A DNA stretch of 64,000 bases, taken from contig CAUJDI010000063.1 in the NCBI GenBank assembly GCA_963169565.1, forward strand, positions 1-64,000, given 5' to 3'. Source of the DNA: Bacillota bacterium. Lineage in GTDB: Bacteria; Bacillota; Clostridia; Christensenellales; Aristaeellaceae. The first letter of the stretch is position 1, and each line of letters begins with the position of its first letter. A model generated the notes under the pieces. That model saw only the letters and a list, made by a program, of their open reading frames with translations, was not told where the DNA came from and did no database searches. A program made the translations under genes and the position numbers. Below, one piece after another: positions 1 to 64,000 of this stretch.

Positions 1-2
1 TT

Positions 3-86
3 GATCGCGTAGAGGTCAGCAGCGGTTACAAGATACAGATTCACTTTAAAGTCGCCTATGAGCAGTTTACTGAAAAGCCCGCATAA
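3..86 (+). CDS. C-terminal fragment of a protein truncated by the window edge, possibly a site-specific recombinase
   Basis: Frame 3 reads DRVEVSSGYKIQIHFKVAYEQFTEKPA*, similar in character to the C-terminal tail of large serine recombinases. Only 27 aa are visible. Confidence 0.4.
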   Translation, partial: DRVEVSSGYKIQIHFKVAYEQFTEKPA

Positions 87-173
87 AAAACCAAGAACCC
101 TTCCAAATGCGCATACCAGATATGACATTAATGAAAACAGAATAAAATTAATTAAATGTTAGCTGAATAAATT

Positions 174-202
174 AAAACCCCTTGATTTCTCAAGGGGTTT
201 TT
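174..202 (-). terminator. Rho-independent terminator downstream of tRNA-Val
   Basis: AACCCCTTGA-TTTC-TCAAGGGGTT hairpin flanked by A/T runs, directly after the tRNA 3' end on the minus strand. Confidence 0.8.
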
Positions 203-277
203 GGTGGTCTGTACTGGACTCGAACCAGTGACCCCATCGATGTGAACGATGTGCTCTACCAACTGAGCCAACAGACC
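202..277 (-). tRNA. tRNA-Val (anticodon CAC)
   Basis: Reverse complement GGTCTGTTGGCTCAGTTGGTAGAGCACATCGTTCACATCGATGGGGTCACTGGTTCGAGTCCAGTACAGACCACCA folds as a full cloverleaf: acceptor GGTCTGT/ACAGACC, anticodon loop TTCACAT, T-loop TTCGAGT, encoded CCA. Confidence 0.95.
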
Positions 278-313
278 TTACAGGTGAATAGTCGATTATT
301 CCTACCACCTGGT

Positions 314-336
314 TCTACCAACTGAGCCAACAGACC
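314..336 (-). repeat. Partial duplicate of the 5' part of tRNA-Val (23 bp identical to 255..277)
   Basis: tctaccaactgagccaacagacc occurs at both 255..277 and 314..336. Confidence 0.9.
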
Positions 337-450
337 GGAATACTGACGGATGCGGACAATACAATCATCATGCCTGTACGATCCAAATCGGCATGAAGAA
401 AATAGCACAACCGCTCTTTTCCGTCAAGCAGTCGGAAAAAAATGCCGCAT

Positions 451-478
451 TTGCTTAATCGAATGATTGATGTATAAT
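451..478 (+). promoter_or_regulatory. Sigma-A-like promoter for the DUF4956/VTC operon
   Basis: TTGCTT, 16-bp spacer, TATAAT, upstream of the ATG at 515 with GGAGG RBS. Confidence 0.6.
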
Positions 479-514
479 GGCCGTGTTATTTTGTGCAAAC
501 ACGGAGGGACAGGG

Positions 515-1222
515 ATGGGCATACTCGCGCAGATGGCAGATTCGAACCTGCAGGGGAAGACGGAAATAGCGCTGAGCGGCTGGTGGTCAGAGCAGTTTTC
601 CAAGTTTACACCGTTCAACGTGGTTCAGGTCATCGCCTTTGCTTTGATCGCAGGTATCATCGTATCGCTTGTCTACAGGAAAACATATCGGGGCGTGCTG
701 TTCAACCCCACTTTCGGAACGACGCTCATCCTTCTGACACTTGTCACCTCGCCTGTCGTCATGGCGATCGGATCCAACGTCGCGTTGTCCATGGGCATGG
801 TCGGCGCTCTATCCATCGTACGCTTCCGTACGGCGGTGAAGGATCCGATCGATACGGCCTATATGTTCTGGGCCATCACCATGGGAATTCTGATCGGTTC
901 TGGCTCCTATATCATCTCCCTCATCGTCGTTGCCTGCATCAGCGTCATCATGATCGGCCTGTCCTTTGTCCGGATGCGTACAAATGAGAACTATCTCCTG
1001 GTATTGCATTACGATCCCGCGGCGGAGCAGGAGATCGACGCGGAACTGCATCGCGGCGTACGTCATTACCGCGTGCGTAGCAAGACCATCACGCGGTCCG
1101 GCGCTGAGATGACCGTGGACCTCAGGCTGTCGCAGCGGGCGGACATCGTCAGCCATATGCTTGACATCGCCGGCGTGTATGACGCGACCCTTGTCGCCGT
1201 CCAAAACGAAACCGCAGTATAA
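515..1222 (+). CDS. DUF4956 domain-containing membrane protein
   Basis: Multi-TM protein with GALSIVRFRTAVKDPIDTAYMFWAI motif; adjacent to a VTC-domain gene. Start chosen by RBS. Confidence 0.8.
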   Translation: MGILAQMADSNLQGKTEIALSGWWSEQFSKFTPFNVVQVIAFALIAGIIVSLVYRKTYRGVLFNPTFGTTLILLTLVTSPVVMAIGSNVALSMGMVGALSIVRFRTAVKDPIDTAYMFWAITMGILIGSGSYIISLIVVACISVIMIGLSFVRMRTNENYLLVLHYDPAAEQEIDAELHRGVRHYRVRSKTITRSGAEMTVDLRLSQRADIVSHMLDIAGVYDATLVAVQNETAV

Positions 1223-1227
1223 CCGGA

Positions 1228-1929
1228 ATGCCGCAGCAAGTTCGCCACGAGCTGAAGTATTATATCAATCAGGGGCAATATGAGGTGCTGTCCGGGCTGC
1301 TGAGAAAAATACTCAGTAAGGATGAGCACACAGATGAGAACGGTGAATATTTCATCCGTTCCCTTTACTTTGATACAGTTTTTGACGACGCGCTGATGGA
1401 CAAGATCGCGGGTGTCGAGAACCGGAGCAAGTACCGCATCCGCATATACAACTGCTCTGATTCCCTCATCCGAATGGAGTGCAAGAGCAAGTACGGCAAT
1501 TATACTGCCAAACGAAGCGCGCTGATCAGCCGGGACCTGTGCGACCAACTGGTGGCCGGGGATCCTACCGGGCTTGAGAATACCTCCTCCGGCCTCCTGC
1601 GCGAAGTGTTCCGGGAAATGCGCCTGAATCTCCTGCATCCTGTCGTGATCGTCGACTACGTCAGGGAAGCATATCTGCATCCTGTGGAGGACATCCGGAT
1701 CACCTTCGACAAGCAGCTTCGCAGCGGGCTCTTCTCCCGCGACCTGTTCAACCCGAACCTGCCGACCGTTCCACCGCTCACACCGGATCAAATCATTCTT
1801 GAAGTGAAATTCAACCGTATGCTGCCGCCCTACATCAGCAATATCCTGAGCCTGGCGGCCGGCTGGTCCTCCAGAAGTGCGATCTCAAAGTACGTCCTGT
1901 GCAGGCGGTATGAAGGCAGGGAGTTTTAG
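1228..1929 (+). CDS. VTC domain-containing protein (polyphosphate polymerase-like)
   Basis: RHELKYYI...IRSLYFDT...KYRIRIYN...MECKSKYGN...ILEVKFNRMLPPYI motifs of the VTC family. Confidence 0.8.
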   Translation: MPQQVRHELKYYINQGQYEVLSGLLRKILSKDEHTDENGEYFIRSLYFDTVFDDALMDKIAGVENRSKYRIRIYNCSDSLIRMECKSKYGNYTAKRSALISRDLCDQLVAGDPTGLENTSSGLLREVFREMRLNLLHPVVIVDYVREAYLHPVEDIRITFDKQLRSGLFSRDLFNPNLPTVPPLTPDQIILEVKFNRMLPPYISNILSLAAGWSSRSAISKYVLCRRYEGREF

Positions 1930-2002
1930 CACCTCATGTGCTTGATTCGACATTGATCACTCCCCTTCCCATTGAAATGCAAACGACCAAGCGGAGAAGG
2001 CA

Positions 2003-3373
2003 TTGCTCAACAAGAACCAAACGCTCACCGGCCAGGCGGAACGCTTCGGCGTGAACGGTGAGGGGATCCTGAGGTACGAAGGCCAAGTCGTCTTCGTGCC
2101 TTTTGCCTTGCCTGGGGAAAGGATCACCTTTCGGGTACAAAAGGTGACCAAGACCCACGCCTTTGGAAAACTGCTTGATGTGCCGGACCCATCCCCGTCA
2201 AGGGTCGATCCGCCCTGCCCCTATTTTACGCGCTGCGGCGGCTGTTCCGTTCAGCATATGAATTATGATACACAGCTCCGATTCAAACGGGACGCTGTTT
2301 TTGACTGCCTGAGCCGAATCGGCAGCATCAGGCAGGAAGTCAATCCTGTCACCGGAATGGATGATCCCTGGCGATACAGAAATAAAACGGCAATGCCTGT
2401 CGCGAATACGCAAGACGGGCCCGCCGCGGGGTATTATGCGAGCAGGAGCCATCGGCTCGTTCCCGTTACATCATGCCTGATCGCCCATCCCTCCTCCGAC
2501 GCCGCGGCAGGCTGCGTCATCAGATGGATGAGGGAAAAAGACATCGCGGCATATGATGAGACAACCAACACCGGCCTGATCCGCCATATCATCACACGAA
2601 ACACAGGCAGCAATGAGGTGATGGCAACGCTGGCCGTCAACGGACAGAACATCCCATACCAAAAGGAACTCACTGACTCTCTCCGTCAGGCCCTGCCCAA
2701 TCTGGCCTCCCTGTGTGTCACCACGCAGGAAAACGGCGACAACGTCATCCTTGGCCAGGATTATTCCGTTCTTTATGGCAGCAGCACGCTTACTGAACGT
2801 ATCGCGGGCCTTGATTTTGAGCTCTCCCCCCTGTCTTTTTCTCAGGTCAACAGCGAGATCAGGGATCGGATGTACGCCTGGGTGCTGTCCGAGATCGGCG
2901 CGAAGAAAATCGGCTGCCTGATCGATCTGTACTGCGGGGCCGGCACCATCAGCCTGCTGTCGTCCAATAAAGCAGAAAGGGTGATCGGCATCGAGGTCTC
3001 GCCGCAGTCCGTCATTGACGCGCGGAGGAATGCCAGGCGCAACGGCATCGCAAACGCGGAGTTTCTTCACGGCCGGGCTGAGGACATCCTGCCCGATCTG
3101 GCTGGTTCCGGGATCCGCCCGGACGCCGTCATCCTTGACCCGCCAAGGAAAGGCGTGCATCCCGCAGTACTCAGCAGCATCGGGATTGTTTCCCCGGACA
3201 ACATCATCTACATCAGCTGTCAGCCGGCGACCCAGGCAAGGGACGCCGCAGCGCTGTTCGATCTTGGATACCGGATCACGGCGATCCAGCCGTTTGACAT
3301 GTTTCCCCAGACGTCAGAGATCGAGAACGTGATCACCTTCAGGCGCATCATCAAGGAGGCAAAGGATGGATAA
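2003..3373 (+). CDS. rlmD: 23S rRNA (uracil-5-)-methyltransferase, RlmD/RumA family
   Basis: N-terminal TRAM-like domain, CPYFTRCGGCSVQHM FeS motif, LYCGAGTISL, DPPRKGVHPAVL, YISCQPATQARD. Confidence 0.85.
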   Translation: MLNKNQTLTGQAERFGVNGEGILRYEGQVVFVPFALPGERITFRVQKVTKTHAFGKLLDVPDPSPSRVDPPCPYFTRCGGCSVQHMNYDTQLRFKRDAVFDCLSRIGSIRQEVNPVTGMDDPWRYRNKTAMPVANTQDGPAAGYYASRSHRLVPVTSCLIAHPSSDAAAGCVIRWMREKDIAAYDETTNTGLIRHIITRNTGSNEVMATLAVNGQNIPYQKELTDSLRQALPNLASLCVTTQENGDNVILGQDYSVLYGSSTLTERIAGLDFELSPLSFSQVNSEIRDRMYAWVLSEIGAKKIGCLIDLYCGAGTISLLSSNKAERVIGIEVSPQSVIDARRNARRNGIANAEFLHGRAEDILPDLAGSGIRPDAVILDPPRKGVHPAVLSSIGIVSPDNIIYISCQPATQARDAAALFDLGYRITAIQPFDMFPQTSEIENVITFRRIIKEAKDG

Positions 3374-4574
3374 AGCACTGGAGCGTTTCCTGCGCTACGC
3401 TCAGATAGATACGACCAGCGATGAAAATACCGGCACGATCCCAAGTTCACCGGGGCAATGGGATCTGGCGCGTCTGCTGCAGAATGAGCTGACAGAGCTC
3501 GGCATGCAGAAAGTCACGCTTGATCAGAACTGTTATCTTGCCGGAATGATCCCGGCCAACGCGGAAAACCAGCCGACCATCGCGTTGATCGCTCATCTGG
3601 ATACCGCTGACGCGGTTCCCGGGCGGGTGTTCAGGCCCCGCGTAGTCCGGTTTGAGGGCGAAGACCTGGTTTTGAACGATGAGTTGGGGATCCGCCTGTC
3701 CGCAAAGGATTTCCCGGCGCTGAACGGCTTCCTGGGCCAGGAACTGGCCGTGACGGACGGCACGACGGTGCTGGGCTCTGATGACAAGGCGGGGATCGCA
3801 GAAATCATGACCGCGTGTGAAACGCTCATTCAGCATCCTGAGATCAAGCACGGCGAGGTCTGGACCGTTTTCACGCCTGACGAGGAGATCGGCAGCGGCG
3901 CGGAACTGTTGGACCTTGACCTCATCAAGGCTGACTTCGGCTACACGCTGGACGGCGGCGCGCCTCATGAGATCGAGTACGAGAACTTCAACGCCGCCTC
4001 AGCCAGGGTGACCGTTCAGGGCCGAAACGTCCATCCGGGCTACGCAAAGGGCAAGATGGTCAACGCGATCAGACTGGCCATGCGCTTCCATGCCATGCTC
4101 CCAGCCATGGAGACCCCGGAGCTGACGGAAGGTTATGAAGGATTCTTTCACCTAAGGAAATTCTCCGGTACTGAGGAGCAGGCGGTACTGGACTACCTCA
4201 TCAGGGACCACAGCCATGACGGATTCATGGCCAGAAAAGCCGTGATGGAAAAGGCGGCCGATGTGCTGAATGCCGGCATCAACGATGGCAGGGTTTTGCT
4301 GACAATCACGGACAGTTACAGAAACATGAACGAAGTCATCATGAAAGCGCCTCACGTCCTGGAGCGCGCGGAAAAAGCGATCAGGGCCTGCGGGATGGTG
4401 CCAAAAGCCGTTCCGATCCGCGGTGGCACGGATGGCGCAAGGCTGTCTTTCAGGGGCCTTCCCTGTCCGAACCTGGGCACGGGCGGCATGAACTGGCACA
4501 GCGTATATGAATTCCTGCCTGTTGAATCACTGAGAAGAATGGCAGAGGTGATTGTGGAAATTGTCAGAGCTTAG
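3366..4574 (+). CDS. pepT: Peptidase T (tripeptide aminopeptidase)
   Basis: MDKALERFLRYAQIDTTSDENTGTIPSS; IALIAHLDTADA; VLGSDDKAGIAEI; FTPDEEIGSGAELLDL. Confidence 0.93.
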   Translation: MDKALERFLRYAQIDTTSDENTGTIPSSPGQWDLARLLQNELTELGMQKVTLDQNCYLAGMIPANAENQPTIALIAHLDTADAVPGRVFRPRVVRFEGEDLVLNDELGIRLSAKDFPALNGFLGQELAVTDGTTVLGSDDKAGIAEIMTACETLIQHPEIKHGEVWTVFTPDEEIGSGAELLDLDLIKADFGYTLDGGAPHEIEYENFNAASARVTVQGRNVHPGYAKGKMVNAIRLAMRFHAMLPAMETPELTEGYEGFFHLRKFSGTEEQAVLDYLIRDHSHDGFMARKAVMEKAADVLNAGINDGRVLLTITDSYRNMNEVIMKAPHVLERAEKAIRACGMVPKAVPIRGGTDGARLSFRGLPCPNLGTGGMNWHSVYEFLPVESLRRMAEVIVEIVRA

Positions 4575-5901
4575 CCTGTTCTCCCCGAAAGCCATCAGAA
4601 AACTGCTCATTCCGCTGATATTTGAGCAGTTTATGATGGTATTGGTCGGTGTGGCGGATACGATGCTGCTTTCCGGCATCAGCGAATCTGCTCTCTCCGC
4701 CTTTTCCCTCGTGGACAGCATCAACCAGCTGTTGATGCAGGTGTTCATGGCGTTCGGCGCGGGCGGTGCGATCATCGCGGCACAGTACCTGGGAAGCAGG
4801 GACCGCAAGGGAGCCGAAAACACGGCAAACCAGACCGTTCTGATGGTGCTGTCCATCTCGGTGTTCATCGCGGTTCCTGCCATCCTGCTGAATGGCCCGA
4901 TCCTGCGTCTGATCTACCCAAGGGTCAATGAGCGCATCATGGGGTATGCCAGGCAGTACTTCCTGCTGTCAGCGATCTCCTACCCCGCCCAGGCAATCTA
5001 CAACAGCGGCACAAGCATGCTGTACGCGCAGGGATACAGCAGGCTGTCCATGGTGACCTCCATCGCGATGAACACCATCAAGATCCTGCTGAATTTCGTC
5101 CTGATCAATGTTTACCATATGGAGATCCGCGGAGCAGGGATCGCCACGATCCTCTCCCGCCTGATCGGCGCGGTCATGGTCAGCTGGTTCCTGATGGATC
5201 AGCACGCGCCCATCCATTACACAAGGCCCTTCAAAGTCGCGTTCAACCGCAGCATGAACCGCCGGATTTTCGGCGTTGCCCTGCCAAGCGGGATGGAGAA
5301 CATCCTTTTTCTGATGTGCAAGCTGGTCATCGGCATCATGATCGCCGGTTTTTCCAGCACAATGATCGCGGCGAACGCGGCGTCCAACACCATTTCCACC
5401 TACATCAGCATCCCTGCCAACGCCATCAACCTGGCGACCATCACCATTGTCAGCCAATGCATCGGCGCAGGGCGCGAAGAAGAGGCAAAACGAGCGACTG
5501 TCAGGCTGCAGATCGCAACCCATGTGTCCCTGTTCATCATGGGAGCCCTGGTCGTTGCCTTCATCGATCCAATCGTCCGCATGCTCAAACTCAATCCCGA
5601 GGCCTATGCCTACACCCGGCAGATCTCCATCATCTACTGTCTGGTTTCCGTCTTCCTCTGGGCGCCGGCCTTCGGCCTTCCCAACAGCCTGAGGGCGGCG
5701 GGTGACAACCGCTATGTCATGTATGCGGCCGTTTTCAGCGTCGTGATCTTCCGTACCCTGGGCTCTTTCATTATGGGCAATCTTCTTGGATTTCAGATCC
5801 AGGGGATCTGGTACGCGATGTACCTTGATTGGGCTGTGAGGTCGACGTTCTTCCTCTGGCGGTTCAGAAGCGGGAAATGGCTCAAGCACCGCTTGGTATA
5901 A
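4552..5901 (+). CDS. MATE family efflux transporter
   Basis: 12-TM NorM/DinF-like protein (VGVADTMLLSGISESALSAFSLVDSINQLLMQVFMAFGAGGAIIAAQYLGSRD). Confidence 0.9.
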   Translation: MWKLSELSLFSPKAIRKLLIPLIFEQFMMVLVGVADTMLLSGISESALSAFSLVDSINQLLMQVFMAFGAGGAIIAAQYLGSRDRKGAENTANQTVLMVLSISVFIAVPAILLNGPILRLIYPRVNERIMGYARQYFLLSAISYPAQAIYNSGTSMLYAQGYSRLSMVTSIAMNTIKILLNFVLINVYHMEIRGAGIATILSRLIGAVMVSWFLMDQHAPIHYTRPFKVAFNRSMNRRIFGVALPSGMENILFLMCKLVIGIMIAGFSSTMIAANAASNTISTYISIPANAINLATITIVSQCIGAGREEEAKRATVRLQIATHVSLFIMGALVVAFIDPIVRMLKLNPEAYAYTRQISIIYCLVSVFLWAPAFGLPNSLRAAGDNRYVMYAAVFSVVIFRTLGSFIMGNLLGFQIQGIWYAMYLDWAVRSTFFLWRFRSGKWLKHRLV

Positions 5902-5905
5902 GCTA

Positions 5906-6826
5906 TTATCCCACAATGATCTGGTTCAGATCCTTGCTCAGTCCGGCACTTGCACTGCCGACAAGGCCAACCAGCAGATAGTTTTCGCTGAGCTTGTCGT
6001 AATACAGCTCGTTGAGGAAACGGAAGTTCTCCACCTTGCCGGTCGAACTGACGTGCATCCGCGGCCCGGTGCAGCGGTGGAGCGTATTGCCGATATAAAT
6101 ATGTTCATGATCCTTATAGGCGATGGGCAGGTCCTTTGCGATCAAATCGTTCACTTCTTCGGTCAGCTCCGGGATATCGATGCTGACCGGATGGTCGAAT
6201 CTCAGGAGAAAGCCGCGCCGGACGTCCCCGTGCGTATAACGTCCGACCCGCATCCGCATCAGAAAGTGTTCGGTCAGGTCCTCCGCGGTGTGCGCCATCC
6301 GGCGGTACTTGATGGAGGAAAAAACCGTGCTTGCAATATCCTTGGGTTCCGGTCCGAACAACGTCGGCCGGGATACGATGATCTCGTCCCCGATGCCGAT
6401 CAGAAGCTCTGCATTGATGTTCAGCAGAGGGAAGATCAGGTCAAAATGCTCAACGATCACCCTTTTCCCTTTGTCAAGCGCGGAAAGAACGGCCTCCGCC
6501 AGCTGGGGCAGGGGGGTGAAGGCTGATTCAAAGCGGGCATCCATGTGATAGGTATGCGCCTGGTAAAACCCTGCATCCTGAACGTCCAGCAGGGGCAGGG
6601 GGCGGACATTGACGCCGTTGTCGTCGTTTGTCAGTTCGACCCCGGGAAACATGCCTCGGATCAGAAGGCTTTTTCCTGATCCCGCGTCCCCTATGACACC
6701 GATGAGTTTATCCAGAGAGCTCAGATGATGCTGGGCAATCTCATGCCCGATCTGCATCATCCGAACGTATCCGCGCGGCGCAAAGTAGACGCTGTACAGG
6801 GGTTCCTGCCCAAGGATCTGATTCAT
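5906..6826 (-). CDS. P-loop protein with AlaRS/ThrRS second-additional-domain-like C-terminal half
   Basis: Walker A GDAGSGKS; C-terminal HTAEDLTEHFL...CTGPRMHVSSTGKVENFRF resembles the HxxxH...CxxxH...TG layout of the AlaRS SAD. Last gene of the glutamate mutase operon. Confidence 0.75.
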   Translation of the reverse strand: MNQILGQEPLYSVYFAPRGYVRMMQIGHEIAQHHLSSLDKLIGVIGDAGSGKSLLIRGMFPGVELTNDDNGVNVRPLPLLDVQDAGFYQAHTYHMDARFESAFTPLPQLAEAVLSALDKGKRVIVEHFDLIFPLLNINAELLIGIGDEIIVSRPTLFGPEPKDIASTVFSSIKYRRMAHTAEDLTEHFLMRMRVGRYTHGDVRRGFLLRFDHPVSIDIPELTEEVNDLIAKDLPIAYKDHEHIYIGNTLHRCTGPRMHVSSTGKVENFRFLNELYYDKLSENYLLVGLVGSASAGLSKDLNQIIVG

Positions 6827-6829
6827 CGG

Positions 6830-7162
6830 TTATCCCTCGGATCCCGGCACATCCACCTGAATGGACAGCAGGGGGGCGTGCTGCTGGGCGCCGTACACAT
6901 CGGTCTCGCCCAGGTCTCCCGAACAGATGGGCCGCACGATGGTCACCTTGATGGCATAGGCGGGCTCAAAATGGATGATGCCGATGATCCTGTCCGGCGT
7001 GATCCTGTAGAGCCTGCAGATCAGGTCCTCATTGATGACGTTCTCCCTGATGGCAAGCCTGTAGTTCTCCTCCGAACTGAACATGATGTCCAGCGTCAGC
7101 TCATAAGGGCCGGAGTTCTTGCTGCGGATGATGCTTGTGAGTTCGGTGATGTTCTTCTTCAC
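6830..7162 (-). CDS. DUF4387 domain-containing protein (AtuA-associated)
   Basis: Small protein (ELTSIIRSKNSGPYELTLDIMF...ITPDRIIGIIHFEPAYAIKVTIVRP) directly downstream of an AtuA-family gene. Confidence 0.8.
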   Translation of the reverse strand: MKKNITELTSIIRSKNSGPYELTLDIMFSSEENYRLAIRENVINEDLICRLYRITPDRIIGIIHFEPAYAIKVTIVRPICSGDLGETDVYGAQQHAPLLSIQVDVPGSEG

Positions 7163-7171
7163 GTTTCCACC

Positions 7172-8536
7172 TCAGACCTTCTCGATCGCCATTGGGAAAA
7201 GCGCGCAGGGGTCCTCTGTCTCAAGCAGATGATAAACGCTGAACACAAAGACCTCACCGGCATGGAAATCACTGGGTGAATATGGGAACGCAAGGTTGCC
7301 GGCCGTAGCTCTCCTGCCCTGATACCCATAGTGCAGCATCGTGGACCGAGCGGCCGCGCAGATGGTGTCGGCATGGGCCTGGGTATCAGAGACTGCTTCG
7401 ATGACAATGCCTATTTCGTGCCCTTCGACAACAGGATGGGGTTCCAGCGCACCCATGACGCCGTCCCGTCCGAAGACGTTGAACAGAAGCTTATACTCGA
7501 TCCCTGACGCAGAGAAATTGTCCCTGACCCGTTCGCGCACGCCTGCCGTTATTTCATCGATGCGGCTGAGCATCACGGGATCGCGCGCCCCGGCGATGGA
7601 TACAGTCCTGTATCCGATGCGTCTTGCCCCCTCGAGTTTGACGGTATAGGGGTCCGACGGGATGAAGCGGCTGCCACTGACGCGTGCGATGCGGTCTGTG
7701 ACCTGCTCAAACTTCGTGCCATAAAGGTCAAGATGCCCTCCGGGGCCTGGAAGGATATAGGGGTTGGTCTTTTCATAAAGGGTATGCGCCGCGACTGACA
7801 GGGTCGTGCATTTTCGGATGGGATTGAGCGGCTCCAGATCGAACGAATCACGGCGCAGATAGCCAAACATGCAGTCGGAACCGGATCCGGGGGTCGCCGC
7901 GATGGAGGCGCATTCCAGGATCTTTCCCATGTGAACCGCAAGGCCTCTGTCAAAACCAGCGCGCACAGCGGGGGCGGCAAACACCGCCGGGTCATAACAG
8001 CGGCCGGCAAGGACGACCTGTGCGCCTCCGTCCAGCGCGCGGATGATCGGTTCTATCCCCATCTGCGCGACGATGCTGACGGTTTCCTCAAGCGCTTGTT
8101 CTGTCAGTTCCGGAGCTGGTTCAAGGGGCTTCACCTTTCCCCTTTGCATCGCGTCCCTGACCCTGTCCTTCGGGATCTCCGCATGGATCACAGCAAGGGA
8201 GAAATGAAGGTCCTGCTCCCTGGCGATCTCCAGGATGATGTCCCGGCACCAGGCAAGGTGCCGGTCCCCTCCGCTGCCTCCGGCACTGCCGATCACAACG
8301 GGGATCCCCCTTGACATCCCGGCGGCCAGCATCAGTTCAAGATCGCGCTTCACAGCGCCGCGGTCGGTAAAGGATATCCCCGCGCCGAGGTAATAGGGGC
8401 CCGGATCGGTTGAGCCCGCGTCAACGGCGATCAGATGAGGGTTTCTGGCCAGCCCTTCCTGAAAAGAGGCAAGCGGAAAACCGTATCCGAGGATGGCGGT
8501 CGTCGAAAGGATCCTGTATTCATCCATTCGGTTCAT
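7172..8536 (-). CDS. Acyclic terpene utilization AtuA family protein (DUF1446)
   Basis: AVDAGSTDPGPYYLGAG...VVIGSAGGSGGDRHLAW...ILPGPGGHLDLYGTKFEQVTDR...SIAGARDPVML motifs. Confidence 0.88.
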   Translation of the reverse strand: MNRMDEYRILSTTAILGYGFPLASFQEGLARNPHLIAVDAGSTDPGPYYLGAGISFTDRGAVKRDLELMLAAGMSRGIPVVIGSAGGSGGDRHLAWCRDIILEIAREQDLHFSLAVIHAEIPKDRVRDAMQRGKVKPLEPAPELTEQALEETVSIVAQMGIEPIIRALDGGAQVVLAGRCYDPAVFAAPAVRAGFDRGLAVHMGKILECASIAATPGSGSDCMFGYLRRDSFDLEPLNPIRKCTTLSVAAHTLYEKTNPYILPGPGGHLDLYGTKFEQVTDRIARVSGSRFIPSDPYTVKLEGARRIGYRTVSIAGARDPVMLSRIDEITAGVRERVRDNFSASGIEYKLLFNVFGRDGVMGALEPHPVVEGHEIGIVIEAVSDTQAHADTICAAARSTMLHYGYQGRRATAGNLAFPYSPSDFHAGEVFVFSVYHLLETEDPCALFPMAIEKV

Positions 8537-8542
8537 TCCTCC

Positions 8543-9817
8543 TTAGGGTTTCAATACACCGATGCCGTTTTTCCTCAGCGCGATGATCCTTTGCATTTCA
8601 TTGAAGCAGATCATGTACGCCTCGTCGACGCCCATGCCGGGTTTTGCCAGGACCTGGTCGGCATTGACCGCCATTGCGCAATGGATGCAGACCTGTGCAG
8701 AGCGGTCCGTCTCGTTGCAGGTGCCGCCCTGGTAAGCGCCGACTCCCTTTTGCTTGCAGTACAGCACAGCCTCGCAAGTGTTGTGGATGCTCCCCAGGTC
8801 AGGGGTCTTGATCTGGATCATATGCCCGGCGGCATTGTCAGCGAAATAGATCACATCCTCCAGTGTATTGCACCACTCATCGGCGACGATCTCGACATGG
8901 ATGCCCCGCTGATCGATCTCCCTGCACAATCCCCGCAGATCGCGCATCTGCGCTTCCCGGCTGCCGGAATCCATCGGGCCTTCGATGCGAAGATGGAAAG
9001 GCGCTGCCTCCTTTTCCAGCTGTTCAAGGTAATCCGCCATCCCGATATAGTTGTCAGCGCCGAAGATCTGTCCGACGGTTCCGTAGCAATCGATATGGAA
9101 AACGGGGCGGTAACCCTCATGCGGGGCGACGTCCCTGACACGCTGCTTGAGCCATTTGACATAGGCCAGAAGATTCTCGCCCTTCTGGCCGGTTTTGGAA
9201 ATGCTGTTGAACAGCCCGTGCGGCAGCACCGGCGCGCCTTTGAGGATCATCTTGTCCGCGTTGCTGTACCGGTCATCGCCGGACTGGGTAAAGATCGGGA
9301 GGATGCTCCCAGAGACGGTGGTCCCGTATTCCATGGCCACCAGGTCGCACATGTTCAGGCCCTTCGCCTTGGCGACCGCGTCAAGGATCGCCTGTGAAAC
9401 GCCATAACGGATCGCGGTGTGCAGCTTTTTGCCTTCGGCATCAGTCAATCCGTCGATTTCCCCCGCCAGCCGCCTGAAGCTGTCCGCTTCCTGGCCGATC
9501 AGGTGAGAAGCGACGTCATGCTCAATGATAGGAATAAAGCTGTCCGCGAGAAACAGGGGATCGCGTCCTCCCGCTCCCGAGTACTGCACCGCCGCGCAGT
9601 CGCCCCATCCGATCTGCCCGTTCTCAAGGATGATCTGTACTGAGATGGATTCCCCCGGCTGGCGGATGCGGCTGAACCCGGGGGTCATCGGCTCACCGGA
9701 ATACACCGCGCCGTCCGATATTGCCCCCTGCTTGATGGCTTTCTGATCGTCAAAGTAGAAACCGGTCAACCCTTTTGAACACACAAGGTTAATGATTTTC
9801 ATAACAGCCCTCCCCAT
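8543..9817 (-). CDS. mal: Methylaspartate ammonia-lyase
   Basis: Enolase-superfamily 3-methylaspartase motifs (GLTGFYFDDQKAI; YGVSQAILDAVAKAKG; HIDCYGTVGQIF; EIVADEWCNTLED; QIKTPDLGSIHNT). Confidence 0.95.
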   Translation of the reverse strand: MGRAVMKIINLVCSKGLTGFYFDDQKAIKQGAISDGAVYSGEPMTPGFSRIRQPGESISVQIILENGQIGWGDCAAVQYSGAGGRDPLFLADSFIPIIEHDVASHLIGQEADSFRRLAGEIDGLTDAEGKKLHTAIRYGVSQAILDAVAKAKGLNMCDLVAMEYGTTVSGSILPIFTQSGDDRYSNADKMILKGAPVLPHGLFNSISKTGQKGENLLAYVKWLKQRVRDVAPHEGYRPVFHIDCYGTVGQIFGADNYIGMADYLEQLEKEAAPFHLRIEGPMDSGSREAQMRDLRGLCREIDQRGIHVEIVADEWCNTLEDVIYFADNAAGHMIQIKTPDLGSIHNTCEAVLYCKQKGVGAYQGGTCNETDRSAQVCIHCAMAVNADQVLAKPGMGVDEAYMICFNEMQRIIALRKNGIGVLKP

Positions 9818-9823
9818 ATCGCA

Positions 9824-11275
9824 TCAATGCGGTCTGCCGACCAGGCGCCCCTTGGAGATCGCATAAATGTCATCAATGACCATCTGGAATGAAACCCCTC
9901 TGTTTTCAGCTTCAGCTCGCTGATGGATCTTGCCGCGGTGGAACCTGAGCAGTTTTTCATTCAGCGGCAGATTTCCCGCGTCAAGCAGTCGGACAGCGCC
10001 ATTGTTGTCCCTGGCCGGCATGATCTTTCCGGCATTGTAGCGGCTTGGCGCAAATGGTACGTCGATCACGCCCGCTTCAAATGCCCTGACAGTCCCTAGG
10101 GCGACATCCCCCTCTCCCAGCTCCAGCGTGCGTTCCAGGATGCAGGAGGTCTCCTCCCGGATCACTGACATCTCCTCCTCAAGCCGCCCGCCGTCATCAA
10201 GCGACTGGTCCGCCAGCATTGTGATCATCTGTTTGGTGGCGCGGAGGCCGGCGGCATTGGCCTCCTTGGTCGGCACGCCCAAGGCCTCATGCGGCGACTT
10301 GACGATCACTTTCGTGGCATTGGCAAGCGCGGCGACGGAGCTGCCCCAGCAAATGACGGCGAAGGCCTTTGCCTCATCCTGCGGGAATCCGCCCATCCAC
10401 TGATGAAGGACCGTGCTGATCGTGACGTCTTTGTATCCGAAACGTTCAAGGTATTCGTTTGTCTGCTTTTCAAGGATCCTGATTGCCGCGACATCCTGGA
10501 TGAGGTTCCCGCACTGTCCATAGCCGACCGTAATGTTTCTGACCCCCTGTTCCGCCGCCAGCAGGGTCTCGATGATGGCCACGGCGTTGGAGACACAGGG
10601 CGGGACCAGCGTTCCGGTCAGCGGTCCGAAAGGCTCTCGGTTGACGGAGATTCCCGCATCTTCGTACAGCCCCACCAGTCTGTCGCAGTACTGCCAGTTG
10701 TACAGGGTCTCCTTCATCGGCGCGTTTTTTGCGTATGGGATGTTGTAGGAGATCCCGCCGCCCTCAAAGCTGGTGAACCCCCCTGCCAGGGTGATCTCAC
10801 TCAGCAGGCGGGCGTCCGGTGTACCGTGGCGGACCTGGACGGGGGTCTGAAGCGCGGACGTGACCATCCTGCACCCCGTGATCCCGTGATTGACCGCGGG
10901 GAACCCGTTGAGCATGGCTTTCCCCGTCGCCTTGGATTCATCGATCCCCCGTTGGGCATCCTCATAGCGGTTTAGACGGGTGTAGCTGTCGATGGTGGTA
11001 GGCAACAGGTCTGCCTCGCCTTCCTTCTCAAGGTGGCTGAGCAGCGCGATATGTTCACTGATGAGCGGGACACCCGCGCGGGGCTGGACCAGGGTCTTTC
11101 TGCTTTTCTGCGCCTCATTGAGCTTGGTGACAAAACGTCTGTCCAGGGGGATCCCCTTTTGGTAGCCGATCGCCTCATCCAGATCCACATCGGCTCCGGT
11201 AGGCCATGTTTTCAGGACCTCCTGACGCTGTGACATAAAAAAGTCCAGGGGCCATTTCTTATTGGACAGCTCCAT
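9824..11275 (-). CDS. glmE: Methylaspartate (glutamate) mutase epsilon subunit
   Basis: GlmE-like TIM-barrel sequence ([56 protein letters not shown]). Start chosen at MELSNKKW. Confidence 0.95.
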
Positions 11276-12659
11276 ATGCGCCTTCCTTTCCAAATTGCTC
11301 CAGCATCAGCCTGAGCGCCGTTTCACGGTCAACCCCCGAAAGGAGCCCCATTGCGGAGAGAGTATACCGGCTGTCGCACAGGGCCTTCACGTGCCTTGGC
11401 GTGAGCGCAGTCGGGTCCTGCATGGACAGCGCAATGTTGACGATTCCCGTCAGATCTGGCGCGTAGATCAGCGCGCCGCCGGTCAGAAGCATCAGTTCCG
11501 TGCGCGTCAGGTCCTTGCCGGTCTGCTGATCCACAGGGCCGATGGGCGTGTAGACGCGCTCAAGCGTACCGGCATGGCGGGCCAGTGCGCAGTAAAGCGC
11601 CCCGATGGCCAGCGCGCGGTCGACATCCTGTTCTTCCCGCGTTTCGGGAAGCTTTGACGGGTCGCTCCGAAAAGCCTCGGCGGCATCCATGATGGCCGGA
11701 GCAGGCACTGAGGCGATGTTCGCAAGCCTTTCCGCCCCGACGGCCTGGATGACGCCCCTGGCGCTGTAGCGCATGCCGATGTCGCCCTCCACCGTCCGCT
11801 TGGCATGAGGCTCAGGAAGGCCGCGCAGAAATACGTTGGGATTGGAGGGGTCTCCCCTGGCGATGGAATACACGTCAGTGGTCGCGCCACCAAGATCAAC
11901 AGCGATGAGTTCTCCAAGGCCGCGAGTCCTCTCCGTACCTTCCGAAAGAAGTGTCAGCGCTTCCAGCACCGCTGAGGGCGTGGGCATCAGGATCCCGTCC
12001 AGGACCTCGCTCACGCTGCTCATCCCCTTCGCTCGGACGATGCGTTTCAGGAACAAGTCCCTGATCATCTCCTGGACCGGGCCGGCGTTGAGCCTGTTCA
12101 TCTCCGGCATCACATTGGGCGCGAGGAAAACAGGATGTCCGCTGCCCTCAAGCGCTTTGGTACAGTCCCGGCCGGCGCTGCGGTTTCCGGCGATGATGAT
12201 GGGATAACTTCCCCCGTCACAGCTGAGCGCCTGCGCGTTGGCAATGATATTTTCGCTGTTTCCGCCGTCTGTTCCCCCGGTCAGGAGAAGGATGTCCGGC
12301 TCCGCCTGACGGATCTCATCAATATCTTCGCTTGTCAGGCGATAGGCGAACGTCCTGATGACTTTCGCTCCCGCGCCGAAGGCGGCCAACTGCGCCGCCT
12401 TGCCGGTGAGGGCGGGGACCAGTCCGCAGACGACCATCTTCAGCCCCCCGGCGGCGCTGGAACAGGCCAGTTTTGCCTGATAGTCGATTGCTCCACAGGA
12501 GTGCTCAAGGATGGACATGGCCTTGTTCAGCCCGATGGATATATCGCTGTCCGCAGTCGTGAACGCCTGGGCGCTGCCCAGAATGCTCGGCGTTTCCAGG
12601 TCGACGGCAGTCAGTTTTGTGTAGGTTGAGCCAAAGTCGATCAGCAGGACCGGCCGCAT
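11259..12659 (-). CDS. glmL: Methylaspartate mutase accessory protein GlmL/MutL
   Basis: ASKHA ATPase [22 protein letters not shown]...[15 protein letters not shown]...; between glmS and glmE. Confidence 0.93.
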
Positions 12660-13072
12660 CGCCTATCCCCGGACAGATCTTCATTCAGTGCCCTGATGCC
12701 GGCTTCCGGCGGCGTACCGGGCCCGAAAACCCGGTCAAACCCCATTTTCAGAAAGCGCTGTTCAACCTCCTCAAACGGCTGCTTTCCGACAACGATGTTG
12801 CCGCCGACGTACAGCAGGATCCCCTTCAGGCCCGCTTCGTCGCATTTCTCTCGAAACCCCTGGCAGTCCAGTTCGCCATGCCCGTACAGGGAGGAAACGA
12901 TGATCGCGTCGGCGGCGGATTCAACGGCCGCCTCGATGAATTCTTCCTGAGATACCATGACGCCAAGGTTGACAACGTGAAATCCGGCATCCTGAAATGC
13001 GTAGTTGAGGATCTGGTTGCCAACCGCATGAACATCCGCCCCGATGACACCCAGAACCAAGGTTCTCGCCAT
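12641..13072 (-). CDS. glmS: Methylaspartate (glutamate) mutase sigma subunit, B12-binding
   Basis: [26 protein letters not shown] contains the DxHxxG base-off cobalamin motif; [18 protein letters not shown]. Confidence 0.95.
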
Positions 13073-13100
13073 ATAGCGCCTCCATTTTCCAGTCAAGGTG

Positions 13101-13129
13101 AGAATAGCCTCTGATGACCGGCTTGTCAA
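13101..13129 (-). promoter_or_regulatory. Sigma-A-like promoter for the glm operon
   Basis: Minus strand TTGACA (13129-13124), 17-bp spacer, TATTCT (13106-13101); RBS GGAGG before the glmS ATG. Confidence 0.7.
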
Positions 13130-13139
13130 CCACCGCTCC

Positions 13140-13168
13140 TTGTTTTAAGCCACCCAAGCACCTATAAT
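13140..13168 (+). promoter_or_regulatory. Sigma-A-like promoter for the GT4 glycosyltransferase gene
   Basis: TTGTTT (13140-13145), 17-bp spacer, TATAAT (13163-13168), followed by GGGGGG-type RBS and ATG 13204. Confidence 0.65.
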
Positions 13169-13203
13169 GAGGATAGAAGAGACTTCACGAAGGGGGGAAT
13201 GGG

Positions 13204-14406
13204 ATGAACATCTGCCAGCTGACTGACACATTTCTTCCGGTCGTTGACGGAGTGGGCCGTGTCGTTCTCGCCTATGCCGAAACCCTGTCCGGTATGAATC
13301 ACAAGGTGACCGTATCCTGTCCGATGTACAACACGGGACACCGCGGGGGGTATCCCTTTGAACTGGTGGACTACTCCGGTTTCAAAGTGCCTACCGCGCC
13401 GCAGTACAAGGTCGGTACCGCGGCGCTTGACAGCCATTACAGAAAACGCATGGAAATGATCGACCTGGACATCGTGCACTCTCACAGCCCCTTTTCCGCC
13501 GGCAAGGAAGCGCTTCGGCTGGCAAGGGAGAGGAAACTTCCGGCGGTCGCATCCTTTCACTCAAAATACTATGATGATTTCCTGAACGTCACCCATTCCG
13601 AGACGATCGCGAAGCTGGTCGTCAGCAACATCGTCAGCTTCTACATGCGCTGTGATGAAGTATGGGCGGTTTCCGAAAGAAGCGCGGACGTGCTCAGGTC
13701 CTACGGCTACCGCGGAAACATCATCGTCATGCCCAACGGCGTGACGATGCGGACTGCCGATCAGCGGAAGATCAGGGAAGTTGAGGAACGTTTTTCCCTT
13801 GAGTCCTTCCCCATGCTTCTGTTCGTCGGGCAGATCAACTGGAAGAAGAACATTCTGCGGGTGCTTGAGGCGGCCTCCCTGCTGCTTCGCTCAGGCGTGT
13901 CATTCCGCCTCCTGCTTGCCGGACAGGGTCCGGACGAAAAAATGGTCCAGGAAAAGATCAGGGAGCTCGGCCTTGAGGGCTGTGCCATGCTGACGGGGCA
14001 CGTCGCAGACATGGACACCCTTGACGCTCTGTACGCGCGCGCCGCCGTCTTCACCTTCCCCTCCCTGTATGACAACGCGCCGATGGTCGTGCGGGAAGCT
14101 GCCGTCATGGGCACTCCGGCCGTGCTCGTCTCAGGAAGCAGCGCCGCGGAGATCATCCACGACGGCGCGAACGGATTCCTGTGCCGGGATGATTCCGATG
14201 ATCTTTACAGGGTGCTGCGCAATGCCCTTTCAGATCCGGAAAAGACAAGGTACATCGGCATGCAGGCCCGAACCACCATTCCAATGCCATGGCGGGACAT
14301 CATGGAAAAAGCGGTCCAGCGGTATGAAGCGCTGATAAAGGAAAAGAAAGGCAAAAAGCGCAGGCACTACGCCCAGAAGCCGGCTGAAAAGGCTTTGCGC
14401 GGATGA
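13204..14406 (+). CDS. Glycosyltransferase family 4 protein
   Basis: MNICQLTDTFLPVVDGVGRVVLAYAETL; VIVMPNGV; FVGQINWKKNILRVLEA; FPSLYDNAPMVVREAAVMGTPAVL. Confidence 0.88.
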   Translation: MNICQLTDTFLPVVDGVGRVVLAYAETLSGMNHKVTVSCPMYNTGHRGGYPFELVDYSGFKVPTAPQYKVGTAALDSHYRKRMEMIDLDIVHSHSPFSAGKEALRLARERKLPAVASFHSKYYDDFLNVTHSETIAKLVVSNIVSFYMRCDEVWAVSERSADVLRSYGYRGNIIVMPNGVTMRTADQRKIREVEERFSLESFPMLLFVGQINWKKNILRVLEAASLLLRSGVSFRLLLAGQGPDEKMVQEKIRELGLEGCAMLTGHVADMDTLDALYARAAVFTFPSLYDNAPMVVREAAVMGTPAVLVSGSSAAEIIHDGANGFLCRDDSDDLYRVLRNALSDPEKTRYIGMQARTTIPMPWRDIMEKAVQRYEALIKEKKGKKRRHYAQKPAEKALRG

Positions 14407-16193
14407 GCGCGGACAGGCATTTTGACATTGTCGTCATAGGAGCCGGCCATGCTGGGTGCGAAGCCGCATTGGCATGCGCAAGGCTTGGACTCGAAACGGC
14501 GGTCCTCACGCTGAACATCGACAGCATCGCCTTGATGCCCTGCAACCCTTCCATCGGCGGAACGGGAAAGGGCCAGCTGGTGCGCGAAGTCGATGCCCTG
14601 GGCGGTGAGATGGGCCTGGCGATCGATGACACCACGCTGCAAAGCCGGATGCTCAATACCGGAAAAGGTCCGGCGGTCCAATCCCTGCGAGCGCAGGCTG
14701 ATAAACGCCGGTACCAAAGGCGCATGATGCAGGCTTTGTTCTCACAGGAAAACCTGACCGTCCTGCAGACCGAGGTGACGGATATCCTCACATGTTCCGG
14801 CGGCATCAAAGGCGTCAGAACCATCAGCGGCAGGGTGATCGGCTGCGGCGCGGCGATCGTCGCCTCAGGGGTATACCTGAACAGCCGTATCATCATCGGG
14901 GAAACGCACTGGCACTCCGGACCCCAGGGTCTGTTGAGCGCCGGCCGCCTCTCGGCGTCCTTGATGGACCTGGGTTTCCAGATCAGGCGGTTCAAAACCG
15001 GAACGCCTGCCCGGATCGATGCCCGCAGCATCGATTTCAGCCAGATGGAAGCGCAGCCGGGCGATGAGCCCGTCGTCCCGTTCTCATTCCTGACGGACAG
15101 AAAGCTTCAGAACCTTGAGCGATGCTTCCTGACCTGGACGAACGAGCAGACCCATGAGATCATCAGGAAGAACCTTGACCGCTCCCCCATGTTTTCAGGC
15201 GTCATCAAAGGCATCGGCGCGCGATACTGCCCCTCGATCGAAGACAAGGTCTACCGCTTTGCCAGCAAGGACAGGCACCAGGTGTTCCTTGAGCCGGAAG
15301 GGCTTTCATTTCCTGAGTGGTACGCTCAGGGACTTTCCTCCAGCCTGCCCGAGGACGTCCAATGGGATATGTACAGAAGCATCAAGGGCCTCCAGCATGC
15401 CCGGCTGACCAGGCTTGCCTACGCGATCGAATATGACTGCATCAACCCGCTGGACCTGTCGCCTTCCATGGCTTCGCATCATATTCAGGGCCTCTACTCA
15501 GCCGGGCAGATCAACGGCACCTCCGGTTACGAGGAAGCGGCGGCTCAGGGGATCCTGGCCGGCATCAACGCAAGCCTGTACCTGAAGGGCAGGGGTCCGT
15601 TCATCCTCACCCGGGAACAGGCGTATATCGGCGTGATGGCTGACGATCTGAGCAGCAAAGGCGTCGATGAGCCCTACCGCATGATGACAGGCCGGGTCGA
15701 ATACCGGCTGTCCCTGCGCCAGGACAACGCGGATCTGCGGCTGACCCATCTGTCGCACGCGCTCGGCCTGGCCAGCGACGAACGGCTCGAAAGGGCTGAA
15801 AAGAAGAAACGGGAAACGGATGAACTGATTCAGGCATTCAGGGAAAGCCGCGGGCATTCAGGCAGCGGTCCTGGCAGAACGGCGATTGACCAGCCGGGTG
15901 CCGGCTACTCAAATGAAGCCGTCAGACAGGCTGAAATACAAATGAAGTATGAAGGTTACCTGGGAAAGGAATCCGCTCAGATCAGGTCTGCAAAAGCCAT
16001 GGATGATTGGCGGATTCCCCCTGATATCGACTATATGTCCATCGTTTCGCTCAGGATCGAATCAAGGCAGAAACTGACGCGTCAGAAGCCCTTCTCCCTC
16101 GGGCAGGCCTCGCGCATTCCGGGTGTTACGCCTGCCGACGTCGCCGTGCTGTCGGTATGGCTGAAAAAGCACAGGGCCGCGGCTGAAACCTGA
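14403..16193 (+). CDS. mnmG: tRNA uridine-5-carboxymethylaminomethyl(34) synthesis enzyme MnmG
   Basis: FDIVVIGAGHAGCEAALACARLG; MPCNPSIGGTGKGQLVREVDALGGEMG; RFKTGTPARID; GYEEAAAQGILAGINA. ATGA overlap with the upstream gene. Confidence 0.96.
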   Translation: MSADRHFDIVVIGAGHAGCEAALACARLGLETAVLTLNIDSIALMPCNPSIGGTGKGQLVREVDALGGEMGLAIDDTTLQSRMLNTGKGPAVQSLRAQADKRRYQRRMMQALFSQENLTVLQTEVTDILTCSGGIKGVRTISGRVIGCGAAIVASGVYLNSRIIIGETHWHSGPQGLLSAGRLSASLMDLGFQIRRFKTGTPARIDARSIDFSQMEAQPGDEPVVPFSFLTDRKLQNLERCFLTWTNEQTHEIIRKNLDRSPMFSGVIKGIGARYCPSIEDKVYRFASKDRHQVFLEPEGLSFPEWYAQGLSSSLPEDVQWDMYRSIKGLQHARLTRLAYAIEYDCINPLDLSPSMASHHIQGLYSAGQINGTSGYEEAAAQGILAGINASLYLKGRGPFILTREQAYIGVMADDLSSKGVDEPYRMMTGRVEYRLSLRQDNADLRLTHLSHALGLASDERLERAEKKKRETDELIQAFRESRGHSGSGPGRTAIDQPGAGYSNEAVRQAEIQMKYEGYLGKESAQIRSAKAMDDWRIPPDIDYMSIVSLRIESRQKLTRQKPFSLGQASRIPGVTPADVAVLSVWLKKHRAAAET

Positions 16194-16199
16194 CGCCGC

Positions 16200-17597
16200 T
16201 TATCCCTTCCAGTCCTCTCCCGCCCTGTCCTCCGCCAGAGCCACCTGCAGCATGATCGCGCACTCGATCCGCTTCTTGAACAACTCACATCCCAGGCTGT
16301 ATACCCCGGATATGCTGCCTGTCGCGTGACAGGCATTGGCCGCGCAGCCGCCGGCGCAGTACAGCCTTGCCCAGCAGTCATGGCATTCCGGATGGCTGTA
16401 CAGGTTGTTCTCCCTGAACGCTTCCCTGAGCTTTTCGTTTGTCACCCCATGCTCAAGATCGCCGAGCCGATATTGGCTCTCTCCGACAAACTGGTGACAG
16501 GGGTACAGATCGCCGTCGGGCGTAACGGCCATATACTCAGATCCCGATCCGCAGCCGGACAGGCGCTTGTACACACAGGGGCCATGCTCCAGATCGATGT
16601 TGTAGTGATAGAAGGAGAAGGCCCTGCCCTCCCGTTCCCGTCGTAGCATTTCCGCTGCAAGGCGTTCATACTGCTCGAACAATACCGGCAGGTCATCCTC
16701 TCTGAGCGCGCAGGGATCGTCTCTCTTCATGACGACAGGCTCCATGCTCAGCTGCGTGAAGCCAAGGTCCGCCATGTGCAGGATATCGCTGAGGAAATCC
16801 GTGTTGTGCCGGGTAAAAGTGCCGCGGACGTAGTACCCCTTATCGCCGCGCTTCCTGACAAAGTCCAGAAAACGCGGGACGACCTTGTCATAGCTTCCCC
16901 GGCCGTTCCTGTCGACCCTGAACATGTCGTGCACTTCCTTCCGCCCGTCGAGGCTGAGCACGACGTTGTGCATTTCGCGGTTGCAGAAATCAATGACTTC
17001 CTCATCAAGCAAGACGCCGTTTGTCGTCAGTGTGAAGCGGAATATCTTGTTATGTTTCTTTTCAAGTTCCCGGCCGTACCTGACCAGTTCCTTAACGACC
17101 TGCCAGTTCAGAAGCGGCTCGCCCCCGAAAAAATCCACTTCCAGGTACCTGCGCCCAGCAGAAGAATTGATCAGGAAATCAAGCGCCTTTTTCCCCGTCT
17201 GAAGGCTCATGAGGCCCTGGGAACCCTGGTAGCTGCCCTGGCCGGCAAAACAATAGCTGCAGGCAAGGTTGCACGCGTGAGCGACATGCAGGCACAGGGC
17301 TTTCACCACGGGGCTGCCTTCTTTCAGCCTCGCTGCATACGCCTGATAGGTATCATTGGTATAGAGCTTGCCCGCCTCGCGAAGCGTGTCCAGCTCATCA
17401 AGAAGGCTTTCAGCGGCATCGCCCTTCAGGTCTGGATCCCCTGGATATATCTTTCTAAGGGATCCTATGGTCTCCTCCCTGGACAGGGTCTCATACATGC
17501 GGATCGCCCTGAGCGATATCTCGTCAGCCATATGGATGGAGCCGCTGGAAACGTCCAGAGCGATGTGGTAGCCGTTCAGGGAAAAAGTATGGACCAT
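16200..17597 (-). CDS. scfB: Thioether cross-link-forming SCIFF peptide maturase (radical SAM/SPASM)
   Basis: Radical SAM CNLACSYCFA; SPASM cysteines (CHDCWARLYCAGGCAANACHATG); long N-terminal RRE-like region; adjacent SCIFF precursor. Confidence 0.93.
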   Translation of the reverse strand: MVHTFSLNGYHIALDVSSGSIHMADEISLRAIRMYETLSREETIGSLRKIYPGDPDLKGDAAESLLDELDTLREAGKLYTNDTYQAYAARLKEGSPVVKALCLHVAHACNLACSYCFAGQGSYQGSQGLMSLQTGKKALDFLINSSAGRRYLEVDFFGGEPLLNWQVVKELVRYGRELEKKHNKIFRFTLTTNGVLLDEEVIDFCNREMHNVVLSLDGRKEVHDMFRVDRNGRGSYDKVVPRFLDFVRKRGDKGYYVRGTFTRHNTDFLSDILHMADLGFTQLSMEPVVMKRDDPCALREDDLPVLFEQYERLAAEMLRREREGRAFSFYHYNIDLEHGPCVYKRLSGCGSGSEYMAVTPDGDLYPCHQFVGESQYRLGDLEHGVTNEKLREAFRENNLYSHPECHDCWARLYCAGGCAANACHATGSISGVYSLGCELFKKRIECAIMLQVALAEDRAGEDWKG

Positions 17598-17604
17598 AAA
17601 CCTC

Positions 17605-17630
17605 CAAAAAACCGCCCTGAATCAGGCGGT
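17605..17630 (-). terminator. Rho-independent terminator between scfA and scfB
   Basis: Minus strand ACCGCC-TGATTCAG-GGCGGT hairpin followed by TTTTTT, then GGAGG (RBS of scfB). Confidence 0.75.
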
Positions 17631-17658
17631 CATGATGCGATCGGACAGATATTCCTGA

Positions 17659-17802
17659 TCAGTCCTTATCATTCTCACAAGGTTGGTTGGCAACACCGCA
17701 GGACGTCTTGCAGGCAGACTGGCAGGAAGTCTGGCACTCTCCGCACCCGCCGTTCTTAAGGCTTGCGTTCAGATCCCTTGTCGCCAGTGTCTTGATCTTC
17801 AT
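17659..17802 (-). CDS. scfA: SCIFF (six cysteines in forty-five residues) ranthipeptide precursor
   Basis: Not in the ORF track. Translates to MKIKTLATRDLNASLKNGGCGECQTSCQSACKTSCGVANQPCENDKD*: 47 aa, six Cys, directly upstream of the SCIFF maturase. Confidence 0.95.
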   Translation of the reverse strand: MKIKTLATRDLNASLKNGGCGECQTSCQSACKTSCGVANQPCENDKD

Positions 17803-17832
17803 CTCATTCACCTCATCTTAAGGATACCTGAT

Positions 17833-17861
17833 ATTCTATCCGCGCCGGCTGTCCATGTCAA
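17833..17861 (-). promoter_or_regulatory. Sigma-A-like promoter for scfA
   Basis: Minus strand TTGACA (17861-17856), 17-bp spacer, TAGAAT (17838-17833), ~30 nt before the scfA ATG. Confidence 0.7.
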
Positions 17862-17926
17862 GATTTGCCACAGGGATTCGCTGATGGTATAATCCGCCTT
17901 GCATCATGATCCTGGCGGCAGAGACC

Positions 17927-18373
17927 TCAATTGCTTCGTATCCCCCTGAAGAATGTGTCCAGCAGGGCTTCCGCCTCTTCCTGCATGATGCCGCCCCGGC
18001 AATCTGTATGGTGATGAAAAACCGGGTCCATGGGCAGCGCGTAGACGCTGCCGCAGCAGCCGTACTGTTTGTCAAAAGCTGCGAAGACACAGCGTTCCAG
18101 CCCGGAGAGAATGACGGCTCCCGCGCACATCGGGCAAGGCTCCAGGGTGACAAACATCTCGCAGCCTGTAAGCTGCCTCGTACCGAGCGCTTTCTGCGCA
18201 GAGGCGATCGCAAGCAGTTCCGCATGGGCGAGCGCATCGTTTCGCGCGACCTGCCGGTTATGTTCGGAAGCAACGATCACGCCGTCACGGACGATGACCG
18301 CGCCAACCGGTACTTCCAGGGGGTCTTTCGCCGCTTCCTCAAGCGCCGCAGACATATAATCCGTATCCTTCAC
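17927..18373 (-). CDS. tadA: tRNA-specific adenosine(34) deaminase / nucleoside deaminase
   Basis: VPVGAVIVRDGVIVASEHN; DALAHAELLAI (HAE); TLEPCPMCAGAVILSGL (PCxxC). Confidence 0.93.
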   Translation of the reverse strand: MKDTDYMSAALEEAAKDPLEVPVGAVIVRDGVIVASEHNRQVARNDALAHAELLAIASAQKALGTRQLTGCEMFVTLEPCPMCAGAVILSGLERCVFAAFDKQYGCCGSVYALPMDPVFHHHTDCRGGIMQEEAEALLDTFFRGIRSN

Positions 18374-18526
18374 TCAACTCCCCTCCGGAAGGATTGTATC
18401 ATAAATGCCGATGGACCGTGAATCAGGCGATCTGTACCAGCAGATCAATCAACCTTGAAGTCCAAGCCCCAGTCAGCCCGCATGGTCGGAAAGGCCCGGA
18501 GAAATCAACCGCCGGAGGTATCATCA

Positions 18527-21500
18527 GTGCGCAAGCCAGATCGGCTGATCAGAACATCCACCATCCTCGTAATCATTCTGACCCTTCTCCTCCTCATCCC
18601 CGCCTCTGCCGAGGATGCCGAAGTGTCAGGCACCGTTTTCCTTGACGCAAACGGCAACGGCCTGATGGATGCAGATGAAAAGCCCGTGGGCGGCGCGGAG
18701 CTGACCCTGATCAGCGCATCAGGCGGCAATGAGAGCATCCACAGCTATGTCTCTTCAGACCGGGAAGGCCGATACAGGTTTCCTTCAGCACCGGCCGGCA
18801 ACGTGTATCTGCAGATCGCCCTTCCGGATGATCTGCTGTTTACCGCCTATCAAGCGGGGGGCAGCATAGCTCTCCCAGCCGCAGGCAGCAAGGGAAGGAC
18901 CCCTGTTTTCAGCATCGAACCGGGAGAAGTAGCCGAAGTCCCCGTCGGCGCGATAAGGCAAAGCGCTTATCTCAATGTGACCGCTTTTGGGGATGAAAAC
19001 GCCAACGGCGGACGCTTCAGCAGCGAGCCCTTGCTCAGAGGGGTCGAGCTCGCGCTGGTCTATGAGCTGGATGATCAGCGGTATACCGTTGCGGAAGCCG
19101 TCACCGACAAGGAAGGGTTCGCTCAGCTGAGCAAACTGACGCCCGCCGAATACCGACTTTGGGTAAGGATGCCGACCCCTTATATTATTGGACCCCTCGG
19201 GCAGAAGATCAACCCTTTCTATAATATCATTCCCCCGACAGACAGCAATGAAGGGATTTCAGAGCCATTTACCCTTGAGCGCAGCCTGGGGGTAGGTGTC
19301 GGCGGCGTCATGGCCGGCAGCCTTGCCGGACGTGTCTGGCTGGACACCAATATGAACGGGATCATGGAAGCCAGCGAAGGCGGGTTCCCCGGCGTCAAGA
19401 TCACGCTGACACATCTTGACTTGGGCGTTGAGAGGACCCTGACCACGACGCAGGAAGCGGACTTCAGGTTCATCTATCTTCAGCCGGGAACGTACAGCAT
19501 CAGCGCGCAGTTGCCTGACGGCGTCATGTTTGCGCTTGAAAAAAGCCCCTCCCTTTTCATAAACGGGTTCTCCGACAGCCAGAGTGCAAAGGTACAGGTT
19601 GAAAAAGGGCGTGAAACCATTCTGGACCCGATCGGTGTGATGCCCTCATCAGGCATCGCCGTCATCGCCTTTCATGACATCAACGTCAACGGGCTTCCTG
19701 ATGAAGGAGAGCCTCCTTTCACAGGCGCGAAGGCCGAGGTCCTTGTGGATGGGATAGCGGCAGCCGGTTCCCTGTCCGATAGCGAAGGAGTGGCTCTGCT
19801 GAAGCGCGTCAGGGGCGGGGACGTATCATTGCGGGTAAGCCTGCCGGATGACCAGATCTTCAGCGTCAGCGGCGGAGGGGACGGGAACGCCTTCTTCTCT
19901 TTGGCCGCAGCCAATCAGGTGACGATCGGGAAACAACTGGCGCACGGAGAACAGATGACCCTCTATGCCGGCGTGACCATACCAGCCATGATCTCCGGGA
20001 CCCTGTTTGATGACGCGGATCTGTCCGGCGCTTTTGATCAGAGCGAGAACAAGCTCGAAGGCTTTACGGTGCAAGCTGTTGATTCTAGGGGAAACATCGC
20101 CTCAGAGGGGCTTACGGACAAGAACGGCGAGTATCTCCTCAGCGGCCTTGTGCCGGCTGAGTACACCGTCCGCATCCTGTTGAAATCACCCTTTGTTTTC
20201 TCACCTGTCACCAGCTCAAGCGCGGAAATCAGGAATCAGATCATCTCCCAGACCCCTGATCATGGCGATACTGCGGTGCTATCGGTCAAACCCGGGCAGC
20301 ACCTTGAGCACGTTGACGCCGGCGCATTCCGGTCCGCAGTCATCACCGGCGCCATCCTGCTGGGGGACGAAACCGATGGTTTCAGCGGTGCGCTTGGCGG
20401 TTTGCCAGACGTTCAGATAGATCTGGTCGACGAAAATGGGATAGCGGTTTCTGCATATACAGTTTCAAAGACAGACAGCCAGGGCGCGTTTTCCCTCAAG
20501 GGGGCGCTGCCGGGAAGCTACCGGCTCAGGTTCACCCTTGCGGATGGCGCCAAGCTGAGTAAACCACATATGGACGCCCCATCGTTTCAAACGGACGTCT
20601 TTCAAGTCAAGACAAGCGACGTTCTCGCCCTTGAGCCGATCTACGCCGTGAAAACCGGCACGCTGTCCGGGCTTGCTTTTACCGACATGGACAGCGACGG
20701 CAAGTTCGGCGGTGCAGACAGGGGCCTCAAGGGCGCGGCCCTCAGCCTCAGGAACAGGTCAACCGGAGAAGTATATGAAACTGTCAGCGCTGACGAAGGC
20801 AGGTACGAGATCGGCGGGATCCGGCCGGGCGTCTATGACGCCGAAGCACGTCTGCCGGATGGCTACATCCTGTCAAATAGTGAAAACAGCCTCGCTCCCG
20901 CGTCCCTGACAGGCGTCTCGAAGGCAAGGCTTGACTTCGGGATGGGTACGGTGATCGGGAATACGACCCTGGCTGCGGCCGTGCCCCTTTCCATGAAGGG
21001 AGCCGCATTCTATGACCACGATCTGAATGGCCGGTTCGATCCACTGTCCGATACGCCCTATCCGATCCGGATTGTTCTCACGCACAAAGGCACGGGCAGT
21101 GTGTTCAGCCTGAGCGCGGACCCGGACGGCGTGTTTTCGCAGTCACCCCTCTATCCGGGGAAATACGAGCTCAAGGTCAGTCTGCCGGAGGATCATCTGG
21201 TGACAGCCCCAGAGAATGCCAGGCAGGAAGGCACGAATTGGATTTCTGATATCGTTCTTGACCAAAACAGGCCGAACGTCGAGGTCGCCCTTGTACAGCT
21301 GTCAGGCATGCGGGGAACTGTCTGGAACATGGACGGAAGCACCGAAGGGGTGGATGGGCTTGCCATTGCTCTGAAAGATGCCGAAGGGCGCGCGGTTCGT
21401 GAAACGTCAACGGACAGCGGTGGCAGCTTCGAGTTTACACGACTGATGCCGGTTGAATACACCCTGAGCGCGACCCTGTCGCCCGGTTACCGATTCGCCC

Positions 21501-22072
21501 GCACGGTGGACACTTCTGACAGGCCAAGCGTCATTACCGCGGACCTGGCAGACTCAGAAGGCAGTTCCGGGGTCAGCGGCCTGATCAGCTTGCGCATGGG
21601 TGAACTGAAAGGGAATCAGGACATCGGCATCGGCGCATTGGGAAAAATGGGTGACCTCGCCTGGCTGGATTCAGACGGCGACGGCATGCAGGACGCCGGT
21701 GAGCCTGGCATTCCCGGTATCATAGTCATGCTTTATCAGTACGGCGAAGTCACGGCACAGGCGACGACCGATTCGTATGGCCGCTATATGATCACTGGCC
21801 TTTATCCGGGTAAATACACGATCCAGGTGACGATGCCTGAAGAACTGAAACCAACGGTCCGGCAGACGGTTTTCCCGCTGGTCGCAAGCGTCCTGAGAAA
21901 CGGCGAGGGGCAGACAGCTTACTCAGATGAAGTGCTCGTGCCGAGCGGCGGAAGGAACCTGAACTGCGATCTGGGTTTTGTGCTGAGAAAAGAGGGAAAG
22001 TTCCCCGCATCCATGCTTGATCTGCCGAAAAAGGACTGGACACAGGTCAACGAGCAAAAACCGGGCAGGTAG
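18527..22072 (+). CDS. Secreted multi-repeat SdrD_B/Cna-B-like surface protein
   Basis: GTG start after GGAGGT, then signal peptide RKPDRLIRTSTILVIILTLLLLIPASAED; about ten G-x-(V/L/A)-(F/W)-x-D-x-(D/N)-x-(D/N)-G repeats ending with canonical GDLAWLDSDGDGMQDAGEPGIPG. No C-terminal LPxTG. Confidence 0.88.
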   Translation: MRKPDRLIRTSTILVIILTLLLLIPASAEDAEVSGTVFLDANGNGLMDADEKPVGGAELTLISASGGNESIHSYVSSDREGRYRFPSAPAGNVYLQIALPDDLLFTAYQAGGSIALPAAGSKGRTPVFSIEPGEVAEVPVGAIRQSAYLNVTAFGDENANGGRFSSEPLLRGVELALVYELDDQRYTVAEAVTDKEGFAQLSKLTPAEYRLWVRMPTPYIIGPLGQKINPFYNIIPPTDSNEGISEPFTLERSLGVGVGGVMAGSLAGRVWLDTNMNGIMEASEGGFPGVKITLTHLDLGVERTLTTTQEADFRFIYLQPGTYSISAQLPDGVMFALEKSPSLFINGFSDSQSAKVQVEKGRETILDPIGVMPSSGIAVIAFHDINVNGLPDEGEPPFTGAKAEVLVDGIAAAGSLSDSEGVALLKRVRGGDVSLRVSLPDDQIFSVSGGGDGNAFFSLAAANQVTIGKQLAHGEQMTLYAGVTIPAMISGTLFDDADLSGAFDQSENKLEGFTVQAVDSRGNIASEGLTDKNGEYLLSGLVPAEYTVRILLKSPFVFSPVTSSSAEIRNQIISQTPDHGDTAVLSVKPGQHLEHVDAGAFRSAVITGAILLGDETDGFSGALGGLPDVQIDLVDENGIAVSAYTVSKTDSQGAFSLKGALPGSYRLRFTLADGAKLSKPHMDAPSFQTDVFQVKTSDVLALEPIYAVKTGTLSGLAFTDMDSDGKFGGADRGLKGAALSLRNRSTGEVYETVSADEGRYEIGGIRPGVYDAEARLPDGYILSNSENSLAPASLTGVSKARLDFGMGTVIGNTTLAAAVPLSMKGAAFYDHDLNGRFDPLSDTPYPIRIVLTHKGTGSVFSLSADPDGVFSQSPLYPGKYELKVSLPEDHLVTAPENARQEGTNWISDIVLDQNRPNVEVALVQLSGMRGTVWNMDGSTEGVDGLAIALKDAEGRAVRETSTDSGGSFEFTRLMPVEYTLSATLSPGYRFARTVDTSDRPSVITADLADSEGSSGVSGLISLRMGELKGNQDIGIGALGKMGDLAWLDSDGDGMQDAGEPGIPGIIVMLYQYGEVTAQATTDSYGRYMITGLYPGKYTIQVTMPEELKPTVRQTVFPLVASVLRNGEGQTAYSDEVLVPSGGRNLNCDLGFVLRKEGKFPASMLDLPKKDWTQVNEQKPGR

Positions 22073-22155
22073 AGCCAACCATCAAGGGTTACTCATGATG
22101 CTCCGGAATTCGAATCATCGCTTCATAGAAAACCCGCCAAACGGTCAATGAGCAG

Positions 22156-22196
22156 TGATCTCCAAAAACGGACAGCGTTGTTCTGCGGTCCGTTTC
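22156..22196. terminator. Terminator-like hairpin after the SdrD_B protein gene
   Basis: AAACGGAC...GGTCCGTTT inverted repeat flanked by A-run and T-rich sequence, between convergent genes. Confidence 0.55.
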
Positions 22197-22251
22197 TTCA
22201 CTCAACTCCTGCTTTTTAAGACAGCGGGAAAGGGATCAGGCAAGTCCCGTC

Positions 22252-22998
22252 CTACTCATCCTCTTCCACTTCAGGAAGTTCCGCATTGTGGAAGACTTCC
22301 ATCACATCGTCATTTTCTTCCAGCAGGTCGATGATCTTGAGCACCTTGACGAGGGTCTCCTCATCCTCAATGCTGATGGTGGTCTGGGGGATCTTTCTCC
22401 TTTCGGCGGTCAGAAACGCGTAGCCTTTCGCCTCAAGCGATTCCCTCACTGATGAAAAATCATTTGGCGCTGTGTATACCTCAAATCCCTCTTCGCTGAC
22501 CTGGACGTCCTCCGCCCCGGCTTCAAGGGCATGCATCATCAGTTCATCCTCAGTGATGCCGGCGCTGCGCTCGATCAACAGCAAACCTTTAAAATCGAAC
22601 ATATAGCCGACAGAACCGGTCGTGCCCAGGGAACCGCCGTGCTTCTCAAGGATGTGCCTCACCTCGGACCCCGTGCGATTGCGGTTGTCGGTGACCACCT
22701 CCGCGATCACCGCGATGCCGCCCGGAAGATAGCCCTCATACGTGATCTCTTCAAGGATCACGTTATCTGAATCGCCGGCCGCCTTCTTGATGCTGCGGGT
22801 GATGTTGTCATTGGGCATATTGATGGCCCTTGCCTTTGCAATGACATCCCTCAGTTTTCCATTGACGGCCGGATCTGCTCCGCCTTCACGGACCGCAATC
22901 GCGATTTCACGCCCGATCTTTGTAAAGGCATTGCCGCGCTGTGCGTCCGCCTTGCCTTTCTTGTGCTTGATGTTTGCCCACTTTGAGTGACCGGACAA
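22252..22998 (-). CDS. YebC/PmpR family DNA-binding regulatory protein
   Basis: MSGHSKWANIKHKKGKADAQRGNAFTKIGREI...MPNDNITRSIKKA...EGYLPGGIAVIAEVVTDNRNRT. Confidence 0.96.
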   Translation of the reverse strand: MSGHSKWANIKHKKGKADAQRGNAFTKIGREIAIAVREGGADPAVNGKLRDVIAKARAINMPNDNITRSIKKAAGDSDNVILEEITYEGYLPGGIAVIAEVVTDNRNRTGSEVRHILEKHGGSLGTTGSVGYMFDFKGLLLIERSAGITEDELMMHALEAGAEDVQVSEEGFEVYTAPNDFSSVRESLEAKGYAFLTAERRKIPQTTISIEDEETLVKVLKIIDLLEENDDVMEVFHNAELPEVEEDE

Positions 22999-23111
22999 CT
23001 TGATCCATCCCTTCCAATAGTCTCGACCAGTATCATACCATCCGGGAATTAGCGCGTCAAACCCGGCATAATCCTACAGCCCGCTTTGGTCATGCTGTCA
23101 GTCATTTGGTC

Positions 23112-23837
23112 TCAGCCTCTTATTGCCAATGCCCTGTCGGGATAGTCTGTGATGAGGATGCCGGCCCCAAAATCCATTACACTGCGCATGGCCCGGTCGT
23201 CATTGACTGTCCAGACATTGACCATTCCCCCTTGCTCCTGCACCTCGTGATAGGCCTCCGGATTCATCAGGAGATCTGAGTAATATGTATGCATCGCGTC
23301 CATGCCTGTCCTCATCAGGTATTCTGCCGGTCTTATGAGGCAGCAGTCATACAGGAGGCCGCAGACGGCATTCGGATTGATCTGCTTGATGGTCCGCAGG
23401 GAGTAATGGTTGAAGGAAGAATAGATGACGCGCTCGCTCATCCCGTGTTTTTCGACCAGATGAAGGCATTTCTCTTCCATCCCAGCGTAGGAGATGTGGC
23501 TGTTCTTCAGTTCAATGTTGATCCTCAGGCCCGTTGGTTTGAGCAGGTCGAACACTTCCTCAAGCGTCGGTGCCTTCGCCTGAGCATATTCCGGATGCGT
23601 CAGGTTGAACAGGTGCGACTTGATCTCCTTGAGTGTCATGGCGCTGATGAGTCCGCTGCCGTCCGACACCCTGTCGATCCGCTCGTCATGTGTCACGATC
23701 AGCTGGTGATCCCGGCTGAGCTGTACGTCCAGCTCAACGCCGTCTGCCCCCTGCTCTGCCGCGAGCTGAAACGCCTCCAACGTGTTCTCCGGCGCATAGC
23801 CGGCAGCGCCCCTGTGTGCAAAAATCATCGTGCCCAT
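23112..23837 (-). CDS. Glycerophosphodiester phosphodiesterase
   Basis: IFAHRGAAGYAPENTLEAFQLAAEQGADGVELDVQLSRDHQLIVTHDERIDRVSDGSG. Confidence 0.94.
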   Translation of the reverse strand: MGTMIFAHRGAAGYAPENTLEAFQLAAEQGADGVELDVQLSRDHQLIVTHDERIDRVSDGSGLISAMTLKEIKSHLFNLTHPEYAQAKAPTLEEVFDLLKPTGLRINIELKNSHISYAGMEEKCLHLVEKHGMSERVIYSSFNHYSLRTIKQINPNAVCGLLYDCCLIRPAEYLMRTGMDAMHTYYSDLLMNPEAYHEVQEQGGMVNVWTVNDDRAMRSVMDFGAGILITDYPDRALAIRG

Positions 23838-23941
23838 TGATACCTCTCAGGCGCTTTGAAGCCTTTGTGATAAACGGCATCAGGCTGCATTAAGGCACTC
23901 CTTTCACATGACAGCATCGGAAAACCAGAGATCTTCTCCCA

Positions 23942-24820
23942 TCAATACCAGGTCTGCGCGAAAGCGGTCACGCGCCAGTCCTCGCTGTTGAGGCGGTACT
24001 GAAAGACTTGCGGTTCGGTCTGCTCATCTTCCGGAAGCATCGACATATTCCGTTTCGGATCCTTCGCCTTGCTGTCGTACAGGTAGGTGAGGCGCTTGAT
24101 CCGGCTGGACAGGTTGCCTTCCACTGTTTCCATCAGGTAGACGCCGTCCCCCCTGTTCTCCGCCCGGGTGACCAGGCCGACGTGCATCGTCTTGTAGCCC
24201 CCCATTTTACCGTAGATCACCAGGTAGCCGGCACGGGGAACATTGCTGATCCTGTCCAGATTGGTGTACCCGGCAAGCAGTTTGGGGACGCCAGCTTCCC
24301 TTACGCCGTATGGCTGCCCGTCAGGCAGGGGAGCAAGCTTGCGGTATGTATCGGTCTCTGCCTGAGGAACGCCGGCATTGCCCAGTGAATAGGACGTGAA
24401 GGCGCCGCACCAGCCAAAACTGGCGCTTGGCCCGTAATACCACGTGGTGTACTTGTTGCTTCGCTTGAACCCGGAGCCTGAGGCATCCTCCCACTCCGAA
24501 AGGGCAAGGTCAATGGCCGAAGTGATTTCCGCTGGAACAGCCGGGTCAGCGATGATCCTGAACGGAACGGTCAATAAGGTCTTTCCCTTGCTCGACAGGG
24601 TGATCGTCACCTCGCCTTCGCTCAGCGCGGTCACCAGACCGTCCTGATCGACCATAGCGCTGTCAGGGGCGCTGGATGTCCATTCACCCTTCAGGTCCGT
24701 CCTGATCCGGTACTGCTCATTGGGCTGCAACGTTCTGGCAGCAAGGGATCCCTGCTCCGCTGATCCCCCAATCGTCATAAAAAGCATAGCGACCGCCAGA
24801 AGAATGAGCCTTTTCTTCAT
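23942..24820 (-). CDS. Secreted protein with BIG2-like Ig domain and CHAP/NlpC-like amidase domain
   Basis: Signal peptide; WTSSAPDSAMVDQDGLVTALSEGEVTITLSS (BIG2); WCGAFTSYSLGNAGV...PRAGYLVIYG...MHVGLVT (Cys/His peptidase-like). Confidence 0.75.
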   Translation of the reverse strand: MKKRLILLAVAMLFMTIGGSAEQGSLAARTLQPNEQYRIRTDLKGEWTSSAPDSAMVDQDGLVTALSEGEVTITLSSKGKTLLTVPFRIIADPAVPAEITSAIDLALSEWEDASGSGFKRSNKYTTWYYGPSASFGWCGAFTSYSLGNAGVPQAETDTYRKLAPLPDGQPYGVREAGVPKLLAGYTNLDRISNVPRAGYLVIYGKMGGYKTMHVGLVTRAENRGDGVYLMETVEGNLSSRIKRLTYLYDSKAKDPKRNMSMLPEDEQTEPQVFQYRLNSEDWRVTAFAQTWY

Positions 24821-25935
24821 TCATCCCCTCTTAAGTTCGCGTCAACTTCTTCGTCCGCTGGTTCGCCGGGGTTTTCCCGTTTCTTTCTTCTCATGGAGAA
24901 CGTCTGGTCGATGATGACAGCGAAAAACCCGACGATGATGAACAGATAATACGTCATAAAGCGCCAGATCAGCAAGGCCGCAAAGATCATCGAGTCCGGG
25001 AAAAAGCTCCTGAAAAACAGATAAAATCCGCCTTCCTGTGCGCCTGAAGCGCCCGGAAGCGGCGTGAACGAAGCAGTGATGTACAGGAGAAACTGAATGG
25101 TCAGCACTTCAAAATAGCTGCTTGTGACAAGGGAAAACCCTCTGTAAATGGAATAAGCCACGCTCATCAGCGCCGTCACCTGGACCAGCGACAGGGCGAA
25201 AAGCAACAGGAACTGGCCGGGATGCTTGGTGAGGATCTCGACACTGGAATGGAAATCATTCGTCGCGGCGTCAAGGCGTGAGGACGTTTTCGCCTTGTCC
25301 TTGATGAGGCGGAGTTTGCTGCCCAGGTTTACAACGAAAACGATGATCACGCGCACAAGGTTCCGGTTGATGGCCAGAAGGAACACAAGGACCACCATCA
25401 GGGAGTTGAGGAAGAAACCGAACGCGACCAGCCATACTCCCTTGCCAAGAATGCTGTATACATAGCTTCCCTTAAGGACCCACAGCAAAGCGCCGATCAG
25501 GATCATTGCACATTGCCAGCAAAAAAACTTCACAGCCAGGGCTGAATAGCCGATACCGGTTGCCACACCTCTTTTTTTCAGCGCGAAAGCCTGCATCGGC
25601 TGCCCTCCCGACGCCGCCGGCGTGATGGATGAATAATAGATGCCGATCAGACCGATCAGATTGCAGGACGTCAGTTTGACGGATACCTTCTGAAAACCGA
25701 AGAATATCTTCAGTATCAGGCCTTCCATCAAAATGTGCATTGCAATAAACGCCGCCGCGCCAAGAAGCCAGACAGGGTCTATCCTTTGAAACGCGCCGAT
25801 GATCTGGGTGACATCGCCGGCCTGCGAGACCAGGTACAGGACAAGCAGGAGGGTCAGGAAGATGAAACCGATGTTCAGCAGCATGCTGCGTTTTTCTTTG
25901 GTCAGTTTCGCCATAAACCCTTTCTGCATCGCCAT
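24817..25935 (-). CDS. Lysylphosphatidylglycerol synthase TM region / UPF0104 flippase-like membrane protein
   Basis: Multi-TM; LIGIYYSSITPAASGGQPMQAFALKKRGV...FTPLPGASGAQEGGFYLFF motifs. Confidence 0.85.
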   Translation of the reverse strand: MAMQKGFMAKLTKEKRSMLLNIGFIFLTLLLVLYLVSQAGDVTQIIGAFQRIDPVWLLGAAAFIAMHILMEGLILKIFFGFQKVSVKLTSCNLIGLIGIYYSSITPAASGGQPMQAFALKKRGVATGIGYSALAVKFFCWQCAMILIGALLWVLKGSYVYSILGKGVWLVAFGFFLNSLMVVLVFLLAINRNLVRVIIVFVVNLGSKLRLIKDKAKTSSRLDAATNDFHSSVEILTKHPGQFLLLFALSLVQVTALMSVAYSIYRGFSLVTSSYFEVLTIQFLLYITASFTPLPGASGAQEGGFYLFFRSFFPDSMIFAALLIWRFMTYYLFIIVGFFAVIIDQTFSMRRKKRENPGEPADEEVDANLRGDE

Positions 25936-26058
25936 GTACGCATTTATATGGAAAAATTATATCATAGCGCATATGCTTTGTCACGGAACGGCAGTCCGCT
26001 GTACGCCCATGGCGGCTGTGCTGCAATCCGTCTGGCCGGCATGCCCATTCAATGAAGC

Positions 26059-26483
26059 TGCAGCTTTGAGTCAGCAGTCCGCAAGGAACGACGTGACAGG
26101 ATTTGGCAGAAGGTGCTGTCTATCCTTATTCGGCACAGGATCAGCTTCGAATACATTCTAACAGGGATCGGCGCGATGCGCGTGATGGTTTCCGCTTCGG
26201 CGCCGGGCAACGAGCGCGAGCAGATCATCAAAGAGATCGGGAAACTGTCCGCCCCGGCAATATCAGCATACAGGACGGCATGGCGCCTGTGGACTGCGTC
26301 GGAGTCGGCGTCTTCAAACAGCTCGGGACCATTGCCAGATTGTTCTGCGCGGTATCGGAGCAGGGCTTCACCGTCCGGAAGATGTTCCAATCCCCAAGCG
26401 ACCTTTCCATCATCTTCAGCATTGCACAGGAGGATCTGAACCGCGCGGTCAATGCGATCTGTGACGTTTTCATCAGGGAGTAA
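26059..26483 (+). pseudogene. Decayed C-terminal (ACT-domain) fragment of an aspartate kinase
   Basis: Frame 1: WQKVLSILIRHRISFEYILTGIGAMRVMVSASAPGNEREQIIKEIGKL; after a ~1-nt deletion near 26250 another frame continues RPGNISIQDGMAPVDCVGVGVFKQLGTIARLFCAVSEQGFTVRKMFQSPSDLSIIFSIAQEDLNRAVNAICDVFIRE*. Layout matches aspartokinase ACT1-ACT2; no catalytic domain upstream. Confidence 0.65.
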
Positions 26484-26552
26484 GCCCTTTGGATGCATGA
26501 AAGAAGCATCCATCAGCGTTCTATGAATGAAAACCAGCAAGGAGGCAAGTCT

Positions 26553-27281
26553 ATGAAAAAATCCGTCGCTGTCCTGATTGTTGTATCGTTTGTCCTGGTG
26601 CTGCTGCCCGGCGCTTTTGCGATGCCGGCAGGTTCACTGCCGCCAGACCGCCTTGTCAGCCTTGAGCATAACGCGCCCAATACAGGGAAGATGCTGCCCG
26701 CCGCATTTGATCCCTACCAGAACACCTACCTGCTGACCGTCGCAAACTGGGTATCCAGGATCACCTTCACCCCGGTCACCTCATCCGCGAGCTCGGTGGT
26801 GACCGTCAACGGACAGGTGGTCAAAAGCGGGCAGAAATCCCAGATCATTCAAATGACCAATGACCCGCAGGAAGTCCAGGTGACCGTTTCCGCATACGAC
26901 GCCGCCAACCAGCTGACCGCGCAGAACACCTACACGATCTATCTGCAGAGGCGTCCCAGCGAGCGGCGTACCCGTGTGTCAGCGGGTTACATCACCCAAA
27001 TCAGCCTGGCTGACGGGATAGCCACGGTTTCAGCGGATCTGGTGACTGTCACCTATCAGGACAAGACGAACATCTCCACTTTCATCAACGACAGCGTCTA
27101 TGTGTACAAGTACAAAACCGCCGCCAACTGCCTGTTTTATTACGGGACGAAACAGAACCCCGTCAGGGCGGTCGACGCGCTGGATTTTGTCAACAACTAT
27201 CTCTCAAACGGCAGCAACCTGTACTACATCGTCTACATCGAGGATGAGATCGTCGCCGTGATGCCGTACGCATCTGACTGA
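26553..27281 (+). CDS. Secreted protein with cadherin-like beta-sandwich domain
   Basis: AGGAGG RBS and ATG at 26553; signal peptide MKKSVAVLIVVSFVLVLLPGAFA; FDPYQNTYLLTVANWVSRITFTPVTSSASSVVTVNGQ resembles the cadherin-like beta-sandwich family. Confidence 0.65.
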   Translation: MKKSVAVLIVVSFVLVLLPGAFAMPAGSLPPDRLVSLEHNAPNTGKMLPAAFDPYQNTYLLTVANWVSRITFTPVTSSASSVVTVNGQVVKSGQKSQIIQMTNDPQEVQVTVSAYDAANQLTAQNTYTIYLQRRPSERRTRVSAGYITQISLADGIATVSADLVTVTYQDKTNISTFINDSVYVYKYKTAANCLFYYGTKQNPVRAVDALDFVNNYLSNGSNLYYIVYIEDEIVAVMPYASD

Positions 27282-27303
27282 CAGGCAGATTTGATCGCGC
27301 AAA

Positions 27304-27338
27304 AGTGCCCGGCGTCTTGCTGCCGGGCACTTTCTGTT
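27304..27338. terminator. Bidirectional terminator-like hairpin
   Basis: AAAGTGCCCGGC-loop-GCCGGGCACTTT between convergent genes. Confidence 0.75.
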
Positions 27339-27344
27339 ATCGGA

Positions 27345-27956
27345 TCAGCCTTGCATCGCCGACTCGAGGCGCCTTGTGACCTCCTGCCAGTTCACTACCT
27401 TCCAGAAGTTCTTCAGGTATTCAGGCCTGCGGTTCTGATACTTCAGGTAGTAGGCATGCTCCCAGACGTCCGCGCCCAGGAGGGGAACGTGTCCGTTTGT
27501 CAGAGGGCTGTCCTGATTGGCTGTCTTCTCAACACTCAGCTTGCCGTCCGCAAGCGTCAGCCACGCCCACCCGGAACCGAACTGCGTCTTCCCGGCATTT
27601 TCAAACAGTTCCTGGAATTGCTCAAAGCTGCCAAAGGTTTCGTTGATCAAGTCAAGCAGTTTCCCATCAAGCTTTGAACTGCCCACGGGCCCCAGGTTCT
27701 CCCAGAACAGGTTGTGGTTGTAGTGTCCGCCTCCGTTGTTCCTTACCGCCGTGCGCAGGTTCTCAGGCAGATCGGGCAGATTCCTGATAAGCCTCTTGAT
27801 GTCCCAGCCGGCATGCTCCGTCCCTTCAAGCGCTTTGTTCAGGTTGTCGATGTAAGCCTGATGGTGCTTGGTATGGTGGATCCTCATCGTGGTTTCATCG
27901 ATGTAGGGTTCAAGCGCGTTATACGCGTATTTCAGTTCAGGCAGTGAAAAACTCAT
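27345..27956 (-). CDS. sodA: Superoxide dismutase (Fe/Mn)
   Basis: [68 protein letters not shown]. Confidence 0.96.
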
Positions 27957-28159
27957 GTCGAGCCTCCTTCGTTTGGTATTGAGTACATACCCTCCGCTCT
28001 CCCTGATGAAACAAAGGCCGGGCCTGTTCTGTTGGCTGCGGTTTGCAGCAGGCCCGTCTGCCCTGTTATAATCAGAGAGGTTCAGCAGGGACGCATTTGA
28101 GTCATCAGGCATCCTGTGCCCTGGCATACGGGCAGACAGTCGTAAGGTGCGTTTAGCCG

Positions 28160-28993
28160 ATGATAAAGCTTGAGGTTGACGGGCATGGAGTCGAGCTGAG
28201 GGCTTACCATGATCTCAGCTGGCTGAAGGAATATGGTCGGGTCTTCTGTGTGTTCGACCGTCTCATCTCCGGCAACCTGTGCCTGGGAACGGAGAAGAAC
28301 GGCGAGAAGCTTTTTATTAAATATGCGGGCGCGCCGACCGTGAATTTCGCGGGAAGCCCTCAAAGGGCGGTGAACTGGCTCCGTGAGGCGGAAGAAAAAT
28401 ATCACCAGCTCAAGCACCCGAAATTGAGTGCCGTGGTGTCCCGCATAAATGCCGTAAACGGCTTTGGGCTCGTTTTCAAGTGGTTCGAGGGATTTGCGCT
28501 TGCCCCGCTTGAAGCTCGTATGCGCGAACTGCGCGGACTGCCCCTGTCAGCAAGGCTCTTCCTGTATGACGGGCTTGCGGATTTCATGGCGTACGCCTCT
28601 GGCAGGGACTACGTCCTGTCAGGATTCTCGGACAGGCATCTCATGATCGACTTAATTGGCCTGGACGCTCTTGTCTGCTCTGCGGACGACATGCTGCAGA
28701 TGCCGGCTGTCACGCCTTACCCGAAAATGCCGGGTTCACCCTGGTATATCCCCCCGGAAGGGTATTTGCGCGGCGCGCGGCTGAATGAGCAGAGCAACGT
28801 TTACATCATGGGCGCGCTGGCCTTCACGTTCTTCGGAAACCGGTCCACGATGGACAAAGCGGGCTGGGAAGCCGGCAGCCTGCTGTATGATGCCGCAAAA
28901 CAGGCAGTTTCGGAACATCCCGGCAAAAGACAAGAAACAGCGTTGGAATTCCTCTCCAATTGGCGTTCCGCGGTGATGCGGCTCCCGGCATGA
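28160..28993 (+). CDS. Divergent serine/threonine protein kinase-like protein
   Basis: [16 protein letters not shown] (Lys), [20 protein letters not shown] (C-helix Glu), [34 protein letters not shown] (APE-like segment); no canonical HRD or DFG. Confidence 0.65.
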
Positions 28994-28996
28994 ATA

Positions 28997-30094
28997 CTAC
29001 AGGCTGACCATTCCGTCCCTGACCTTCAAAATACAATCTGGTCTGATTCCGTCCAGCCCGCTCAAGTCAGTGCAGGTCAGGAGTGTTTGCATGCTGTCAA
29101 GCCTTGAAAGCAGCCTGGCGCACCTTCCCTGGTCCAGTTCGCTGAGGACGTCATCCAGCAGCAGCAGCGGCGCTTCCCCGTGTGCTCTTGCCAGAATATC
29201 GATCTGCGCCAGCCGCATGGCGAGCGCGGCGGTCCTGGCCTGGCCTTGTGAAGCGAAGGAACGCATTTCCTGACCAGCCAGCATCAGCCGCAGATCATCC
29301 CTGTGTGGGCCCGGCCCCGTGGACAGCCGCCGCAGATCGTCCGCCCTGCCTTCTTGGAGCTGTTCCATCAGGTCCTTCTCCGGATGGATGGATTCTGCAA
29401 GCGTTCCCTGATACCGTAGGAAAAAGTGTTCATCCCTCCGGCCCGAAATATAGGCGTAATGTTCTTTCGCGGCCTGGCTGATGGCGTTTGCAGCGTCCCT
29501 TCTCTGACGCACAATCGGGGCCGCGGCCCTGGACAGCTGTTCATCCCAGACGTCAAGCTGCCCCGCATCCGCGTTCCCCCTGATGATTTCCTTCAGCAGG
29601 GCGTTCCGCTGGCGCAGGATTGAGCCATAGGTCTGGATCGCGTAGAAATAGGCGGCCTGGCTCTGGGAAAGAAGCATATCCAGAAACCCGCGACGCCCCT
29701 GCGGCGGGCCTTTGACGAGATCAAGATCCTCCGGCGAGAACATGACGCAGGTCATGTGACCCATCAGCTCGCCGATCCGCTGGACGACTTTCCCGTTGAT
29801 ATAGATCAACTTTCGTTCACCCTGCTGGTTGAACAGGCGAACGCCCACTTCATCCTGAATGGATACGCGCTGAATGCGCGCGTGCACGGCGCAGGTTTTC
29901 TCACCGATCCTGATCATGTCCCGGTCGATGGACGTGCGGTGACTTCGGCCAAGGCAGCATAAATGGATCGCCTCAAGGAGATTGGTTTTCCCAGCCCCAT
30001 TGTCTCCGACGAACACTGTGAGGCCGTCCGGCGGCATCACCGTCAGCTGACGGTAGGAGCGAAACTGGTGCAGGCGAAGCTGGAGCAGGCGCAT
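28997..30094 (-). CDS. recF: DNA replication/repair protein RecF
   Basis: MRLLQLRLHQFRSYRQLTV; GDNGAGKTNLLEAIHLCCLGRSHRT; STGPGPHRDDL; LLLDDVLSELD. Confidence 0.96.
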   Translation of the reverse strand: MRLLQLRLHQFRSYRQLTVMPPDGLTVFVGDNGAGKTNLLEAIHLCCLGRSHRTSIDRDMIRIGEKTCAVHARIQRVSIQDEVGVRLFNQQGERKLIYINGKVVQRIGELMGHMTCVMFSPEDLDLVKGPPQGRRGFLDMLLSQSQAAYFYAIQTYGSILRQRNALLKEIIRGNADAGQLDVWDEQLSRAAAPIVRQRRDAANAISQAAKEHYAYISGRRDEHFFLRYQGTLAESIHPEKDLMEQLQEGRADDLRRLSTGPGPHRDDLRLMLAGQEMRSFASQGQARTAALAMRLAQIDILARAHGEAPLLLLDDVLSELDQGRCARLLSRLDSMQTLLTCTDLSGLDGIRPDCILKVRDGMVSL

Positions 30095-30095
30095 G

Positions 30096-30572
30096 TTATT
30101 TATGATACCTCTGTCCTGAGATGATTTTAAAGGCCCGGTAAAGCTGTTCCAGCAGCATGACGCGGGCCAGCTGATGCGGAAAGGTCATTTCAGACAGGGA
30201 CAGCGTCTCATCTGCGCGGTCGCAGACTTCTTTGGACAGCCCGAGTGAGCCGCCGATGACAAACACGACGGAAAGGGACTGATCGCGCCATTGGCTGACG
30301 TTTTCGCTGAATGAGATGCTGTCCTTCCGTTTGCCTGTGATTTCCAGCACAACGACGTGGTCCTGCGGCCTCAGGCGGCTCAGGATCCTGCCGCCCTCTG
30401 TCTTCAGGGTGTTCTCCATGTCTTTTCCCGACGCGCTGCCAGGATCCTTTTCATCAGGAAGTTCGATCACTTCGATCCTGCAGTGCCGGTTCAGCCTGGA
30501 CAGATACTCCCTGGCCGCCAGGTCGAACCCCTTCTCCTTCAGCTTCCCGACAGCAATGATCGTCACGCGCAT
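30096..30572 (-). CDS. rlmH: 23S rRNA (pseudouridine(1915)-N(3))-methyltransferase RlmH
   Basis: MRVTIIAVGKLKEKGFDLAAREYLSRL; FVIGGSLGLSKEV; MTFPHQLARVMLLEQLYRAFKIISGQRYHK. Confidence 0.96.
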   Translation of the reverse strand: MRVTIIAVGKLKEKGFDLAAREYLSRLNRHCRIEVIELPDEKDPGSASGKDMENTLKTEGGRILSRLRPQDHVVVLEITGKRKDSISFSENVSQWRDQSLSVVFVIGGSLGLSKEVCDRADETLSLSEMTFPHQLARVMLLEQLYRAFKIISGQRYHK

Positions 30573-30849
30573 CCCGGGTCCGCGATCCTTTGCATGCTAT
30601 CCAAAATGTTCCGATGTCCTTTCGCAGAGATCATATGGGGAGTATATCACAAAGCGCCAATTCCTTGATGGGAACTGCTTCACAGGATCGTAAAGATTCA
30701 TCAACAGCACGATTGGGTGAATAGGATCCGCAGATCCGTGAATAATTGCACAGATTCATAAATCATCCGATCATTTTTCTCATGCTTTTCATCGATTCCT
30801 GATTTCCGAAAACGAATATGCATCGGCTTCAGCCCTCTTACTCAAACAC

Positions 30850-31005
30850 CTGTTCTATCCACACTGTCCACAGGTTTATCCACAGAATTCCGGGTTTTAT
30901 GTTGACTTTTGCGATGAAATGGAAATTATGCGGGAAAAATAGAAAGTTTTCGCCGGTTATCCACAGGAACCGATGCCTGATTATCCCAAGTGCTTTCCAC
31001 ACGAA
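30850..31005. promoter_or_regulatory. DnaA-box cluster (candidate oriC or DnaA-binding regulatory locus)
   Basis: Two perfect TTATCCACA boxes (30876-30884, 30957-30965) plus near-matches CTATCCACA (30855), CTGTCCACA (30864), CTTTCCACA (30993), in a ~500-bp intergenic region beside rlmH-recF with an A/T-rich stretch. Confidence 0.65.
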
Positions 31006-31071
31006 CTGATTTTCAGACCATGGTCCGTTCTTTGTTCCGGATAAGTCCGGCATCAGGAAGCTCCTTATAAC

Positions 31072-31098
31072 AAAAAACCCGCCTTCCCGGCGGGTCGG
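31072..31098 (-). terminator. Rho-independent terminator of the ABC ATPase gene
   Basis: Minus strand CCCGCC-GGGAA-GGCGGG hairpin followed by TTTTTTG. Confidence 0.8.
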
Positions 31099-31109
31099 GG
31101 TTCACAGGG

Positions 31110-32231
<1,122 letters not shown>

Positions 32232-32451
32232 GATAAACCTCCTTATTTGCTGCGTGCATTCCAGGCACATTCACTTATATCGCAGTATAAGTGCCTGGGG
32301 ACTGGATTTCCATTGATGGAATTGCTGAAGTTCTGCCCCGTCCTTTGTGCAAAACTTGAAACGGACGGAAGAATGAGGACAGTACAACAGCATCTTTTCC
32401 TGCACTGGCAAACACATTGGGATGTTTTGATTGAATCCCAAACCGCGCTGC

Positions 32452-32724
32452 CTAACCGCGCGACTCCCGGAAGAGATAACCTGTCCTGCCTTCACCGGCG
32501 GACCTGAGCACCTCGAGCAGCCTGGCGCCATACTCCCCCAACGCGTTCAGCATCGCCCCCCCGTGCGTCAGAATGATCGTAACGTCATTGAGTTCACCAA
32601 GACAATCCGTCAACGCATCCAGGTTCGCCCCGTAATGCTCCGGAAGCGCCAACACATGCTTAATATAGGAGTGCGCTTTAACCCGGGAATCCATCTTCCT
32701 GCCGTCCAGTTCAATCGTCCGCAT
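32452..32724 (-). CDS. Barstar family protein (ribonuclease inhibitor)
   Basis: VLALPEHYGANLDALTDCLGEL matches the barstar LPEYYGxNLDALWD core; downstream of and overlapping a barnase-like gene. Confidence 0.9.
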   Translation of the reverse strand: MRTIELDGRKMDSRVKAHSYIKHVLALPEHYGANLDALTDCLGELNDVTIILTHGGAMLNALGEYGARLLEVLRSAGEGRTGYLFRESRG

Positions 32725-33265
32725 GTTCTTCCTCCCCGTAAAGCAGGATAAAACTGCTGTAGTGGTCCCCGGTATAGTAGATCAGTCCGTCGTTTGAGAA
32801 AACGATCCGCTTTGCCCCGCGGCTGCCTGCGCCAAGGGTGTCAATGTCGCACTCGAAATACACTCTGCCGGCTTTTTCCGGAAGCAGCCCCTCATAATTA
32901 CCGAAAACGTCGCCGCCAATACAGGCATCCTCAATATACGGGCGCAGATCGCCGCTCTGCCACCCAAGTGCGCGCGCCTGTGATTTTGTGATGTAGTTGC
33001 CCGGCAGGCGTCCATAGCGCTTCAGGTATAGCGCAACGTCATCCTTTGAAGAATAGATCCCGTCTTCATCGATATCGGGAATCTTTCCCGGCACATCTGT
33101 TTCTGTGCCAGCATGACCGGCGGTCTCGCCGGTCGATCGCTGAACGGAAATCCCGTCCTGTGTCCTGGGATCCGGCGTCCGGCTGATAAGCAGCGCCGCG
33201 GCTGTCACAGCGATCATCAGCACAAGGACGACGGCCGGCAGTGTCTTCCTGTTCAGTCTTTTCAT
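32711..33265 (-). CDS. Secreted barnase-type ribonuclease
   Basis: N-terminal signal/TM; LPGNYITKSQARALGW...CIGGDVFGNYEGLLP...VYFECDID...GAKRIVFSNDGLIYYTGDHYSSF conserves the catalytic Glu/Arg/His positions of barnase. Confidence 0.92.
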   Translation of the reverse strand: MKRLNRKTLPAVVLVLMIAVTAAALLISRTPDPRTQDGISVQRSTGETAGHAGTETDVPGKIPDIDEDGIYSSKDDVALYLKRYGRLPGNYITKSQARALGWQSGDLRPYIEDACIGGDVFGNYEGLLPEKAGRVYFECDIDTLGAGSRGAKRIVFSNDGLIYYTGDHYSSFILLYGEEEHADD

Positions 33266-33399
33266 ATTTCAGCCTTTCAGACACGGTTTCAAACCGTGGT
33301 ATACTTCATTTGCTTGCCCGCAAGTCCTGCAGGAAGGCTTTTATCATTGATGCGTTCCATTCCGGCAGAGACAAGGTCAGGGCATCGTGAGGAGTCAAG

Positions 33400-34245
33400 A
33401 TGGGTTTTAAAGATTTCATGGGAAGCATCCTGCCGCCTCTATTGCGGCACATCCCAAGGGACAAGCCGTTGCTGTATCCATTCTATCTCGCGGGCCAGGT
33501 GAACGTGCGGCAAGAGGAGGTCTCCCTGAAACGCCTCCCGTTGCCCTTTGACGGCCTAAGCATCTCCTATGCCTCCGACATCCATTTTGGCGACTATCTC
33601 ACGAGGGACCAGGCTGTCGACCTGTATCACCAGCTGCTTTCACTTGGTTCGGATCTGATCATTCTGGGCGGGGATTATGGGCAGAATTACCAGCAATCCC
33701 TCCAATTCTTCAGGGAGATCCCTTCTTTCCCGGCGTCCGTCCCTGTGCTGGCCGTGCTGGGCAATCATGATTACGGCCGCAAAACGGACAGGATGAGCGT
33801 CCTGCTTGACGCGATGAAGGAGAAGAACGTCACTCCGCTGGTCAATGAAGTATGGACGATGGACAAGGGGGACAAAATGCTTGCCGTCTGTGCGCCGGAT
33901 GATGTCAAATGCGGGATGCCTGACTTCAGGCCTTTGACAAAAGGGGCGCGCAGGGCGGACTTTGTGATCTTCGCTCCGCATTCCCCGGATTTGATCCCGG
34001 AGGCATATTCTACGGGTTTCTCTTTCCAGCTGGCTCTCTGCGGGCATACGCACGGCGGGCAAATCGCTTTGTTCGGGCGGAGCCTGCTCGCCTCCAGCCG
34101 CTACGGCGACCGCTACCGCGCGGGCTGGTACCATGAGAACGGGGCGGTCATCCACGTCAGCAGCGGGGTCGGCACGTCCATCCTGCCTGTTCGCCTGGGC
34201 ACCAGGGCGGAGATCCATCATTTTACCTTACGGTCTGAGCAATAG
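33400..34245 (+). CDS. Metallophosphoesterase
   Basis: ISYASDIHFG; LIILGGDYG; VLGNHDYG; LCGHTHGGQIALFG. Confidence 0.9.
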   Translation: MGFKDFMGSILPPLLRHIPRDKPLLYPFYLAGQVNVRQEEVSLKRLPLPFDGLSISYASDIHFGDYLTRDQAVDLYHQLLSLGSDLIILGGDYGQNYQQSLQFFREIPSFPASVPVLAVLGNHDYGRKTDRMSVLLDAMKEKNVTPLVNEVWTMDKGDKMLAVCAPDDVKCGMPDFRPLTKGARRADFVIFAPHSPDLIPEAYSTGFSFQLALCGHTHGGQIALFGRSLLASSRYGDRYRAGWYHENGAVIHVSSGVGTSILPVRLGTRAEIHHFTLRSEQ

Positions 34246-35271
34246 GGGCAGGCTCGGCTCGGCATTGAGGCGAAGGCCGGCGAAATCGCTTCTTTGGTAT
34301 TGAACGTACGCCGCGGCGCCGATCATCGAAGCATTGTCACCGCATAGATCAAGCGTCGGCATCAAAAGCCTGATCCTCCTTTCATCGCAGGAGCGCTGCA
34401 TTTCCCTGCGGAGCAGGGAGTTGGCGGATACACCTCCTGCCAGCGCGATGGTATCCCACCCTCGTCTGCGGCATGCCTTCATCGCCTTTGCTGTCAGGTG
34501 GCTGACCACTGCCATCCGGAAGGAGGCGGCCAGATCAGCCCTGTTGTATGATTCACTGCGCTGCTCAAGCCCGTGCAGCAGATTGATAAAGGCAGTCTTC
34601 AGCCCCGAGAAGCTGTAGTTATACTCCCCGTCCGGATTTGGCTGGGGCAGAAGGTAGGCGTGCGGATCCCCCTCTTCCGCCAGCCTGTCAAGGTTCGGCC
34701 CGCCCGGGTAGGGAAGGCCCAGAACCCTTGCCGCTTTGTCAAAAGCCTCCCCCGCCGCGTCATCCAGCGTGCCGCCCAGCAAGCGGTAGCCGTCATTGAG
34801 AGTTTCCACCAGATGGCTGTGGCCGCCGGATACCACCAGGCAGAGGAAGGGCGGCTTCAGTTCCGGGTAGATCAGGTAATTCGCGCTGATGTGCCCATGG
34901 ATATGGTTGACGGCGATCAGCGGCTTGTTCAGGGCGTAGGCCAATCCCTTGGCATAGCTCACACCCACGAGCAGGGCGCCGACCAGCCCCGGTCCCTTTG
35001 TGACAGCGACCGCGTCGATTTCTTTGATTTCCATTTTAGCTTCAGACAAGACGGCGCGGACCGTCGTGTCGATCTTCTCGATATGTGATCTGCTGGCGAT
35101 CTCCGGCACGACGCCGCCATAAGGGACGTGCAGCAGGATCTGTGAATATACAGCGTCCGAAAGGACCTTCCGTCCGTCTTCGACGACTGCCGCCGCGGTC
35201 TCATCACAGGACGTCTCTATCGCCAGGATCCGGACCGGGCCTTGCTTGTCCGGGACGACGCGACCGTTCAT
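34228..35271 (-). CDS. tsaD: tRNA N6-adenosine threonylcarbamoyltransferase TsaD
   Basis: ILAIETSCDETAAAVVEDG; VNHIHGHISANYL; VSGGHSHLV; GGVSANSLLR. Confidence 0.97.
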   Translation of the reverse strand: MNGRVVPDKQGPVRILAIETSCDETAAAVVEDGRKVLSDAVYSQILLHVPYGGVVPEIASRSHIEKIDTTVRAVLSEAKMEIKEIDAVAVTKGPGLVGALLVGVSYAKGLAYALNKPLIAVNHIHGHISANYLIYPELKPPFLCLVVSGGHSHLVETLNDGYRLLGGTLDDAAGEAFDKAARVLGLPYPGGPNLDRLAEEGDPHAYLLPQPNPDGEYNYSFSGLKTAFINLLHGLEQRSESYNRADLAASFRMAVVSHLTAKAMKACRRRGWDTIALAGGVSANSLLRREMQRSCDERRIRLLMPTLDLCGDNASMIGAAAYVQYQRSDFAGLRLNAEPSLPLLLRP

Positions 35272-36011
35272 CTCTTCACCCGTTTTCGCATCGCCTGGGC
35301 GCCAAACGAAAGAATGAGGAGCATCAGGAACGGGAGAAGGATGCCCGGGAAGGCTTTCATCGCATACGAAACAAAAAAAGGCTGCGGCATCAGCTGGATC
35401 ATCAGGTCTGTCCGGGGGTCCAGCAGCCAGAGGTCATTTGGGAACACTGTCTGATGGAGCAAGGCAAAAGCGCCATTAAAATCGATCGCTGCCCAGACGC
35501 CCGCTAGCAGCAGCAGGAATACTGCAGCCGCAAAGGCCAGCCGCGTGCTTTTTGCCAGCATACCGATCCGAAGGCCTTGCAAGTTCATGGGGACGCACAG
35601 GAGCAAAACATACAGCAAAGCCAGGGGTATGACGAGCATCATCAGCAGTCCGGATAGGTCCGCCAAAGACTTCACATCCTGGAGATGGACCAATTCATGC
35701 TCATGAAACGCGGGCTGCAATCCTCCGTCTTTCATCACCTCAAGCTGCGCCGTGTTCTGATTCCCGCTCAAAAAACCTGCGATACCCTCCGCCAGCGCCG
35801 GATATGATGAAGCGGGAACGCCTGACGCACCGGTATCGGCATGTTCATGAAACAGGGATGAAAGGATCTCAGGATTCAGCGCGGGGATGAAAAGCAGGCG
35901 TGCAGCCATGAAAAGACATGCAGTCAGCAGGATCCCAGCCAAGAGATGCATGATAAAAGGCCTCCCGGCATCCGCTTCCACAGCAGTGTCGCCTTTCTGA
36001 TGAATCATCAC
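35268..36011 (-). CDS. TIGR01906/DUF1461-like integral membrane protein
   Basis: N-terminal TM, FHEHELVHLQDVK motif, then three C-terminal TM segments. Confidence 0.75.
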   Translation of the reverse strand: MMIHQKGDTAVEADAGRPFIMHLLAGILLTACLFMAARLLFIPALNPEILSSLFHEHADTGASGVPASSYPALAEGIAGFLSGNQNTAQLEVMKDGGLQPAFHEHELVHLQDVKSLADLSGLLMMLVIPLALLYVLLLCVPMNLQGLRIGMLAKSTRLAFAAAVFLLLLAGVWAAIDFNGAFALLHQTVFPNDLWLLDPRTDLMIQLMPQPFFVSYAMKAFPGILLPFLMLLILSFGAQAMRKRVKR

Positions 36012-37096
36012 TGCATCTTCAGATAGGCGGTGATAAAGCCGTCCAGGTTGCCGTTCATCACATCATCGATGTTTCCGGACTCAAATCCGGTCCGGTGATC
36101 CTTCACCATCGTGTACGGCTGGAATACATAGGAACGGATCTGGCTCCCCCATTCGATTTTTTTCATTTCGCCCTTGATTTCCGCCATCTTTTCCTCGTTC
36201 TCACGCTCGCGAAGCTCCAGCAGCCTTGCCTTGAGCATGCGGATGCACATTTCCCTGTTCTGTACCTGGGAGCGTTCGTTCTGACTGTAAACGACGATGC
36301 CGCTTGGCATATGGGTCATCCGCACGGCGGAATCCGTCTTGTTGACGTGCTGACCGCCGGCGCCGGTGGAGCGGTAGGTATCCACACGGATCTCCTCAAA
36401 GTTGAGCTCAATGTCACCCTCCCCCTCCATGATCGGCGCGACGTCAAGGGAAGCGAAGGAGGTGTGCCGCCTGGCATTGGAGTCAAAGGGGCTGATGCGC
36501 ACCAGACGATGGACGCCTTTCTCGCCGCGGAGAAAACCGTAGGCGTTCTCACCGTCCACTTCGAAGGATACTGACTTGATGCCCGCCTCATCCCCCTCCA
36601 GGTAATCAAGCAGGGTGATCCTAAACCCCATGCGCTCACAGTAACGGGTGTACATCCGGTAGAGCATCTGGGTCCAGTCCTGCGCCTCGGTTCCACCGGC
36701 GCCTGCGTGCAGGGAGAGGATGGCGTTGCTGCCGTCGTAATCGCCGCGCATCAAGGTCTCAAGCGACAGCGCCTCAATTTTTCCCTTCAGTTCCTGAAGA
36801 TCGCTTTCCACCTCTCCGGCGGCGTTCCCGTCGTTCTCTTCCTCAGCCAGCTGGATCATGACCTCCAGGTCATCCCGCTGCTGGAGGAGGTATGTATAAT
36901 GGCTGATCTTGTTCTCAAGGGTCGTGATGCGTTTGTTGACCAGCGTTGAATGCTCCAGGTCATCCCAAAATCCCGGCGCACCCATCTCTTCCTTCAGCTC
37001 GGTCAGCTCCTGGAGCATCTGTTCAATGTGGAGGCCGCCGCGGATCTCCTCCAGTTCGTCCCGAAGCTCAGCGAGGGTCATTTTTATCTGTTCCAT
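36008..37096 (-). CDS. prfB: Peptide chain release factor 2
   Basis: LHAGAGGTEAQDWTQML (GGQ region follows: STGAGGQHVNKTDSAVRMTHMPSGIVV). Confidence 0.96.
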   Translation of the reverse strand: MEQIKMTLAELRDELEEIRGGLHIEQMLQELTELKEEMGAPGFWDDLEHSTLVNKRITTLENKISHYTYLLQQRDDLEVMIQLAEEENDGNAAGEVESDLQELKGKIEALSLETLMRGDYDGSNAILSLHAGAGGTEAQDWTQMLYRMYTRYCERMGFRITLLDYLEGDEAGIKSVSFEVDGENAYGFLRGEKGVHRLVRISPFDSNARRHTSFASLDVAPIMEGEGDIELNFEEIRVDTYRSTGAGGQHVNKTDSAVRMTHMPSGIVVYSQNERSQVQNREMCIRMLKARLLELRERENEEKMAEIKGEMKKIEWGSQIRSYVFQPYTMVKDHRTGFESGNIDDVMNGNLDGFITAYLKMQ

Positions 37097-37124
37097 ACCC
37101 AGAATCATATTGCTTTCATCCTTA

Positions 37125-39830
37125 TCATTCGCTCACGTGCATGCCGTGGCATTGCTTGTATTTCTTTCCGCTGCCGCAGGGACAGGGACTGTTCCGCCCG
37201 ATCTTTTCACCGGGTTTGATCTTCACAGGCTGGTTTTTGTTCCGCCCGGTGCTGCCTGGCCCGGTCTCCGAGGTGACCCTGACGGCAGCCTTCCGTTCCT
37301 GGGGTTTCTGGATCTTCAGCTGGAAGAGGAATCGGATCGTATCCTCCTGGATCAGCCTCGACATCTCCTCAAACATGTCATAGCTTTCCATTTTATATTC
37401 ATTCACGGGGTTTTTCTGGGCATAGGCGCGCAGGCCGATGCCGTCGCGCAACTGGTCCATCGCGTCGATGTGATCCATCCAGCGGTTGTCGACCGCCCGC
37501 AGCAGGATGGAACGCTCCAGTTCGCGCATATCGATCCCCAGGGCGCTGATCTCCTCTTCACGCCTTGCGTAGAAATCATCCGCCGTCTTCTTCAGGAACC
37601 CGGTCAATCCAGCGCGGTCAAATCCCTTGAACGCCTCCTCATTCGCCCGGATCGTACCGTATGGGACGCAGAGGCGCTCTGCCTCTTCCCTCAGCCCCTC
37701 GATGTTCCAGTCCTTTGCGTCACCGGCGCAGAAGCGCTGTACCGCCTCCTCCAGCAGCTTCCCGTACATCCCGGTGATGGTCTCCCGCATGTCCTGCCCT
37801 TCCAGCACCTGCCTGCGCTGGGTGTAGATGAGCCCGCGCTGCTGGTTCATCACGTCGTCGTACTGAAGCACGTTCTTCCTGACTTCATAGTTCCGGCTCT
37901 CGATGCGTTTCTGCGCGTTTTCGATCTGTCTGGTCAGCATCCCGGCAGCCAGCGGTTCATTCTCGTTCATGCCAAGCTTGCCGATGAGCGGCTCGATGCG
38001 TTCACCGCCGAACAGTCGCATGAGATCGTCCTCAAGGGAAATAAAGAACTGACTCGAACCCGGATCGCCCTGTCGCCCGGCGCGGCCGCGGAGTTGATTG
38101 TCAATTCGCCGGCTCTCATGCCGCTCTGTGCCGATGATGTGCAGTCCGCCCAGGGCAACGACCTTGTCATGCTCAAGGTCAGTGGTCTTCTTATACTCAT
38201 CCTTCAGTGCCAGAAACCGGCTGCGGGCATTCAGGACATCCTCGGACACATCCTCGTTCTTTCCTGTCGCTTCCTCGATGATCTCCTCCGGGACTTCCTC
38301 CTGGCGCAGGGTCCTGCGCGCCATGAAGTCCGGATTGCCGCCCAGAAGGATGTCCGTCCCGCGGCCTGCCATGTTTGTGGCGATGGTCACCGCGTTCAGA
38401 TGCCCCGCCTGGGCGACGATGGCCGCCTCCCTCGCGTGCTGTTTGGCGTTGAGTACCTCGTGGCGGATCCCGCGCATGGCGAGCATACCGCTGATGTGCT
38501 CGGAGACTTCAACGGAGATCGTGCCGACCAGCAGGGGCTGTCCCGTCTTGTGGCGCCGCTCGATCTCCTCCACCACAGCATTGTATTTCCCCTTTTTGGA
38601 GCGGTAGACCATGTCGTTGAGGTCCTTGCGGATCATGGGCATATTGGTCGGGACCTGGACGACGTCAAGCGAATAGATTCCCTGGAACTCGGCCTCCTCC
38701 GTCTTGGCGGTGCCGGTCATGCCGGACAGCTTCCTGTACATGCGGAAATAGTTCTGGAACGTGATCGTCGCAAGCGTCTTGCTCTCGCGTTCGACCTTGA
38801 CGTGTTCCTTGGCCTCGATCGCCTGGTGCAGCCCGTCTGAATACCGCCTGCCGATCATCAGTCGCCCTGTGAATTCATCGACGATCACGACCTCGCCGTT
38901 CTGAACGACGTAGTCCACATCGCGCTTGAACAGCGCGTTGGCCTTCAGCGCCTGGATGAGATGATGATTCAGCTCGCTGTTTTCCGGATCGTTCAGGTTC
39001 TCGATGCTGAAAGCCTGCTCTGCCTTGCGCGCGCCGTCCTCCGTAAACACCACGGCGCGGTCCTTCTCCTCAACCGTGTAGTCAGCGTCGCGTTTCAGCC
39101 GGCTGACAAAGCGGTCCGCACGCTCATACAGATCGGTCGATTTCTCCCCCTGTCCGGAGATGATCAGCGGCGTGCGGGCCTCGTCGATCAGGATGGAGTC
39201 GACCTCATCCACGATCGCATAGACATGTCCGCGCTGCACCATGTCCTTCCGGTATACCACCATGTTGTCGCGCAGGTAGTCAAAACCCATTTCGTTGTTG
39301 GTGCCGTAGGTAATGTCGCTTGCATAGGCGCGCCTTCGCTGTTCATTGTCAAGGTCATGGATGATGACGCCGACCGTTAGTCCCAGGAAACGGAACAGCT
39401 TCCCCATGTCCTCGCCCTGGAATTTGGCCAGGTAGTCATTCACGGTGACGATGTGCACCCCTTCGCCCGTCAGGGCGTTGAGGTAGGCGGGAAGGCAGGC
39501 GGTCAGCGTTTTGCCCTCGCCTGTTTTCATCTCGGCGATCCTGCCCTGGTGCAGAACGATGCCGCCAATCAGCTGGACCTTGAAGGGACGCAGGCCCAGG
39601 GTCCTCCTGGACGCTTCCCGGACCGCCGCGAACGCTTCCGGCAACAGATCGTCGAGGGTCTCGCCGTTTTTCAGACGCTGCCTGAAAACGTCTGTCTGGG
39701 CTCTCAGCTCGCTGTTGCTCATTTTTTCAAACCTGGGTTCCAGCGCTTCAATGGCTTCCGCCTGTCTGCGCAGCGGCTTGAGCTGCGCCTCCTCGCCAAG
39801 CCCCAGGGAAGCTATCAGTTTTTTAAACAT
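37125..39830 (-). CDS. secA: Preprotein translocase subunit SecA
   Basis: [46 protein letters not shown]-terminal SEC-C zinc motif [14 protein letters not shown]. Confidence 0.97.
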
Positions 39831-39964
39831 GGCGTTCTCCTTTGGCGTATCGCCTCGGGAATTATACCATGCTCCGCACAGCAGGAACAAGGACGCAGAA
39901 CGAGAATACAGGCTTGATAAGCCTAAGCAGTCGTATTACCCTGTGTTTGGGAGCGTGAAAGCCA

Positions 39965-40453
39965 TTGCAAGTCAGTCATCCGATCCCCCCGTTCATCCGC
40001 CCGGACAGCCTCGTGCTGATCCTGGGCAGTTTCCCTTCCGCAAGATCCAGGGAAACGGGGTTCTACTACGGTCATCAGAAAAACCGTTTCTGGTTTCTCT
40101 TGTCGATGCTGCTGAAGACCGGGACCCCTGATTCCATCACGCAGAAGCAATCCTTTTTGACCATGCACCGCATCGCGCTGTGGGATGTGGTTCAGAGCTG
40201 TGAAGTGGCGGGCTCATCGGACAGCAGCATTCGGGACGTAAAGATCAATCCGATCAATGCGCTGCTCTCTGGCAGTAACATCCGCGCCGTTCTCCTCAAC
40301 GGAAAGGTTGCGGGGAAGCTGTTTCTCGCGAACGTCTGCCTCAAGCCGGACCTGCCGGCTATCGTTCTTCCCTCGACCAGCGCGGCCAACGCCTCCTGTT
40401 CATTGGAAAAGCTCGCGGAGGAATGGAAAGTCATCCTCACCTGTCTGAAATGA
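39965..40453 (+). CDS. DNA-deoxyinosine glycosylase (uracil-DNA glycosylase superfamily)
   Basis: LILGSFPSARSRETGFYYGHQKNRFW; ALWDVVQSCEVAGSSDSSIRD; VLPSTSAANA. Confidence 0.88.
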   Translation: MQVSHPIPPFIRPDSLVLILGSFPSARSRETGFYYGHQKNRFWFLLSMLLKTGTPDSITQKQSFLTMHRIALWDVVQSCEVAGSSDSSIRDVKINPINALLSGSNIRAVLLNGKVAGKLFLANVCLKPDLPAIVLPSTSAANASCSLEKLAEEWKVILTCLK

Positions 40454-40502
40454 AACAGACCCTCCGCGCATCAGGCAGGAGGGTCCGCGGAATGAACCTG
40501 GC

Positions 40503-41873
40503 TTACAGGATATGTTTCCGGAGGTCGGCCTTTTTCGCGGCTTTGACGTGATCCAGAACGTATTGGGACGTGATGGCGAGTTCCACTTCCGGCATCTCAT
40601 CCCCGCCCGCGTTGAAGGAGATGTCCTCCAGCAGTTCCTCAAACACCGCATGGAGGCGCCTGGCGCCGATGTTTTCACCGGCATCATTGAGGTTGCAGGC
40701 TGCCTGCGCGATCTGGACGAGGGCATCCTCCTCAAACGTCAGCCTGACCTTGTCCGCTCCCAGAAGGGCCGCATACTGCAGGGTCAGCGCGTTTTCCGGC
40801 TGGCTGAGGATCCTGACAAAATCCTCCCGGGTCAGGCTCTTCAGCGTTACCTGGACAGGAAAGCGGCCCTGCAGTTCAGGGATCAGGTCTGATACCTTGG
40901 CCACGTGGAAGGCCCCCGCCGCGATGAACAGGATAAAATCCGTCCGGACAGCGCCGTGCTTCGTATTGACCACGCTGCCCTCCACGATCGGCAGGATATC
41001 CCGTTGGACTCCCTCCCGTGACACGTCAGGCCCTGATGATGCGCTGCTCCTTCCCGCGATCTTGTCGATCTCATCGATGAACACGATCCCGTGCTGCTCA
41101 GTCCTTCGGATCGCCTCTTCCTTGACCGCGTCCATGTCGATCAGCTTCTGTGCTTCCTGCTGGGTGAGGATCTTCCGCGCCTCCTTGACTTTCACCCGGC
41201 GCAGTTTGGTCTTCTTCGGCATCATCCCGCCCATCATGTCGCCGATGTTGATGGACGCGCCGCCGACTTCCAGCTGAGGAGTCCCCTCCTCGACCTCGAT
41301 CTCAAGTTCCTCGTCCTCCAGCACGCCGCTGCGCAGCCTCTGCATCAGCTCCGCCCTGCGGCCGGTCAGCCTCTGGCGTTCTTCATCGCTCATGTCGGGT
41401 TCCTTCTGCCGACCGCGCAGGAGCAGGTCGATCGGGTTGGCGGCTTGTTTGGGCGGCGGGCTTGCCAGCAGGGTCAGCAATTGATCCTCGGCCAGTACTT
41501 CCGCTCGGGCACGGATCCTCTCCTCATGTTCCCCCTGCACCATCCGTACCGCGTTTTCCGCCAGATCCCGGATGATGCTCTCCACGTCACGGCCGACATA
41601 GCCGACTTCCGTAAATTTCGTGGCTTCCACTTTCACGAACGGCGCGTTGACCAGCTTCGCGAGGCGACGGGCGATTTCCGTCTTGCCCACACCCGTCGGG
41701 CCGATCATCAGGATGTTCTTGGGGAAGATCTCATCGCGCAGGGCCTCATCCACCAGGCTCCTTCGGTAGCGGTTGCGCAGGGCGATGGCGACCTGCCGCT
41801 TCGCCTCGTCCTGGCCGATGATGTAGCGGTCCAGCTCCCTGACGATCTCCCTGGGTGTCAGCTCACGCGTCAT
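40503..41873 (-). CDS. hslU: ATP-dependent protease ATPase subunit HslU
   Basis: [65 protein letters not shown]. Confidence 0.97.
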
Positions 41874-42406
41874 CAGACATCCTCCACGATGATGTTCTCA
41901 TTGGTAAACACGCAGATGGAAGCAGCGATGCGAAGCGCTTTCTCCGCGATCTCCGCAGCAGTCAGTTCGGTGTTCTGCGCGAGCGCGCGCGCCGCGGCGA
42001 GCGCAAAATTCCCGCCGGAACCGATCGCGCAGATGCCGTCGTCCGGCTCAATGACCTCACCGGTGCCGGAAATCATCAGCATCTGGGTCTGATTGGCGGC
42101 GATCAGCATGGCCTGGAGCTGACGCAGCGCTTTGTCCCCGCGCCATTCCCGGGCAAGGCTGACGGCCGCGCGTTCCAGGTTGCCGTTTGTCTGAACGAGC
42201 ATTTCCTCAAACCGGTCGCTGAGCGTAAAGGCATCGGCGACCGAGCCGGCAAAGCCGACGATGACCTGGTTGTTGTAGATCCGGCGCACCTTCCGCGCCG
42301 TGCTTTTGAAAATGGTGTTCTCGCCCATGGTGACCTGCCCGTCTCCGGCGATGGCGATCCTGTCGAACCGCTTGACGGCGCAGATCGTGGTCCCTCTCAG
42401 TTCCAT
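41873..42406 (-). CDS. hslV: ATP-dependent protease subunit HslV
   Basis: [58 protein letters not shown]. Confidence 0.97.
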
Positions 42407-42417
42407 GCTGTTCTCCT

Positions 42418-43728
42418 TTAAGCAAACGCTTCCGGCAGTGCCGGCTTCATCCCGTCCAGGTCCTCAAGCGCGCGCTGCGCAAGGCGCAGATACCGCTGCT
42501 GTTTTCCGCTCACTTTCGCCTGAAGCGGCGGAAGTAGGCCGAAGTTGACGTTCATGGGCTGGAAATTGCGGTTGTCAGTGCTGATATAGCGTCCCAATGC
42601 GCCGATGGCCGTCGTGTCAGGGAACAGGGGATCCTCATGGCTCCTGAGCCGTGCGGCCATCGTGACGCCCGCGGTCAGCCCGGACGCGATGCTCTCCACA
42701 TAGCCCTCGACGCCTGTGATCTGACCGGCGAAAAACCGCAAAGGGTATCCAATCATGCCATACTGTCTGTCCAGGAAACCCGGACTGTTCAGGAAAGTGT
42801 TCCTGTGCATCATGCCGTATCGGGCAAACACCGCGTTTTCGCATCCGGGGATCAGCCCGAACACCCGCTTCTGCTCCGGAAACTTGAGCCTGGTCTGAAA
42901 CCCGACGAGATTGTACAGGGTCCCGGCCGCGTCGTCCTGCCGCAATTGTACAACGGCAAAGGGTTCCCTGCCAGTCCTTGGGTCCCTCAGCCCTACCGGT
43001 TTCATCGGGCCAAAGGCGGCAGCCAGATAACCCCGCCTGGCAATGGACTCGATGGGCAGGCATCCCTCAAACAGCAGGTTCTCCTCAAACCCTTTGACAG
43101 GCGCACACTGGGCGTTTGTCAGTTCGTCAATGAACCGGCTGTATTCCTCCTCGTTCATGGGGCAGTTGAGGTAATCGTCCCCCCTTCCGTGCCGGGAAGC
43201 GCGGAAAACCTTGTTGTGATCGATGGAATCCGCGATGATGACTGGCGCGGCAGCGTCATAGAAATGCAAAGTGCCCGAAAGCTTTTCGATTTCCTCAGCC
43301 AGGCCCCCCTCAGTCAGCGGGCCTGTCGCGATGATGAAGGGCTCCTCCGGCAGGGCGTCCAACTGCCCGCATTCAACACGGATCAGCTTGTGGTTTCTGA
43401 TCCGCTGCGTGACCAGGGCGGAGAATCCTTCACGGTCCACGGCCAGCGCGCCGCCGGCCGGCACGCGGGTCTCATCCGCGGCGGAGATCAGCAGCGAATG
43501 AAGCCTTCGCAGTTCTTCCTTCAGCAGCCCCGGCGCGTTTTCCAGCCTGTCGCCGCGCAGGGAATTGCTGCAGACCAGTTCTGCAAAATCCGATGACCGG
43601 TGAGCGGGGGTAAAATGAACGGGTTTCATGTCCACCAGCCTGACCTGTATGCCGCGACTGGCCAGCTGCCAGGCCGCTTCGCAGCCCGCCAGCCCGCCCC
43701 CGACCACCGTCACGCCGGTTTCAGGCAT
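42418..43728 (-). CDS. trmFO: Methylenetetrahydrofolate-tRNA-(uracil(54)-C(5))-methyltransferase TrmFO
   Basis: [56 protein letters not shown]. Confidence 0.96.
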
Positions 43729-45844
43729 GCTCCGCCTCCTCGGCCTCCTCCATCTGTTCATGATGCCGGCAAGTCTCGTTGCTGCAGAGGAGCCAGAGAC
43801 TGTTTTTCCGATATCTCTCCGTCATGAAGCTTTCGCAGACCGGGCATTTCTTCTCGGCGACCTTGTCCCATGAGGTAAAGCCACAGTCGGGAAAGCGCTC
43901 GCAGCCATAAAACTTGCGGCCTTTGCGCGTAGTCTTTTCCAGAAGGCCCGCGCCACATGCCGGGCACAGCGCTTTGATATAGGTCAGGACCGGTTTCGTG
44001 CTCCGGCATTCCGGAAAGCGCGGGCAAGCCAGGAAGCGGCCGTACCGGCTCATCTTGTAGACCATCATCGCGCCGCACTGCTCGCAGGGGACATCGGACA
44101 CCTCATCGGGTATCTCGACCTTTTCCAGTTTGCTCTCAGCGTTTTCAACCATTTCGCGGAAGGACGGATAAAATTCCCTCAGGATCGATTTCCATCCTGT
44201 CTTTCCCTCAGCCACCTCATCCAGCCTGTTCTCCATCTGCGCGGTGAACTCAAGATTGACCACGGGTGCGAAGTAATCCAGCATGATGGCGTTTACCATC
44301 TTCCCGATCCGGGTGGGATACAGCTTCTTTTTTTCGCGGGATACATAGCCGCGGGAGAGGATCGTGCCGATGGTGGGCGCATAGGTTGAGGGACGCCCGA
44401 TGCCTTTCTCCTCCAGCGCGCGGATCAGAGAGGCCTCGGTGTATCTGCCCGGCGGCTGGGTGAAGCGCTGCTCTGTCAAAATGTCAAGGATCCTGACCGG
44501 GTCGCCTTCCTTGAAATCCGGCAGGCTGCTCTGTATCTCCTGCCCGTTTTCATCGGTTCCCTCTTCATACAGGGCAGTGAAGCCCGGAAAAGTCTTATGC
44601 TCGGCATAGTAGCGGAGCGTCACGCCCTCGGAGATCAGGTCAGCGGTAAAGGTCTCATAAACGGCGTCCTGCATCTGGCTGGCCAGGAAACGTGAATGGA
44701 TCAGGCGGTACAGCTGCAGCTGCTCCCGGCTAAGGTATGTCTTGACGCTGTCAGGTGTCCTCGCGGCGTCTGTCGGACGAATGGCCTCATGCGCGTCCTG
44801 GGCGCGGCCGGACGCCTTGTATTCCCTCGCTGCCTTGGGAAGATACTTTTCGCCGTAGGTTCTCTCGATCATGTCGCGCGCTGAGGAGACTGCCTCCGCA
44901 CTGACGCGGACGGAATCGGTGCGGATATAGGTGACCAGGCCGACGCTGCCTTCAACGCCCAGCTCAACGCCCTCATACAGTCCCTGGACGACCTGCATCG
45001 TGCGGGAGGAAGTGAAGTTCAGCTTACGGCTGGCTTCCTGCTGCAGGGCGGAGGTCGTAAAGGGCGGAGCGGGGGCCTTGATCCGTTTTTTCCGTTTGAT
45101 CTGGCCGACCTTGAAGGCAGTAGCCTGGATCCTGTCCCGGATCCTGAAGGCGCTTTTCTCATCCTTGACGGCGGTCTTCCTGCCGTTTACTGCGCTGAGC
45201 TTCGCGCGCAGGGGGGTCTTTCCCTGCCTGCTGATCCCGGCCGAGAAATCCGCGCTGATATCCCAATATTCCTCAGGGATGAAGGCGTCGATCTCCTCCT
45301 CGCGCTCGGAAACAAGTCTGAGCGCGACGCTCTGTACGCGTCCGGCTGACAGGCCCTTCTTGATCTTCGCCCACAGGAGGGGACTGATCTGATAACCTAC
45401 GATCCTGTCGAGAACGCGGCGGGCCTGTTGGGCATTCACGCGGTCCATATCGATCATCCGGGGCGCTTTGACAGCGTCCTTCACGTATTTCTTCGTGATC
45501 TCCTGGAACTCCACGCGCACGGGCTTGCTGTCATCCAGTCCAAGCGCCTGAGCCAGATGCCATGAGATCGCTTCCCCTTCCCGGTCAGGATCGGTCGCCA
45601 GCAGCACCTGGCTTGCGCCTTTGGCCATCTTGCGAAGCTTGGCAAGGATCTCCCCCCTGCCGTGTATGGTGATGTACTTGATGGCAAAATCCTCGTCCGG
45701 CTGGATACCGAACTGGGATTTCGGCAGGTCGCGGACGTGCCCCTGCGATGCCTCGACTTTATAGTCCCTTCCTAAAAAACGCGCCACAGTGCGCGCTTTG
45801 GCAGGGGATTCAACAATGACCAGTTTATAACTTCTTGCCTGCAA
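43721..45844 (-). CDS. topA: DNA topoisomerase I
   Basis: LVIVESPAKARTVARFLG; ATDPDREGEAISWHLA; VTYIRTDSVR; C-terminal CxxC zinc fingers. Confidence 0.97.
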   Translation of the reverse strand: MQARSYKLVIVESPAKARTVARFLGRDYKVEASQGHVRDLPKSQFGIQPDEDFAIKYITIHGRGEILAKLRKMAKGASQVLLATDPDREGEAISWHLAQALGLDDSKPVRVEFQEITKKYVKDAVKAPRMIDMDRVNAQQARRVLDRIVGYQISPLLWAKIKKGLSAGRVQSVALRLVSEREEEIDAFIPEEYWDISADFSAGISRQGKTPLRAKLSAVNGRKTAVKDEKSAFRIRDRIQATAFKVGQIKRKKRIKAPAPPFTTSALQQEASRKLNFTSSRTMQVVQGLYEGVELGVEGSVGLVTYIRTDSVRVSAEAVSSARDMIERTYGEKYLPKAAREYKASGRAQDAHEAIRPTDAARTPDSVKTYLSREQLQLYRLIHSRFLASQMQDAVYETFTADLISEGVTLRYYAEHKTFPGFTALYEEGTDENGQEIQSSLPDFKEGDPVRILDILTEQRFTQPPGRYTEASLIRALEEKGIGRPSTYAPTIGTILSRGYVSREKKKLYPTRIGKMVNAIMLDYFAPVVNLEFTAQMENRLDEVAEGKTGWKSILREFYPSFREMVENAESKLEKVEIPDEVSDVPCEQCGAMMVYKMSRYGRFLACPRFPECRSTKPVLTYIKALCPACGAGLLEKTTRKGRKFYGCERFPDCGFTSWDKVAEKKCPVCESFMTERYRKNSLWLLCSNETCRHHEQMEEAEEAEHA

Positions 45845-45862
45845 AAAAGCCTCCAGCGATCG

Positions 45863-46966
45863 TCATCTCCGGGCCTGCCTGAACATGCGGCCGGGAAGGG
45901 AATCGATCAGTCCAAATAGTTCCAGCTGCGTGATCGTCACATTCAGCTGCGGCGCCGGGACCTCAAGGAGCTCCAATAATTCGTCAAAGCCCCTGGGTTC
46001 ATCGCACAGCGCATCATATAGCCTGCGCTGCTGGTTTGTCAAATCAGGCATCGGTAACTCCAGCTGCTCAGCGCCTTGTCCATGCTGCCAGCCCATGTCC
46101 TCCATGATGTCCGCAGCCGAGGTGACAAGGCGGGCCCCTTCACGGATCATGCGGTGGGGCAGCTCGCTGCCCGGCAAGCCCACCTGACCGGGCAGCGCGA
46201 ACACTTCCCGTCCCTGTTCCAGCGCGTGCCCAATGGTGATCTGGGTGCCGCTCTTCTCCCGTGCTTCGATCAGCACGACGCCGTGGCTGAGCCCTGAGAC
46301 CAGGCGGTTCCGGAAGGGGAAATGGAAGGAGAGCGGTCCGGCGCTGGGATGAAACTCGCTGATCAGGGCCCCACCCTGTCGGATCATCTTTTCTGCCAGG
46401 TCAGCGTTCTCCTGCGGATACACGCGGTTGATGCCGGAACCAAGAATGGCGACGGTCCTTCCACCGCCGTCCAGCGCGCCCTCATGCGCAGCGGTATCGA
46501 CCCCCCGGGCCAGGCCGCTCACCACGGTGACGCCGTTTACAGCCAGATCCCTCGCGATGCGAAAAGCCTGGTCCCGTCCGTATTTTGTCTCGCGACGGGA
46601 TCCGATGATCGCGATGACGCGTTCCTCGTGCTTTATCATCCTTCCCCTATAAAACAGCAGATCGGGGGGATCCCCGATCCTTTCCAGCAGGTCCGGAAAA
46701 GCCTGATCACCAAAAACAGCCAGCGAGATCCCGCTGCGAATGATGGACTTCTCGATCCTGTCCAGGCCCTTTGTACGCAGGTCAGCCAGCTCGGCATATG
46801 CCTTGCTCCCCGTGACCAGCGCCATATCCGGCGTGAACCCGTCAAAGACCGCTTCCGCGGACAGGTATGTTTCAAGCAGGCGCTTTCGACTGCTGTAACT
46901 CAGGGATTCACTGCAGGAAAGCCAGACCCGGCAAAGCCTTTCCCGTGTTTCAGGCATGTCGGTCAC
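45863..46966 (-). CDS. dprA: DNA-processing protein DprA
   Basis: IAIIGSRRETKYG; VVSGLARGVDTAAHEGALDGGGRTVAILGSGINRVYPQEN; REKSGTQITIGHALEQGREVFALPGQ. Confidence 0.96.
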   Translation of the reverse strand: MTDMPETRERLCRVWLSCSESLSYSSRKRLLETYLSAEAVFDGFTPDMALVTGSKAYAELADLRTKGLDRIEKSIIRSGISLAVFGDQAFPDLLERIGDPPDLLFYRGRMIKHEERVIAIIGSRRETKYGRDQAFRIARDLAVNGVTVVSGLARGVDTAAHEGALDGGGRTVAILGSGINRVYPQENADLAEKMIRQGGALISEFHPSAGPLSFHFPFRNRLVSGLSHGVVLIEAREKSGTQITIGHALEQGREVFALPGQVGLPGSELPHRMIREGARLVTSAADIMEDMGWQHGQGAEQLELPMPDLTNQQRRLYDALCDEPRGFDELLELLEVPAPQLNVTITQLELFGLIDSLPGRMFRQARR

Positions 46967-48497
46967 CCCAGTATTTCCCGTCCAGCATGCGATATTGCAC
47001 GGCTTCCGCCATCGCGGCCAGACCGACCGCCTCCTCGCTGGCCAGGTCGGCGATGGTCCTGGCCACCTTGATGAGCCGTGTATAGGCGCGCATGCTCATC
47101 CCATATCGTTTCACCGCGTTTTGAAGGAGCGACAGCGCGTCCGGCGTGACGTTCGCCGCTCTTTCCATATTTTTGCCTTTCATCTGCGCGTTGGTGCGGA
47201 TCCCTGTTCCATGAAAGCGCTTTTCCTGAAGGTCCCTCGCCAACCGGACCCTTTCCCTGACCTCAAGGCTGCCCTCCGTCGACGGCCCTTTGACGATCTC
47301 CTCCACCGGCACCGCGTCCACCTCCACCTGGATGTCGATGCGATCCAGCAGAGGGCCGGAGATCCTGTCAAGGTACTTCCTGATCTCATGGCTGCCGCAG
47401 CGGCAGTGGTGCGTCTTGCTGCCAAAGTAGCCGCAGGGGCATGGATTCATGCTGGCGATCATCATGATCCGAGACAGGTACTGGGTGTGCGCTTTCACGC
47501 GGGAAATGGTGATCTCGCCGTCCTCCAGCGGCTGGCGCAGCGCCTCCAGGATATGCCGCGGGTATTCCGGCATTTCATCCAGAAACAGGACACCGTTGTG
47601 AGCGAGGGATACCTCCCCCGGCAGGGCGTGGGTCCCTCCTCCGATAAGCGAGGCAAGGGACGCCGTGTGATGCGGGGAGCGGAACGGCCGCTGAGTGATC
47701 AGCCCCGAGCCGGGTTTGAGCACGCCTGCCGCGGAGTGGATGCGGGTCGTCTCAAAGGCCTCCTCCTGCTTCATTTCCGGCAGCAGTCCGGGCAGACAGC
47801 GCGCCAGCAGGGTCTTTCCGGAGCCCGGGGTCCCGATGAGCAAAAGATTGTGCCCTCCGGCAGCCGCGATCTCCAGCGCACGCCTGGCGGCCTGCTGCCC
47901 GCGCACCTGGGACAGGTCCGTGTCATATGTGTTTCCTGTCAGGCAGTCTTCATAATTCTTCTGGATCTGCGCCGGGATATGCAGTTTACCGGAAAGATGC
48001 TGTGCCGTTTCATACAGGCTGGCAGCGGGGTACACCTCCATCCCGCTGACAACCTCGACCTCCCTGGCGTTGTCCCTGGGCAGGATGACTTTTCGGATGC
48101 CAAGTCCATGCGCGCGGATCACCATGGATAAAGCCCCGTTCACCGGGCGGAGTTTCCCGTCCAGCGCAAGCTCCCCGAACATCAGTATATCCTCTATGCC
48201 GGGCGCCTGCAGCTGGCGGCTGGCCAAAATGACAGCGAGGGCAATGGGTAGGTCGAAAGCGCCGCCCTCCTTGCGCAGGTCGGCAGGCGAGAGGCTGACG
48301 ACGGTATGCCCGATGGGCATGATGAATCCGCTGTTTTTCAGCGCTGCGCCCACCCGGTCGCGGCTCTCCCTGACCGCGGCGTCAGGAAGGCCGACGATGT
48401 TGAACTGGAAACTGCTGGCGGAGGTGATGAAGGCCTCCACGTTGACCGGTTCTCCCTGGATCCCATTGAGCGCCATACATTTCGTCCGCGCAAGCAT
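46950..48497 (-). CDS. YifB/ComM family Mg chelatase-like AAA ATPase
   Basis: FNIVGLPDAAVRESRDRVGAALKNSGF; NLLLIGTPGSGKTLLARCLPGLLPEM; FRSPHHTASLASLIGGG; CPCGYFG. Confidence 0.96.
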   Translation of the reverse strand: MLARTKCMALNGIQGEPVNVEAFITSASSFQFNIVGLPDAAVRESRDRVGAALKNSGFIMPIGHTVVSLSPADLRKEGGAFDLPIALAVILASRQLQAPGIEDILMFGELALDGKLRPVNGALSMVIRAHGLGIRKVILPRDNAREVEVVSGMEVYPAASLYETAQHLSGKLHIPAQIQKNYEDCLTGNTYDTDLSQVRGQQAARRALEIAAAGGHNLLLIGTPGSGKTLLARCLPGLLPEMKQEEAFETTRIHSAAGVLKPGSGLITQRPFRSPHHTASLASLIGGGTHALPGEVSLAHNGVLFLDEMPEYPRHILEALRQPLEDGEITISRVKAHTQYLSRIMMIASMNPCPCGYFGSKTHHCRCGSHEIRKYLDRISGPLLDRIDIQVEVDAVPVEEIVKGPSTEGSLEVRERVRLARDLQEKRFHGTGIRTNAQMKGKNMERAANVTPDALSLLQNAVKRYGMSMRAYTRLIKVARTIADLASEEAVGLAAMAEAVQYRMLDGKYWGDRHA

Positions 48498-48512
48498 CTG
48501 AAGGTCCCTTTC

Positions 48513-51500
48513 TCAGTAGTAGAGCCAGTTCGGGAACCATTTCATCGCATCCAGCCAGGCTGTGGAAACCCTCATGCCGCTGAGGTATGGGAAAAACGCG
48601 ATGAACAGGATCAGGGCGACGGTAGGGAGGCCGATCAGGAGCGCTTTCCCGACCCGTCCATACCTTTTCATCAGATAGCTGACCAGAAGGGTGATACACA
48701 GGATGATGAAGGGGACGGAAGGAAAATAATGATAGATATAGGTGCCGCGTGGCACCAGGATCCATGGCAGGTATTGGGCCGCGAAGGCGGTCAGCAGCAT
48801 CATGGGGCGTCTGTCGCGGCACAGTGATTCAGGCGCGCGAATGATGCCGGCATATGAGACGGCCTTATAACCGGCAAGAATCAGAACCATGACGAGCGCT
48901 ATGAGACCGCCCCACCAGACCAGAGGATTGCCGAAGGAGAGGATGGTGCTGGCTGTACCGTTGACCACGCCGCCGGAGTAATAGTACATCGGTTTAATGA
49001 TCAGCGGCCACTCATACCATGGGGAGCTGAAAAAGTGATCCGCCCCAAGGCCTTTAGCGGAATGGTAACTGAACATCCCCTGATTCGCGCTGATGACCTT
49101 CCTGACGGTCAGCCCGCCGGGCGTGCTGATGAATACCGGGAAATAGGACAGATAATAGATCACCGCCGGGACAGCAACAAAGAACAGCAGGCACCACAGG
49201 GCTGTCAGAAGGGTGTTTATGAACCATTTTTCAGCGTATGCCTTCGCTTTCTCCGCCTTGTTCCCCAGCGCGTCAAGCTCCTTGCGCGTCAGTTTCGCGC
49301 AGGCAAGCCCCCTGCGCGCCATCCTGACGACCGACCAGAAAAACAGCACAGCCAATCCCGCGCCGGCATAGATCCCCGTCCATTTGCTCGCGATCGCCAG
49401 CCCCATCATGAGCCCGGAGAGGAACAGGGACGGCAGGGTCTTTTTCAGCGGCTGCAGGAAATAATCCATGTTCATCCATCGGAACATGAAGTAATAGGCA
49501 TAGATGATGAACAGGGTCGCGAAGCTGTCGATGGTCGCGATGCGGGTCTGAGTAAAGTGCATGAAGTCAAAGGCCATCAGCAGCATCGCGAACACGCCGA
49601 ACCTTTTGCGGCCGGTCAACTGCCTGCCCAGGAGGTACAGCCCGGGCAGCATGAGTACCCCGGCCAAAGCGCCCGCGAAACGCCAACCGAATGGCGTCAT
49701 GCCGAAAACCATCACGCTGAAGGTCATCAGCACCTTCCCCAGCGGGGGATGGCTTGTCTCATAGATCGCGCTGGGCTCCTCGCCCAGCAGCGCATTGCGC
49801 TGTTCGTAGGCCGTGCGGGCATGGTAGATCTCGTCAAAGTACATGCTGTTGTACCAGCTGGGCGGGCCGGAAAGCGTCCCCTGCTCGTCAACCAGCGCTT
49901 CCGCTCCAGGGGATGCCGGGGAGAGCGGGATGTTCTCCCCCGTCCCCAGATCCTGAGCAACCACCTCCATCAGCGTGAGCTTCGTGCCTGGTGCGGTCAA
50001 GCGGATATAGCGGCCTGACAGTTCCTGCGGAATGCCGAAGTAGGAGACAGATCCGTCCGGGGACCGGGAAGCCTGGCTGAGCGTCCTCCAGGCGAAGCAG
50101 TCGCCGTACTGCACCCGGGCGGGGTATAAAAACCAGTCTTCACCGTTTTCACTGGTCTCTACGGTGAACTCACTGTCCTGCCAGTGGATCCCCGGGAACA
50201 TCAGGAACCTGAATGAGCGTGTCTCCCCCAGGTCCAGCGTCGCTGAGACGTTTTCACCGCCGGACACCCAGGGCGTTTGTGGAGAAACGGTGGAGCCGAG
50301 GTTGACAAAGGCCAGGATGGCATACAGGGCCGTGATGCCAAGGATGATCGCCACGTCCTTTCGGCCAGGATTCGCCACGCGAGGCGTGTCGGCAAGGAAC
50401 GCAAGGCGGTCATTCCGCCTGGTTTCAACGCGCTTGATCAGTTTCCGCCTGAAGGGGCGGACCTGTGAATCCGGGCGGGTCAGTTCCATCCCCAGGTAGA
50501 GCGCATAGGACGCGACGGGGAGGCTGAACGCGGACAGCGCGTATTCCAACCAGGCGGAATCGCTGACGAGCCCTGCCATGGGAGCGGAAAGGTTTCCCGA
50601 AGCGCCGCCGATCCGTACGCCCCGGTCCAGCGCAACGCCGGAATTGAGGAAGCACAGCGCGGTGACGCAGATCAGCAGGAGAAGAAGCCGCCGATCGCGC
50701 CTTAGGACATATGCCAGCGTCAGCAGGGATACGGCCAGGAAAAGATACCGCTCATGCATCATGACGCCCAGAACGAAAAAGAGGGTCAGGAGAACACCGG
50801 CCATGAGGGAAAGGTTCTCCGCCTTTTTCCCCCTGACGTATTGCCAGGAAACCATCAGGAAGGAAGAGACCATCAGCAAGGTACCCTGAAGCGAAAAGCT
50901 CATCGGGAACAGGGTGACAAGCGCCGGAATCAGCGCGGCGAGCAGGGGCGCTTCATTTAAAAGCGATTTGGCAAGTTTCTCTTCACCGGAGGATTTTCTT
51001 CCTTGCCACAGGAAGACTGCCGTCGGGATCAGCAAGACGAACAAGCCCGTCAGCCGCAGCAGGAAGGGCGCGGGATCGGCAATGCCGGTCCAGTTCCTGC
51101 CGAACAGGAAAAACAGGTTCGCCGCGTTGACAGAGGCGTAGTTGTAGTACCCCATGGTGTCCCCGTAATGGGAGATCAGCCAGGGGATCCCGTTTTGCTC
51201 ATTGAAGAAGGGCAACGCGACCGCGGCGGCGGCAAGGATCGACAGCAGGATGCCAATCAGCACGCTGCGCAGCAGCGCTTTCCTGTCCTTCTGCCAGAAC
51301 CACTCCATCACCAGGGCCAGCAGCCCCAGCGGACCTGCCATCAGCGCCTGCGGCTTCATCAGGACCGCCAGCACGTATACCGGCAGCGCAAATTGCCAGC
51401 GTTGTGTGCTGATCATCAGGACTGCGATCATCAACAGCAGCGAAGGCACGCTGTCGACCTGACCCCAGGCGGAACCGACCAGGTAAGGCAACGGGCTGAA

Positions 51501-52619
51501 GGCGTACAGCATGGCCAACAGCAGCGCCGCGCGGTGGCCGACGCTCTTTTTGGCGATCAGGTACAGCAGCGTGACAATGCCCATGTCAAAGAACATCGCG
51601 GGCAGCTTGACCATCATCTCCGTCGCGCCGGTGCCAAGCGCCCTGCCGATCAGCCCCAGCGGCCACAGGACCAGCATATACCCCGGCGGATAATCGCTCA
51701 GGGTATCGGTGAGGTAAAATCCTGCCGGTCCGATCTCCGCCATCTGATTGGCCCATGCCCTGAAACAGCTGATGTCGACCGGGAATCCCGGCACGAACCA
51801 GGCGATGAGCAGCCTCGACAGAAACGCAGCAAGCAATAAGGAGAACAATTCAAGATACTGCTGCCGGCTGCTTTGTGACAGCTCGTTCTGCGCGTGCCGC
51901 TCAACCCCGGAAGCAAAGAACAGAAGCAGCAGCGCGCCGAACGCCATCATCACCAGCAGCCAGGGGGCGGCGGGCCGGGCCGGGGCAGTATCCGTATCCG
52001 AAATATCGATCTGTGCCCTCTCCTGCTGATCCCAGGACTCAACATAGTATCCATTGGGCACGTCCTCAACAGCCATCAGGGAGAGCCCGTCGAATTCAGC
52101 AAAGCCGGCGGACTCGCCCGAGTAACCGCCAAGGCGGGCAAACAGAGCCACCTCCCGCTGATTGCTGCCCGTTCTGCCGTAAAGCGTTATTCCTTCCCAT
52201 TCGCCTTTTGTGTCATATACCGGTTCAGAGAAAACATAGATGCCCCCGACGGACAGGTTGGCGCCGCGGCCTCCGTCTGCCAAAGCGCGGACATAGCCGC
52301 TGAAGCGGTAAAGGGTATCCGGGCTGACCTGAACAGGCTGGGCAAAACGGGCGTCGTTGGGCGAGTGATTGTCGATCCGGATGCCGTTGCCGCTCTTTCC
52401 TGCCGTCACGGAAAAGTCCGTGATGTCCGGGTCATTGAAATAGGACTCCGGCAGCCAGTGCTCGGGCAGCAGTTCCGCGCTGACCAGCTCGAACTCCCCG
52501 TTTTGAAGCAGTTCGACCCCCGTTTTGGCAGGCTTGGTTTGTCGCGCCGAGAGCAATACGATCAACGCCAGGGCCAGCGCCACGGCGGCCAGCAGCAGGA
52601 CGGGTCTCTTTCCTTTCAT
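48513..52619 (-). CDS. Large dual glycosyltransferase: GT-C mannosyltransferase-like module fused to PMT/GT39-like module, with two carbohydrate-binding-like domains
   Basis: 1368 aa. N-terminal lectin-like domain; first GT-C region (FPVDISCFRAWANQMAEIGPAGFYLTDTLSDYPPGYMLVLWPLG); discoidin-like SATLDLGETRSFRFLMFP...SENGEDWFLYPARVQYGDCFAWRTL...GRYIRLTAPG; PMT-like MYFDEIYHARTAYEQ...YETSHPPLGKVLMTFSVMVFGMTPFGWRFAG. Confidence 0.88.
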   Translation of the reverse strand: MKGKRPVLLLAAVALALALIVLLSARQTKPAKTGVELLQNGEFELVSAELLPEHWLPESYFNDPDITDFSVTAGKSGNGIRIDNHSPNDARFAQPVQVSPDTLYRFSGYVRALADGGRGANLSVGGIYVFSEPVYDTKGEWEGITLYGRTGSNQREVALFARLGGYSGESAGFAEFDGLSLMAVEDVPNGYYVESWDQQERAQIDISDTDTAPARPAAPWLLVMMAFGALLLLFFASGVERHAQNELSQSSRQQYLELFSLLLAAFLSRLLIAWFVPGFPVDISCFRAWANQMAEIGPAGFYLTDTLSDYPPGYMLVLWPLGLIGRALGTGATEMMVKLPAMFFDMGIVTLLYLIAKKSVGHRAALLLAMLYAFSPLPYLVGSAWGQVDSVPSLLLMIAVLMISTQRWQFALPVYVLAVLMKPQALMAGPLGLLALVMEWFWQKDRKALLRSVLIGILLSILAAAAVALPFFNEQNGIPWLISHYGDTMGYYNYASVNAANLFFLFGRNWTGIADPAPFLLRLTGLFVLLIPTAVFLWQGRKSSGEEKLAKSLLNEAPLLAALIPALVTLFPMSFSLQGTLLMVSSFLMVSWQYVRGKKAENLSLMAGVLLTLFFVLGVMMHERYLFLAVSLLTLAYVLRRDRRLLLLLICVTALCFLNSGVALDRGVRIGGASGNLSAPMAGLVSDSAWLEYALSAFSLPVASYALYLGMELTRPDSQVRPFRRKLIKRVETRRNDRLAFLADTPRVANPGRKDVAIILGITALYAILAFVNLGSTVSPQTPWVSGGENVSATLDLGETRSFRFLMFPGIHWQDSEFTVETSENGEDWFLYPARVQYGDCFAWRTLSQASRSPDGSVSYFGIPQELSGRYIRLTAPGTKLTLMEVVAQDLGTGENIPLSPASPGAEALVDEQGTLSGPPSWYNSMYFDEIYHARTAYEQRNALLGEEPSAIYETSHPPLGKVLMTFSVMVFGMTPFGWRFAGALAGVLMLPGLYLLGRQLTGRKRFGVFAMLLMAFDFMHFTQTRIATIDSFATLFIIYAYYFMFRWMNMDYFLQPLKKTLPSLFLSGLMMGLAIASKWTGIYAGAGLAVLFFWSVVRMARRGLACAKLTRKELDALGNKAEKAKAYAEKWFINTLLTALWCLLFFVAVPAVIYYLSYFPVFISTPGGLTVRKVISANQGMFSYHSAKGLGADHFFSSPWYEWPLIIKPMYYYSGGVVNGTASTILSFGNPLVWWGGLIALVMVLILAGYKAVSYAGIIRAPESLCRDRRPMMLLTAFAAQYLPWILVPRGTYIYHYFPSVPFIILCITLLVSYLMKRYGRVGKALLIGLPTVALILFIAFFPYLSGMRVSTAWLDAMKWFPNWLYY

Positions 52620-52628
52620 TGCTTCTCC

Positions 52629-52970
52629 TCAGTTTTCATGCAGGATGTCAGGAAAATACAGCACGCCGGCGCGGGTGATCTCCAGACAGCCGATTCGGTA
52701 CCGCGCAGGCTTTGCTGACAGATACACACGGACCGCGTTTTTCAGTTTTATCCGCTTGTCGCGCGTGATGCTGTCCAGCCCGGAGCCCAGCCTGCCTTCA
52801 GGGCGGTACTTGACTTCTATGAAGCACAGGACATCCCGGTCGCGGGCGATGATGTCGATCTCCCCATGCACTGTGCGGAAACGGGTCTTCAGGATGCGAA
52901 GCCCCTGCCGTGAAAGATACTCCGCGGCGAGGAGTTCCCCCAGCAGGCCTGTTTGATGTCCGGTCATCAT
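52629..52970 (-). CDS. YraN family protein (UPF0102, nuclease-like)
   Basis: GELLAAEYLSRQGLRILKTRFRTVHGEIDIIARDRDVLCFIEVKYR. Confidence 0.94.
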   Translation of the reverse strand: MMTGHQTGLLGELLAAEYLSRQGLRILKTRFRTVHGEIDIIARDRDVLCFIEVKYRPEGRLGSGLDSITRDKRIKLKNAVRVYLSAKPARYRIGCLEITRAGVLYFPDILHEN

Positions 52971-53578
52971 CGAAGTATCCTTTTCAGGAAGGTCATACGG
53001 TGCTCGGGACAAGGCCCGAATGCCCTGACGGCCTCGACGTGCGCTTTTGTCCCATAACCCTTGTGGGATGCGAACCCAAACGCCGGGTAAAGGCGGTCCA
53101 GCGTCAGCATTTCCCTGTCCCTGGTGACCTTTGCCACGATGGACGCGGCGGCAATGGCGTAGCTGATCGCATCGCCGTGGATGATGGCCCTCTCTTCACC
53201 GTCAAGTCCGACGTTCGTGACCGCATCGATGAGGAACAGACGGACAGGCGCCCCTGCAGCGGCGCGGCGCATGGCCAGCTTGGTCGCCTGGAGAATGTTG
53301 ATCTCATCGATCTCCCGGGCTTCAGCTCTGCCTGTCCCGACAAAAACGGCATGCCGGAGGATCTGATCATACAGCAGCTCACGCTGTCTTTCGGACAGGG
53401 CTTTTGAATCATACACGCCCTCGATCCTGGGCGTTCCGGGCATCACCACGCAGGCTGCCGTGACACATCCCGCCAGAGGCCCCCGACCCGCCTCATCGAT
53501 CCCGGCAAAGCGCAGGCCCCTATCCCGCAGCGCTTCGTCATGGGCGTAGACGCCCTTGATGCGTTCAGCCTTCGTCAA
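52967..53578 (-). CDS. rnhB: Ribonuclease HII
   Basis: FAGIDEAGRGPLAGCVTAACVV; DSKALSERQRELLYDQI; AASIVAKVTRDREM. TTG start inferred. Confidence 0.94.
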   Translation of the reverse strand: MTKAERIKGVYAHDEALRDRGLRFAGIDEAGRGPLAGCVTAACVVMPGTPRIEGVYDSKALSERQRELLYDQILRHAVFVGTGRAEAREIDEINILQATKLAMRRAAAGAPVRLFLIDAVTNVGLDGEERAIIHGDAISYAIAAASIVAKVTRDREMLTLDRLYPAFGFASHKGYGTKAHVEAVRAFGPCPEHRMTFLKRILR

Positions 53579-54434
53579 CCGTGCCTCCGCCGGGGGCTTC
53601 CAGCGTGATCCGTCCCAGGAGGCCCGCGCGGAACTCATCCAGCACGCAGACGGCCCCCCGTTCCAGATCCTTCTCACCGCCTTTGAGCAGAAAGCCTCTG
53701 GACATACAGATCATCTCTATCAAAGCCTGCCCCCGCAGCGTATCGTCCTTGATCAGGTAGCGGGAAACGACGCCCTCAGGCGCGATGAGCATCAATTCAT
53801 CCAGCAGCTGCATGGAAAGGTTGTAGACGTCCAGTACTTCATCCCGTATCGCGGCGATGTATGCCAGCCTGCGGGCGGCGACCGGATCATCCAGCTTCGG
53901 CCATAGCAATCCGGGGGTGTCCAGCAGCTCAAGCATCGGCGCGGCCTGGATCCATTGCGGGGCGCGGGTGACGCCCGGCCTGTCCTGCACCCTGAAGGCA
54001 GCCCGCCCCGCCAGAAGATTGATCAGCGTGCTCTTTCCGACGTTCGGCACGCCCAGGATCATCGCGCGGACGGGCTTGGCGATACCGCGCGCTTTTGCCC
54101 GCAGACTTGTCTCTTCTGTCAGTTTCTCAAGCGCTTTGAGGATCTGCGGCTTGCCGCTGCCCATTTTGATCGCCATGGAGGTCTGGCCTTGCTGCCGGAA
54201 GAAACCAAGCCATTTCGAGGTCATCTCCGGATCTGCAAGGTCTGCCTTGTTCAGCAGCAGCAGGGACGGTTTGTTCCGCGTCAGGTCATCGATTTCCGGA
54301 TTCCGGCTCGACAGCGGAAGCCGGGCGTCGCAGATCTCGATCACCGCGTCCACGCGCTTGAGCTGTTCCAGCAGCAGGCGCCGTGCCTTTGCCATGTGGC
54401 CCGGATACCAGGCGATCACCTGCTGCAACTGCAT
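53565..54434 (-). CDS. ylqF: Ribosome biogenesis GTPase YlqF (RbgA)
   Basis: VIAWYPGHMAKARRLLLEQLKRVDAVIEICDARLPLSSRNPEI; LLNKADLAD; GVPNVGKSTLIN (circularly permuted G motifs). Confidence 0.95.
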   Translation of the reverse strand: MQLQQVIAWYPGHMAKARRLLLEQLKRVDAVIEICDARLPLSSRNPEIDDLTRNKPSLLLLNKADLADPEMTSKWLGFFRQQGQTSMAIKMGSGKPQILKALEKLTEETSLRAKARGIAKPVRAMILGVPNVGKSTLINLLAGRAAFRVQDRPGVTRAPQWIQAAPMLELLDTPGLLWPKLDDPVAARRLAYIAAIRDEVLDVYNLSMQLLDELMLIAPEGVVSRYLIKDDTLRGQALIEMICMSRGFLLKGGEKDLERGAVCVLDEFRAGLLGRITLEAPGGGTVDEG

Positions 54435-54539
54435 ATCCTCCCTTGATGGATGAATAAAAAATACCATGCTTTCACACCGTTTGCAAGAAAGCGGGGCTCA
54501 TGGCGGTTGACACCTGACAAATCCCGATGATAAGATGGG

Positions 54540-54768
54540 CCATCAGCTTTGACGAAGGACAACCCCCTGGCAGGAGCGCCCGTCAGAGAGGGCGGCAGCA
54601 GCTGAAAGCCGCCCGGTGCGCTTTGGGGCATTCACTTCCGAGCCGCCCGGCAGAACAGAGTAAGCCGGGCCGTTGACCCGCGTTAGGGGATGAAGCGCGC
54701 AGATGCGCGAAAATTGGGTGGTACCACGCTGAACAGGCGTCCCATGCGAAGGCATGGGCGCTTTTTTT
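54540..54768 (+). promoter_or_regulatory. T-box leader upstream of pheST, predicted specifier TTC (Phe)
   Basis: Antiterminator T-box GGGTGGTACCACG (54717-54730 region); AGAGAG and GCTGAAAG stem-I motifs; TTC-A-CTTCCGAG specifier context at 54631-54633; terminator GCGTCCCATGC-GAAG-GCATGGGCGC-TTTTTTT. Confidence 0.93.
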
Positions 54769-54780
54769 GGAGGCTGAATC

Positions 54781-55818
54781 ATGCAGGAACGGTTAAGGAT
54801 CCTCAAGGCATCGGCAGAGGCGGCAATTTCGGCCGCTGAAAACGCGGAAACCCTCACAGAGATCAGGCATCAGTACCTTGGGAAAAAGGGCGAACTGACC
54901 CTCATCCTCAAGGAGCTTGGCAGCCTTGACCCGGAGGAGAGAAAACAGATCGGGAAGGCGGCCAATGAGGTCAAGCAGGCCATCACCGACATTTTAGCCC
55001 TGCGGGAAGAAACGCTTGTCGGCGAGGGATCCTGCATCCAGGGAGCGATCGACCTGACGCTGCCCGGCCTTCCCCCGGTTTCAGGCGGGCTGCATCCCGT
55101 TACACAGATGTGCTATGACCTCAACGACGCGTTCCTTTCCCTCGGGTTCGAGGTCTTTTCCGAGGATGAGATCACCAGCGAGAAATATGGCTTTGACAAC
55201 CTGAACTTCCCCCCGGATCATCCTGCGCGGGATACGATGGATACCTATTGGCTGGCAGGCTGTGAAGAGAAGGCCGGGGCCGAGCGGCTCTGCCTGCGGC
55301 CGCATCTGACCGGCGCGAGCGTCAGGTATCTGAAGAAGCACGGCGCGCCTGCCCGCTTCGTTTATCCGGGCAGGGTGTACCGAAACGAGAATACGGACGC
55401 CCGGCATGAACGCGCTTTTTTCCAGTATGAAGCGCTGATCGTCGAGAAGGATTTCGCGTTCGCTTCAGGACAGCTCCTGATGCGCACCATCCTTGAAAAA
55501 GTGTTCGGGAGGGCTGTTGACATCCGCATGAGGGCAGGATTCTTCCCCTTTGTGGAACCGGGGTTTGAGATCGACATGAAATGCCTCGTCTGCGGCGGCA
55601 AGGGATGCAAGGTCTGCAAGCACGTCGGCTGGATCGAGGTGATGCCGGGCGGCACGCCGCATCCAAACGTCCTCAGGGCAGCGGGCCTTGACCCTGATGT
55701 CTGGTCCGGCTTTTACATCAACATCGGCCTGGACCGGCTGGTCATGATGCGCTACGGCGTTGACGACGTACGCCTGTTCCACAGCGGGGACCTCCGCTTC
55801 CTCAGTCAGTTCAGATAA
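54781..55818 (+). CDS. pheS: Phenylalanine-tRNA ligase subunit alpha
   Basis: MQERLRILKASAEAAISAAENAETLTEIRHQYLGKKGELT; GRVYRNENTDARHERAFFQYEAL; GLDRLVMMRYGVDDVR. Confidence 0.97.
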   Translation: MQERLRILKASAEAAISAAENAETLTEIRHQYLGKKGELTLILKELGSLDPEERKQIGKAANEVKQAITDILALREETLVGEGSCIQGAIDLTLPGLPPVSGGLHPVTQMCYDLNDAFLSLGFEVFSEDEITSEKYGFDNLNFPPDHPARDTMDTYWLAGCEEKAGAERLCLRPHLTGASVRYLKKHGAPARFVYPGRVYRNENTDARHERAFFQYEALIVEKDFAFASGQLLMRTILEKVFGRAVDIRMRAGFFPFVEPGFEIDMKCLVCGGKGCKVCKHVGWIEVMPGGTPHPNVLRAAGLDPDVWSGFYINIGLDRLVMMRYGVDDVRLFHSGDLRFLSQFR

Positions 55819-55830
55819 GGGGGAAAAGAT

Positions 55831-58245
55831 ATGAAGGTTTCGCTCAACTGGCTGCGCCAATATGTAGAGCTCCCCGGGAGCCTGACAATAGATCAGCTTT
55901 GCCATGACCTGACCATGAGAACGGTCGAGGTGGAAGGCGCGGAAAGCCCGGCCAAAGCGCTGGAAGGGATCGCCGCAGGCGTCATCACCGGCATCCAGCC
56001 CCATCCGCAGGCGGACATGCTCAGGGTATGCCAGGTCGACGTCGGCATGCCCGAACCTGCCGTCATCGTTTGCGGCGGGAGCAACGTCCGCATCGGCATG
56101 ACGGTCGCCGTCGCGCTGCCCGGCGCCAGGGTCCGTTGGCACGGGGAAGGCGAGCCGGTCGTCATCAAGCCGACAAAGCTCCGCGGCGTAAAGAGCGGGG
56201 GGATGATCTGCGCGGCGTCTGAAATGGAGCTGGACGGCCTGTTCCCCGAGGGCGGGGAGCATGAGATCCTGGACCTGTCCGATTTCCCCGCGAAGCCGGG
56301 GGATCCTGTCGCCCTGGTGCTGGGCCTTGATGATATCGTGCTTGAGATCGACAACAAATCCCTGACCAATCGCCCGGACCTCTGGGGGCATTACGGGATC
56401 GCCAGGGAACTTTCCGCCATCTATGCCTGCCCCCTGAAACCGCTGCCCGCCTTTGTCAGGCCGAACGGACTGCCGGAGTATCCCGTGAGCATCCTCAGCA
56501 CGCAAAGATGCCGCCGCTATGCCGGCCTGGTCTATGAAGGCCTCGATAATGCCCTCTCCCCTTACTGGCTGAGGCTGGCGCTGTGGACCGCGGGGGTGCG
56601 CCCCATCAGCAGCCTGGTGGACATCACCAACTACACCATGCTGGCCGTCGGGCAGCCGACGCATGGATTTGACCGGAACAGTGTCCGCCGTGAGATCATC
56701 GTCCGCAACGCCCGCAGCGGCGAGCAGCTGACTTTGCTGGACGGGCAGACGCTGAAACTGACGCCGGAGGACCTGGTGATCTGCGATACGGAAGAGCCCG
56801 TCGCCCTGGCGGGCATCATGGGCGGACAGAGGGACTCCATCCTCGAAGACACAGGCGAAATGCTGCTGGAAATCGCCAACTTTGAGCCGATCGGCATCCG
56901 CCGCAGCGCGGGCCGCTTCCAGATCCGCACGGAGTCCGCCATCCGCAATGAAAAGGGGCTTGACCCCCAGCGGGTCGACCTGGCGATGACGGTGGCGGAC
57001 GGCCTGATCCGCAAGCTTTATCCCGAAGCGAAACTGACCGCCTTCACCGACAGGTATCCGGTCAGGGCCGAGGAACTGAAGATCCATGTCAAGCCGGACT
57101 GGCTCAGCACCCGGCTTGGCAGGGAGCTTGGCCTCCAGCAGATCAGCGGCCTGCTCACGCCGCTGGGATTTGATATCATGAGGGAGTCTGACGGGCTGAG
57201 CGTCACCGTCCCTTCCTGGCGCGCGACCGGGGACATCAAGTACCAGGATGACATTCTGGAAGAGGTCGCCCGGATGATCGGCTACGACCAGTTTGATTTC
57301 ATCCCGCCGGCCGTTCTGCTCACCGGGGCCGTCAGTCAGCCCAGGGTGCTGCTGGAGAGAAGGATCCGCGAGTACCTCTCCTTCCAGTGCGGCATGCAGG
57401 AAGTCTTCACCTATCCCTGGGTGAGCCGGAAATACATTGCCGCCGCCGGCATCCAGCCGGAAAACTGCCTGCAGTTGGCCACGCCGCCCTCGCCGGATAC
57501 CGCCTGCCTGCGGCCGTCGCTGGTTCCGGGGCTGTTGGCGACCGCGGCGCTGAATATGAAATATTTCGATGATTTCAGCATCTATGAGATGACCCAGGTC
57601 TTCGCCCAGGGCAGCACCCATCCAAGCGAGGCGGGCGAATCCCTCCCCTTGCAGCGTAAATTCCTCGCCGCGGGCTTTGTCGGCGCGGACCCGAGGACCC
57701 TGTTCAGGACGGCAAAGGGTGTCCTTGAGTGTCTCCCCCGCGCCGTGATGGCCGAGCCCTTGAGCTTTGAGCAAAGGGATAAACCAGACTGGGCCGATCA
57801 GAAAGCATGGCTGAACATCCTGTTGAGCGGGGAGGTCATCGGTTCCCTGGGGATCGTTGCCCGAAAAACTGCCCGTGCTGCGGACATGAAGAGGGGGCAG
57901 ATGGCGCTGTTTGAGATCAATGCCGACATGATCCTTCCCCTGCCTTCCCGCAGCAACAAGTTTGAAAGTCTGCCCCTGTATCCCCTGGTGGAGCAGGATT
58001 TCTCCGTGACCCTTGACGAGAGCGTCTCCTGGGAGCGGATCACCGCCCTGATCCAGGGATACGTGAAGAGCATCGGCTTCATTGAGGAATACAGGGGGAA
58101 ACAGATCCCGGAGGGGAAAAAGTCCATCATGTTCCGGGTCCGCTTCGGCTCAGAAGCGGGGACGATGACAGCCGCGCAGATCGATGAGAAGATGCGCAGC
58201 ATCATCAAGAAACTGGGCAGCCTGGGCGGCGAGGTCCGCAGATGA
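55831..58245 (+). CDS. pheT: Phenylalanine-tRNA ligase subunit beta
   Basis: MKVSLNWLRQYVELPG; EIDNKSLTNRPDLWGHYGIARELSAIY; ferredoxin-fold anticodon-binding C-terminus. Confidence 0.97.
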   Translation: MKVSLNWLRQYVELPGSLTIDQLCHDLTMRTVEVEGAESPAKALEGIAAGVITGIQPHPQADMLRVCQVDVGMPEPAVIVCGGSNVRIGMTVAVALPGARVRWHGEGEPVVIKPTKLRGVKSGGMICAASEMELDGLFPEGGEHEILDLSDFPAKPGDPVALVLGLDDIVLEIDNKSLTNRPDLWGHYGIARELSAIYACPLKPLPAFVRPNGLPEYPVSILSTQRCRRYAGLVYEGLDNALSPYWLRLALWTAGVRPISSLVDITNYTMLAVGQPTHGFDRNSVRREIIVRNARSGEQLTLLDGQTLKLTPEDLVICDTEEPVALAGIMGGQRDSILEDTGEMLLEIANFEPIGIRRSAGRFQIRTESAIRNEKGLDPQRVDLAMTVADGLIRKLYPEAKLTAFTDRYPVRAEELKIHVKPDWLSTRLGRELGLQQISGLLTPLGFDIMRESDGLSVTVPSWRATGDIKYQDDILEEVARMIGYDQFDFIPPAVLLTGAVSQPRVLLERRIREYLSFQCGMQEVFTYPWVSRKYIAAAGIQPENCLQLATPPSPDTACLRPSLVPGLLATAALNMKYFDDFSIYEMTQVFAQGSTHPSEAGESLPLQRKFLAAGFVGADPRTLFRTAKGVLECLPRAVMAEPLSFEQRDKPDWADQKAWLNILLSGEVIGSLGIVARKTARAADMKRGQMALFEINADMILPLPSRSNKFESLPLYPLVEQDFSVTLDESVSWERITALIQGYVKSIGFIEEYRGKQIPEGKKSIMFRVRFGSEAGTMTAAQIDEKMRSIIKKLGSLGGEVRR

Positions 58246-58285
58246 CCGGCTTCATCATCAGATAGGAACAGATCCCATCAACCGG

Positions 58286-58322
58286 CAAGCCGCCCCGGCA
58301 GAGGCGGCTTGTTTATTCAATT
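58286..58322 (+). terminator. Terminator after pheT
   Basis: CAAGCCGCC-CCGGCAGA-GGCGGCTTG followed by TTTATTCAATTTTTT. Confidence 0.75.
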
Positions 58323-58334
58323 TTTTCTCCCTGC

Positions 58335-59174
58335 TCAGATGTTCAGGCTTTGCGCTTCGGGCAGCGTATCGATCACGGCGTCCATCAGCTTTTTGAAGGT
58401 TCCCTTCACCGCCTCGCCGGCCGCCAGCACTTCCTCATGGTTAATGGGAGCGTCCAGGATCCCTGCCGCCATGTTGGTAACGCTGCTGATCCCAAGCACC
58501 CGCATCCCGCAGTGCCTGGCGACGATGGTCTCCGGCACCGTGGACATCCCCACCAGGTCCGCTCCCAGGATGCGCACCATCCGGATCTCCGCCGGGGTTT
58601 CAAAGCAGGGGCCGTTCATCCAGCAGTAAATGCCGCTCTTGACGTCGATCCCGAGTTTCTGCCCCTCCCTTACGGCAATGCGCCTTAATTCAGGATCATA
58701 GGCGAAGGTCATGTCGGGAAAGCGGGGGCCGAAATGATCAAGGTTCCTGCCCCTTAAGGGATTGCGTCCGGACAGGTTGATAAAATCCTCAAGCACGACC
58801 AGGTCTCCGGGCCGGTATCCCTCATTGACTGCCCCTGCGGCATTGGTGATGATCAGGGTCTTCACCCCCAACAGGCTCATCACGCGCACCGGCAGGGTGA
58901 CCTTGTCCATGCTGTACCCTTCATAGCTGTGAAACCTGCCCGACATCACCAGCACCCGTTTGTCCCTGACCGTGCCGACCACGAACTTCCCCGCGTGGCC
59001 CGGAACCGTGGAAACAGGAAAGGAGGGGATCTCGGCATAATTGATTTCTGAAGGCTCCATCAGCTGCTCCTCATACCCTCCCAGGCCGCTGCCCAGGATG
59101 ACCGCGACCTCCGCCGGTCCGCAGCTGTTCAAAACGGCGTTTGCCGCCTTCCTGATGCTTTTCATGTCCATCAA
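58335..59174 (-). CDS. punA: Purine-nucleoside phosphorylase
   Basis: VAVILGSGLGGYEEQL; VSTVPGHAGKFVVG; MSGRFHSYEGYSM; TNAAGAVNEGYRPGDLVVLEDFINL; GPCFETPAEIRM. Confidence 0.96.
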   Translation of the reverse strand: MMDMKSIRKAANAVLNSCGPAEVAVILGSGLGGYEEQLMEPSEINYAEIPSFPVSTVPGHAGKFVVGTVRDKRVLVMSGRFHSYEGYSMDKVTLPVRVMSLLGVKTLIITNAAGAVNEGYRPGDLVVLEDFINLSGRNPLRGRNLDHFGPRFPDMTFAYDPELRRIAVREGQKLGIDVKSGIYCWMNGPCFETPAEIRMVRILGADLVGMSTVPETIVARHCGMRVLGISSVTNMAAGILDAPINHEEVLAAGEAVKGTFKKLMDAVIDTLPEAQSLNI

Positions 59175-60343
59175 GATAAATCCTCCAGTTCCTTCATGAA
59201 AGAGTCCGCGCCGTAGCGTGCCGCCAGTCCAAAGTATTCAGCGATCGTCGCGGCGACGTCCGCGAAAGTTCCACGGTCACCCAGATGCAAGTGACGCTTC
59301 GCTCCCCTCCGCCAGGCGAGCAGGGGCGCGTATTCCCGGGTGTGGTCTGTGCCGCGGAAGGTCGGATCGCACCCGTGGTCCGCCGTGATCAGAAGCAGGT
59401 CGCCCTCCCCCATTTTGGACAGGAGTTCGGGCACAGCAGCGTCAAAATCCGCCAGGGCTTCCGCGTAGCTCCTTACGTCCCTGCGATGGCCGTACACCAT
59501 GTCAAAATCAACCAGGTTGACAAAGAGCAGGCCGTTGAAGTCCCGGTCAAGGAATTTCATCATCGCCGCCATGCAGGCCCTGTTCCCCGCGGCATGGTCG
59601 CTTTCGGTGATGCCGCGGCCCGCGAAGATGTCCTCGATCTTTCCCACGCCGATCACGTCATGCCCGGCGGCCTTGAGGTCATCCAGGATCGTCCTCCCGG
59701 TCGGCTCCAGCGAGAAATCCTTCCGCGCCGCCGTCCGCTTGAACGCTCCGGCCCCCTCTCCCTCGAATGGACGCGCGATCACCCGGCCGACGGCGAGGTC
59801 CCCGGTGAGCATGGTACGGGCGGTCCTGCACATCTCATAGAGATGTTTATTTGAAATGATCTTTTCATTCGCCGCGATCTGAAAGACGGAATCCGCGGAG
59901 GTGTACACGATGGGGAACCCGGTGCGCAGATGCTCCTCACCCAGTTCATCAAGGATGGCCGTTCCGCTGGCCGCTTTGTTCCCGATGGTTTTCCGGCCGA
60001 TCGCTTTTTCATACCGTTTGATGAAATCAACAGGGAATCCATCGGGGAAGGTCGGGAAAGGCTTTGCGGTCCAAAGCCCCGCGATCTCCCAATGCCCGGT
60101 CGTCGTATCCTTGCCCGCTGAGCGCTCCGCGAGCCTTGCGCTCAGGCCCCTCGCATTCTGATGCGGCGGCAGTCCGCTCTGGCTGATGTGGCCCAGACCA
60201 AGGCGCTCCAGGTTGGGCAGTCGCAGGCCGGTCGCGCGAACAGTATTCCCGATGGTATTGGCCCCCTCGTCCCCATAGGCGGCCGCATCCGGCAGCGAAC
60301 CCGCACCCACGGAATCCAGGACGATCAGCAGCACTCTTCTCAT
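59171..60343 (-). CDS. deoB: Phosphopentomutase
   Basis: RRVLLIVLDSVGAGSLPDAAAYGDEGANTIGN; GKDTTTGHWEIAG; NLVDFDMVYGHRRDV; ITADHGCDPT. Confidence 0.97.
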   Translation of the reverse strand: MRRVLLIVLDSVGAGSLPDAAAYGDEGANTIGNTVRATGLRLPNLERLGLGHISQSGLPPHQNARGLSARLAERSAGKDTTTGHWEIAGLWTAKPFPTFPDGFPVDFIKRYEKAIGRKTIGNKAASGTAILDELGEEHLRTGFPIVYTSADSVFQIAANEKIISNKHLYEMCRTARTMLTGDLAVGRVIARPFEGEGAGAFKRTAARKDFSLEPTGRTILDDLKAAGHDVIGVGKIEDIFAGRGITESDHAAGNRACMAAMMKFLDRDFNGLLFVNLVDFDMVYGHRRDVRSYAEALADFDAAVPELLSKMGEGDLLLITADHGCDPTFRGTDHTREYAPLLAWRRGAKRHLHLGDRGTFADVAATIAEYFGLAARYGADSFMKELEDLS

Positions 60344-60361
60344 ATGTCACCCTCCGCGTGT

Positions 60362-60390
60362 ATCATAGCGGTTCCCGCGGATTTGAACAA
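60362..60390 (-). promoter_or_regulatory. Sigma-A-like promoter for deoB-punA
   Basis: Minus strand TTGTTC (60390-60385), 17-bp spacer, TATGAT (60367-60362). Confidence 0.55.
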
Positions 60391-60443
60391 GGGTTATGCA
60401 AAAACGGAAGAAAGAGTATACTCTATGTCCGTGAGGTGAACTG

Positions 60444-61550
60444 ATGGAATTTATCGCATCTTCAGCCTTCGGTCTGGAAGGCATCGTCAAAAAGGAACTG
60501 GCTGATCTTGGGATCAATGCCGTTGGCGAGCAGGGCGGCGCAAGATTTTCAACGGATATGGCGGGCGCGTTCAAAGCCAATCTCTGGCTGGACTGCACCG
60601 ACAGGGTCCTTCTGATCCTGAAGGAAGGAAAAGTCTTCAGCTTTCAGGAACTGTTCGATTTCGTCCAATCAGTCAGTTGGGAGGATGTCCTTCCGCGGAA
60701 CGCCTCGTTCCCGGTCAACGGCAATTGCGTGCGCAGCAAACTGATGAGCGTGAGCGATTGCCAAAGCATCACCAAGAAGGCGATCGTGGAGCGGCTCAGG
60801 CGAAAGTACCGCACAGACTGGTTCCCGGAAAACGGATCCAAATACCAGGTATCCATCACGATCCACAACGATTCGGCACGCCTGACGCTGGATACCTCCG
60901 GCGAAGCGCTCAACAGGAGGGGGTACCGCACCTGGGTCGGCGAAGCCCCCATCAGAGAGACCCTGGCCGCCGCGCTGGTGCGCCTCTCCCCCTGGCAGCC
61001 AGGTCAAACGCTGTACGATCCCTGCTGCGGGACGGGCACGCTGCTGATCGAGGCTGCCTTTCTGGCGTCTCACAGAGCGCCGGGCTTGAAGAGGGCCTTT
61101 GCGATGGAGGACTGGGCCATCACAGATCAGTCTTCCTGCCGGGAGATCCGAAATGAAGCGCAGAAGCGTTTTACACCTGACAGTATCGGGAGTATTTTCG
61201 GCAGCGACATTGACCCGGATGCGCTGGCGCTGTGCGGGAAACACATAGCGCAAGCCGGCTTGCCCGGCCTGATCCAGGTGAAGCGGATGGACCTGCGCGA
61301 CGTCAGGCTGCCAGATCACAGCCCCTGCTTTCTGACCAACCCGCCGTATGGGGAGCGTCTGGGTGACCGGAAAAAGTCAGCGGCGATCGCAGCGGTGCTG
61401 GGAGATATGCTTAGGAAGCACCCTGGCTCTGCCCTGTGCGTCATCACAGCCGACCCCGCATTTGAGCAGCACGCAAAAAGCCGCGCCGTATCGCGCAGAA
61501 GGCTGTACAACGGGCGGCTGGAATGCGAGTTTATCGTATTGCGCGGTTGA
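60444..61550 (+). CDS. THUMP domain class I SAM-dependent RNA methyltransferase (RlmL-N/YpsC-like)
   Basis: FIASSAFGLEGIVKKELADLGI; NRRGYRTWVGEAPIRETLAAALVRLSPW; DPCCGTGTLLIEAAF; LTNPPYGERLGD. Confidence 0.93.
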   Translation: MEFIASSAFGLEGIVKKELADLGINAVGEQGGARFSTDMAGAFKANLWLDCTDRVLLILKEGKVFSFQELFDFVQSVSWEDVLPRNASFPVNGNCVRSKLMSVSDCQSITKKAIVERLRRKYRTDWFPENGSKYQVSITIHNDSARLTLDTSGEALNRRGYRTWVGEAPIRETLAAALVRLSPWQPGQTLYDPCCGTGTLLIEAAFLASHRAPGLKRAFAMEDWAITDQSSCREIRNEAQKRFTPDSIGSIFGSDIDPDALALCGKHIAQAGLPGLIQVKRMDLRDVRLPDHSPCFLTNPPYGERLGDRKKSAAIAAVLGDMLRKHPGSALCVITADPAFEQHAKSRAVSRRRLYNGRLECEFIVLRG

Positions 61551-61557
61551 CCCGAGG

Positions 61558-62052
61558 CTACTCGATCAGGGTCTCCGCCTCCGTAAACCCTTCCTGGGTC
61601 TCAGGCAGGCGGTCGCAGACCATCAGCCACGCGTCCTCGCCGTTGTCCTCATAATATTTCTTCCGCACTGATACCTGAATAAAGCCGAGCGAGCGGTACA
61701 GCGCGATGGCCGCCTGGTTGCTGACCCGCACTTCCAGGGTCATATACCGCACGCCGAGATTGGCCGCGTACTGCATCAACTCCCGCATCAGCATGCGGCC
61801 GATCCCTTTCCCCCGCTCAGCGCTTCTGACCGCCACGTTGGTGATGTGCCCCTCATCCAGGATGACGTGCGCCCCCGCGAACCCCAGTATCTGCCCGTCA
61901 CATTCAGCGACAAGATACCGCGCGACGGGGTTGACCGTCATCTCTGACTGGAAATCAGCAATCGGCCAGGGGTGCGCAAAGGTCTCCGCCTCAATGCGCG
62001 CTGCGTCCGGCGCGTCAGCGACAGTCATCCGGCGGATCTTAAGCCCTTCCAT
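61558..62052 (-). CDS. rimI: Ribosomal protein S18-alanine N-acetyltransferase (GNAT)
   Basis: ILGFAGAHVILDEGHITNVAVRSAERGKGIGRMLMRELM...TLEVRVSNQAAIALYRSLGF; next to tsaB. Confidence 0.93.
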   Translation of the reverse strand: MEGLKIRRMTVADAPDAARIEAETFAHPWPIADFQSEMTVNPVARYLVAECDGQILGFAGAHVILDEGHITNVAVRSAERGKGIGRMLMRELMQYAANLGVRYMTLEVRVSNQAAIALYRSLGFIQVSVRKKYYEDNGEDAWLMVCDRLPETQEGFTEAETLIE

Positions 62053-62728
62053 CTTTTTGATTCCTCAGGCGTTCCGCCTGCGGGGCGCGCAGGTACAGCG
62101 GCAGGAGCTGCCCGGGCTCCACCGCGCTGTGCCGTTTTTCATATCCGATGAGCGCGGCGGGCGCCGCGCCCGGCAGGACGAGATGGGAGGGGGCAAACAT
62201 GGCGCGATCCCCCAGTTTTGAGATGATCCCGTTTCTGCTGACGCCCATGCCGTCCCCCAGGAAATAGAACCACTTGCCGTATTCAGAGACCTTTTCCAGA
62301 TACTCATCCAGCTTCATGGCAACGTCCGGAAACAGACGCTGGCCGTTGATGAATGCAGCGCCATAGACCTGGCCGGCACGCGCGTCGCGGATCGGACAGA
62401 CGACCGTATCCGGGAGAAACACACTCGCGGCCATCGCCTCCAGCGCGTTGACAGGCACGCACAGAATGCCCAGTCCGCGCGCCATGCCCTGCGCCGCGGC
62501 GACGCCGATGCGGACCCCGGTGAAGGATCCCGGCCCGACGACCACAGTCAGCAGTCCAACGTCCGCCAAAGCTTTTCCTGACTTGTCCAAAGCCTCTTCC
62601 ACCATGGGCATCAGGCTGACGGAATGGGTCAGTTTATTGACCGCGCGCGCCTCATACAGCAGCGATTCATCCTCGCAGACAGCGACGCTGCAGACAGGTC
62701 CGGAGGTGTCCATCGCAAGGTTCAGCAT
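62039..62728 (-). CDS. tsaB: tRNA threonylcarbamoyladenosine biosynthesis protein TsaB
   Basis: MLNLAMDTSGPVCSVAVCED; VVVGPGSFTGVRIGVAAAQGMARGL. Confidence 0.95.
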   Translation of the reverse strand: MLNLAMDTSGPVCSVAVCEDESLLYEARAVNKLTHSVSLMPMVEEALDKSGKALADVGLLTVVVGPGSFTGVRIGVAAAQGMARGLGILCVPVNALEAMAASVFLPDTVVCPIRDARAGQVYGAAFINGQRLFPDVAMKLDEYLEKVSEYGKWFYFLGDGMGVSRNGIISKLGDRAMFAPSHLVLPGAAPAALIGYEKRHSAVEPGQLLPLYLRAPQAERLRNQKDGRA

Positions 62729-63198
62729 TCATCCCGCTCCATATCGATTTCTGCCGGAAAGTCAAGGTACCTGAAGCGTCCGCGGGGCAGGAAGGTGATC
62801 CTGCGGTCGTTCTCATCCAACGGCTGCAGCAGCACTTCCAGGCAGTCCGGCGGCAGGAGCTCAGGCGCACGCTCATGCCATTCGATCAGGGTCAGGCTGT
62901 CTCCCCCCACATACTCATCAAGGCCGGCGGCATACAACTCCTCCGCGTCATTGATCCTGTACCAGTCAAAATGGTGAAGCGGGAATCTGTCTGTTTGGTA
63001 AACGTTCAATAAAGTGAACGTCGGGCTCGTCAGGGCAGTCATGATCTTAAGCCCCAGCGCGACGCCCCGGGCAAACTCGCTCTTCCCCGCGCCAAGCGGA
63101 CCGGTCAGCAGGACAACGTCCCCGGCGCGCAGCCCTTGAGCCAGCCTCTGCCCAAGCTGCCGCGTCTCAGCCTTTGACTTTGTGACGTACTGCAGCAT
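62722..63198 (-). CDS. tsaE: tRNA threonylcarbamoyladenosine biosynthesis ATPase TsaE
   Basis: VVLLTGPLGAGKSEFARGVALGL; TSPTFTLLNVY; HFDWYRI. Confidence 0.95.
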   Translation of the reverse strand: MLQYVTKSKAETRQLGQRLAQGLRAGDVVLLTGPLGAGKSEFARGVALGLKIMTALTSPTFTLLNVYQTDRFPLHHFDWYRINDAEELYAAGLDEYVGGDSLTLIEWHERAPELLPPDCLEVLLQPLDENDRRITFLPRGRFRYLDFPAEIDMERDEC

Positions 63199-63781
63199 CT
63201 TTCTCCGCATCTTGCTCAGCTTCTTTCAATATCACGGACAGCCGTTTATACAGCGCAAAAGCGACCGCGCTGTTGAGCAGGGCTTTGATCAGGTTGAACG
63301 GCGCGATCGCCCCGAACAGGTAGCCGTTCAGGCTCATGCCCATGCCCTGCATCACCCCGATAAAATTGGACCCAAAGAAGGTCGGCAGAAGGATAAAGCG
63401 GTTGGAGATGATGCCCGCGATGATCATCAGCAGGGACCCGATGCCCATGCCGGTGAGCGCGCTGCGCCTGGTCCGGCTTTTCTGATAAATTAACGTGGGC
63501 GGCATCAGGAATGCAATCCCGACGATCAGGTTCGCCAGCTCGCCAACCATGCCGGTCGTGCCGCCCAGTATATGGACCGCGTTGGTGATCAGCAGGGCGA
63601 TCATCAGCATGACAGGACCGCAGGAAAAGCCCAGCAGCAGCAGGGGGGTAAAGGAGAAATCCAGCTTGAGCCAGGGTGCGAAGAAAGCCAGCGGGATCTC
63701 CGGGATATAGCTGAGGATGATGGCCAGCGCAGTCATCAGGGCTGCGTAGGTCATGGTGACCGTTCGATTCTTGCCCGGCAT
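63167..63781 (-). CDS. ECF transporter S component, riboflavin (RibU-like)
   Basis: Six-TM protein; PWLKLDFSFTPLLLLGFSCGPV motif; FMN riboswitch directly upstream. Confidence 0.9.
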   Translation of the reverse strand: MPGKNRTVTMTYAALMTALAIILSYIPEIPLAFFAPWLKLDFSFTPLLLLGFSCGPVMLMIALLITNAVHILGGTTGMVGELANLIVGIAFLMPPTLIYQKSRTRRSALTGMGIGSLLMIIAGIISNRFILLPTFFGSNFIGVMQGMGMSLNGYLFGAIAPFNLIKALLNSAVAFALYKRLSVILKEAEQDAEKDAAVRHKVKG

Positions 63782-63795
63782 GGTGAAGCCCTCCT

Positions 63796-63832
63796 AAAAA
63801 ACGATTCGCCCCAAGCGGTGCGGTGGGGCGAG
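63796..63832 (-). terminator. Expression-platform terminator of the FMN riboswitch
   Basis: Minus strand CGCCCCACCGCACCGCTTGGGGCGAATCGTTTTTT between the riboswitch and the ribU-like start codon. Confidence 0.75.
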
Positions 63833-63852
63833 TTCATTTGGCGTCCACGCCT

Positions 63853-63958
63853 GTCTTCTCTCATCCAGACTGTACTGTCGGCCATGGAATCTCACCATGT
63901 CAGCTGTTAGGCTCGCGGGCTTTACCGCCGGTGGGGAATCTCACCCCGCCCCGAAGAC
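63853..63958 (-). ncRNA. FMN riboswitch (RFN element)
   Basis: Minus strand GTCTTCGGGGCGGGGTGAGATTCCCCACCGGCGGTAAAGCCCGCGAGCC...GGATGAGAGAAGAC matches the RFN consensus. Confidence 0.97.
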
Positions 63959-64000
63959 GCTTGGTTTTCAATTGAATTCATCGTATCACAACGCGTTCTG

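Follow-up and report, generated by a model that had tools for sequence, protein, structure and literature searches.

The 64,000-nucleotide stretch of DNA analysed here (the window) carries genes for glutamate mutase and methylaspartate ammonia-lyase (Mal), followed in the same run by genes for an AtuA/DUF1446 family protein, a DUF4387 protein and a P-loop protein. What do these last three genes contribute to the 3-methylaspartate pathway? A reading made from the letters and open reading frames (the sequence-only reading) had suggested that the AtuA and DUF4387 proteins may form an alternative branch acting on mesaconate or a derivative, that the P-loop protein may activate or regulate them, and that the set was the best candidate in the window for an undescribed metabolic module.

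A seven-gene run on the minus strand

All seven open reading frames (7/7) lay where they had been placed, and their families (Pfam and NCBIfam) and few-bp gaps confirmed one tightly packed minus-strand run, given here in the order of transcription:

13129-13101, minus strand: promoter-like site TTGACA-17-TATTCT directly upstream of glmS (10/12 matches; 0.4 expected by chance)
12641..13075, minus strand: glmS, cobalamin-binding subunit of glutamate mutase (TIGR01501, 208.6 bits; DxHxxG motif reading DVHAVG)
11259..12659, minus strand: glmL, glutamate mutase accessory/reactivating protein (NF040745, 560.6 bits, cut-off 475)
9824..11275, minus strand: glmE, glutamate mutase catalytic subunit (TIGR01503, 759 bits)
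8543..9817, minus strand: mal, methylaspartate ammonia-lyase (TIGR01502, 576 bits, cut-off 286)
7172..8536, minus strand: cmlA (AtuA/DUF1446 family, PF07287), citramalate lyase large subunit by homology to PDB 9erq_A/9evf
6830..7162, minus strand: cmlB (DUF4387, PF14330), citramalate lyase small subunit by homology to PDB 9erq_B
5906..6826, minus strand: uncharacterised protein with a TsaE-like P-loop ATPase domain and a C-terminal tRNA_SAD-like domain

The glmS, glmL and glmE genes overlap, and the gaps between glmE, mal, the AtuA gene, the DUF4387 gene and the P-loop gene are 6, 6, 9 and 3 bp. The start of glmS is likelier to be the ATG at 13075 than the listed TTG at 13129. The single promoter noted upstream of glmS in the sequence-only reading corresponds to the one promoter-like site listed above, and no riboswitch was found at the operon. 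The same gene order recurs in dozens of other genomes, far beyond chance. As in a 3-methylaspartate pathway operon, glmS, glmE, glmL and mal stand together, and a site check found the glutamate-binding residues of GlmE (R66, R100, R149, E171, Y177 and Y181 in C. cochlearium numbering) intact. In the pathway we propose, GlmSE, held active by GlmL, would convert glutamate to 3-methylaspartate, from which Mal would release mesaconate and ammonia.

The AtuA and DUF4387 pair

Both proteins of the pair matched a solved complex over their full length. The AtuA family protein aligned with PDB 9erq_A/9evf over residues 7-452 of 454 (E 2.1e-159) and the DUF4387 protein with 9erq_B over residues 1-104 (E 1.1e-30), the gene of the latter lying 9 bp downstream of that of the former. 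The entries bear the name "Citramalate lyase, subunits A and B (cmlA, cmlB)", and 9evf, released on 2025-10-08, is entitled 'Citramalate lyase - ADP - pyruvate complex'. The predicted fold of CmlA superposed on 9evf_A with a TM-score of 0.89 and 55% identity, and this was the sole PDB match below E 0.001. The AtuA and DUF4387 proteins are thus, by homology to the solved structure, the two subunits of citramalate lyase CmlAB, the activity being that given in the depositors' naming.

The E. coli O157:H7 cluster provides a second point of comparison. Its operon reads glmS-glmL-glmE-mal-cmlA-cmlB plus fumD, the same order as here, and the lengths of its genes agree with those of the 9erq/9evf chains. 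CmlA is 56% identical to ECs_0760 and CmlB 50% identical to ECs_0759, which places the pair at about 50-56% identity to the enterobacterial one. The two operons differ in that ours ends in the P-loop/SAD gene and is without fumD, the transporter and the adenosyltransferase. FumD has been shown to be a mesaconase, the fate of the citramalate formed being left open at that time (PMC4682846); no publication on CmlAB was found in the literature searched.

The full-length match of both subunits argues that the pair fills the classical last step of the pathway rather than a new mesaconate branch. CmlAB would split citramalate into acetate and pyruvate. ADP and pyruvate are bound in the related solved structure (ligands taken solely from the title of 9evf). 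We infer from this that CmlAB could use ATP to turn the C4 carboxylate of citramalate into an activated acyl phosphate, the part that a thioester plays in CitDEF; for this mechanism we consider the chances about evenly balanced. The Atu enzymes, namesake of the Pfam family PF07287 to which CmlA belongs, offer an analogous chemistry, in that their reaction releases free acetate from a tertiary alcohol that bears a CH2-COOH group. Their substrate, unlike that of CmlAB, is a CoA ester, and their source paper grades them as characterised or tentatively identified only.

The sequence-only reading was right to see in the pair an enzyme dedicated to the lower part of the glutamate mutase/methylaspartate pathway, but its placement on a mesaconate branch gives way to the homology with 9erq/9evf. 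Because CmlAB is already named and solved (PDB 9erq, 9evf), the pair is, judged by that homology, not an undescribed branch.

Citramalate lyases and the hydration step

CitDEF, the acyl-carrier-protein citramalate/citrate lyase, catalyses the citramalate lyase reaction at the pathway position shared with CmlAB (PMC4682846, PMC8473912). We compared the distribution of the two lyases among 399 genomes of the phylum, 73 of them with Mal (Mal+) and 326 without. CmlA was present in 59/73 Mal+ genomes, and CitF in 10 of the 14 that have no CmlA; only three had both. With the kinship of the genomes ignored in the counts and in the Fisher test, CmlA and CitF were nearly mutually exclusive among Mal+ genomes (p = 3.8e-7). 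The linkage of the glm and mal genes with CmlA is conserved across genomes, as had been anticipated, and it shows an inverse correlation with the presence of the classical lyase. The same pattern was seen among 14 near relatives: CitF occurred in 8/9 genomes without any CmlA match and in the one genome whose sole CmlA-like protein is 38% identical, and it was absent from three of the four genomes with a close CmlA.

No relation of sequence or fold was found between CmlAB and CitDEF. CitDEF depends on an acyl carrier protein that bears a thioester and on maturation by CitCXG; the CmlAB operon has no counterpart of either. CmlAB is a non-homologous replacement for CitDEF. CmlA takes the place of CitF, which acts one step after hydration, and this counts against an action of the pair on mesaconate.

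The hydration step appears to be filled separately. Eight relatives carry fumA/fumB between cmlB and the P-loop gene of their operons (L045, L048, L049, L056, L063, L070, L074 and L085); like fumD in the E. coli operon, these are mesaconase-type genes lying together with cmlAB. The genome studied here encodes one class I fumarase alpha subunit (PF05681, 360.8 bits) outside the operon, with a beta-subunit-like open reading frame adjoining it. This class I fumarase is most likely the mesaconase here and would convert mesaconate to (S)-citramalate.

That AtuA and DUF4387 act on mesaconate, for example by hydrating or activating it, and are themselves activated by the P-loop protein, is accordingly a highly improbable reading. 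Their strong linkage to mal and the lack of a classical gene for either mesaconase or citramalate lyase next to the operon would fit it, but it runs against the 50-56% identity to a citramalate lyase in the PDB, the operons shared by fumAB or fumD with cmlAB, the substitution of CmlA for CitF and the independence of the P-loop protein from CmlAB described below.

The sequence-only reading had stated that neither a mesaconase nor a citramalate lyase is present. By the classical families this holds for the operon, which contains no citDEF genes, but not for the genome, where the search returned one class I fumarase and one citDEF operon; judged by homology, moreover, the AtuA-DUF4387 pair is a citramalate lyase in its own right. 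Genes of these two kinds elsewhere in the genome are among the findings that the sequence-only reading had named as counting against it, and formally they do so. The citDEF operon lies on another contig together with an aconitase-family (YbhJ-type) hydratase, so CmlAB is not the sole possible citramalate lyase of this genome. We did not take this citDEF plainly for the lyase of the pathway, its CitF being about equally far from the CitF of glm clusters and from that of E. coli citrate lyase; tied to the aconitase-family hydratase, it may serve another substrate.

The P-loop/SAD protein and the whole pathway

The P-loop protein had no significant match in Pfam or NCBIfam, and PDB sequence searches with it and its family gave chance P-loop matches only. 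Its N-terminal domain, with the Walker A motif GDAGSGKS at residues 46-53, has the fold common to the TsaE and YdiB ATPases: the top fold match was TsaE (1htw, 6nak_D, 5np9, 6n9a_E and 6s84_E; E 2e-5 to 1e-4), and the TsaE family PF02367 scored 12.2-13.5 bits, below its curated cut-off of 26.6. Since a canonical TsaE is encoded at 62800-63180 of the window, the P-loop protein is a distinct paralog and was rejected as the t6A enzyme of the genome; it also differs from TsaE in domain combination and genomic partners. The C-terminal domain resembles the tRNA_SAD domain of ThrRS/AlaRS (PF07973), which 45/53 family members matched weakly (best E 1.4e-4), in agreement with the label of a P-loop plus AlaRS-SAD-like protein given earlier. 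Conserved in this domain are H179, D183 and C252xGPRxH258; the usual Zn ligand motif HxxxH reads HxxxD, and the H/H/C/H set differs at this one position.

The distribution of the P-loop protein separates it from CmlAB. It accompanies glutamate mutase and Mal with either citramalate lyase, including CitDEF-type clusters, it is kept in the closest relatives where cmlAB is missing, and it was not found in the E. coli O157:H7 cluster, which has CmlAB. This excludes a role as CmlAB activator, which the sequence-only reading had considered.

Over the phylum, the P-loop protein was found in 61/73 Mal+ and 12/326 other genomes. Ten of these 12 contain a GlmE-family protein; of the other two, one has a degenerate P-loop fragment and one is a 63% complete genome. 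At several of these loci the P-loop gene adjoins or lies near a GlmE-like gene, with GlmS, GlmL and Mal not nearby. These observations point to a protein that works beside GlmL as a partner of the mutase E chain and uses ATP to assemble, regulate or reactivate it, a reading that we hold tentatively. On the other side, GlmS was not found at the family cut-off in the ten genomes, the arginine claw has been lost from five of the E-like proteins, and the E. coli O157:H7-type cluster does without the P-loop gene. Classical cobalamin reactivation cannot, then, be the whole role, and a simple cobalamin/GlmS chaperone is a weakened candidate.

Alternatively, the protein could serve aminoacyl-tRNA quality control, a TsaE-like ATPase coupled to a Zn-binding SAD editing domain clearing tRNA mischarged with 3-methylaspartate or another amino acid of the pathway. 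The tRNA-related families of both domains, the distinctness from the canonical TsaE and the association with Mal are consistent with this. We nevertheless regard it as rather doubtful, as the SAD similarity is weak per sequence and shows HxxxD, the gene is missing from some Mal+ genomes as well as E. coli O157:H7, and genomes that have neither Mal nor GlmS still keep it next to degenerate GlmE-like proteins.

In many Clostridia the P-loop gene directly precedes rph-rdgB-yfcE, as would be expected of an unrelated housekeeping gene that came to lie beside the glm genes by chance. Such an origin is improbable: in this window, as in many others, the gene has no rph close by, it is also found divergent to citEF-fumAB-glm clusters, and its presence tracks Mal and GlmE over the phylum.

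Taken as a whole, the locus is very probably a glutamate-fermentation (3-methylaspartate) operon with CmlAB as its citramalate lyase, in which the product of the last gene would be accessory to glutamate mutase and Mal and not to CmlAB. Known enzymes mostly explain the seven genes, with the P-loop protein as the exception. This TsaE-like/SAD gene stands apart as a conserved companion of the pathway in many anaerobic bacteria, accompanying glutamate mutase in the majority of the genomes compared; there is some chance, a minor one in our judgement, that the fusion represents a novel type of factor tied to the pathway. It would then be either a proofreader of aminoacyl-tRNA that uses ATP and guards against 3-methylaspartate, or an E-chain partner that goes on working once the E chain has lost its cofactor subunit and substrate site. 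Most glutamate fermenters of the phylum use CmlAB as their citramalate lyase in place of CitDEF. The recent structure of this enzyme comes from a pair closely related to that of E. coli O157:H7, and a function can thereby be assigned to many genes annotated as 'AtuA family protein' and 'DUF4387'.

Layout of the operon and identity of the AtuA-DUF4387 pair

ORF and family searches bore out the gene list and order read from the sequence alone, namely seven minus-strand genes, glmS-glmL-glmE-mal-AtuA-DUF4387-P-loop, whose neighbours are separated by 3-9 bp or slightly overlap. The promoter placed upstream of glmS was also recovered, as a promoter-like site, and the likelier start of glmS is the ATG at 13075. 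The run stops at a convergent gene, which from reading of the sequence probably encodes a MATE-type transporter.

Features of the window
4552-5901, convergent to the operon: probable MATE-type transporter gene
5906-6826, minus strand: P-loop protein gene
6830-7162, minus strand: DUF4387 gene
7172-8536, minus strand: AtuA (DUF1446) gene
13129-13101, minus strand: promoter-like site upstream of glmS
62800-63180, minus strand: canonical tsaE of this genome
63849-63962, minus strand: FMN riboswitch (RF00050, 114 bits)

Comparison of the AtuA and DUF4387 proteins with the PDB by sequence gave a single strong relative for each. AtuA matched 9erq_A/9evf over residues 7-452 (E 2.1e-159), an entry labelled "Acyclic terpene utilization AtuA family protein | Citramalate lyase, subunit A (cmlA)", and DUF4387 matched 9erq_B, "Citramalate lyase, subunit B (cmlB)" (E 1.1e-30). 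The predicted AtuA model (mean pLDDT 84.8) superposed on 9evf_A with a TM score of 0.89 in a fold search of the PDB, in which no other match reached E < 0.001. In E. coli O157:H7 Sakai, mal is directly followed by ECs_0760 and ECs_0759, which share 56% and 50% identity with the window AtuA and DUF4387 proteins, respectively, and the chain lengths of the PDB CmlA and CmlB equal those of the two E. coli proteins. Kronen and Berg (2015) listed that E. coli gene as DUF1446 with its function unassigned and left open the fate of citramalate in the strain (PMC4682846). Taken together, the PDB matches, the AtuA fold match and the E. coli orthologues identify the pair, by homology, as a citramalate lyase. 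The alternative branch on mesaconate that the sequence-only reading had suggested for these two genes gives way to CmlAB, already present in the PDB (9erq, 9evf).

The acetate carbanion leaves poorly, which makes free citramalate difficult to cleave. The classical lyase CitDEF answers this with a thioester carried on an acyl carrier protein, whereas CmlAB would use ATP to activate the carboxylate, via citramalyl phosphate, in place of the thioester. This proposal is drawn from the ADP and pyruvate bound in 9evf, released on 2025-10-08 under the title "Citramalate lyase - ADP - pyruvate complex", and we consider it about evenly balanced, as the ADP could instead be a bystander or a regulator. 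The family namesake AtuA, described as a lyase that splits acetate off 3-hydroxy-3-isohexenylglutaryl-CoA (PMC4847356), provides a chemical analogy.

Citramalate lyases and mesaconase across genomes

The linkage that the sequence-only reading proposed to test across genomes was found. In a phylum survey of 399 genomes, 73 carried methylaspartate ammonia-lyase (Mal) over the family cut-off; 59 of these encoded a close CmlA, and CitF, a subunit of the classical citramalate/citrate lyase, was present in 10 of the remaining 14. Only three Mal-positive genomes, including the window's own, had both (Fisher p 3.8e-7 for the exclusion, ignoring the kinship of the genomes). The same pattern was seen among 14 close relatives. 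Four loci (L094, L097, L103 and L107) share flanking genes with the window and have the same glm-mal-P-loop run, but without cmlAB, and their genomes contain CitF. Such a distribution would be expected if one citramalate lyase had taken the place of another. A distant CmlA-like clade (33-50% identity; G213, G098, G117, G008 and others), found in genomes mostly without Mal, probably comprises lyases acting on other substrates.

The absence of a citramalate lyase, claimed from the sequence alone, holds for citDEF within the operon; it does not hold for the AtuA-DUF4387 pair, homologous to such a lyase, nor for the rest of the genome, where a citDEF operon was found:

L183:1-7327 (own genome, contig C1): citDEF operon, in the order permease-citD-citE-citF-YbhJ-like hydratase-citXG

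Its permease is AbrB-type and its hydratase is a YbhJ-type member of the aconitase family (NF008503, 1146 bits). This operon may serve a substrate other than citramalate.

Likewise, no mesaconase gene was found in the window operon, as had been claimed, but a genome search detected one class I fumarase alpha subunit elsewhere, with an adjoining beta-subunit-like ORF. In eight relatives, fumA-fumB sits between cmlB and the P-loop gene, and fumAB also occurs in many CitDEF-type clusters. Mesaconate is an accepted substrate of E. coli class I fumarases (PMC4682846), and the genome's own enzyme may be the mesaconase of the pathway.

The P-loop protein

The P-loop protein was present in 73 of the 399 phylum genomes: 61 of the 73 with Mal versus 12 of the other 326, and 10 of these 12 retained a GlmE-family protein. 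A further pathway gene was found in 120 of 140 neighbourhoods (two collections, some genomes being counted twice), the pathway neighbours being CmlAB in some loci and CitDEF in others. Since it occurs with Mal or GlmE, and with CmlAB and CitDEF alike, the P-loop protein is tied to the glutamate mutase/Mal side and not to CmlAB; its suggested role as activator or regulator of AtuA-DUF4387 does not fit neighbourhoods that include CitDEF.

At four loci (L037, L040, L042 and L053; e.g. L042:10468-13039), the stretch from glmE or mal to the P-loop gene also encodes an MBL-fold hydrolase and an HgdB/HgdC-like pair, resembling the D-component and the activase of 2-hydroxyglutaryl-CoA dehydratase; rph-rdgB-yfcE comes next.

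The model of the protein was good (pLDDT 88, pTM 0.85). By family and fold comparison, its N-terminal domain resembles TsaE; we rejected it as the TsaE of this genome, the true one being encoded at 62800-63180. The C-terminal domain is tRNA_SAD-like, with H179, D183, C252 and H258 conserved. One of two leading readings is that the protein would act in tRNA proofreading against methylaspartate; the other, that it may be a partner of the mutase E chain. GlmE binds glutamate through a described arginine claw (PMC10947579), and five GlmE-like proteins have lost these residues (R66/R100/R149):

GlmE-like proteins without the claw
L061:10517-11818
L062:8294-9508
L078:6815-8110
L081:8165-9469
L092:13404-14810

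An intact P-loop/SAD gene lies beside or near all five, and four of the five follow a GntR-type regulator ORF. No GlmS, GlmL or Mal was found near these genes, nor any GlmS at the family cut-off in their genomes.

The operon finding is real and its main function was previously known; one conserved gene, that of the P-loop protein, is left.
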